This document shows, piece by piece, positions 1 through 34,892 of a stretch of 34,892 nucleotides of DNA. The DNA lies in the IMG/VR virus record IMGVR_UViG_3300031773_000015, positions 1-34,892 of that record; one strand, written 5' to 3'. A model generated the notes under the pieces. The model did not search any database, was not told where the DNA came from, and worked only from the letters and a program-made list of their open reading frames with translations. The first letter of the stretch is position 1, and each line of letters opens with the position of its first letter. The position numbers and the translations under genes were made by a program. The stretch is from a virus.

Positions 1-780
1 ACTAATCATATTTGTGATTTGTGATGTTCTTCTTGCACAGATTAGGATCTTATTAAGAATAGGTTGTGTTACATCCATATTATATTCATCAATCGTCTTT
101 AGAATATTATCAGCATCATCCTCACAAGTTGCCTTCCTATCTCTTATCATCTCTAGTTCCTTAACTACAACTTTAGGTGGTAAGATATGACCCTTATTTA
201 CTAACTCAGGTGCAGGAACTTGTTCTAATACTTTACCATAAACATACTCATCATTCATTCCAACTTCTTCACTAGAATTGCCATGCTTAGGAGTAGCAGT
301 AAAGAAGAAGCACCTACGATTATTTGTAGTTGCAAAAAATCTAGTAGCAGGGTGGAAATGTTGCTGAACACTATTATGTGCCTCGTCAAAGTATATTGTA
401 TCTACAGGAATACTCGACTCCTGTATTCTATGTAATGAATGATATGTAGAAAATATAATTCTATTATCATTCCAGTTACTTACAACCCAGTCAAATATTG
501 ACTTACTATCTGTTGTTGAATAGTGGTTAGTTTCACCACTATGTACATGCAATACTTTAACTGGATGTACTAATTTAAGGAAATCAGACGATAATTGTTG
601 TGCTAATAAAATACGCGGAGCAACAACAACTATGGTTTGATTCTTCTTACTTAACTGTGAAATAGCATCACTAATCATACAAATAGTTTTGCCACCACCA
701 GTTGGGACAATCACTTGCCCTCTTTGGTGATTAGACATTTTATTCACGACTCTTAGTTGATGCTCACGTAATTCAATCAT
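1..780 (-). CDS. DEAH-box DNA/RNA helicase, N-terminal 260 residues (runs off left edge)
   Basis: My own translation of the minus strand from the ATG at 778-780 stays open to base 1. It begins MIELREHQLRVVNKM, a Q-motif-like start. The Walker A motif PTGGGKT is near residue 26, motif Ia (APRILLAQQL) near 54, the DEAH box near 124 and TATP near 153. This is the RecA-like domain 1 of a superfamily 2 helicase of the kind T4-like marine phages carry, related in architecture to UvsW, which remodels recombination and replication intermediates. I cannot separate UvsW proper from other phage DEAD/DEAH helicases because domain 2 lies outside the window. A sigma-70 promoter lies directly upstream, with its -10 only 6 bases from the start codon, so the message may be nearly leaderless. 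Confidence 0.9.
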   Translation of the reverse strand, partial: MIELREHQLRVVNKMSNHQRGQVIVPTGGGKTICMISDAISQLSKKNQTIVVVAPRILLAQQLSSDFLKLVHPVKVLHVHSGETNHYSTTDSKSIFDWVVSNWNDNRIIFSTYHSLHRIQESSIPVDTIYFDEAHNSVQQHFHPATRFFATTNNRRCFFFTATPKHGNSSEEVGMNDEYVYGKVLEQVPAPELVNKGHILPPKVVVKELEMIRDRKATCEDDADNILKTIDEYNMDVTQPILNKILICARRTSQITNMIS

Positions 781-786
781 ATAATA

Positions 787-816
787 AGTATAGCATAGTG
801 AATAACGTAAAGTCAA
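787..816 (-). promoter_or_regulatory. sigma-70-type promoter for the helicase
   Basis: On the minus strand TTGACT (811-816) and TATACT (787-792) are separated by 18 bases. The expected start of transcription falls at about 780, on or next to the helicase ATG. Each box matches the host consensus at 5 of 6 positions. Confidence 0.65.
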
Positions 817-831
817 TAAAGACTACGTTGT

Positions 832-848
832 AGACCCACACAGGGTCT
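832..848 (-). other. stem-loop between repeat copy 1 and the helicase promoter
   Basis: Perfect 6-bp stem AGACCC/GGGTCT with a 5-base loop (838-842). No U-run follows on the minus strand, so it is a weak candidate for an intrinsic terminator. Its place between a gene end and an early promoter resembles the early-promoter stem-loops (PeSL) of T4-type phages. Confidence 0.55.
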
Positions 849-863
849 TCATAGAGCATACAT

Positions 864-880
864 TTTAGACGCTTCAGTTA
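864..880. repeat. 17-bp dispersed repeat, copy 1
   Basis: TTTAGACGCTTCAGTTA on the + strand, followed by TTAATA. Read on the minus strand it lies 9 bases after the stop codon of the basic CTS-bearing protein and 48 bases before the -35 of the helicase promoter. It is identical over 17 bp to the copies at 2092, 3178 and 4687. Confidence 0.95.
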
Positions 881-889
881 TTAATATTA

Positions 890-1438
890 TTATCCCACTT
901 TAGGATCATAAGATGATGCTGGGTTTTCTTTCTTCTTCTTAATATCTTTAACTAATCTTTCACCTGCTCTTGTAATCTTCTGCCTTTCTGCTCTACTATA
1001 TGCTCTCTTAGTAGGAGTAGCACCAGGTTTTCCCCTAACAACTTTATACTTAGGATCAACTGCCTTAGTTGTTTTCTTAGACAACATCTTAGATGCTGTT
1101 TTCTCTAACTCCTTTTTATTGCCACCAGATTTACCTGCTCTTCTCTCTTGTGCTGCCTTACGTTGCTGTTCTCTTGGAGATAACGAAGCAGATCCTCTTT
1201 CACGAGTTGGTTGTTGAACTCTAGTAGATGCTTGACGTTGCTTACCTATATCTTTTCGTGATTTGTACTCTTTTCCTGGTACTGTCTTACCTCCACCTAC
1301 TGTAGTAGTCCTACGTCTCTCTGGTGTAGATTTCTTTCTATCTTTACCTATTTTACCCACCTCAAGATCTACGTCAGATTTCTTATCTCTGTCGTAGATT
1401 GCCTCGCAAATTGTTAAGAATTGATTGAAACTTTTCAT
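890..1438 (-). CDS. basic protein with capsid-targeting-like N-terminus (candidate head-internal protein)
   Basis: 182 residues, extremely rich in Lys and Arg, low complexity and probably disordered. It begins MKSFNQFLTICEA. T4 internal proteins such as IPIII begin MKTYQEFIAE and are cut by the gp21 prohead protease after (L/I)xE. Here I-C-E at residues 10-12 followed by Ala fits both the targeting signal and the cleavage rule. I therefore infer a protein packed in the prohead, trimmed, and injected with the DNA; the basic remainder could bind packaged DNA. This is inference from the N-terminus and composition only. It is last in block A, its start overlaps the upstream stop as ATGA, and the stop is followed by repeat copy 1. 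The alternative is a DNA-binding protein of unknown role. Confidence 0.75.
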   Translation of the reverse strand: MKSFNQFLTICEAIYDRDKKSDVDLEVGKIGKDRKKSTPERRRTTTVGGGKTVPGKEYKSRKDIGKQRQASTRVQQPTRERGSASLSPREQQRKAAQERRAGKSGGNKKELEKTASKMLSKKTTKAVDPKYKVVRGKPGATPTKRAYSRAERQKITRAGERLVKDIKKKKENPASSYDPKVG

Positions 1439-1626
1439 TCTTGAACTACCTGTATATTCTCAGGATGTACATTTAAAGAATTCATAACCGCAGTTGCCGC
1501 ACTTTCTGTTGAATAAGTTTTTCTATCACTATACTCACCTGGTTGGGTAAATGTGTTCGCAGACAAAGTTTCACTAGAATCATCTTTAAGATACTGGTTT
1601 TTAAGAAATAAGATATGATATGCCAT
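1435..1626 (-). CDS. small conserved-type phage protein, MAYH-starting
   Basis: 63 residues, not recognised by family. It starts MAYHILFLKNQYL and is polar with no membrane segment. A good ribosome site (GGAG, 7 bases before the ATG) lies in the end of the upstream gene, and its stop overlaps the next start (ATGA), so translation is probably coupled. Its MxYH start and overall length resemble the neighbouring 72-residue product, which may be a divergent paralogue. I cannot assign a function. Confidence 0.7.
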   Translation of the reverse strand: MAYHILFLKNQYLKDDSSETLSANTFTQPGEYSDRKTYSTESAATAVMNSLNVHPENIQVVQE

Positions 1627-1630
1627 TAGA

Positions 1631-1849
1631 TTACTCCGTTACTACTGTTGAATTAGCAAACCATGCAGGTGCATAAGTAATAGTCCTACCACCAATCACA
1701 TTAGTTTCTGTTGTGTTTTTAATCGCATTTGCATCAGATATATTAGCAAACTGTGTGCGATCAGCATAAACATCTGTCCAAGTATTACTACCCTTCCAGT
1801 AGACATCACCAGTTCCTAGTGCTTTTGGAGTTTTAACGTGGTATGGCAT
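1631..1849 (-). CDS. small conserved-type phage protein, MPYH-starting
   Basis: 72 residues, starting MPYHVKTPKALGTGDVYWKG, with aromatic residues spaced as in a small beta domain (DVYW, NTWTDVY, APAWF). No known motif recognised. It shares the M-x-Y-H start with the next gene downstream. The leader contains TACTAAATA, a poor match to a T4-type late promoter, so it could be expressed late with the head-internal candidate, but this is weak evidence. Confidence 0.7.
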   Translation of the reverse strand: MPYHVKTPKALGTGDVYWKGSNTWTDVYADRTQFANISDANAIKNTTETNVIGGRTITYAPAWFANSTVVTE

Positions 1850-1866
1850 CTTACTATAGTTTTTAA

Positions 1867-2058
1867 TTATTTAGTATCATCCTTCTTAGCACTTCCTTTA
1901 AATACTAAATCATTATCATAAAAATACTTTACTCGTTCTCTACGAACTTCTTTTAAATTATCATACTCTTTTTGTTGTTCAGAAGTAAACTTAAATGTTT
2001 GTTCCTGATAAACTTTACGAAGTTCATTTAATCTTTTAAGTACTTGAGAAGGACGCAT
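1867..2058 (-). CDS. small helical basic protein, unknown
   Basis: 63 residues, highly charged and predicted mostly helical (repeated Leu/Lys/Glu/Arg). Starts MRPSQVLKRLNELRKVYQEQ and ends in a lysine-rich tail (KKDDTK). It is the first gene of block A, following repeat copy 2 and a TATAAC -10-like element. No known domain recognised; a small nucleic-acid- or protein-binding helper is possible but unsupported. Confidence 0.65.
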   Translation of the reverse strand: MRPSQVLKRLNELRKVYQEQTFKFTSEQQKEYDNLKEVRRERVKYFYDNDLVFKGSAKKDDTK

Positions 2059-2073
2059 AATAATTGAATTGTT

Positions 2074-2079
2074 GTTATA
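2074..2079 (-). promoter_or_regulatory. -10-like element TATAAC upstream of block A
   Basis: TATAAC lies 15 bases upstream of the first block A start codon. No acceptable -35 is present at normal spacing; that position is taken by the 17-bp repeat (2092-2108). Either the repeat supplies an activator site or this is not a promoter. Confidence 0.35.
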
Positions 2080-2091
2080 CTAGAGGAACAA

Positions 2092-2108
2092 TTTAGACGC
2101 TTCAGTTA
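2092..2108. repeat. 17-bp dispersed repeat, copy 2
   Basis: TTTAGACGCTTCAGTTA, preceded by ACAA and followed by TTAATAATC. On the minus strand it begins directly after the stop codon of the 138-residue gene and lies 33 bases before the next gene start. Confidence 0.95.
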
Positions 2109-2525
2109 TTAATAATCTTGCAATCTCCCTTCCTGTGACTTATACATCCCCACACCTGATTTTGCTAATTGATCCTCCTGATTAACATCATCATATTGAG
2201 AATAATGTAATATCTCTCTTGTTCTTCTATGTTTAATATATTCTAACTCATGCCAACAATTTTCATTACATAATAATAATGTATGAATCTTTTTATGTCG
2301 CATAGGATGACCACTAGAATACATGCAATTAGGTTTATCCCTAACATTAGTTTCTATAGTAATATATCTAGATACAGAGTTCCATCCATCCTTAACACGT
2401 TTTTCATTATCTATTGGATCACCCTTAAAATATACCCACCCCTCTTCTATGTCTCCATTTGGTCGGTTCCAAATAACATAATCATCAACTTGCGGATCAT
2501 AGTTCGTCTTCGGAGAGTGGTTCAT
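2109..2525 (-). CDS. conserved-type phage protein, unknown function
   Basis: 138 residues. The N-terminal half looks like a small beta domain (DDYVIWNRPNGDIEEGWVYF near residues 14-33). The middle has RHKKIHTLLLCNENCWHELEYIKHRRTREIL, cut here as RHKKIH then LLCNENCW at about 76-92, with a Cys pair and His residues that could bind metal. No family recognised. It is last in block B; its start overlaps the end of the upstream gene by 29 bases, and its stop abuts repeat copy 2. Confidence 0.75.
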   Translation of the reverse strand: MNHSPKTNYDPQVDDYVIWNRPNGDIEEGWVYFKGDPIDNEKRVKDGWNSVSRYITIETNVRDKPNCMYSSGHPMRHKKIHTLLLCNENCWHELEYIKHRRTREILHYSQYDDVNQEDQLAKSGVGMYKSQEGRLQDY

Positions 2526-2748
2526 CTTCTATGTTAATAGTTGCGTAGTCTGGATACATTACACTAACAATATAATATGCTAATTCTCTATTTGGTGCTA
2601 TTACGTCAACAACTACCCATAAAGGATATGCTGGTTCATCTAAAGTATCTTGCATACTTAATTCAACTTCAGCAGTCCACACATTACCATGACGTATGTG
2701 ATCTCTGAATGTTACATACATATCAGGTTTACTAGATGTGATAGTCAT
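2497..2748 (-). CDS. small acidic phage protein, unknown
   Basis: 83 residues with an acidic tail (EDEPLSEDEL). It has alternating hydrophobic and polar stretches (VTFRDHIRHGNVWTAEVELS, PLWVVVDVIAPNRELAYYIV) that suggest a small alpha/beta fold. It overlaps the upstream gene by 4 bases (ATGA) and the downstream gene by 29 bases. No motif recognised. Confidence 0.7.
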   Translation of the reverse strand: MTITSSKPDMYVTFRDHIRHGNVWTAEVELSMQDTLDEPAYPLWVVVDVIAPNRELAYYIVSVMYPDYATINIEDEPLSEDEL

Positions 2749-2954
2749 ATAGACCGTCCTGTTTTTTCATCAATATACTTAGGATCATTATTTGCTACTA
2801 CTTTTATATACTGAGGATTAGCACCTGCTTTGAGTGCATTATCTAACATTTTATCACACTCTTCTTTAGTTAGATTTTGTGCTTGATCTGCAAACAACGT
2901 CCACCCCATAGTTGTTTGATTCATGATCTTGTATCGTCTGTCTTTTTCATCCAT
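2745..2954 (-). CDS. small phage protein, unknown
   Basis: 69 residues, beginning MDEKDRRYKIMNQTTMGWTL. The middle segment (LTKEECDKMLDNALKAGANP) reads like a helix followed by a beta strand (QYIKVVAN), a pattern seen in many small phage proteins of unknown role. It is coupled by ATGA overlap to the next gene. No function can be assigned. Confidence 0.7.
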   Translation of the reverse strand: MDEKDRRYKIMNQTTMGWTLFADQAQNLTKEECDKMLDNALKAGANPQYIKVVANNDPKYIDEKTGRSI

Positions 2955-2986
2955 GATTTTAAATTAATAAAGAATAATAATGTACT

Positions 2987-3112
2987 TTATATATAGAACT
3001 CCTCCAGATAATAGTCAACAGTCACTTCAAGTTCTGCTGCTTTTGATTCACAGTTTGCCCAAAATTCATCTGCTTCATTCTTGAGTAGATCACTCTTTAA
3101 TTGCTCATTCAT
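2987..3112 (-). CDS. 41-residue protein, unknown
   Basis: Found by translating the gap between larger genes. The ATG at 3110-3112 opens a 41-residue frame, MNEQLKSDLLKNEADEFWAN onward to TVDYYLEEFYI, ending in TAA at 2987-2989. It is acidic and helical with a conserved-looking tail (TVDYYLEEF). It is the first gene of block B, 29 bases downstream of the -10 of a good promoter, which supports it being real. Function unknown. Confidence 0.7.
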   Translation of the reverse strand: MNEQLKSDLLKNEADEFWANCESKAAELEVTVDYYLEEFYI

Positions 3113-3140
3113 AATGTAAAACTGTGAGAGATGTAAGTAA

Positions 3141-3169
3141 ATAATAGCACAATTAATGCCTTTCGTCTA
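3141..3169 (-). promoter_or_regulatory. sigma-70-type promoter with extended -10, block B
   Basis: TAGACG (3164-3169, 4 of 6 matches) and TATTAT (3141-3146) are 17 bases apart, with TGC directly before the -10 (TGnTATTAT, extended -10). The -35 is also the second arm of a stem whose first arm is in repeat copy 3. Confidence 0.6.
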
Positions 3170-3185
3170 GAGTACAATTTAGACG
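3164..3185 (-). other. stem-loop joining repeat copy 3 to the promoter -35
   Basis: CGTCTA within the repeat pairs with TAGACG at the -35 across a 10-base loop (3170-3179). A structure formed by a gene end and the next promoter matches the PeSL arrangement in T4-type phages. Confidence 0.5.
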
Positions 3186-3194
3186 CTTCAGTTA
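3178..3194. repeat. 17-bp dispersed repeat, copy 3
   Basis: TTTAGACGCTTCAGTTA, preceded by ACAA as in copy 2. Here the repeat overlaps the methyltransferase gene end: the TGA stop codon (3188-3190) lies inside the repeat. Confidence 0.95.
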
Positions 3195-4030
3195 AAAGCA
3201 TCAATTAAAGGATTACTTTGATTTGTATTATTAATTCTTTCTTCTGCTATCTTAAAATAATTACTATTCATTTCAATTCCAATAAATTGTCTATTAGTAT
3301 TAACACAAGCAACACCAGTAGTACCTGATCCCATACAATTATCTAAAACTAAATCATTCTCATTAGTATAAGTTCTAATAAGATATTCCATCAAAGCAAC
3401 TGGTTTCTGTGTAGGGTGAACTGAATCTTTATCTAATCCAAATTCAATTAATTCAGAAGGATAATTTGTATATTTCTGTTCATACTCTGTATCATGCAAT
3501 AGTTTATTACCAGCACCCATATGTTCAGGATTATGTAAGAATTTACCAAGACGTTTTGCACTATTCTTTTTCTTAACTCTCTTCTCAATCAACCCTTGAG
3601 GATTATATGTCATATTACCACCATGCCTAGATGCTGCTGCTGCTCCTGCTGGAGAAAATACAACAACATCTTCAGTTTGTTTCATAGGTCTATAATTAGC
3701 AAGAAGAAATCCTGTAGTCTTTTTCTTTCTCCATATCCACTCATACTTAAACCAATCAATATTACTAACAATAAGTTGACTGGTAAATGGTTGATCAGCA
3801 GTCAAAACTACCGTCCCATTAGGTTTAAGAACTCTTCTATATTGATCCCATAACTTATCAAGTGGAATAACAGTATCCCATGCTAATAATCTATTATCAC
3901 CCTTATCTTTGATACCTTTTCTATCAGTTGTACCATAAGGAAGATCACAGAGAATCAGATCAACTGAATCCTCTGTGATTTTGTCCATTTCTATTAAACA
4001 ATCACCTTGATGTAAAGTTACTTGTTGCAA
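3188..4030 (-). CDS. DNA methyltransferase, beta-class, probably N6-adenine
   Basis: 280 residues. The catalytic motif IV, DLPYGT, is at about residues 29-34, and the SAM-binding motif I, DNCMGSGTTG, at about 230-239. Motif IV before motif I is the beta-class order of amino-methyltransferases. The target-recognition region would be the middle, Lys-rich stretch (about 130-210). HPTQKP at about 206-211 is the usual motif X-like element before motif I. DLPY favours adenine methylation; the target sequence cannot be read from the protein. The start overlaps the end of the upstream gene by 29 bases, so the two are probably co-translated. It may protect phage DNA from host restriction, or be the partner of that upstream gene. 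The stop codon lies inside repeat copy 3. Confidence 0.92.
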   Translation of the reverse strand: MQQVTLHQGDCLIEMDKITEDSVDLILCDLPYGTTDRKGIKDKGDNRLLAWDTVIPLDKLWDQYRRVLKPNGTVVLTADQPFTSQLIVSNIDWFKYEWIWRKKKTTGFLLANYRPMKQTEDVVVFSPAGAAAASRHGGNMTYNPQGLIEKRVKKKNSAKRLGKFLHNPEHMGAGNKLLHDTEYEQKYTNYPSELIEFGLDKDSVHPTQKPVALMEYLIRTYTNENDLVLDNCMGSGTTGVACVNTNRQFIGIEMNSNYFKIAEERINNTNQSNPLIDAFN

Positions 4031-4637
4031 GAATTTCTGCCTCCAAAGTATTGTAAACGTATGTAATGTATTTTACCACAGTTTCAGCAACAAATCCAGT
4101 CTCATACCAATTAACAGTTTTACCATTAACTTTAAGTCCTCTTCGTCTACCAGTTAGAGAGAATCTCTCAATACGATCACCATAACCTTGAGTGTGATTA
4201 CAAGTATTGATTAAATCATCTTTAATATCAATAGAGTAACCAATCAACCCAAACTTAACATTTTCTGATAACTTAGAATCACAAGAAAGCATAATGTTTC
4301 TGATAACTGCTCTCTTAAGTGTATAAAATGGTTTATCAACCCATGCCCTATCTTCTTGAAGATAAGCATACTTACCATTTACCTTTACATGTTGGTCCAA
4401 TCTTTCATCACCAAATCCTTCATGGTCTGATTTAAGATAACCTTTACCCCACTCTATCTCTGCTTCAGGATACTTTTCTTGTAAAACTGAAATGATAGAC
4501 TTAATGGTTTGTTCTGACCAATCTTCTAATTTTTGACCAGAATAGTTTTTAAGAGGAACTCCCCTCAATCCTTCACCATTAGTGAATTGTTCTGTTAGGA
4601 GTGCTTTTGACTCCTCTGTTACTGTTGTTAGTGTCAT
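4002..4637 (-). CDS. unknown protein overlapping the methyltransferase; candidate restriction endonuclease
   Basis: 211 residues, a size common for type II restriction enzymes. I do not recognise the family for certain. The core region has LDQHVKVNGKYAYLQEDRAW at residues 80-99, then DKPFYTLKR at 101-109. An acidic residue (D81), a loop, then a strand ending in an E/D-x-R/K cluster (E95, D96, R97) followed by a basic helix is compatible with a PD-(D/E)xK-like nuclease core. It overlaps the methyltransferase gene by 29 bases and shares its cassette, the usual layout of a restriction-modification pair. Alternatives are a methylation-linked accessory protein or an unrelated phage protein. The leader hairpin covers its ribosome site. 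Confidence 0.8.
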   Translation of the reverse strand: MTLTTVTEESKALLTEQFTNGEGLRGVPLKNYSGQKLEDWSEQTIKSIISVLQEKYPEAEIEWGKGYLKSDHEGFGDERLDQHVKVNGKYAYLQEDRAWVDKPFYTLKRAVIRNIMLSCDSKLSENVKFGLIGYSIDIKDDLINTCNHTQGYGDRIERFSLTGRRRGLKVNGKTVNWYETGFVAETVVKYITYVYNTLEAEILATSNFTSR

Positions 4638-4644
4638 TTAATGT

Positions 4645-4660
4645 CCTACGACTTAGTAGG
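4645..4660 (-). promoter_or_regulatory. leader hairpin covering the ribosome site of the 211-residue gene
   Basis: CCTAC (4656-4660 on the minus strand) pairs with GTAGG (4645-4649) across a 6-base loop. The 3' arm contains the AGG of the ribosome-binding sequence TAGGA, which sits about 6 bases before the start codon. Folding would reduce translation of this gene. Confidence 0.45.
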
Positions 4661-4686
4661 TATGTGGTGTGACAACATGATGACAC

Positions 4687-4703
4687 TTTAGACGCTTCAG
4701 TTA
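4687..4703. repeat. 17-bp dispersed repeat, copy 4
   Basis: TTTAGACGCTTCAGTTA, followed by TTATCA. On the minus strand it starts 3 bases after the TGA of the secreted glycine-zipper gene and lies about 50 bases upstream of the block C start. No convincing promoter is visible between it and block C. Confidence 0.95.
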
Positions 4704-4706
4704 TTA

Positions 4707-5156
4707 TCAACCACCAGAAAGATCACATCCAATATGACTACCAACAACTGCACCTAATGGAATTGCCCACCAACGTCCATCACCCCTTGATACAGCAGCA
4801 CCTAGTCCACCACCTAATAATCCACCAGCAATCTTACCATCACTACAATCATTAGTATCCTCATAAACAGTTACATGCCTACGATAGTATGGTCTACCTT
4901 CTCTTGTTGGTCTTGATGGTCTATCCTCTCTCCATCCAACATTAGGATTAGAATCTTTACAAGGAACTTCAACAGTATCCTTCCACGACTTTACATATCC
5001 AGGACTATCCTCTGTTCCTGGAATATATTCCTCTCTATATTCTGTCTTAAAGCAACTTCTTTGATTAGAATATCCTGGTTGAGAGTCACTATAAACAGGA
5101 CTAGCAAGAGCAGAAACAGGAGTTAATGCTAATAATACGGCAAGTGCAGTTTTCAT
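4707..5156 (-). CDS. secreted glycine-zipper protein
   Basis: 149 residues. A clear signal peptide (MKTALAVLLALTPVSALA, likely cut before Ser19-Pro20) sends it to the periplasm or outer envelope. The middle is polar with charged and aromatic residues and two Cys (C35, C66). The C-terminal third has a glycine-zipper pattern (GGLLGGGLGAAVSRGDGRWW then IPLGAVVGSHIGCDL), as in 17-kDa surface antigen-like proteins that embed in or cross membranes. I infer that the phage makes it during infection to alter the host envelope, for example to block other phages; this has not been shown. It has its own promoter and is the last gene of block D, directly before repeat copy 4. Confidence 0.85.
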   Translation of the reverse strand: MKTALAVLLALTPVSALASPVYSDSQPGYSNQRSCFKTEYREEYIPGTEDSPGYVKSWKDTVEVPCKDSNPNVGWREDRPSRPTREGRPYYRRHVTVYEDTNDCSDGKIAGGLLGGGLGAAVSRGDGRWWAIPLGAVVGSHIGCDLSGG

Positions 5157-5178
5157 TTTAATTTTTGTCTATACTCCT

Positions 5179-5187
5179 ATTATAACA
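5179..5187 (-). promoter_or_regulatory. extended -10 promoter for the secreted protein
   Basis: TGTTATAAT on the minus strand is a perfect -10 (5179-5184) with the TGn extension. No good -35. The same nine bases occur upstream of the gene at 5201-5422, suggesting a shared promoter type. Confidence 0.6.
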
Positions 5188-5200
5188 GAAAGATATTCAT

Positions 5201-5422
5201 TCACGCAGTAGTCTGTGCCAGTTCTCTGAGTGCCACCATCTTAGTGAACAGTCCATCCATATTATAAAACAACTGAAAATTCTCTGTTGTTACATAATGT
5301 CCCTTAATATCATTACCATCACAGTGCCAACCATATGCCTTAACTCTCTCTTCAACACCATCTATTCTCATCTTCTTGCTGCCATCTAAGTAAGATTCAT
5401 ATGTCTGGTCTAAGTTAATCAT
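5201..5422 (-). CDS. small phage protein, unknown
   Basis: 73 residues, starting MINLDQTYESYLDGSKKMRI. It has a central segment with aromatic and Gly residues (YGWHCDGNDIKGHYVTTENF) and a helical C-terminus (LFTKMVALRELAQTTA). No family recognised. It has its own extended -10 promoter 25 bases upstream but no clear ribosome site. Confidence 0.7.
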   Translation of the reverse strand: MINLDQTYESYLDGSKKMRIDGVEERVKAYGWHCDGNDIKGHYVTTENFQLFYNMDGLFTKMVALRELAQTTA

Positions 5423-5446
5423 AGTTCTATGGTGGTGTGTGTTGAT

Positions 5447-5455
5447 ATTATAACA
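5447..5455 (-). promoter_or_regulatory. extended -10 promoter for the 73-residue gene
   Basis: TGTTATAAT with TATAAT at 5447-5452. No good -35. It lies in the 83-base gap between two genes, which holds nothing else that I can see. Confidence 0.6.
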
Positions 5456-5505
5456 TAGTTATATGAATTATCTATAAACTTTATAATGTCTTTAGAGTGT
5501 CGCAA

Positions 5506-5706
5506 TCATTCTTCACGTTCTTTCATCGCATCCTCTACAATATCCTGCAAATTCTCAAACTCTTTCATATGCTCAATATCATATAATAATTTAGATATTT
5601 GAGTTATAACTAAAGGTTTTTCATTTATGGCAGCACATTTAAGTGCCGACCTGATACTACCTTCTGCTTCAAGTAAATGATCTAATGTTTGTTCAGATAG
5701 TGCCAT
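5506..5706 (-). CDS. small helical acidic protein, unknown
   Basis: 66 residues, almost entirely amphipathic helix, starting MALSEQTLDHLLEAEGSIRS and ending EDAMKEREE. AAGG lies 8 bases before the ATG, within the end of the upstream gene. A small coiled or helical-bundle protein that could bind a host or phage partner; no family recognised. Confidence 0.7.
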   Translation of the reverse strand: MALSEQTLDHLLEAEGSIRSALKCAAINEKPLVITQISKLLYDIEHMKEFENLQDIVEDAMKEREE

Positions 5707-5708
5707 AA

Positions 5709-5960
5709 TTAATACCTTGATGGGATAGAAGTGTACTCATAACCATATTTATTTAATGCCTTGTCAAATGCCTCACCTTCAAGTTCACCGTTCCAATACC
5801 TACTCTCCTCACTTGATAATGATATACCAGGAATTGCTTCATATGTTGATAAAGGAATCCATGCAGGTTCTTCATCCTTAAACTGAACTAATACTTCAGT
5901 TATAACTTTTGCAAGAAATCTATCATAAATCTTTCTTGTGTTTTTAATGTGATTGTTCAT
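5709..5960 (-). CDS. small phage protein, unknown; start moved to 5960
   Basis: 83 residues starting MNNHIKNTRKIYDRF. A longer reading from an ATG at 5975 is possible, but the ATG at 5958-5960 has a strong ribosome site (AGGGG, ending 5 bases upstream) and begins just after the upstream stop, so I prefer it. The C-terminal part (SEESRYWNGELEGEAFDKAL) is acidic and helical. No known domain recognised. Confidence 0.75.
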   Translation of the reverse strand: MNNHIKNTRKIYDRFLAKVITEVLVQFKDEEPAWIPLSTYEAIPGISLSSEESRYWNGELEGEAFDKALNKYGYEYTSIPSRY

Positions 5961-5962
5961 AA

Positions 5963-6226
5963 TTACCCCTGCCATATCATATCTGGCATTGCTTGTGTAC
6001 CTGGTCTATTCACGATTAATAATATAAAATATCCAACAAACCAGATGATGTTGAATAACCATGCTTGCCTCCAGAAATACTTTCTGACTGCCATAGATCT
6101 AAGAATCTCAGGTGCTTTATCTTGTGACCTGAATATCTGCTCAATAATAAATGCAATAATTGTTGCTATCACTAAAGGATAGAATACAAAATTTGCGAAT
6201 GACATTATGAATATTAGGAAAGTCAT
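5963..6226 (-). CDS. small membrane protein, two transmembrane segments
   Basis: 87 residues. Hydrophobic segments at about residues 2-30 (MSFANFVFYPLVIATIIAFI) and 55-75 (LFNIIWFVGYFILLIV) are joined by a charged loop (EQIFRSQDKAPEILRS). It would sit in the host inner membrane. The start overlaps the upstream stop by one base (TAATG). Phage accessory regions often encode such proteins for superinfection exclusion or host membrane changes; here only the membrane location is supported. Confidence 0.8.
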   Translation of the reverse strand: MTFLIFIMSFANFVFYPLVIATIIAFIIEQIFRSQDKAPEILRSMAVRKYFWRQAWLFNIIWFVGYFILLIVNRPGTQAMPDMIWQG

Positions 6227-6555
6227 TATTCTCTTGGTTGATTTGATTTGTAGTAATCACCTAATGCTCCACTCAATAAAACATCACTGATGTCTCCATT
6301 AGGGGTCTTGGTTGTTGGTGTTATTGTACCATTCTTTTCACCAAATTTCAACTTCGATTGATATGGGTTAGGTATCTCTTGAACCATCTCTACCACTAAA
6401 TCTCTTATTTCCATCAATTCATGATAACATTTCTGGTTATGAGCGCAACTTCTTAGTTGGTGGTCAGGTTTATGAACGGATTCAAGAAAGAGAGTCTTTC
6501 CACGATTCCATTTCTCTTGTTTAGTTTCACTATCAACTGAGTTCTGATCCTTCAT
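6226..6555 (-). CDS. small soluble phage protein, unknown
   Basis: 109 residues, charged. The middle has a Cys/His-bearing helix (LRSCAHNQKCYHELMEIRDL, about residues 34-53) that could bind a metal or a partner. The C-terminal half is polar and probably flexible. Its start overlaps the upstream gene by 23 bases and its stop overlaps the next start. No family recognised. Confidence 0.7.
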   Translation of the reverse strand: MKDQNSVDSETKQEKWNRGKTLFLESVHKPDHQLRSCAHNQKCYHELMEIRDLVVEMVQEIPNPYQSKLKFGEKNGTITPTTKTPNGDISDVLLSGALGDYYKSNQPRE

Positions 6556-6718
6556 TTAATTCACATTGCGGAGTTCCTTGAATTAGCATTTCAACTATTT
6601 CTATTTTAGCATCAGATGTCAAATACTTATCAGCACGAACAGTCTCCATAAGACCTTGAACATCAGAACATTCCATTAATCCAGCGATAAGAACTGCTGT
6701 AAACACTGCCATATCCAT
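6533..6718 (-). CDS. small phage protein, unknown
   Basis: 61 residues. A hydrophobic N-terminus (MDMAVFTAVLIAGLMECSDV) is followed by two amphipathic helices. It could be a membrane-associated or helical-bundle protein. AGGTG lies 7 bases before the ATG. It is in a run of overlapping or near-contiguous genes from 7022 down to 5709. Confidence 0.7.
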   Translation of the reverse strand: MDMAVFTAVLIAGLMECSDVQGLMETVRADKYLTSDAKIEIVEMLIQGTPQCELNEGSELS

Positions 6719-6726
6719 TACTACAC

Positions 6727-6921
6727 CTATTTAACAACTTCCCAATGATCATCACAAGACTCGTGCATAGAGAATTTGTATCGACCAGAAATAGATGAGA
6801 GATATAATTTACCGTATTGACGTTTTTCTACACGACAAGAGTGTAGTCGATCCATCTCACTAGCAAAACGGTTCTTTGCTTGAGGAGACTTTGGATTCAC
6901 GCAAAGCATTTCAGATTTCAT
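6727..6921 (-). CDS. small basic phage protein, unknown
   Basis: 64 residues. Contains RLHSCRVEKRQYGKLYLSSI at about 25-44 and HESCDDHWEVVK at the end, a beta-rich pattern. No family recognised. The start overlaps the stop of an upstream 34-residue gene as ATGA, which supports both starts. Confidence 0.75.
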   Translation of the reverse strand: MKSEMLCVNPKSPQAKNRFASEMDRLHSCRVEKRQYGKLYLSSISGRYKFSMHESCDDHWEVVK

Positions 6922-7022
6922 AGTAAATTGTTAATAAGAATAGAAGACACACGCACACCCCAATTCATAAGAACCATAAAGGATGCGATGAAAACAAGTT
7001 TCTCTGATCCAGTTAATTGCAT
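6918..7022 (-). CDS. 34-residue membrane microprotein
   Basis: Found by translating the gap upstream of the 64-residue gene. The ATG at 7020-7022 opens MQLTGSEKLVFIASFMVLMN, then WGVRVSSILINNLL, ending in a TGA that overlaps the next ATG (ATGA). One hydrophobic segment spans about residues 9-32. The exact coupling to the next gene is the main argument that it is real. It is the first gene of block D. Function unknown. Confidence 0.65.
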   Translation of the reverse strand: MQLTGSEKLVFIASFMVLMNWGVRVSSILINNLL

Positions 7023-7043
7023 TTTTATTTACTAACTGTACAT

Positions 7044-7049
7044 AGTATA
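7044..7049 (-). promoter_or_regulatory. -10-like element TATACT after the late terminator
   Basis: TATACT follows the terminator stem directly on the minus strand and could start transcription of block D, 22 bases before the microprotein start. No -35 match is visible because that position is the terminator stem. Confidence 0.4.
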
Positions 7050-7075
7050 AACCCCCACACCAAAGTGTAGGGGTT
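7050..7075 (-). terminator. terminator hairpin ending the structural gene run
   Basis: An 11-bp stem (AACCCCTACAC with GTGTGGGGGTT, one G-U pair) closes a 4-base loop. On the minus strand the stem is complete, while on the plus strand the same position is a C-A mismatch, so it is built for minus-strand transcripts coming from the tail-fibre genes. Only a short U-run follows. Confidence 0.7.
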
Positions 7076-7131
7076 TTGTGTGACAGTTTTTAAATTGATC
7101 TATCTACTATTTTTAATTAGATTCTGTCGTC

Positions 7132-7953
7132 CTATTCGTCAGCAGTTCTTGTTGATGGAAACTGTCTCTGTAATCCTGGCCATATAATTCTTAAACCACC
7201 ATGTGCGCCATCACCTCCATCTAGACCAGTATTTGCTCCACCACCAGCACCACCATATAGTCCACCAACACCACTTCTATCAGAACCTGTATTAGTTTGA
7301 CCATTTGCACCACCAGATCCACCACCACCAGTAGACCCACCAGATCCATTAGATCCTTCACCCAAAAGACCTACTCCACCACCCCCATTACCATTAGCAC
7401 CGCCACCGCCACCGCCACCAGATCCATTTGAACCACTACCTGATCCTGCTAGTCCAGCACCACCATTTCCAGAATATCCTGCAGCACCTCCACCTCCACC
7501 TTGAACACCAGATCCAATTGCTCCAGCACCTCCAGTTCCACCACCAGTTCTCTTAGTACCAGTACTAGAACCACCAGACCCTGCCGCGTAAGTACCATTA
7601 CCACCTTCTCCACCTCCAGCTACTACCCAACCAGTATTATCTTGTGGTTTAAATGTTGTGTCATCTCCATCGGCATTATTGTAAATAGCACCTCGACCAA
7701 TAACTATATTGTATGTTGTACCAGGAGTGACATCAACATTATTAGCATAGACAAGTCCTGCTCCTCCTCCTCCTGCTCCTTTTGGTCCACTAGCACCAGA
7801 ACCACCACCAGCTACAGCTACTATGGATACTGAATTGACATCAGTAGGTGCTGTCCAAGTTTGTACTGCGTACCTAGTGGTGTATTGGAATAATGCTTGA
7901 CCTGCTGGACCTTCAGCAACAGCTGCTCCAAGTAACATTTGCTGTATTGGCAT
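7132..7953 (-). CDS. glycine-rich tail-tip adhesin
   Basis: 273 residues. After a short N-terminus (MPIQQMLLGAAVAEGPAGQA) comes WTAPTDVNSVSIVAVAGGGSG at about 33-53 and then some 200 residues dominated by Gly with Ser, Ala and Asn, ending GLRIIWPG. This is the pattern of phage glycine-rich domains; in Salmonella phage S16 the comparable gp38 adhesin forms packed polyglycine-II helices that bind the receptor. I infer a receptor-binding tip of a tail fibre. It is the last gene of the late run, 21 bases after the 753-residue fibre gene, and is followed by the terminator. The DNA is low-complexity, which favours recombination. Confidence 0.85.
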   Translation of the reverse strand: MPIQQMLLGAAVAEGPAGQALFQYTTRYAVQTWTAPTDVNSVSIVAVAGGGSGASGPKGAGGGGAGLVYANNVDVTPGTTYNIVIGRGAIYNNADGDDTTFKPQDNTGWVVAGGGEGGNGTYAAGSGGSSTGTKRTGGGTGGAGAIGSGVQGGGGGAAGYSGNGGAGLAGSGSGSNGSGGGGGGGANGNGGGGVGLLGEGSNGSGGSTGGGGSGGANGQTNTGSDRSGVGGLYGGAGGGANTGLDGGDGAHGGLRIIWPGLQRQFPSTRTADE

Positions 7954-7974
7954 GATTAATTAACCCATAATTTA

Positions 7975-10236
7975 TTAAGCATCTTCTAATCCTGCTCCAG
8001 AAATATATGCTATTTGAGTACCAATCCATATAACAGTCGCCATTCCGCGTGAAGTGAGGTTTTTATTACCCGTTACTCCAGTTGCAGCATTAAATAAACC
8101 ACTAACTTGATTAGTAATTCCTAATGTAGAACTATGAGCATTAATAATGGTAATCATATCTCCCGCAGCGAAAACGTTGTTTGGAAGTGTAAGAGCAGCA
8201 TTACCATTTGCAAGTACTATAAATCCACCAGCATCAGCAGCAACTGCTGTATACGTAGTACTTAAATATTGACTTTGAGGTACTCGCCTAACATTACCTT
8301 TATTATCATGAACTCCACCATAAAATGTACCAACACCAGCACTACCTATAGTAGCACCAGTACCTACTGTAAGATTGCTAGTACCATGTAACCCAGTAGC
8401 AGTAGCAATACCAGTCGTTACCGTTCCATCGTTAGTCGTCTCGAATTTTTTGGAATCATTATAGTATATGTCTACGTAAGAATTTTTAATACCTCGTATT
8501 ACATTATCACCATCAGATGTTTGTACTAAGAAATTACCATTATTAATAATCTTTAAATCTTGTCCTGCGCCTGATGCCGAAATATAATTATGGCTACCAT
8601 CATGATACAATTGAAAATCTTCTCCAGCTCCGATTGTTAAATTTTTAGAATCAGCATTAATTGCCAATCCACCAGTAGCAGTAGCAATACCAGTCGTCAC
8701 CGTTCCATCGTTAGTCGTCTGGAATTTTTGTGAATTATTATAATAGAGTTTTACAGCGTCATTAGCAACAGCTTCAACAGCATCTTCTCCATTTGCTGGC
8801 ATTAATTTAATATTACCATGAGATTGTAATAGTAAATTACCTGTATTAGCTCCTGTTACGTAGGAATTAGATCCATTATGATACAGTTTGAGATCTGAAC
8901 CATCTCCGATATTAAGTACTACATTATCAAGTAGATGTACATCAGAAGTTCCACTAAAGGTTGCTACTCCAGCAATACCCATAGTAATGCCAGTACCTAC
9001 TTTAAGACTAGCACCATCATAAGTTAATGTTGATTCACCATTTAATGTATTAGCAGTTCCAGAACCAGTTATAAGTCTATTATCTGCATTACTGTTTATC
9101 GTTGTTGATGTAATATTACTTAAGTTAGAACCATCGCCATAATAAGTTGTAGCCTCCACTTTACCAGTAGAAGGAGTAATAGTAACTCCAACTCCTGCAG
9201 CACCACTAAAGGTAGTAACACCAGCACTACCAATAGTTACAGCTGAACCAACCTTTAACTCTCCTGTTGCTTGACCACTAAAAACAGGTGTTGTTAATGT
9301 AGGAGATGTAAGAGTTTTATTTGTAAGAGTATCAGTTGTTGTTTTACCAATTAATGTATCAGTAGTTGCTGGTAGTGTTAAAGTTACATTTCCTGAGTAT
9401 GCTGAGTGAGCAGCAGATTGTAGAGCAGTATAATGTGCGTTTGAACTCTCACAATAAAATTTTACGTTTGAAACTGAACCTGAATTCTTAAGGTCAATAG
9501 TACCACCAGTAGAAGTAATAATACCAGCATTACCTACAGAAAATCCAAGACCTACATTTAATTCACCACCTGATACATTAACACCATTCTTAGCAGTCAC
9601 CATTCCAACAGAATCTACGTTGGTTACGTCTTCATATGTTAATGTACCACCGATAGTTACATTACTATTAAAAGTAGCATTACCTGTAATGGTTATAGCA
9701 GCACCAGTTACATTACCAGATAAACCATTTGCAGTTATAATACCAATTACATTTAAATCTGTTGCTCCAAGTCTGGTAATTGTAGAGACACCAGGACTTC
9801 CAATAACAGTAAGACTATCCGCAGCAATATACTGAGTGACAGCAACACCAGCAAGTCCACTTATATTAGAACCATTACCATATAATGTAGTAGCAGAAAC
9901 TATACCAGTCGCAGTAATGTTGCCTGTTACATCTATGTTACCTGTTACATCAGTAAGAGGAACTCCTAAATTATACGCTTTATATACTATTATTTCGACA
10001 ACATCTTGATTCTGTGCTGCACTTGTAAGACCAACAGTAGATCCATTAGTTGCAGTATAGTCTTTCTCATCTATTAACTTAACACCATTCAAATATACAT
10101 CACAATATCCAGGAGTATATCCTGAATTAAAAGTAAAGTCTGTTTGAACTCCTGTGGGTTCATATGTTTTTCTAGCAATTATTACGGAGGAATCGCCTGG
10201 ATTTCTTCCAATATAACCACCTCGTAATCCACTCAT
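7975..10236 (-). CDS. long tail-fibre protein with repeated shaft modules
   Basis: 753 residues. The N-terminal domain (about 15-105; TDFTFNSGYTPGYCDVYLNG, then DYTATNGSTVGL) is shared with the 882-residue fibre and is probably the attachment domain. The shaft has repeats of the type DLKLYHNGSNSYV followed by KFETTNDGTVTTGIATATG. The C-terminal 110 residues, with SQYLSTTYTAVAADAGGFIV and AALTLPNNVFAAGDMITI, differ from the other fibres and may be the receptor-facing tip. AGGGG, 8 bases before the ATG, lies in the end of the upstream gene, and its start abuts that stop. A trimeric fibre is expected from the family type. Confidence 0.85.
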   Translation of the reverse strand: MSGLRGGYIGRNPGDSSVIIARKTYEPTGVQTDFTFNSGYTPGYCDVYLNGVKLIDEKDYTATNGSTVGLTSAAQNQDVVEIIVYKAYNLGVPLTDVTGNIDVTGNITATGIVSATTLYGNGSNISGLAGVAVTQYIAADSLTVIGSPGVSTITRLGATDLNVIGIITANGLSGNVTGAAITITGNATFNSNVTIGGTLTYEDVTNVDSVGMVTAKNGVNVSGGELNVGLGFSVGNAGIITSTGGTIDLKNSGSVSNVKFYCESSNAHYTALQSAAHSAYSGNVTLTLPATTDTLIGKTTTDTLTNKTLTSPTLTTPVFSGQATGELKVGSAVTIGSAGVTTFSGAAGVGVTITPSTGKVEATTYYGDGSNLSNITSTTINSNADNRLITGSGTANTLNGESTLTYDGASLKVGTGITMGIAGVATFSGTSDVHLLDNVVLNIGDGSDLKLYHNGSNSYVTGANTGNLLLQSHGNIKLMPANGEDAVEAVANDAVKLYYNNSQKFQTTNDGTVTTGIATATGGLAINADSKNLTIGAGEDFQLYHDGSHNYISASGAGQDLKIINNGNFLVQTSDGDNVIRGIKNSYVDIYYNDSKKFETTNDGTVTTGIATATGLHGTSNLTVGTGATIGSAGVGTFYGGVHDNKGNVRRVPQSQYLSTTYTAVAADAGGFIVLANGNAALTLPNNVFAAGDMITIINAHSSTLGITNQVSGLFNAATGVTGNKNLTSRGMATVIWIGTQIAYISGAGLEDA

Positions 10237-10773
10237 TTAACTAACCCCTGTTAAAACACTTAAAGTAGCATCTATTGCATTTGCTGTATCACAATAAACT
10301 CTTATCTCATCACTACTCTCCAATACTGTTTTACCAGCATCCGTAATAACAAAAGAACTTCCATTAGGAACAGGAATATTTCCTGCTAATCCAACTTCAG
10401 TAGAAGCACTATTATCAAAAATCTGAACTGTTAAATTAACTTGACTACTAGTATTATTAGCAAATGTTCCACCAACTAAAATACTTTTTGTTCCAGTCGA
10501 AGTATATGAAGTTGTAGGACCAAGAAACTTAACCGATTGACTGGAGGTGGCAGCGGTGTTTGTAGAGTCTCTATTACAAGTTACAGAAGCAACACCAATA
10601 GCAGTAACTTTAGTTCCTAGTATATAATTGGTATTATCAACTAAATCATTAATAGCAACATCTACGGTAGATATTCCTGTAATTAAATTAGTAGTTATTC
10701 CAATCGAACCAGAAGAACTTGTTGATACAATCCCTGCTGCTCTAGTTAATTTATTTGAAAAAGCTTCTGCCAT
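10237..10773 (-). CDS. small virion structural protein, fibre-associated
   Basis: 178 residues, Ser/Thr/Val-rich and predicted all-beta, with no charged clusters. Starts MAEAFSNKLTRAAGIVSTSS and has NYILGTKVTAIGVASVTCNR in the middle. A T4-type late promoter (GATAAATA) overlaps the end of the upstream gene. Position between two fibre genes suggests a fibre connector or baseplate-associated protein; this is inferred from context. Confidence 0.75.
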   Translation of the reverse strand: MAEAFSNKLTRAAGIVSTSSSGSIGITTNLITGISTVDVAINDLVDNTNYILGTKVTAIGVASVTCNRDSTNTAATSSQSVKFLGPTTSYTSTGTKSILVGGTFANNTSSQVNLTVQIFDNSASTEVGLAGNIPVPNGSSFVITDAGKTVLESSDEIRVYCDTANAIDATLSVLTGVS

Positions 10774-10793
10774 TTTTCTTTATTTGTTAATTT

Positions 10794-10801
10794 TATTTAT
10801 C
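10794..10801 (-). promoter_or_regulatory. T4-type late promoter, GATAAATA
   Basis: GATAAATA lies 21 bases upstream of the ATG of the 178-residue gene and overlaps the stop region of the preceding gene. T4-like phages use TATAAATA-type -10 boxes for late genes. Confidence 0.65.
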
Positions 10802-11876
10802 AACCGCCGAGTGCGATTGCTAGACCTATTGAAGCACCTGGAGTAATTGTAATAGTAGCAATACCACTTGTCCCTGCTGGATCTATTGCTATTGCTGAAC
10901 CACTAGTTGATGCAAAGTTAAGCATACTTGCACCTGCTCCAAGGAAAGTTCCCTCAGAGGCAACACCCACCTGACCAGTACCAGTAACCGTAGATGCATT
11001 AATAGTGGTGAATGTAGCAGTAGTACCTGATATAGTGGTAATAGTTGCACTAGTGCCTACAGCATCAGTAAAATTAAATCTAGTAATTGTAGCACTTGTG
11101 CCTACTATATTAGTAATAGTACTACTTGTACTTACCGTATTGGTAGTATTCAATCTGGTAATTGTACCAACACCAGTGATGTTAATATTTCTACCAGTTA
11201 CCTCATCATAACTAAGATCACCAGTGACATTTAAGTCACCACCAACAGTTAATGATCCAACAACTGTTGCAGCACCAGAAACCACTGCATGAGTAGCACT
11301 TAGAATTCCAACAGTACCAATACCAGTTGTATTGAAAACAGTAAATGTAGCAGCAGTTCCTACCAAACTGGTAGTATTCAATCTGGTAATAGTAGAACTT
11401 GTGCTTACAAAATCAGTATTAGTTAATTTAGGAATTGTAGCACCATAACCAACCCACAAATCACCAAAAGTAGAAACACCTACAAATGTAGATACTCCAG
11501 TTACTTTAATGTCTTTAGAAACATCAACTCGATTAATAGTACCAACACCTGTGATACTCAGGTTTCTACCCGATACCTCATCATATACTACATCATCTAA
11601 AACATAAAGGTCTCCACCAACATAAAGATCCCCTCCAGTAGTTGTAATACCACCAGCAGAGGATAATGTTGTAACACCTGTTATTCGTACATCACTCAGG
11701 AACGTTGAAGCACTTGAGACATGTACTGTCGTTGCACCAATTCCACCATTAACATGGAGAGTGTATTGTGGAACTGACGTGCCAATACCTACCCTAGAAT
11801 TGGTGGCATTAGCTAGAATGAGATCATCGTTGACCTCAAGCCCATTTTTGACTACAAAATTCTTATTGACAGCCAT
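10800..11876 (-). CDS. tail-fibre protein, short-repeat shaft
   Basis: 358 residues. Starts MAVNKNFVVKNGLEVNDDLI, then a GIGTSVPQYTLHVNG segment (about 32-46) also found in other fibres here. The shaft is made of short Thr/Ser/Val/Gly repeats such as TSSTITRLNTT and GTSATITTISGTTATFTT, giving a beta-structured fibre. Two copies of SYDEVTGRN/VYDEVSGRN mark internal duplication. The C-terminus is hydrophobic and Gly-rich (PGASIGLAIALGG). A late promoter lies upstream. Binding partner unknown. Confidence 0.8.
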   Translation of the reverse strand: MAVNKNFVVKNGLEVNDDLILANATNSRVGIGTSVPQYTLHVNGGIGATTVHVSSASTFLSDVRITGVTTLSSAGGITTTGGDLYVGGDLYVLDDVVYDEVSGRNLSITGVGTINRVDVSKDIKVTGVSTFVGVSTFGDLWVGYGATIPKLTNTDFVSTSSTITRLNTTSLVGTAATFTVFNTTGIGTVGILSATHAVVSGAATVVGSLTVGGDLNVTGDLSYDEVTGRNINITGVGTITRLNTTNTVSTSSTITNIVGTSATITRFNFTDAVGTSATITTISGTTATFTTINASTVTGTGQVGVASEGTFLGAGASMLNFASTSGSAIAIDPAGTSGIATITITPGASIGLAIALGG

Positions 11877-11913
11877 AGTTCGGGATCACTCTCCCCCGTG
11901 TACTTATCTTATT

Positions 11914-11921
11914 TATTTATA
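11914..11921 (-). promoter_or_regulatory. T4-type late promoter, TATAAATA
   Basis: Exact TATAAATA in the 60-base gap upstream of the 358-residue fibre gene; AT-rich flanks. Confidence 0.75.
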
Positions 11922-11936
11922 AACTTTTTAATTACC

Positions 11937-14660
11937 TTAAGCATGAGCATAATATATGTATTGGGCATTATTCTCATTAAGATGACCTGCACCACCAACT
12001 ATATCAATTCCTGTTGATGTTGGTGTTCCAAAATCAGCGGAACCTTCGTCACTGTCGCTGTTGAGCTCTAGAAAAGGATCATTACCTGAAGCCCATCCTC
12101 TTGTTGTATCTAGAATATACCAACCATAACCAGCACTTTCTACACGTTTTGTAAGCATAAATCTAGGTTGAAAACCAAAGGATATTGATCTATTACTTCC
12201 AGTTCCTGTGTAATAACCAACCTTGCTGACAGCAGTACTGGCGAAGAGAAATGCTATGTATTCACTATTATTAGTATTAACATAAGAATTATCACCAAGA
12301 ATGAAATGTGTTGCTGTGGGAGTTGAATCCGCCCATATTTCAGAAGAACTTGAACCTGATTGTGCATTAGTGTTATTAAGCTCAGCAAAGTATTCTCCAG
12401 AACTAGATCCACCGTTCAGACCTTTGTGCCATACCTGCCAATCCGAAGTGTCCCACTTTTTGACCCATAGCATCTCTGGAGTTTTCCCTAATGAGTGTGA
12501 GATTTGATGGCCTCCTGCATTTTTATTCTGCCCATTGCCTAAATAACCCACCACGTCAAAACCAGCGTGTCTCCTCCACATCCAGGACATATAGTCTGTA
12601 CTATAACTTTTTCCCCAACCATCATTACTATCAAAAAAGTCACCAGAACCACTTGCATCTCCACTCGTGTCGTTTGTGGATAGATATTTAGTCTCCATTA
12701 ATCTTGCTGATGTGTAAAAATCACCAGAGTAGTCTGGTCTTTTGGCAAAGGCAAAATCGACAACACATGAGCTATCAAAACAAGGAATAGTAGCACTATT
12801 ATCACTATTCTCATCCATACTGAATACTGACGCACCTGTAGTGGCTGGCTTGCCAACGTATCCATCAGATCTTTTCACGGCTATATAGGTGAAATAGCTA
12901 TCATTGCCATTTACAAAACTACTACTCTGCCATACAAAACCAGTTGATGTCAGTCTTCCCATTGTCCCATAACCACTTTGATTAGGTAAATTAGGTCTTA
13001 AAAAATCAACATTTGATCCAGATTGAAAACACGTCCACCTTCTCATACAATCTAGAACTACCCAATCTTTAGTAGTGTTAGAAGCTTTAACAAGTACCCA
13101 TTGGGGTTCAAATCCTATATCTACCGCACAGATAGTACTATGACTAGATTTACCTTTATAACTACCACACTTAATTAGAGGTTGATCCTCATCGTCTCCA
13201 AAGATATGTGCATCAGGGTCATCGAATGGGCTATCTGTGGTTGGTTGTGGTTTGTTATTGTTGGTAGTTCCATTAGCAGTAATCGTTCCAGGGCTTACGG
13301 TATAATTTATAACATGACTGACATTACAACAAAGAAGCTTAGTGTTGGTTATGTTTGTTAATGGCTCAATTGGTGGTCTAAATGATGATGTATAAACTGC
13401 TGTTCCTTTTACTACACGTAGATTAGAAATATCACCAACCAGTCCAATATCATCTTTGTAATATCCCATTATAGTGCCATTACCATCACTGAAATCTAAC
13501 GAACCAGTTTGGGTGGCAGAGTTTTCAAGATTACCATTAACAAACATTCTTAATTCACCACTACTTCTAGTAAGAGCTACATGTCGCCAAGTTCCGTTAG
13601 ATGGAAATGTACTTGTAGATTTAAGAACAGGATTAGAAGAATCAATATCGTAATCCCATAAAACTATGTGATTTATATGAGATGGATGATTAACTTGTAT
13701 CTGGGTAAAACCACTTTGCCAAGTTATATTAGACCCTATTATAGCTTGTCTATAACTTGTACTGTAATCACCTCCTTTGTACCAAAATTCAATAGTAAAA
13801 TCACCAGTACCCATATCTAAATCAGTACTAGCAGCTAGTGTTAGACTACAAACAGCACTATGACCAACAAACTCAACAGACCTTGCAGTAGCGGCTGGAC
13901 TTCTACCTCCAGCGAAAACATAAGCTATATAAGATCCACCATTAACATTAACACTATCTGGTGTATTACCAGAGTTTGAATGCCTTGGAATACGAAGATG
14001 AGTTGCTGTAGGAGTTAAACTATTCCCATAACTACCTAATGAATTGAAACCGTAAGAACCATTTAGTCGTAAATATGGGACAGTCTCGGTAGTTTGGTAT
14101 TCGTAATCTCTATGCCAAGTAATCCAATGACCAGTATCGTCATCAGTACGTTTGAACATAACAAATCCAGGAACCGATCCAAGGTTATGTGCAATAGTCC
14201 TCGATTCGCTTCCGTTTCCTGTGTAGGTAACTATGTCGAAGAACCCGCTGGATTTTCTAAAGGCCCAATCAACATATGTATAACCACTAGCATTATTAGT
14301 AGAATCACCACCAGCAATGCTATATCCAGTTGTATTAAATGTATTTGCTCCTGCCCACCCTGCTTTAGAACCATTATTATTATCAGTGGTGAGACTATAA
14401 CTAGCACCTCGTTCTGAGTCATGTATTATATTACTAAAGTCATTTGATCTTGATTTAGTCCAAACCATACCTCCTTCACCACTAAGATCTAATCCAGAAG
14501 AATTAGCATACGTACTACCAGATGATTTCCTAACTACCGTGTTAAACACATCGTCAATGTATGTCTTAGAATCAGCTACTCCAGAAGTCAGAGCTCCTTG
14601 GGTTCCTCCCCACAAACCAGTCATACCTTGTACAGGTGCTTGTTTTATATGATTATCCAT
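11937..14660 (-). CDS. large virion protein with LamG-like lectin domain between DUF7483-like repeats
   Basis: 907 residues. About 265-445 looks like a LamG/concanavalin-type domain: FTIEFWYKGGDYSTSYRQAI, then WRHVALTRSSGELRMFVNG and LVGDISNLRVVKGTAVYTSS. It is flanked by repeats of the type IAHNLGSVPGFVMFKRTDDD with HWITWHRDY, recurring near 510-600, 720-800 and 830-907; these resemble a domain common in phage tail proteins (DUF7483). A role in binding surface sugars is likely for the LamG part. The start lies 5 bases after the upstream stop with no clear ribosome site, so re-initiation is likely. Host-recognition role inferred. Confidence 0.8.
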   Translation of the reverse strand: MDNHIKQAPVQGMTGLWGGTQGALTSGVADSKTYIDDVFNTVVRKSSGSTYANSSGLDLSGEGGMVWTKSRSNDFSNIIHDSERGASYSLTTDNNNGSKAGWAGANTFNTTGYSIAGGDSTNNASGYTYVDWAFRKSSGFFDIVTYTGNGSESRTIAHNLGSVPGFVMFKRTDDDTGHWITWHRDYEYQTTETVPYLRLNGSYGFNSLGSYGNSLTPTATHLRIPRHSNSGNTPDSVNVNGGSYIAYVFAGGRSPAATARSVEFVGHSAVCSLTLAASTDLDMGTGDFTIEFWYKGGDYSTSYRQAIIGSNITWQSGFTQIQVNHPSHINHIVLWDYDIDSSNPVLKSTSTFPSNGTWRHVALTRSSGELRMFVNGNLENSATQTGSLDFSDGNGTIMGYYKDDIGLVGDISNLRVVKGTAVYTSSFRPPIEPLTNITNTKLLCCNVSHVINYTVSPGTITANGTTNNNKPQPTTDSPFDDPDAHIFGDDEDQPLIKCGSYKGKSSHSTICAVDIGFEPQWVLVKASNTTKDWVVLDCMRRWTCFQSGSNVDFLRPNLPNQSGYGTMGRLTSTGFVWQSSSFVNGNDSYFTYIAVKRSDGYVGKPATTGASVFSMDENSDNSATIPCFDSSCVVDFAFAKRPDYSGDFYTSARLMETKYLSTNDTSGDASGSGDFFDSNDGWGKSYSTDYMSWMWRRHAGFDVVGYLGNGQNKNAGGHQISHSLGKTPEMLWVKKWDTSDWQVWHKGLNGGSSSGEYFAELNNTNAQSGSSSSEIWADSTPTATHFILGDNSYVNTNNSEYIAFLFASTAVSKVGYYTGTGSNRSISFGFQPRFMLTKRVESAGYGWYILDTTRGWASGNDPFLELNSDSDEGSADFGTPTSTGIDIVGGAGHLNENNAQYIYYAHA

Positions 14661-14665
14661 GTTAA

Positions 14666-17314
14666 TTATGCGTAGTTTTGGACGTTAGATAAGCATATGA
14701 ATGTAGCATCAGCAGTCTTAACTAATGTATGAGTAAGAACATCATATCCACCAGCATTTGCAGCAGATGGAGCAGCACCACCTGACCATTCTTCTGTGAC
14801 TCCACTACCATCAACATTTAATGCTGCAAAATACCCTGCAGCATTTGGTTTATATATGAGTGATACTGTTACTGCTTCACCAGTATACATTTTATTGTTT
14901 AATGAGTAAGTACTATTCCATCTTATATTAGGTGTACCAGTTGTTGTTTCATCCGTACTAAAGTAATGAATCATACCATCTTCAAGGTCAATAGTAGTAT
15001 TAGCACTTAATTTACCAGCAGTTATATTACATTTTTCCTTAAGCATACCACCTAAGTTTAAACCTTGTGTAAAGGTTCCAACTCCCGTAACATTCACTCC
15101 AATGGAAGTCGTGGCTATTTTAACAGAGTTGTCATAGTATAAAGATACAGCTCCATCACCTATACACGAAATAGCAGTCTCACTTGTGTTTGTAAGCAAA
15201 GTAATATCATCTGCTGCTCGCATATTAATATCATCACCATCCCCTTGAATATTAAGATCACCAACATAATTTTTTATATATGAATCTGTACCATTATGCC
15301 ACAATCTTAAATCATTTCCATCTCCTGCAATAAATTCACTACTATCATTAACTTTAACAGTACTACTTGATGTTAATCCATTTGGAAAATCTGCTAATCC
15401 ACCAGAAAGACCACTAAAATCAGTTGCCGAACATATACCAGTCGTTACCGTTCCATCGTTAGTCGTCTCAAATTTTTTGGAATTATCATAGTATATGTCT
15501 ACTGAACCATCTTTGGTACATGCAAGATATGTATCACTACCATTAGCATCCTTGAGCAGAAGTTGATTATCACTCTGAAGAATTAAATTACCAGTATTAT
15601 TATCTATCCATGAGTGGGATCCATTATGATATATGGATAAATCTGAACCATCTCCGAAAACTGCCTTAGAATTATCATTAAAGATCAAACTATTGGCAGA
15701 TGCATCCCAGTAAGCAGATGTAACACCAGCAGCAGTACCATAAATGGATATATCTCCACCAGATTCAAATTTGAGTCTTGATGAACCTGCAGTTTCAAAA
15801 GATATATTATCATTAGCAGGGAATCTTATTGCTGTATTTACATCTCCTGTATGAGTTATCTTATCTGCTACATCAAGTCCAGTAGCAGTAGCAATACCAG
15901 TCGTTGACGTTCCATCGTTAGTCGTCTCAAATTTTTGATTTCCATTATGATATATTTTTACAGCTCCTCCAGATTGAGCATGTATCATGTCAGCATCTGA
16001 TGCATTCTTAATATAAACATCACTTGCTAACACCTTTATACCACCCGTTCCACTGTCTGATATAAAACTGTGGGATCCATCATGATATATGGCAAGATCC
16101 GATGCATCTCCTACGTTTAATCTTACACTATCAAGTAGATGTATATCAGAAGTTCCACTAAATGTGGAAACTCCAGCAATACCTATCGTTACACCACTAC
16201 CTACTAGTAGTTGACCACCAGTTATATTAACACCACTCTTAGCAGTTATAAGACCAACTGAATCTACGTTGGTTACGTCTTCATATGTAAGAGTTCCTGC
16301 GACTGATAATCCTGCGCCAATATATACATTCTTAGCTACACCTAAACCACCATCAACTATTAATGCACCAGAAGTTGATGATGTAGAATCTGTAGTGTCA
16401 TCAACATTAACAGCACCACTAAATGTTCCTGTAGAACCTGCTACTGTACCACCAACTATATTACCATTAACACTAGTAGCAGTTAAAGCACCTGAACTTG
16501 AGTTAAATGTTAGATTACTTCCACTCTTAGGGGGTAAATTTCCTGTTGCAGCAGTAACAAACGTTGGGAAACAAGTTGTATCAGAACTTTCATCAGCAAC
16601 CGTAACATTAGTTGCTGTAGTTGATGTATCAGCATTACCAGTAACAGCACCAGTTAAAGCACCAACAAAAGAAGTCGCAGTTAAAGCACCTGAAGAAGAG
16701 TTAAATGTTAAATTAGTTCCCGTCTTAGGTGCTAAATTTCCTGTTGCAGCAGTAAAGAACGATGGGAAACAAGTTGTATCAGAACTCTCATCAGCAACTG
16801 TGATAGTTGTTCCTGTTGGTAAACTTGTTAAATTAGCACCACTACCACTAAAACTAGCAGCAGTTATAATACCAACTGTCTCTACATCACCCGAAGCATT
16901 AGCAGTAAGAGCAGATCCTACATGAAGTAAAGAAGCAAATGTACCAACACCAATATTTAAACTATCTGCATTTGAAAATTCAGCAGCATATAACTTACCA
17001 GTTATATTAAAATCACCATTCAGAGTTTGTGATGATGCAGCTGAAACAAGTGAATTTGCAACATTAAATGTATCAAAAACAACAAATTCTACAATATTTC
17101 CAGCACCAGCAGCAGTATCTAAAGTAACTGTAGATCCATCATTTGCAGTAAAATCACGACCTTGCGCCAGTCTAACACCACTCTTATAAACTGAAAGTTC
17201 ATTTATTCTATAACCACCAGTAACCGTAAAGTCTTTCTGATCGGCTGTCGCAACCACACTAATAGCTTTTGTAGCAATATTAGGTGTTAATGATAATGGT
17301 CTTCCTATTGCCAT
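14666..17314 (-). CDS. long tail-fibre protein, mosaic of repeats
   Basis: 882 residues. The N-terminal domain (KDFTVTGGYRINELSVYKSG, DFTANDGSTVTLD; about 25-90) resembles that of the 753-residue fibre. Next come two tandem about 65-residue repeats (TVADESSDTTCFP start), a block shared with the 570-residue fibre, and DLAIYHDGSHSFI/KFETTNDGTSTTGIATATG repeats. The C-terminal about 125 residues (GKLSANTTIDLEDGMIHYFS onward) are homologous to the end of the 570-residue protein. The gene is thus a patchwork of modules used elsewhere in the cluster. A weak late promoter (ACTAAATA) lies upstream. Confidence 0.85.
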   Translation of the reverse strand: MAIGRPLSLTPNIATKAISVVATADQKDFTVTGGYRINELSVYKSGVRLAQGRDFTANDGSTVTLDTAAGAGNIVEFVVFDTFNVANSLVSAASSQTLNGDFNITGKLYAAEFSNADSLNIGVGTFASLLHVGSALTANASGDVETVGIITAASFSGSGANLTSLPTGTTITVADESSDTTCFPSFFTAATGNLAPKTGTNLTFNSSSGALTATSFVGALTGAVTGNADTSTTATNVTVADESSDTTCFPTFVTAATGNLPPKSGSNLTFNSSSGALTATSVNGNIVGGTVAGSTGTFSGAVNVDDTTDSTSSTSGALIVDGGLGVAKNVYIGAGLSVAGTLTYEDVTNVDSVGLITAKSGVNITGGQLLVGSGVTIGIAGVSTFSGTSDIHLLDSVRLNVGDASDLAIYHDGSHSFISDSGTGGIKVLASDVYIKNASDADMIHAQSGGAVKIYHNGNQKFETTNDGTSTTGIATATGLDVADKITHTGDVNTAIRFPANDNISFETAGSSRLKFESGGDISIYGTAAGVTSAYWDASANSLIFNDNSKAVFGDGSDLSIYHNGSHSWIDNNTGNLILQSDNQLLLKDANGSDTYLACTKDGSVDIYYDNSKKFETTNDGTVTTGICSATDFSGLSGGLADFPNGLTSSSTVKVNDSSEFIAGDGNDLRLWHNGTDSYIKNYVGDLNIQGDGDDINMRAADDITLLTNTSETAISCIGDGAVSLYYDNSVKIATTSIGVNVTGVGTFTQGLNLGGMLKEKCNITAGKLSANTTIDLEDGMIHYFSTDETTTGTPNIRWNSTYSLNNKMYTGEAVTVSLIYKPNAAGYFAALNVDGSGVTEEWSGGAAPSAANAGGYDVLTHTLVKTADATFICLSNVQNYA
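16210..16424. repeat. about 215-bp block duplicated at 21174-21387
   Basis: The two blocks align without large gaps at an eye-estimated 85-90% identity, and the encoded segments are nearly identical (GALIVDGGLGVAKNVYIGAG in both). A 29-base core at 16260-16288 is also identical to 9611-9639. Confidence 0.85.
16479..16802. repeat. tandem repeat within the 882-residue fibre gene
   Basis: About 125 bases at 16479-16603 recur at 16677-16802 with a 73-base spacer. They encode two copies of a unit containing SSDTTCFP and NLTFNSSSGALTATS. Confidence 0.8.
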
Positions 17315-17331
17315 CTGAATTCTTTTTTAGT

Positions 17332-17339
17332 TATTTAGT
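17332..17339 (-). promoter_or_regulatory. weak late-type promoter, ACTAAATA
   Basis: Six of eight matches to TATAAATA, just upstream of the 882-residue gene. The bases that follow resemble the leader of the 173-residue gene (AAATAACTAAAAAAG in both). Confidence 0.45.
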
Positions 17340-17357
17340 AGACTCAGGCACTCTCGA

Positions 17358-18203
17358 TTATTTTGTTACCGCCTTATACATAAAATCTTTATTAGCAAAA
17401 TTCTTTTTACCAAACAGTCTTTCAGAGGTCTTATCTGCACCTTCCCAATACTTATTACCCATCTCATCTAAAAAGTCTTCCAAATCATTTGCATGTATAC
17501 GTTCACCTCCTTTTATCCTATCATTTGTATATGCAATATATCCTTGAACTTCTTTTGAGCAAATTTGTGGATGAACACCAAACTGCTGCAAATATTCAAT
17601 TGTAGAACTCGAAATTCTACCACTATCAAGCATATTGCGATACATCAACTCAAAACATCTACGAACATGATGTTTCTTTTCTTCATTCTCAAATGATTCT
17701 TCATCCCATTCATCAGGAATATTATGCCTCTCCTTAATATTATTATATGCATCAATTAAAGTTGCAATATCAGAAAAAGCACCATTAATCTTATTTTCCA
17801 TCTCGAATATATTAATACATGCTTGACGATATTTTGCTTGTTGTACAGGATCAGTCTTATCTTCATATCTCTTAATTGTCTTTACTAATAAAGCATGAGA
17901 TACTTGACATTCAGCAAGTGATCCTTTTCTTCTCTCTACCTCTGCTAAAATCTGACGAAGCATACGATATGTGGAATGTCCTCCAAGCATCGTAAGAGAC
18001 ATCATTGTTAATGTTGTCTGACTATTATTACTACCAAATGCTCTCGTCTTCTGATCTAACTCAGGAAGGTATTGACTTACCTTTTGAACTGCTGAATCAT
18101 TAATGTTATTACTTTGTATTGCAAAACCAGGGAATAGTACCTCTTGTTTTGTAATTTTAGTTTCTTCTGTTTTTACGAGTTTATTGTCAGGCATGTCAGA
18201 CAT
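17358..18203 (-). CDS. 281-residue unknown protein with its own consensus promoter
   Basis: 281 residues, largely helical and soluble, unlike the beta-rich fibre proteins around it. A helical region with basic residues (RMLRQILAEVERRKGSLAEC, about 80-99) precedes long charged helices to about residue 200. The C-terminal third has DRIKGGERIHANDLEDFLDE and an aromatic/basic tail (KKNFANKDFMYKAVTK). I recognise no enzyme motif. A perfect TTGACA-17-TATAAT promoter lies directly upstream, inside the end of the oxygenase gene, so I expect strong early expression, with possible late expression from the TATAAATT in the spacer. A regulatory or host-interaction role is more likely than a structural one, but this is inference. 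Confidence 0.85.
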   Translation of the reverse strand: MSDMPDNKLVKTEETKITKQEVLFPGFAIQSNNINDSAVQKVSQYLPELDQKTRAFGSNNSQTTLTMMSLTMLGGHSTYRMLRQILAEVERRKGSLAECQVSHALLVKTIKRYEDKTDPVQQAKYRQACINIFEMENKINGAFSDIATLIDAYNNIKERHNIPDEWDEESFENEEKKHHVRRCFELMYRNMLDSGRISSSTIEYLQQFGVHPQICSKEVQGYIAYTNDRIKGGERIHANDLEDFLDEMGNKYWEGADKTSERLFGKKNFANKDFMYKAVTK

Positions 18204-18217
18204 AATCTTTTTTAATA

Positions 18218-18246
18218 ATTATAACGGTAATTTATATAGGTGTCAA
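18218..18246 (-). promoter_or_regulatory. perfect-consensus sigma-70 promoter for the 281-residue gene
   Basis: TTGACA (18241-18246) and TATAAT (18218-18223) separated by exactly 17 bases. The -35 lies within the last codons of the oxygenase gene. The spacer holds TATAAATT (18229-18236), 7 of 8 matches to a T4-type late box. Confidence 0.85.
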
Positions 18247-18840
18247 TTTATTTCCTATATCATTATAATTATCTGTCTTTTTAAAAATAAACCATCCACT
18301 AGCAATATACTTAGTTTGTGTTGGTGATACAATTCCATGATGTGGATGAGTCCAATATGCTGGCCATATCACCACATCTCCACATCTTGCTTGAATCTCT
18401 AATTCCTGAGTAGGAAAAGCAGTGCCACCACCATCATCTACATCATTAAGATATAACATCCAAACAAGCATTCTCTTTTCACTTCTAAGCAATCCTGTAT
18501 TCTCACAATGTTTAACATAATACCCTTCCTTGGGATAATATCTTTTAATGATAAAATATTCCTCCATACCCCAAATAGATACTTCTTTTAGAAAATCATA
18601 TTCTTCTTCATATTGATCAAGACAAGTACTTAATCCTATATCTAAAGGTTGTAAAATTGGTGCTTTTAAAGACTGTAATCCTAAAGACAAATCAGTACTT
18701 TTCTTTTTTTTCAGATTTAATTCAGAATCACCCAACACACCCTTATGATGATGTTGTGGATTTTCTTCAAACCAATCAATTATACGTTTACAATTTTCAC
18801 GAGATAAAACGTTTTTATATAAAGATATAAAATTTTTCAC
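18232..18840 (-). CDS. 2OG-Fe(II) oxygenase (prolyl-hydroxylase-like)
   Basis: 202 residues; GTG start at 18838-18840. It has the double-stranded beta-helix pattern of 2-oxoglutarate and iron-dependent oxygenases: iron ligands H111 and E113 (YYVKHCEN, HxE rather than the usual HxD), a strand MLVWMLYLNDV with GGGTAFP, and a distal His in WTHPHHG (about 165-168) ten residues before K177, which would bind 2-oxoglutarate. I believe HxE occurs in related marine phage proteins. The substrate is unknown; protein hydroxylation is the family's common activity. It sits among fibre genes with its own promoter. A second oxygenase is at 30785-31378. Confidence 0.88.
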   Translation of the reverse strand: MKNFISLYKNVLSRENCKRIIDWFEENPQHHHKGVLGDSELNLKKKKSTDLSLGLQSLKAPILQPLDIGLSTCLDQYEEEYDFLKEVSIWGMEEYFIIKRYYPKEGYYVKHCENTGLLRSEKRMLVWMLYLNDVDDGGGTAFPTQELEIQARCGDVVIWPAYWTHPHHGIVSPTQTKYIASGWFIFKKTDNYNDIGNKLTPI

Positions 18841-18858
18841 AATATAATTTTTTTATTA

Positions 18859-18887
18859 ACTATAATCCTTATTCAACTAATTGTCAA
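18859..18887 (-). promoter_or_regulatory. sigma-70 promoter for the oxygenase
   Basis: TTGACA (18882-18887) directly after the stop codon of the propeller-like gene, 17 bases, then TATAGT (18859-18864). Five of six matches in the -10, perfect -35. Confidence 0.8.
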
Positions 18888-19910
18888 TTAATCACCCGAA
18901 CCACCATTACCCATTAGACGCTGAGCTCCAATCGTACCAAAAGCACTCGCATTTCCTGTGTTTGCAATCGTTACGTATTGAATATTATTTTTAAACCCAT
19001 CATCATTTTGACCTCCAGCAATTGTGCCACGAGTATCATTAGAGCAACCACCTTGATAATCTACATTAACTTCCATATCACCAAAATCTGTTGCATTTCC
19101 TGTAGTGGCCATTGTTACATAATCAATAGTTCCATAACTACCATTTCCCCACCATGTTCCACGTTCTCCATCTCCACAAGCTGCAGTGGGATTACGTTGT
19201 TGAGTTAAATAACCAAACCCATTTGCATTTGCTGCAGTATCAATTTGTACATACCAAATATATTTATGTGTAGGACCACCAGTTCCTCCAATAAGTCCAC
19301 GACCTTTATCACTACCACATGCAGATCCCCAATACTGCCCATACGTACCAGCTTGATTTCCATAATCACCAAAATCAGATGCATTTCCTGTAGTTGCTAT
19401 TTCAAAATAATCAATTCTACCAGTAGGTGCATATGTAGATGCTGAACCGAAACCATTAGCAAAAATACCTCTAGCTCCATTAGAACAGGCTCCACCTGGA
19501 TTGGCACTTTCATAATTTAAATCACCAAAATCAGATGCATTTCCTGTGTTTGCAATTGTTACATAATCTAAGACATTTGAACTTCCAGGACTAGCATTAT
19601 ATCCACTACCAAAAACAGATCGTGTTGAGTCATCAGCACCTCCTCCCCCACTAGTACTAGCACCATTTGCTCTAGCCTGAGTTAAAGCACCAAAATATGA
19701 CGAATTACCTGTACTTGCTATATTCCAATAGTATATGGTGCTGGTACGAGGATCACTTGGGTATTTATTCGCGAATCCCATAATAGCACGATCTCCTCTA
19801 AAAGCATCTGCACCAGCAGCAGAACCATATCTACCTAAACTGGTAGCACCTCCTCCGAGTCCAATTTGACCCATCATAGGAGATTCTTTGACGTAATTAA
19901 TATAATCCAT
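18888..19910 (-). CDS. propeller-like repeat protein of the tail apparatus
   Basis: 340 residues with six repeats of about 50 residues, each with a signature such as DYVTIANTGNASDFGDL followed by a Gly/Cys turn (GGACSNGARGIFANGF). Repeat starts are at about residues 60, 113, 167, 220, 262 and 310. The pattern resembles kelch-type beta-propeller blades, and the N-terminal 50 residues (GGGATSLGRYGSAAGADAF) may close the ring. Probably a receptor- or glycan-binding part of the virion. TAGGAG lies 10 bases before the ATG. The number of blades and the fold are inferred. Confidence 0.8.
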   Translation of the reverse strand: MDYINYVKESPMMGQIGLGGGATSLGRYGSAAGADAFRGDRAIMGFANKYPSDPRTSTIYYWNIASTGNSSYFGALTQARANGASTSGGGGADDSTRSVFGSGYNASPGSSNVLDYVTIANTGNASDFGDLNYESANPGGACSNGARGIFANGFGSASTYAPTGRIDYFEIATTGNASDFGDYGNQAGTYGQYWGSACGSDKGRGLIGGTGGPTHKYIWYVQIDTAANANGFGYLTQQRNPTAACGDGERGTWWGNGSYGTIDYVTMATTGNATDFGDMEVNVDYQGGCSNDTRGTIAGGQNDDGFKNNIQYVTIANTGNASAFGTIGAQRLMGNGGSGD

Positions 19911-19923
19911 AGTGTTAATTCTC

Positions 19924-21636
19924 CTAAGTTGCGTTTACTAAGTTAATAATAACTTTATATGTGGCATTTGCAGTCTTTAATATATTAAGTGTGTAAATAT
20001 CATGTCCATTAGCACCACCAGCAGTAGGAGCTTCACCACCTACCCATTCTTCTGTTATTCCCGATCCATCAATATTCCAGTTGGCAGAATAACCAGCAGC
20101 AGCAGCAGTTGTTATGACTGTCACCGTAATACAATCACCAGTAGTCAAAATATTATTTAATGTCTTACTACCATCATATCCAATATTAGGAGTACAAGTG
20201 GTAGTTTCAGTAGTAGTAAAGTAATGAACCATGCCATCTGCAAGATAAATATTGGTATTAGAACTTAACTTACCAGCAGTTGATTGGAATTTCTCACTTA
20301 ATATTCCATCAAAATTAGCACCCTTAGTGAAAGTACCAATACCAGTAGTTACCGATCCATCGTTAGTCGTGGCTATTTTTGCAGAGTTGTCATAGTAGAG
20401 AGATGTTGCACCATCAGCAACACAAACTATAGCATTTTCACTACTCTTAGGTCTTATTCTTATTTCACCAGTACCATTTTCTATATAAAAGTTTGATCCA
20501 TCATGAAGTAGAGAAGCATCTCCATCACTACCAAATTTTGCATAAACACCATCACTAAATTTCAATGAATAAGCAGAGGCATCCCATGCTATATCTTTAC
20601 CAGCACTTGCTCCATTATCTAATGTAAAATCATCAGTTACAGTTTGAGCACCAGTAACAGTAAGAGTTGAACCATCAAAAGTTAAGTTTGATTCACCAGC
20701 TAATGCGTTTGCACCAGTAACTGTTGCGACTGTATTATTTGTCGAACCTGATAATGATACTCCTGATATTCCTGTTAATCCAGAACCACCACCTACAAAT
20801 TCAGTAGCACTAATAGTTCCTGAAGATGGATTATAATGAAGATTACCATCCATTTCTAGTCCTACATTACCAGTAGAACTTGTAGCACCCTCAACAAATG
20901 TAATTAAATTAGATTCATTCGTGGACTCATTATCTGTTACATATACATGAGTAGAGTTAGTTGCATTAGTTGCATTAGTTACTGTAACACCAGCAATTAC
21001 TGTGTTTAATGCTGTGCCATTAACAGTAATGGCATCTGCCTCCATCGTGCCATCAATATCCGCATTACCAGAAATATCTAAAGTAGCAGCAGCTACTTCT
21101 CCACCAACAGTTATATTACCTGCAAATGTACCGACTCCTGCAGCCCCTACCGAGAATCCTGCACCAACTTGAAGTTGACCACCAGTAACATTAACTCCAC
21201 TCTTAGCAGTTATAAGACCAACTGAATCTACATTCGTTACGTCTTCGTATGTTAATGTCCCTGCAACTGATAACCCTGCACCAATATATACGTTCTTAGC
21301 TACACCTAAACCACCATCTACTATTAAAGCACCAGATGTGGCTGATGTGGAGTCTGTCGTGGCATCAACATTAACAGCAGCACTAAAATTAGAAGCACCA
21401 GTAAATGTTGATACACCAGAAACAGTAATAGTCTCGGTTCTTACGTTAACAGTTTCTCCAATACCAGATAATGAAGATCCATCACCACTAAAACTTGTAG
21501 CAGTAACAACACCTGTTATATTAACACCACCAGCACCAGTTATTCCCATTCCCGTAGGAACTTGAAATCCATAAGGCAGATTAGGAGCTGATGTTCCTTC
21601 TGCTGCAACAATAGTATTTACTCTTAACTCAGACAT
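19924..21636 (-). CDS. tail-fibre protein, paralogue of the 882-residue fibre
   Basis: 570 residues. Starts MSELRVNTIVAAEGTSAPNL. Residues about 85-165 come from the block also present in the 882-residue fibre. Later segments (DASLLHDGSNFYIENGTGEI; TSLYYDNSAKIATTNDGSVT) are shaft repeats. The C-terminal about 125 residues (GKLSSNTNIYLADGMVHYFT onward) are homologous to the end of the 882-residue protein and may be the receptor-facing or trimer-forming domain. A late promoter (GATAAATA) lies upstream. Confidence 0.85.
   Translation of the reverse strand: MSELRVNTIVAAEGTSAPNLPYGFQVPTGMGITGAGGVNITGVVTATSFSGDGSSLSGIGETVNVRTETITVSGVSTFTGASNFSAAVNVDATTDSTSATSGALIVDGGLGVAKNVYIGAGLSVAGTLTYEDVTNVDSVGLITAKSGVNVTGGQLQVGAGFSVGAAGVGTFAGNITVGGEVAAATLDISGNADIDGTMEADAITVNGTALNTVIAGVTVTNATNATNSTHVYVTDNESTNESNLITFVEGATSSTGNVGLEMDGNLHYNPSSGTISATEFVGGGSGLTGISGVSLSGSTNNTVATVTGANALAGESNLTFDGSTLTVTGAQTVTDDFTLDNGASAGKDIAWDASAYSLKFSDGVYAKFGSDGDASLLHDGSNFYIENGTGEIRIRPKSSENAIVCVADGATSLYYDNSAKIATTNDGSVTTGIGTFTKGANFDGILSEKFQSTAGKLSSNTNIYLADGMVHYFTTTETTTCTPNIGYDGSKTLNNILTTGDCITVTVITTAAAAGYSANWNIDGSGITEEWVGGEAPTAGGANGHDIYTLNILKTANATYKVIINLVNAT
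21174..21387. repeat. duplicated block shared with 16210-16424
   Basis: See the partner block. Differences are scattered single bases, most of them silent by eye, consistent with duplication or gene conversion between two fibre genes. Confidence 0.85.
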
Positions 21637-21662
21637 TGTTTGCTAGTTCCTTTCCTATAGTT

Positions 21663-21670
21663 TATTTATC
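21663..21670 (-). promoter_or_regulatory. T4-type late promoter, GATAAATA
   Basis: Lies 27 bases upstream of the 570-residue gene in the 53-base intergenic gap. Confidence 0.65.
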
Positions 21671-21689
21671 ATAATTATGATCCACCCAT

Positions 21690-22211
21690 TTATACAACAG
21701 GTTTAAAAAGACCGAGTGCATCACTAATTAATGTAGTCCCTGCTCCAATAGTAAATGTAGCACCTGATCCTATGAAAGTATCTGCCTCACGCATAAATGC
21801 TATGTTTCCAGAAGTTGCGTCAGAATCGACCCTTACTGAAGTTCCTGCTCCAATATGCAAAATTCTAGAAGCTTTAAAGATATATTGTAGTGGTGTAGTT
21901 TCAGGTAAAGTTGCATCATCAGCATTTAGTGCAGTACCAAGACCAGAAGAGGTTACTCCATCTAAATTTGATCCGTCACCATAAAATGAAGTAGCACTAA
22001 CAATACCAGCATTACCATAAACAGTAACACCAGTACCAACAGTAACAATTCCTGTGACACCTGCTTTAATAGCAGTACCAATTCTTACTTCACCACGAAC
22101 ATCTAATGTAGAACTCGGAACTGTACTTGCAATTCCTACTTCATTACTTGAGGTATCTACAGCAAGAGTGTTTTGGTTTGCTCTATCTGCTAACTGACGT
22201 GCTGCGGTCAT
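21690..22211 (-). CDS. small fibre-type structural protein
   Basis: 173 residues. It has the SSNEVGIASTVPSSTLDVRG segment (about 21-40) and a GNAGIVSATSFYGDGSNLDG segment (about 69-88), both also seen in the longer fibres. All-beta, Ser/Thr/Gly/Val-rich. Likely a short fibre or fibre-connector built from the same modules. Exact late promoter upstream. Confidence 0.8.
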   Translation of the reverse strand: MTAARQLADRANQNTLAVDTSSNEVGIASTVPSSTLDVRGEVRIGTAIKAGVTGIVTVGTGVTVYGNAGIVSATSFYGDGSNLDGVTSSGLGTALNADDATLPETTPLQYIFKASRILHIGAGTSVRVDSDATSGNIAFMREADTFIGSGATFTIGAGTTLISDALGLFKPVV

Positions 22212-22225
22212 TATACTTTTTTAGT

Positions 22226-22233
22226 TATTTATA
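22226..22233 (-). promoter_or_regulatory. T4-type late promoter, TATAAATA
   Basis: Exact TATAAATA, 14 bases upstream of the 173-residue gene, overlapping the end of the preceding gene. Confidence 0.75.
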
Positions 22234-23977
22234 TTGAAGAAGCTGCTGGAAATACTGGTTCGTTATCCAAAGCTTCATCTGTTGACTCTATAACAATAAA
22301 TGCGGTGTCATCATTACCACCTATCCTAGTTCCAGTAGATAAAGTAGTGCTAGTAAGAAGAGTGATTTCTCCGTTAGAGTAACCTGATCCTCCACCACCA
22401 CCAGCATTACCACCTAATGATGGACCATCACCACCTCGTGCTCCTGCTCCACCTCCACCACTATATTGATTAACACCATTTCCACCATTTTCTCTATAAC
22501 CAAATCCTGCCTTATATCCTCTATCTATAAATGCACTACCAATAATTATATCACCGTCATAAGTACGAGCCTGAACATTTGTTCCTATGTCTTGACAAGG
22601 AGAAAATCCTTGTTCTGCATAATAATCTCCAATAGTACACTTAGGCATAAATCCACCTTCGTCATTTGTTGAAAGGAAATTAACAGAAGAGGTATTATTT
22701 GAAAAGAAACTTTCTTTTGCATAAGAACCAGCAGTCCCCATATCACCAGTAGCAATCTGTTCTCCTCCTCCAGCACCATTAACACCTGAACCATTTTCAC
22801 CCGCTAATCCTACTCCACCACCATCTCCACCTCTTCCAAGAGAACCTGCTCCACCTCCACCACCACAAACTGCGATGACATTTGCTTTACGATATAATAC
22901 AGCAGAACCTCCACCACCAGGATTACCTCCCTGTGGTGCAAGATTGGCAGAATATGGAACTCCTAATTTAATTGTATATTCTGTATCCTTAAGTAAAGTA
23001 ATCTTAAATACTGATACTCCACCATGACCTCTACGTCTACCACTTTGAGAATCACCTCTTGACCCACCCATAGTAATCTTTACTTCACTATTTGTTTCTG
23101 ATGGATAAATTGTAATTGATCTAGTAGCAGCAGATGTATCAGCACGGAAAGAAAGAGCACCATCTGATAAATCAACAGTTCCACTTGAATTTAATGAAGT
23201 AGAGTTCTCACTAAAACATTCATACTTAATAATATTTCTTGCAGCAGTAACATCATATTCTACAGTATTACTATAAACAGGTGATGGATTTGCTGTATTA
23301 TGACTTACTTTACAACTTATAGTAGATACTCCAATAGTAGTAGAAGATATACTAAGTTCTGTAGTAGCAGATCCAGCTACCGTTGAACTATCACTTAATT
23401 CAGTTCCATCTTGTGACCATTTATATGATAAATCGGTAGTACCATCAGTAGCAGTTGCATACAAACTAAATGTATGTGTAGCACCAGAAGCAACTGTTTC
23501 TTCGGAGGGTTGAGTAACAATAGTTATTTCAGGAAAAACTGTAAGTGTTCCAATTCCAGAATTTAAAGGTTCGTTTGGTGCATTTCCTGTAAAAACTCCA
23601 CCCAAACTCACAGAAGTGACTCCAGATATGACTTCAGGAACATAATCAGCTTGAAGATAATATTCTCCTTGATTTACATCATTACTTAAACTACTTATTG
23701 TAAGAATAGTAGTCCCTGCACCAGTAATTGTATTACCAGCAGAGGTTGTGCCATCAGTTAAAGAACCGAGTCCAACCTTCCACCATCGGTAAGTAATAAT
23801 TCCAAGATTATTTGTAGAATTGGAAACATCACCAACAGTAGCAAAAGTTGCAGTAGCAATACCAGTAAAGGTTGCTATTCCTGCAGTACTCGTTGCTACT
23901 CCAACAGGATTGGTAGTAAATGATAGGTCAGGACCATTAAGATCAAGACCTGTTGGAACTAATGGAAATAATGACAT
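22229..23977 (-). CDS. Ig-like plus glycine-rich adhesin
   Basis: 582 residues. An N-terminal repeat region is followed by an Ig-like domain at about 157-235 (TQPSEETVASGATHTFSLYA, then SYKWSQDGTELS and STISCKVSH). From about 270 comes a domain with long Gly-rich runs (GGGGGAGSLGRGGDGGGVGL; GGGGAGARGGDGPSLGGNAG) that matches phage glycine-rich adhesin domains and includes paired Cys residues. Probably a receptor-binding protein with a polyglycine-helix tip. It starts 3 bases after the stop of the 1,987-residue gene. Confidence 0.85.
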   Translation of the reverse strand: MSLFPLVPTGLDLNGPDLSFTTNPVGVATSTAGIATFTGIATATFATVGDVSNSTNNLGIITYRWWKVGLGSLTDGTTSAGNTITGAGTTILTISSLSNDVNQGEYYLQADYVPEVISGVTSVSLGGVFTGNAPNEPLNSGIGTLTVFPEITIVTQPSEETVASGATHTFSLYATATDGTTDLSYKWSQDGTELSDSSTVAGSATTELSISSTTIGVSTISCKVSHNTANPSPVYSNTVEYDVTAARNIIKYECFSENSTSLNSSGTVDLSDGALSFRADTSAATRSITIYPSETNSEVKITMGGSRGDSQSGRRRGHGGVSVFKITLLKDTEYTIKLGVPYSANLAPQGGNPGGGGSAVLYRKANVIAVCGGGGGAGSLGRGGDGGGVGLAGENGSGVNGAGGGEQIATGDMGTAGSYAKESFFSNNTSSVNFLSTNDEGGFMPKCTIGDYYAEQGFSPCQDIGTNVQARTYDGDIIIGSAFIDRGYKAGFGYRENGGNGVNQYSGGGGAGARGGDGPSLGGNAGGGGGSGYSNGEITLLTSTTLSTGTRIGGNDDTAFIVIESTDEALDNEPVFPAASSI

Positions 23978-23980
23978 TTA

Positions 23981-26900
23981 TTATGCTGTGAAGTTTTGTC
24001 CTGTAATTACACCAAAGATGCCTTGATTATCTAAATCTGCTCCATCAAAGATCTTGAAGGAGTATATGTCAGTCTTGGATGCTGTTGTAGTAACATCTGG
24101 AACAACACCACCTGGCCAGTATACTGATATAGCATCATCATCACCGTTGTGTATTGTATTAATACCAACTCCATATCCACCTGTGCTATTCTGAGTTAGT
24201 TTCAGAGTAAAGGATTGTGCTGTATTTGTCTTATCAGCATTATATAATCGGATTCTTGAAATATCATCAGTAACTGTACAAATAAATGTACTTGCTTCAT
24301 TCAGATAAATCTTAACCTGATTAGAAACAACAGTTACAATACCAACCTCTTCAGATACAGTCTTCAATCTAGTATGTCCTGCGACATCTAATGCTGCTCG
24401 TGGTGTTACAGTTCCAATACCTGCACCAGATGTAGTTGTTGCAAATATAGTAGCACTACTTCCAACCTTGAGATTAGTAGCAGTTAAAATACCAATACTT
24501 AAATTACCACTCGTAACATCTAGTGCTGTTGCAGTTAAGATACCTGTAACCTTAGCATTTTTAGAAACCAATTCATTATTAAAGAATGCAGATCCATAGA
24601 CAAATAAGTTAGTTGATCCAATACCTACTGATGCATCATTAGAGTTAGAACCAACTGTTAATCCATGAACTGAAGGTGCAGAAGTTCCTATACCTATCTT
24701 TGCTCCATCATAAGTATCATAAGTGATAGAAGAACCACCAGAAACATAATTTGTCCAACCTGTTGCACTAACATTAAGACTGGTTAATGCACTACCATCA
24801 CCCTTAAATGCAGTTGCAGTAACTGTACCTGATACATTAACATCTACGAAAGTAGAAACACCAGATACTTTTAGATTACTAGCAGCATCTAAAGCAAATA
24901 AACTAGATCCAGAACCAACTTGTAAGATATTTGTGCCTGGAGTTGTAGTTGCAATACCTACTTGATCAAATGTATATACATCACCTTCTTTATTAAGACT
25001 TACATTACCAAATCTCTTCCAATCATTCTCGGAAGTATAAACCCAACCAGCATATCCACCTTGATCTGGATTAGCAAAGTAAGTAACATCACCTGGGTTT
25101 CCTGCAAGAGTAGGAGTTCCTAATCCAACACTATATTTTCTAGCAACAGTTGCATCACCTTGAATGTATACATTCTGTGCCTCAACACCCTTGGTAGAGT
25201 TGACAGTCAGTTTATTATTTAATATAACAGGACCATTAAACTCAGATGAAACCTTATTATCATCACCACCATCAACTCTAATTGAACGTGCAAATGATCC
25301 TTCAGTAACCTGACTTACATTTAAACCAGGAAGATTACCAATATCCTCACCAGTTACTGTCTGTACTGGAGTATCAACAATCTCCTCTTTTCCTGTAACG
25401 GTACTTACTTTCTTATTACCAGCATAAGAAATACCCTTATCATTCATTCCTGTGTAGAAGTTTACACCACCATCCTGTTTGGTTGATTGTGCTAATCTTT
25501 CTTCTACCGCATTAACAGTACGATTTTGTTTTGATGGAAGTGCAACTGAATAGTTACCTGGACCAAAACCAACATACTCAAATGTGTGACCAGAGGCACG
25601 AATAAGTGAGTGTCTTCTTAGTTCAACTGGTTCAACAGCAACTTTTCTAACAACAGAGTTAATAACATGACTATCTGCTTTAGATCCTAATACACCACGG
25701 AAGACAGTAACAGAAGAGTCACCATCTGCAACAGTAGTCTTCACCCTCATCATCTCATTATCTACAATTAGATAATCACCAATATTAATATCATTATTAC
25801 CAGAACTCTGGTTAGTAAGAGAAACTGTTGTTGTAGTAGAATTACTAATTGCAGCAGAAAGTGAAGTTGTAAGTCCAGCATATGTTGGAACTTGTCTACC
25901 TGTTAGATTCTCATTTTCTACAGTAATAACACCACCATTTGCTGCATATCCTTCACGATATGCATAAATTGTTCCTGATGCAGTTGGGTTAGTTGTACCC
26001 GTTCCCATATTAACTGCAAACTGGGTCAAACTATTGTTCTGAGTAACAACAAAGTTGCCGTTATATTGTGCTTGAGAAGCACCAACAAACTCTACACTTT
26101 CATCAACTGATAAACCATGATTACCACTACTGGTTATAGTTGCAATACCAGAGTTAAAGTCATAACTTATAGCACTAACAGGAACTGATTCACCTGTTTG
26201 ATACATATATGCATTCGCAGTTAGTGTTTGACCAACACCAACAGCCAACTCACCTGTAGAACCGATGCCAACTGTTGCAAATCCAGAAACCGAAGATGCA
26301 GATTGTACAGTAATACTTCTTGCCACACCAACATCAACAGTAGTAATTCTATAAAGTTGATTGTATCCAGCATAAGATTCAGATGATACACCAGAAACTC
26401 TAACTACATCTCCTACGTTATCATAAACTTTCTGAACTTCAACGACTGCCTGTACAAATCCAGAAGTGGTAGCAACACCAACAACATTCAAAGTATTACC
26501 AATACCATATGCACTACCACCATTCATTAACTTAACAGCAGTAATAGTACCACTACCATTAACAGTTAGTTTTGCTGTAGCACCCTCACCAGTTGTAGAT
26601 GATCCAATCGAAACTAAAGTGGCATTATAAAGATTTCCTGCAGCTCCAGATCCATAACCAGCACCACCAGATGAAATACCAATCTTAGTAGCTCTGTTTA
26701 GACCATGCTCTAATGTAGTAGTAATAGTATGAGCAGTTCCTGTGCGAGAGAATATATTCGTGACACCAAGACCAATTTCACTATCATTAACAAACTTATT
26801 AAGAGTCTCCCTCGTAAGACTGTGTTGAGGATTATCAACAACAACCTGACCTATTGTACTAGGTAATGCAAAAGATTTAGTTTCTACGGGATCAGATACT

Positions 26901-29900
26901 GGAGTGTCTCTATTCGTTTGAGGATATAGATCCTTTACTGGTTGAGAGAATGTCTCATTAGTAAATGGAGAAACGGTAGGAGCATTAGATGCGTTTGCTA
27001 CAGTTAAGTAATAAACACCGTCCTGTTTTCCAGCAACATACTCTTGAGCTTCCTTAGAAGTATAGATTGTATATGTATTATTATATCTCTTTCTCTTGAA
27101 ATATGGTATAGATGTTGTTCTAGAAGAAAGATCGTTAGTAAATGTACCTGGATCTGTTGTTAAACCAACAGTAAAGCATCTAGCACTACTAATACCAATA
27201 ACCTCATAATGTCTATTAAATCCAGTAGCAGCAGTTCCTGCAGTATTCTTTGAACTAGTAATATTAACCAACTCAACTTCAGAACCTATAGAAAGGTCAT
27301 GAGGAAGTTCTGTGGTCACATTAACAGAAGCACTACTATCCCAACTAGCATCAGCAACAAAACTAAAGTTTCTTTGTTGATTTACATTAGATAGTGATCC
27401 ACTTCCAAAATAAGTCTGAACCTCTACATCTGTTCCACCAACTCCAGCGTTTGATTCTTGAATAATATATCCATCAGAAGGTGGACGTGCGACAGTAACC
27501 CCACTCGCAGCAGGAATTACATACCTCATTCTATAAAGAGTATCAGATACATTTCTATTATCAGACTTTCTCTTAATAAAGGTTCTAGTTGTTGCACTTC
27601 CAAGTCCAGTTGAACCAAGTCCAACTATTGTAGTGTAGATACTGTTCTCTGTAGCAGCAGTAGCAACATTAACATACCAGTTAGAATTTGTAGCATCCCA
27701 CTGAATTGGGTGTCCTCTCTCACCAGAAATTTTATCAGATACTCTACTAATAACTTTTAAAAGACCACCTTTATTATTAATTGCAAGAGCAGTATCTCCA
27801 AGTGCTTCATTTAAAGTCTTACCTACTTTTATATTAACATTAGTAGAAATTCCTGTTCCAGTAGTAATCGCATAATATACAGTATTTGCATCTAAACCAT
27901 CAGGTATTTGTCCATCATCACTAATCACACGAACAGACTCACCATTAATAAAGGAGTGAGGTGCAGTTAAAGTAATAACTTTATCATTTCCACCCTGACT
28001 ACTTGATCCAATACTATTAATTCCTGTTGCACTCTGATTAACAGTAAATATCTTTTCTGAACTTAATTGAGTTAAATCCTCTCCACTAGTGGCTTTATAA
28101 CCATCCATAGTAATACGAGAACTATATTCAGTTACAGATCCAGCATAAGATACAAGAACATTTAACTGATCACTTTTTTTTGCACCAACTCTGTATCCTT
28201 CAAGAACATTCTCAGGTTTAACTGCTTGGTTAGTTTGGTTATAAAGGAATAAATGTCCTGTTGATCCAACACCAACTGCCTTACCTGTAGTATTAACATC
28301 AATAGACTCAAATTCAATTGCACTTTCAGGAAGTGGAACTGTCTTTGGTGGAATAATATGTGTAATATATCCTACATCATCTTGATTATATGCAGTATTT
28401 CTAAATCCTTTAGATGAAAGTGCAACAGCACCAAAGTTAGAGTTAGAGTTGGTAAGAGAAATATCTCCACCATTCTCAGTTAAGAAATGCTGTGCATAAC
28501 CAATAGCAAACACAGACACAGCCTGTATGACTGCTTCATTAGTTACTTTAACGTGGAAGTTTCTATAAGAAGGTTTATAAACTGCCTTTGAGTTTGTACT
28601 TAAATTATCAACAGTCAAACTTGTATCATAATTACCAGATGGAATATCATCAGTATTAAATTTTACAAATGCATTATTATCCTTCTGCAGTCCAATACCA
28701 GTAAACTGAGCAACAACCATAGACTTAAATCCAGTTGCCTTTTTACCATCGGCAACCATACCACACATACCATAAACTGATCTTAGAGAACAGTTAAAGA
28801 TATATGGTGAAGATGATGTAACTGTATCAGATGAAAGAGTTAGGGTAGACCCTGTTGCAGAAGGATTTGGTGTTGTTGGTGAGTTCTGAACCTGATATTT
28901 TACCCGTGTAGAACTAGGTCTATCAGACACAACAAACTTACCATCATATCCTGAAGCAGAAATACCATCAACAACAAATGGAGTGTCTACATCTAATCCA
29001 GTAAGTTCACTCTCAAGAGTAACAGTAATAGTGGTAGAAGTAGTTGTTCCATCTCCTGCAAAAATACTAGTAATTCCTACTGAAGCACCAGTAGAACCAA
29101 CAATACGATATTCATCAATCTTACTCTGAATATCAATAGAGGTGGATGGATAATCTGGTTCAATAGCACGACCAGAAGATTGTCCATATGCAAGACCAAC
29201 CTTCTCATAATACATGGTAAGGTCAGTTCTGTCTGTTGTATAATTTGCTATAAACTCATCGTTAATTTTTACTTCATTAACACCATCTGCATACTCAAAA
29301 CATGATAATTTGTGATGAGAGAAGTTGGGAACGTGCTCATTTGTAGTATAATCCTTATATACCTTACCATTAGGATCTCCATCAAACATAGAGAACTGCC
29401 AGAGATAACATCCACCAGTAACTCTGAATAAACAAGATCTTTCAATATTATCATTCTCTGGATCAGGAACATACTTAGGTCTTATCTTTGTCTTTCTTAA
29501 ATCTAAACCAACAAGAGAAGTACCACGAGGAAGAATTACACCACCATGAATACTATTCAACTTATAGAGTTCATTATTGGGTGAATCTAAATCAAAATTA
29601 CTTGTTAAATCAAATGGTGGAAAATTATCAGACGATGATCCACTTCTAAGTTTAAAATTATCAGATCCATCAGGAATATAACCAGGTCTATTATCTACAA
29701 TATGATCACCAGGATATATTAATACAGTCGTTTTACCAAATCTATCGTTATCTAATCCTTTCTGGTATGAAAACCTCGATGCCTCTACTAAAGCACGTTG
29801 AATTGTTTTAAAAGGACGTGTTAATGAGTTTCCCTGATTCTCTATACTATCTGTTGCATCCAAATCATTTGGATTAACATAGAGAATGTTCCCTCTCGTC

Positions 29901-29944
29901 GATTTTAAAAAATTATCTAATCTGGAAAGACCCATCTTACTCAA
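23981..29944 (-). CDS. giant baseplate/tail-fibre structural protein with beta-helix N-terminus
   Basis: 1,987 residues, the largest product here. The N-terminal about 550 residues (SLTRPFKTIQRALVEASRFS, then GGVILPRGTSLVGLDLRKTK) have the pattern of a right-handed parallel beta-helix. Modules of the type SGNHGLSVDESVEFVGASQA with YNGNFVV recur at about residues 300, 665, 880, 1080 and 1275. From about 1600 on are fibre modules (GIGTSAPSVHGLTVGS; VTATAFKGDGSALTSL). The mixture suggests a protein that connects baseplate and fibres. A late promoter (GATAAATA) is upstream. Marine T4-like phages carry comparable giant structural proteins, but I cannot name a T4 equivalent. Confidence 0.88.
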   Translation of the reverse strand: MSKMGLSRLDNFLKSTRGNILYVNPNDLDATDSIENQGNSLTRPFKTIQRALVEASRFSYQKGLDNDRFGKTTVLIYPGDHIVDNRPGYIPDGSDNFKLRSGSSSDNFPPFDLTSNFDLDSPNNELYKLNSIHGGVILPRGTSLVGLDLRKTKIRPKYVPDPENDNIERSCLFRVTGGCYLWQFSMFDGDPNGKVYKDYTTNEHVPNFSHHKLSCFEYADGVNEVKINDEFIANYTTDRTDLTMYYEKVGLAYGQSSGRAIEPDYPSTSIDIQSKIDEYRIVGSTGASVGITSIFAGDGTTTSTTITVTLESELTGLDVDTPFVVDGISASGYDGKFVVSDRPSSTRVKYQVQNSPTTPNPSATGSTLTLSSDTVTSSSPYIFNCSLRSVYGMCGMVADGKKATGFKSMVVAQFTGIGLQKDNNAFVKFNTDDIPSGNYDTSLTVDNLSTNSKAVYKPSYRNFHVKVTNEAVIQAVSVFAIGYAQHFLTENGGDISLTNSNSNFGAVALSSKGFRNTAYNQDDVGYITHIIPPKTVPLPESAIEFESIDVNTTGKAVGVGSTGHLFLYNQTNQAVKPENVLEGYRVGAKKSDQLNVLVSYAGSVTEYSSRITMDGYKATSGEDLTQLSSEKIFTVNQSATGINSIGSSSQGGNDKVITLTAPHSFINGESVRVISDDGQIPDGLDANTVYYAITTGTGISTNVNIKVGKTLNEALGDTALAINNKGGLLKVISRVSDKISGERGHPIQWDATNSNWYVNVATAATENSIYTTIVGLGSTGLGSATTRTFIKRKSDNRNVSDTLYRMRYVIPAASGVTVARPPSDGYIIQESNAGVGGTDVEVQTYFGSGSLSNVNQQRNFSFVADASWDSSASVNVTTELPHDLSIGSEVELVNITSSKNTAGTAATGFNRHYEVIGISSARCFTVGLTTDPGTFTNDLSSRTTSIPYFKRKRYNNTYTIYTSKEAQEYVAGKQDGVYYLTVANASNAPTVSPFTNETFSQPVKDLYPQTNRDTPVSDPVETKSFALPSTIGQVVVDNPQHSLTRETLNKFVNDSEIGLGVTNIFSRTGTAHTITTTLEHGLNRATKIGISSGGAGYGSGAAGNLYNATLVSIGSSTTGEGATAKLTVNGSGTITAVKLMNGGSAYGIGNTLNVVGVATTSGFVQAVVEVQKVYDNVGDVVRVSGVSSESYAGYNQLYRITTVDVGVARSITVQSASSVSGFATVGIGSTGELAVGVGQTLTANAYMYQTGESVPVSAISYDFNSGIATITSSGNHGLSVDESVEFVGASQAQYNGNFVVTQNNSLTQFAVNMGTGTTNPTASGTIYAYREGYAANGGVITVENENLTGRQVPTYAGLTTSLSAAISNSTTTTVSLTNQSSGNNDINIGDYLIVDNEMMRVKTTVADGDSSVTVFRGVLGSKADSHVINSVVRKVAVEPVELRRHSLIRASGHTFEYVGFGPGNYSVALPSKQNRTVNAVEERLAQSTKQDGGVNFYTGMNDKGISYAGNKKVSTVTGKEEIVDTPVQTVTGEDIGNLPGLNVSQVTEGSFARSIRVDGGDDNKVSSEFNGPVILNNKLTVNSTKGVEAQNVYIQGDATVARKYSVGLGTPTLAGNPGDVTYFANPDQGGYAGWVYTSENDWKRFGNVSLNKEGDVYTFDQVGIATTTPGTNILQVGSGSSLFALDAASNLKVSGVSTFVDVNVSGTVTATAFKGDGSALTSLNVSATGWTNYVSGGSSITYDTYDGAKIGIGTSAPSVHGLTVGSNSNDASVGIGSTNLFVYGSAFFNNELVSKNAKVTGILTATALDVTSGNLSIGILTATNLKVGSSATIFATTTSGAGIGTVTPRAALDVAGHTRLKTVSEEVGIVTVVSNQVKIYLNEASTFICTVTDDISRIRLYNADKTNTAQSFTLKLTQNSTGGYGVGINTIHNGDDDAISVYWPGGVVPDVTTTASKTDIYSFKIFDGADLDNQGIFGVITGQNFTA

Positions 29945-29964
29945 CTATAGTTCTTGTTATGGAT

Positions 29965-29972
29965 TATTTATC
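29965..29972 (-). promoter_or_regulatory. T4-type late promoter, GATAAATA
   Basis: Lies 21 bases upstream of the 1,987-residue gene, in a 43-base intergenic gap. Confidence 0.7.
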
Positions 29973-29987
29973 ATCACAAAAACCCAT

Positions 29988-30263
29988 CTAATCAATAGGA
30001 ACCAATTCAGGATTTTCTAATTCTAATTCAAATATCATAGGATTACACTCTTCTTGCATTAAGTAAGCATATGCCATATAAAGATTATCTTCATTCCACC
30101 TTTTTTGTTCATTAGCTAATGCAACAATTTCCGAATCTTCTTTTGCAACTTCAGGTAATTCATCAAATGTAAATGGAACATTCTGAATGAAATACATGAG
30201 AACAAGTTTTTCACCTTCACTAGTATCATACCAACAATATTGAGTGTGTATGAGGTATTTCAT
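29988..30263 (-). CDS. small acidic phage protein, unknown
   Basis: 91 residues, starting MKYLIHTQYCWYDTSEGEKL. Acidic C-terminus (FELELENPELVPID). Mixed alpha/beta character, no family recognised. An exact late promoter and a GGAGG sequence lie upstream, the latter 15 bases from the ATG, so spacing is long. Position before the giant structural gene suggests a late role such as assembly or chaperoning, which is inference. Confidence 0.75.
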   Translation of the reverse strand: MKYLIHTQYCWYDTSEGEKLVLMYFIQNVPFTFDELPEVAKEDSEIVALANEQKRWNEDNLYMAYAYLMQEECNPMIFELELENPELVPID

Positions 30264-30287
30264 TTTTCTATTATTTTTCCTCCGTTT

Positions 30288-30295
30288 TATTTATA
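30288..30295 (-). promoter_or_regulatory. T4-type late promoter, TATAAATA
   Basis: Exact TATAAATA, 24 bases upstream of the 91-residue gene. Confidence 0.75.
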
Positions 30296-30297
30296 TT

Positions 30298-30378
30298 TTA
30301 ATGTGGATTATAAAGTCCAAGATAATAAACAAATAAACAAACGGTGACAATCATCGCAAGACCAATAAAATAAATCAT
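30298..30378 (-). CDS. 26-residue membrane microprotein
   Basis: Found by translating the gap. The ATG at 30376-30378 starts just after the upstream stop and opens MIYFIGLAMIVTVCLFVYYL, then GLYNPH, ending in TAA. Nearly the whole length is one hydrophobic helix. Tight spacing to the upstream gene supports it, but it is very short and has no strong ribosome site. Confidence 0.5.
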   Translation of the reverse strand: MIYFIGLAMIVTVCLFVYYLGLYNPH

Positions 30379-30380
30379 AA

Positions 30381-30563
30381 TCAAATAGGATCAACGTAGG
30401 ATACGGTGTCAACAGGTGCGTGTTCACGAACGTAATTTAATACGCTTATGAACTCTTCAGGAGTATCACACTCTACAGTCTTCTTATCCCCCTCATTAGA
30501 ATAGATGTGAACAGTCCTTCTAACGGTGTCTACGACACAACGAGATAAGTATTCTTCTTCCAT
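30381..30563 (-). CDS. small phage protein, unknown; start moved to 30563
   Basis: 60 residues starting MEEEYLSRCVVDTVRRTVHI. A longer frame begins at a TTG at 30612-30614, but that TTG is the first half of the -35 box TTGACA of a good promoter, and the ATG at 30561-30563 has a ribosome site (AGGA, 6 bases upstream). The protein has two strands and a helix (IYSNEGDKKTVECDTPEEFI). Resembles small conserved cyanophage proteins; function unknown. Confidence 0.75.
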   Translation of the reverse strand: MEEEYLSRCVVDTVRRTVHIYSNEGDKKTVECDTPEEFISVLNYVREHAPVDTVSYVDPI

Positions 30564-30584
30564 AGAGTGTCCTGCATATCTAAC

Positions 30585-30590
30585 TATAAT
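30585..30590 (+). promoter_or_regulatory. plus-strand -10 TATAAT overlapping the opposite promoter
   Basis: TATAAT on the + strand, 25 bases upstream of the plus-strand gene. The -35 region is poor. It overlaps the minus-strand TATTAT (30586-30591), so only one could be used at a time. Confidence 0.45.
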
Positions 30591-30614
30591 AGGGTAAAGT
30601 GAGGAATTTGTCAA
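30586..30614 (-). promoter_or_regulatory. sigma-70 promoter for the 60-residue gene
   Basis: TTGACA (30609-30614), 17-base spacer, TATTAT (30586-30591). Perfect -35 and spacing; the -10 has five of six matches. Confidence 0.75.
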
Positions 30615-30615
30615 G

Positions 30616-30810
30616 ATGGCATCAGAATTGAATCAATATGCAATATATGATTGCAATATTCTAAGAATCAACTTAAATGAAATGGTTCAGAGAAGAGCAT
30701 CATCTCAAGGTAAAACATTAACCGATCAAGAAATAGATGATATAGCAGTAGTTCTTAGGAGAAAAATAGACTGGGAACCAATCTTTAGTCAGATTGATAC
30801 TTATCTGTAG
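30616..30810 (+). CDS. small helical protein, the only plus-strand gene seen
   Basis: 64 residues, MASELNQYAIYDCNILRINL onward, then a helical C-terminal half (GKTLTDQEIDDIAVVLRRKI). Sequence looks like a real protein with coherent helices and normal composition rather than a shadow frame. It faces away from the 60-residue gene across overlapping promoters and runs 26 bases into the end of the oxygenase gene, so convergent transcription is expected. Function unknown. Confidence 0.7.
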   Translation: MASELNQYAIYDCNILRINLNEMVQRRASSQGKTLTDQEIDDIAVVLRRKIDWEPIFSQIDTYL

Positions 30811-31378
30811 AAGTATTATACCAAAAAGAAAGAGCATAACGATCTGCTCCTACTACCCTAGTGACATGGTGTTTGTGTTGAGAATTAGAAAATATTAATA
30901 ACTTACCTGCCTTTGGTTGTACCTCAAACTCTTTAAATCCAGTATAACCTCCTTCAAAATCATCATTCAAATAAAGAAGTGCTGCAAATAAATCATAGAT
31001 ACCATCCTTTGCAGAATTATCATAATGTGGTTTCATAAAAGTTCCTGGAGTCCATTTTATGACTCCAACATAATCTGGATTAGCCCTATCATCAAATAGT
31101 TTACATATCCTTGTTACTCTATTAACAACATTAGTATAAAAATCATCAGTTTCTCCCTTCATATCAATAAATTCTGCATGACCTTGATACTGAGCAGAAT
31201 CTAAATTCTCATCCTGCCTTGCGTAATGAGCAGCATAATCATAGTCATCCTCTTGTGGTTCACTAGGAGGAACAGTATCTCCCTCATGCCCCACAGCAGT
31301 CATCTCAGCACGTTCTATAAGTTTCTTACATTCACTAGGAGATATAAAGTTCTCCTCAATATAAATTAATTTCTTCAC
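30785..31378 (-). CDS. 2OG-Fe(II) oxygenase (prolyl 4-hydroxylase-like)
   Basis: 197 residues; GTG start (31376-31378) overlapping the stop of the upstream gene within ATGTGA. Iron ligands H118 and D120 (MKPHYDNS) and distal H170 (SQHKHHVTRVVGADRY), with R180 ten residues later as 2-oxoglutarate anchor. The LLYLNDDFEGGYTGF strand (about 134-148) is typical of prolyl 4-hydroxylase-like enzymes. It should hydroxylate a protein side chain using 2-oxoglutarate and O2; substrate unknown. Its gene is coupled to a fibre gene, so a virion protein is one possible target. Confidence 0.9.
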   Translation of the reverse strand: MKKLIYIEENFISPSECKKLIERAEMTAVGHEGDTVPPSEPQEDDYDYAAHYARQDENLDSAQYQGHAEFIDMKGETDDFYTNVVNRVTRICKLFDDRANPDYVGVIKWTPGTFMKPHYDNSAKDGIYDLFAALLYLNDDFEGGYTGFKEFEVQPKAGKLLIFSNSQHKHHVTRVVGADRYALSFWYNTSTDKYQSD

Positions 31379-32229
31379 ATAGTTATAGTATTAGGTGGTC
31401 CTGCAAAATCAGGATCATCATATCTTGGATTTGCTACACCAGGCTTGTAATTGGGATCAGGATAATCAAAACAATCTTTACCCTGATACTCAGTTATAAG
31501 AGGGTTAATATCTTTTCTTTCTGCATATACATGATAGAAACAATCAATTGGCATACCACCCATAGTTTGAAGATATATCTTTTCATCATCCCATCTCTTT
31601 ATAATAATATCTTGATGTGCTCCAATAGGTTGGAGTTGAACAGTAATACTATTAATATGAACTAAATCCTTCCAATATCTTGGTAAAAAGATTTCCTTTC
31701 CTCTCCTCAATCTACCTCTATGGTAAACTCCTACCTCTGCTCCCTCAATACAAGCATATCTTAATCTCCACCCCTCACCTTTAGATGGGTGTGGAATATC
31801 AAAAGGTTTTGGTTTACCGTCTGATTCAGAAAATCTTGCTGACATAGTTTTACCGCCTGTTCCTATCTTGAACATTGCCTCACCTGAGTCATTAATCCAG
31901 ACAGTTCCATTATTAATATTAATTGCTTGCCCTGCACTACTATCAATATAAAGAGTCTTAGATGTTCCAGTATCACCTTCTATAACAGTATTACCCTTCA
32001 CATATAATGATTTATTTGCTGGAACACAATCCTTATCATCATTCTTTGTTCTACCTACCATCAAGGTGGCAAAATTATCTGGAAACTCAGTAGGACCACC
32101 AAAAACTGCTGGACCTTCACAATGCATAGATCCATTTATCTTTTCATCACCTTGCTTAATAGCAGGAACAATCCCTGTTCCTACTTGGAGTTGTCCTCCA
32201 CAACTTATGTCATCAAATCCCCAAGACAT
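31375..32229 (-). CDS. tail-fibre or baseplate protein with conserved C-terminal module
   Basis: 284 residues. The N-terminal half has beta-rich fibre-like sequence (KSLYVKGNTVIEGDTGTSKT). The C-terminal part, beginning KPFDIPHPSKGEGWRLRYAC (about 136-155) and continuing VGVYHRGRL, EIFLPRYW and CFYHVYAERKD, resembles a module I recall from many marine T4-like phage fibres; its role (trimer folding or receptor contact) is uncertain. A strong ribosome site (AGGAGG, 7 bases upstream) supports the start. Its last codons overlap the oxygenase start. Confidence 0.82.
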   Translation of the reverse strand: MSWGFDDISCGGQLQVGTGIVPAIKQGDEKINGSMHCEGPAVFGGPTEFPDNFATLMVGRTKNDDKDCVPANKSLYVKGNTVIEGDTGTSKTLYIDSSAGQAININNGTVWINDSGEAMFKIGTGGKTMSARFSESDGKPKPFDIPHPSKGEGWRLRYACIEGAEVGVYHRGRLRRGKEIFLPRYWKDLVHINSITVQLQPIGAHQDIIIKRWDDEKIYLQTMGGMPIDCFYHVYAERKDINPLITEYQGKDCFDYPDPNYKPGVANPRYDDPDFAGPPNTITM

Positions 32230-32240
32230 TTTTATTCCTC

Positions 32241-32864
32241 CTATACTTGATTACTTTCTTTTTGCATTCTCTGTCCACCTGTCTTAGAATCTTTCTTAGA
32301 ACAGGCATCAGTAACACCTCTAATTACAGATCCATAGAGCTTCAAACAACTATTAGCAGCTATACTAATAATACCAGTACTTGTAATTCTAGTCAAGGAC
32401 TTAGAATCTAAAATTATCTTCTTGGTTTCATGAACGGTAAAAGTTTCTGTTGCACTACAAGTAATATGACCTTTATCACCACCCTCACCAATAGCAACTA
32501 ATTCAATATCAGTTCCTTGTAATCTAATCTTACCATTAGTGGCAGTAATACAAATATCACCATTCAATGCATTTATAACACAAGTGGTATCTGCTTCTTC
32601 ATTATCACTTCCACATTCAACTTGAAAATTACCAGGACTTGTAGAACTTGTCCACCCCTTCCTTTCACCATCAATCTCTAAATTAAATTGATGACGACCA
32701 TCAGGTGTATCAAGTTTAACTCCAGAAGTAACAGTTGCCTTTTTGTCAAGATGACCAAAAGAAATAGACCCTTTATCAGTACCATATCTTACAGCACTAT
32801 AGTTCTTTTTAGCTTGCCCTTTTTTTCCACCTCTATCGAGATTTTGATTATTAGCTGTTGGCAT
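32241..32864 (-). CDS. gp5/VgrG-like beta-helix spike protein
   Basis: 207 residues. After a basic N-terminus (NQNLDRGGKKGQAKKNYSAV) come short strand repeats like those of the triple-stranded beta-helix of T4 gp5 and VgrG needles: NGDICITATNGKIRLQGTDI, then TFTVHETKKIILDS and GIISIAANSCLKLYG (about 107-190). I infer a baseplate central spike or a comparable needle. No lysozyme domain is present, unlike T4 gp5. The C-terminus is polar. It starts 5 bases after the upstream stop. Confidence 0.8.
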   Translation of the reverse strand: MPTANNQNLDRGGKKGQAKKNYSAVRYGTDKGSISFGHLDKKATVTSGVKLDTPDGRHQFNLEIDGERKGWTSSTSPGNFQVECGSDNEEADTTCVINALNGDICITATNGKIRLQGTDIELVAIGEGGDKGHITCSATETFTVHETKKIILDSKSLTRITSTGIISIAANSCLKLYGSVIRGVTDACSKKDSKTGGQRMQKESNQV

Positions 32865-32869
32865 AATTA

Positions 32870-34892
32870 TTAAGTAAGATTATCGGGGGTTCCAGGAATG
32901 TTAAGTCTAGGATTGTTGCTGTTAATGTCCGTACCCTGTCTCTGAATTGCAGATGGAGGTGTAGTAACACGAGCATCAATACTCTCCAGTAGAGTAGCAT
33001 AGATTTGAACCTTTTGACCAGGTGTATCATAATAACCCGCATAACGAATACCATTCTCATAGAAAATAGCACCATAGTAAGGTTTACCATCATAGTATCC
33101 AGTTTGTTTCAAACCAGGAAGATCAGTAACCTGAATTAATCTCTTTGGATCAACTCCAATAGGATCTAAAACAGTTTTTAATAGTGGTATACCCTTATAA
33201 CCAATACCTGTGCCTGATCCTCTTACTATTACTTTAGGATACTCCCTAAAACCATTAGGAGGAGTTGGTTCTCCAGGATCTGCTTTTTCAACTAATGAAG
33301 GATCATCAGGATCATCAACAACAGTTACTACTGTACATACAGTACCACCCACATCACCAGTAATACAATATGTTGTAGTTTCTGTAGGACAAACCTTTAC
33401 GGTTCCTCTTGGAACGACAGGGACATTACCAACTCCCTTATCAATTGTCAATTTTGTATTTAATTTAGAAGTATAAACAAGTTCAGTACATTCTCCTTGA
33501 ACTATTATTGAAGGATTACCATCAAGTGTTACTGTGGGTGTTGGTGGATCTCCTGGAAGTCTAATAACAGGAGGATCACCAGGCCCTGGTGGTACGGGTG
33601 GAGTTTTGCGAGGATCAAATTCTAATATCTCTCCAAGTGGACCTTTAGGAGGAATATAACATATCTCTTCACCAGTTTCAGTATTTACAATACATACCTT
33701 ATCATCTGGTCCATAATTAATTCCTTGATCTTCAGGAATAACTTTATCCAACTCCAAAATAACAGATGGACCTGAAGGATCACCATCACGTTCAGGAGGT
33801 AGAGGAGGATCAAATCCATTTCCTGGATCAGTAATAATAACAGAAGTAACAATACCAACACCATCTATCTTTTTAGGACAAGGTGGTGGAATAAGAATTG
33901 CAGAAACACCAAGAGGATTAACTGTCCAAGGTTTACCCTGTGCTGTTCCTGATCTTGGATCTACTTTTGCTACATCTACTTTTCTTGTAATCTTTACAGC
34001 AGCAACAGTAGGATTATATCTAAATGTGCCATCAGTACCTGTATCACGAAAATCTATATTCATTAAAACTAATTCTAGTTTTCTCTTTCCTTTAGTAGCA
34101 TTAAACTGAGTTTTTGTTATACCTTTACCAACCTCTGCCTCTGCAACTTGAATACCATCAACCTTTACAAGCAAAACATCGTCTGCTTCTGCCTGTATGT
34201 CATACGTTCCTTTTTCAGGAAAATCAACATTATTAAATGTCATTGTCCATGTCTTACCATTAAAATTGGCAATATACTCTTCATCAGTAGTGAACGTAGG
34301 GGTGAGAAATGGTCCTAATGTTCCCGAAACATAAGTTGATATAGGAGGTCCAGAATAACTAACACCATCTTTCGTAGACCCACCAGTAAGACCTTTACCA
34401 TATTCTATAGTTGTTATATCTTTAGAAGGAATTCTATATTTACAAGTATTTCCAACCATATTATAAAACTCACCATCAGTAGCAGAAGCCATGATATCAA
34501 CCCAATCATTATCCGTCCAATCCTCCATTTGAACAACACCCTTCCCCTTATTCCTCAATCTAATATTGGCATTATTATTCTGATTATAAGTTGCATTATC
34601 TGGATATATGTAAACATCCTTTGTTTCATTCCCATGTTGTCTATTTGTTCTAGTCCAAGTTTTATCGGCAACAGAAAATGAATCAAGAGAAACACCACCA
34701 GTTCTTGGATTATCAGACCATACTAAAGTAATAGTTACCTTAACTCTCTTTCCAGCAATACCACCAGTAACTTTAAGTCCTTTACCATCATCAGTAAATG
34801 TAACCTCCCCACCATCAGTTTTATCTATTACAATTGAAGCATTTGTATTATTACGACTACCATCCACTAAATCAATAATTTTTCGATTATTC
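32870..34892 (-). CDS. large virion structural protein, N-terminus beyond the window
   Basis: At least 674 residues; the frame stays open to the right edge. Residues from about base 34,260 down (NGKTWTMTFNNVDFPEKGTY, then VKVDGIQVAEAEVGKG) form a PA14- or lectin-like beta domain. A Pro-rich middle (PPVPPGPGDPPVIRLPGDPP) separates it from Ig-like strands. The C-terminal 70 residues (GKPYYGAIFYENGIRYAGYY, then NPRLNIPGTPDNLT) are a module I recall from marine T4-like phage structural proteins. An ATG-like start at 34,865 would be GTG, but no stop precedes it, so the true start probably lies outside. Exact virion location unknown. Confidence 0.8.
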   Translation of the reverse strand, partial: NNRKIIDLVDGSRNNTNASIVIDKTDGGEVTFTDDGKGLKVTGGIAGKRVKVTITLVWSDNPRTGGVSLDSFSVADKTWTRTNRQHGNETKDVYIYPDNATYNQNNNANIRLRNKGKGVVQMEDWTDNDWVDIMASATDGEFYNMVGNTCKYRIPSKDITTIEYGKGLTGGSTKDGVSYSGPPISTYVSGTLGPFLTPTFTTDEEYIANFNGKTWTMTFNNVDFPEKGTYDIQAEADDVLLVKVDGIQVAEAEVGKGITKTQFNATKGKRKLELVLMNIDFRDTGTDGTFRYNPTVAAVKITRKVDVAKVDPRSGTAQGKPWTVNPLGVSAILIPPPCPKKIDGVGIVTSVIITDPGNGFDPPLPPERDGDPSGPSVILELDKVIPEDQGINYGPDDKVCIVNTETGEEICYIPPKGPLGEILEFDPRKTPPVPPGPGDPPVIRLPGDPPTPTVTLDGNPSIIVQGECTELVYTSKLNTKLTIDKGVGNVPVVPRGTVKVCPTETTTYCITGDVGGTVCTVVTVVDDPDDPSLVEKADPGEPTPPNGFREYPKVIVRGSGTGIGYKGIPLLKTVLDPIGVDPKRLIQVTDLPGLKQTGYYDGKPYYGAIFYENGIRYAGYYDTPGQKVQIYATLLESIDARVTTPPSAIQRQGTDINSNNPRLNIPGTPDNLT

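Follow-up and report, generated by a model that had tools for sequence, protein, structure and literature searches.

It is usual to assume that every gene of a late fibre cluster is expressed late; accessory genes with a promoter of their own are already known, and morons usually have one. In cyanophages, NATAAATA has been described as the late box and sigma70 motifs are found at early genes; for RB49 and S-PM2, overlapping early and late input to middle genes has been proposed (PMC2984593). One metabolic gene, psbA of S-PM2, is reported to have a combined sigma70 and Gp55 site, carrying motifs for both early and late expression (PMC5931967). Among the commonest unexplained cyanophage genes are the 2OG-Fe(II) oxygenases, which occur in 14 of 16 genomes (PMC3037559).

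The window, by which we mean the whole 34.9-kb stretch of the virus record analysed here, has nearly every gene on the minus strand and looks like a fibre cluster from a marine T4-like phage that is most likely a cyanophage. An upstream fibre gene of 570 aa (19924..21636, minus strand) is followed by an open reading frame for a Kelch-like repeat tail fibre of 340 aa (18888..19910, minus strand; 256 relatives in viral contigs); between this and the next fibre gene, of 882 aa (14666..17314, minus strand; phrog tail fiber matches), lie a 2OG-Fe(II) oxygenase of 202 aa with a GTG start (18232..18840, minus strand), whose nearest protein matches are cyanophages, and a gene for a predicted helical protein of 281 aa, here called gene B (17358..18203, minus strand).

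Comparison with described systems reveals both likenesses and differences. Specifically, i) the T4-like late promoter NATAAATA of S-PM2 and Syn9 (PMC2984593) is matched by boxes before the window's fibre genes, but an exact copy precedes neither the oxygenase nor gene B; ii) S-PM2 psbA (PMC5931967) likewise joins a host-type promoter on a metabolic gene to a late-type element, but does not belong to a fibre cluster, and the window oxygenase has no late box; iii) like a phage moron, the oxygenase is an extra gene with its own promoter, set between late genes and absent from the same place in relatives, but no terminator could be found in or after it on the minus strand, for which reason we call it only moron-like, and the neighbouring gene B falls outside the moron pattern; iv) the T4-GC412 cassettes (SSM2_035 of S-SM2, gp46 of Bellamy) also have a fibre-cluster 2OG oxygenase, TTGACA-17-TATAAT in the spacer and NATAAATA on the neighbours, but there the oxygenase heads a small enzyme block, whereas that of the window stands alone before gene B and is a different, non-orthologous member of phrog_61; and v) T4-GC353/phrog_1409 shares with gene B a weak sequence match and the same fibre-cluster position, but gene B is very diverged and the cultured members lie in operons without host-type promoters. 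Judging from sequence, we consider it probable that the locus is a moron-like, host-promoter oxygenase cassette within a late fibre cluster, transcribed both early and by late read-through. We found no description of a systematic split between host-promoter oxygenases and late-promoter fibre genes in the open-licence papers searched; an earlier one elsewhere is possible.

Promoters and late boxes in the window

The first-pass annotation had pointed to two host-type promoters, one after the upstream stop and one at the end of the oxygenase, and both are directly observed on the minus strand. Promoter 1, TTGACA-17-TATAGT (18887..18859; 11 of 12 consensus bases), directly abuts the TAA that ends the Kelch-like gene and scores 13.9, the second best value in the window; promoter 2, TTGACA-17-TATAAT (18246..18218; 12 of 12), scores 14.9, the best, and overlaps the oxygenase stop (18232-18234), its -35 lying within the last oxygenase codons. 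With both strands scored, no other sigma70-like site in the window scores as high as these two, each of which pairs TTGACA with a TATAAT-like hexamer across 17 nt, within the 16-18 nt range for such promoters, and well above chance: simulated windows (300) averaged 0.1 sites of at least 13.9, 0.7% of them had two or more, and none reached 14.9. The -10 lies 18 nt from the start codon for promoter 1 and 14 nt for promoter 2, implying short leaders. The two promoters are not unique in kind, since a third good sigma70-type site, TTGACA-17-TATTAT (30614..30586, minus strand), precedes a small non-fibre phrog_662 gene. We also considered a duplicated promoter as the footprint of an insertion and rejected it, the alike stretches after the two -10s being matched equally well by 14% of shuffles.

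The late boxes that had been noted on the neighbouring genes are borne out by position: of the 36 minus-strand genes, 7 have a NATAAATA box in the 60 nt ahead of them, where random placement would give 0.5. All three exact copies of TATAAATA in the window lie a short way ahead of a minus-strand gene, as at 22226..22233 before the gene at 21690..22211 and at 11914..11921 before that at 10800..11876; GATAAATA is found at 21663..21670 before the 570-aa fibre gene, at 10794..10801 before the gene at 10237..10773, and at 29965..29972 before the fibre gene at 23981..29944 (all minus strand). TGATAAATA is the reading of many late boxes, including those at 10794..10801, 21663..21670 and 29965..29972 in the window and those of fibre spacers L273-L399, and in relatives the late box often reaches back into the end of the preceding gene.

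A late-type box had also been reported in the second spacer. The element there, TATAAATT (18236..18229, minus strand), lies between the -35 and -10 of promoter 2, 25 nt ahead of the gene B start where the usual late-box distance is 16-40 nt, and differs from NATAAATA in its last base; such variants are rare, only 2 of 117 fibre spacers relying on one.

Fibre-cluster loci in related phages

An unselected survey collected 126 loci through two fibre proteins, among them the 570-aa protein encoded at 19924..21636, blind to promoters and oxygenases and leaving out the window's phage and contig G037; all genes with an upstream spacer of 25-130 nt were scored, a sigma70 score of at least 10 counting as positive. 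Sixteen of the 18 oxygenase or cassette-enzyme genes were positive (13 of them scoring at least 12) and none had a late box, whereas no fibre gene of 117 was positive and 88 had a late box when the box was allowed to reach up to 15 nt into the upstream gene (60 of 117 in the spacer alone); among 271 other genes, 20 had a sigma70 site and 95 a late box. The difference between enzyme heads and fibre genes is large (Fisher p 7e-19), with the reservation that 14 of the 16 positives are one orthologue, of 53-94% identity, and not independent events. Four further oxygenase types (at locus L345, two in G037, and that of the window) have the same layout, making about five types in all. The promoter split noted in the first-pass annotation is thus general: fibre-cluster oxygenases have host-type promoters and fibre genes have late boxes, and it is directly observed that these promoters recur at oxygenase heads and that fibre genes lack them.

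The survey also bears on whether the promoter merely arrived with the gene from a donor and serves no function today. Morons usually bring a promoter of their own, and the slot between the Kelch-like gene and gene B holds an oxygenase only in the window lineage and, as a different family, in G037, as would be expected of inherited baggage; but the same arrangement is found in different oxygenase families, and the common orthologue keeps its hexamers (in 11 promoters from 11 contigs the -10 is 91-100% and the -35 73-100% conserved) while most spacer positions have diverged. Because the hexamers of that orthologue are conserved over the spacer and several families share the arrangement, selection appears to keep the promoter, and we think the donor explanation unlikely.

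Two features of the oxygenase leaders may be recorded here. The common oxygenase has a conserved leader, CTGAATACATNATAGG, located after the -10 and ahead of the start codon (L273, L329, L331, L349, L357, L381 and L268:3593). At L068, L074, L078 and L079 an oxygenase gene is preceded by TTGCAC-17-TATAAT and then immediately by a GGGG/CCCC hairpin with a T run, a promoter with a terminator-like element directly after it. A literature search for promoter stem-loop elements returned nothing.

Contig G037 (locus L103), whose gene B is 62% identical to that of the window, offers a parallel case. Late boxes precede its fibre genes, and three sigma70-headed cassettes, with promoters in 45-47-nt spacers, lie between them, headed by three different 2OG oxygenases: i) TTGACA-17-TATAAT before a 2OG oxygenase, phrog_2954, a 2OG oxygenase and a tryptophan halogenase; ii) TTGACA-17-TATACT before a 2OG oxygenase, a Nol-like carbamoyltransferase and a 2OG oxygenase; and iii) TTGACG-17-TATAAT before a PF13759-type 2OG oxygenase and gene B, the slot of the window oxygenase being occupied by a different oxygenase family. 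A search with the L103 oxygenase for further cases of the order Kelch, oxygenase, gene B returned only L103's own contig.

Among cultured phages, S-SM2 and Bellamy carry orthologues of the common oxygenase (81% and 79%) in the fibre cluster, with TTGACA-17-TATAAT ahead and late boxes on the neighbours, and Synechococcus phage ACG-2014g combines TTGACG-17-TATAAT with a divergent oxygenase block; no strong sigma70 site precedes the orthologues of S-MbCM6, P-RSM4 and Sf-CH11. The ACG-2014g block (L404:6343-9600) lies inside the fibre cluster on the opposite strand and is oriented divergently to the common oxygenase. A sharp division of promoter classes within one cluster, seen in cultured isolates, indicates when the enzymes are likely made and makes both timing and function of the oxygenases directly testable; position in a late cluster need not mean late expression.

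The region is 69% AT, and the promoters could in principle be chance AT-rich matches, a reading to which we give practically no credence: the simulations expect 0.1 such sites, 7 of 15 gene B spacers have a sigma70-type site against 0.27 expected (see below), the comparative survey (16/18 versus 0/117) refutes it, and the site shared by S-SM2 and Bellamy also speaks against it.

Gene B and the inserted oxygenase

The oxygenase matches PF13640 (E 4e-9; 37.7 bits, curated cut-off 27) and phrog_61 (E 8e-37), and has the expected iron ligands H111-x-E113 (the Glu variant) and H165/H167 together with a 2OG-binding K177, about 10 residues past the distal His, all conserved in 11 relatives. Its only close relative is in the same phage; most homologues elsewhere belong to operons that lack such promoters.

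Viral contigs contain about 196 relatives of gene B, which appears to be a distant member of phrog_1409/T4-GC353 and a resident of the fibre cluster: the profile match holds for 6 of 7 members (best 5.5e-9), SShM2_038 of S-ShM2 matching the gene B profile weakly (E 1e-4), and like the T4-GC353 genes of S-ShM2 and P-HM2 gene B follows fibre genes at the same position in the cluster. In S-ShM2, three 2OG oxygenases lie within four genes after the T4-GC353 member. Gene B is very diverged, giving no tblastn match in 50,697 phage records; no Pfam family was found for it, and two AlphaFold models (pLDDT 70 and 82) consist of long helices with no convincing fold match.

The first-pass annotation had read the two genes together as a moron-like island and had asked whether relatives lack both between the same fibre genes; they lack only the oxygenase. 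In loci gathered with Kelch or gene B proteins as probes, gene B comes directly after the last Kelch gene in 66 of 119 positions, and an oxygenase follows the Kelch gene in 9 of 119 and other genes in 2 of 621; an oxygenase between the Kelch gene and gene B is confined to the window and L103. We therefore reject a single island of two genes, since relatives without the oxygenase keep gene B after the Kelch gene; the moron-like reading stands for the oxygenase, which is absent from the relatives' site and has its own promoter (promoter 1), but not for gene B. The adjacency of Kelch gene and gene B, together with the T4-GC353 position in S-ShM2 and P-HM2, argues that gene B is resident and that the oxygenase alone was inserted.

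Host-type promoters before gene B recur in lineages without the oxygenase. Where the gene B spacer is at least 35 nt, 7 of 15 have a sigma70-type site (0.27 expected), in about four lineages; at L188, L191 and L201, TGA|TTGACA-16-TATAAT stands immediately after the Kelch stop. Contig L243, which also has such a site before gene B, is T4-like by Gp23 and sheath, and its neck gene, two genes further on, has TATAAATA. The excess is confined to these spacers of at least 35 nt; the broader proposition that the gene B spacer is generally the contig's best sigma70 site was not upheld by an unselected rank test (10 observed versus 6.7 expected, not significant), because most loci have no spacer.

Timing and possible roles of the cassette

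We propose that an oxygenase cassette entered the cluster at the junction of a Kelch-like fibre gene with gene B; that unmodified host RNA polymerase could transcribe the oxygenase once the DNA enters, since it has its own sigma70-type promoter, while the surrounding fibre genes would wait for the phage late factor at NATAAATA boxes; that late transcripts from upstream NATAAATA boxes would then read through the oxygenase, there being no terminator before it (no terminator-like site was found on the minus strand between the upstream fibre gene and gene B); that gene B, an old resident of the cluster, would be expressed early and possibly also late from a host-type promoter overlapping a weak late-like box; and that the enzyme may have a target associated with the adjacent fibre or with its receptor. 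As no terminator separates these genes from the upstream late transcript, expression all through infection is a better fit than an early phase alone. Expression of the homologues is not reported in the passages found in PMC5082946, PMC7238727 and PMC5931967.

The promoters could instead be used constitutively or in the middle period, host sigma70 remaining active all through infection in phages without MotA and AsiA, and we give this somewhat less than an even chance. Cyanophages have no motA and asi, and overlapping early and late promoters are thought to serve their middle genes (PMC2984593); S-PM2 psbA keeps motifs for both early and late expression (PMC5931967) and all P-HM2 auxiliary metabolic genes fall in the middle cluster (PMC5082946); and TATAAATT lies inside promoter 2. 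A late box at none of the 18 oxygenase heads speaks against a dual late design for the oxygenases.

Adjacency to Kelch fibres suggests that the oxygenase modifies the fibre, its receptor or the cell surface. Gene B and the oxygenase might be fibre-maturation factors needed before fibre synthesis, to which host promoters give a head start: both genes occur together with the Kelch fibre gene in several arrangements (window, L103, L100, L120, S-ShM2), and the oxygenase resembles prolyl 4-hydroxylases (PDB 3itq, E 2e-4). However, we know of no hydroxylated fibre residue, and co-location could reflect insertion at a shared hot spot, and we hold this role to be possible but doubtful. More broadly, and tentatively, fibre clusters of marine T4-like phages may run on two clocks, in which host-promoter oxidative cassettes (2OG oxygenases, halogenase, carbamoyltransferase), lying between late fibre genes and travelling with them, would supply fibre-, receptor- or surface-modifying enzymes from the first minutes as an exchangeable host-recognition module.

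Two further features of the window lie outside the cassette. A second 2OG oxygenase, of the H-x-D type (30785..31378), has no promoter of its own, its start overlapping the upstream stop; after it come a terminator-like hairpin (30784..30768), the TTGACA-17-TATTAT site and the phrog_662 gene (region 30381..30614). Downstream of the fibre cluster, at 3188..4030, is a DNA methyltransferase gene (phrog_67).
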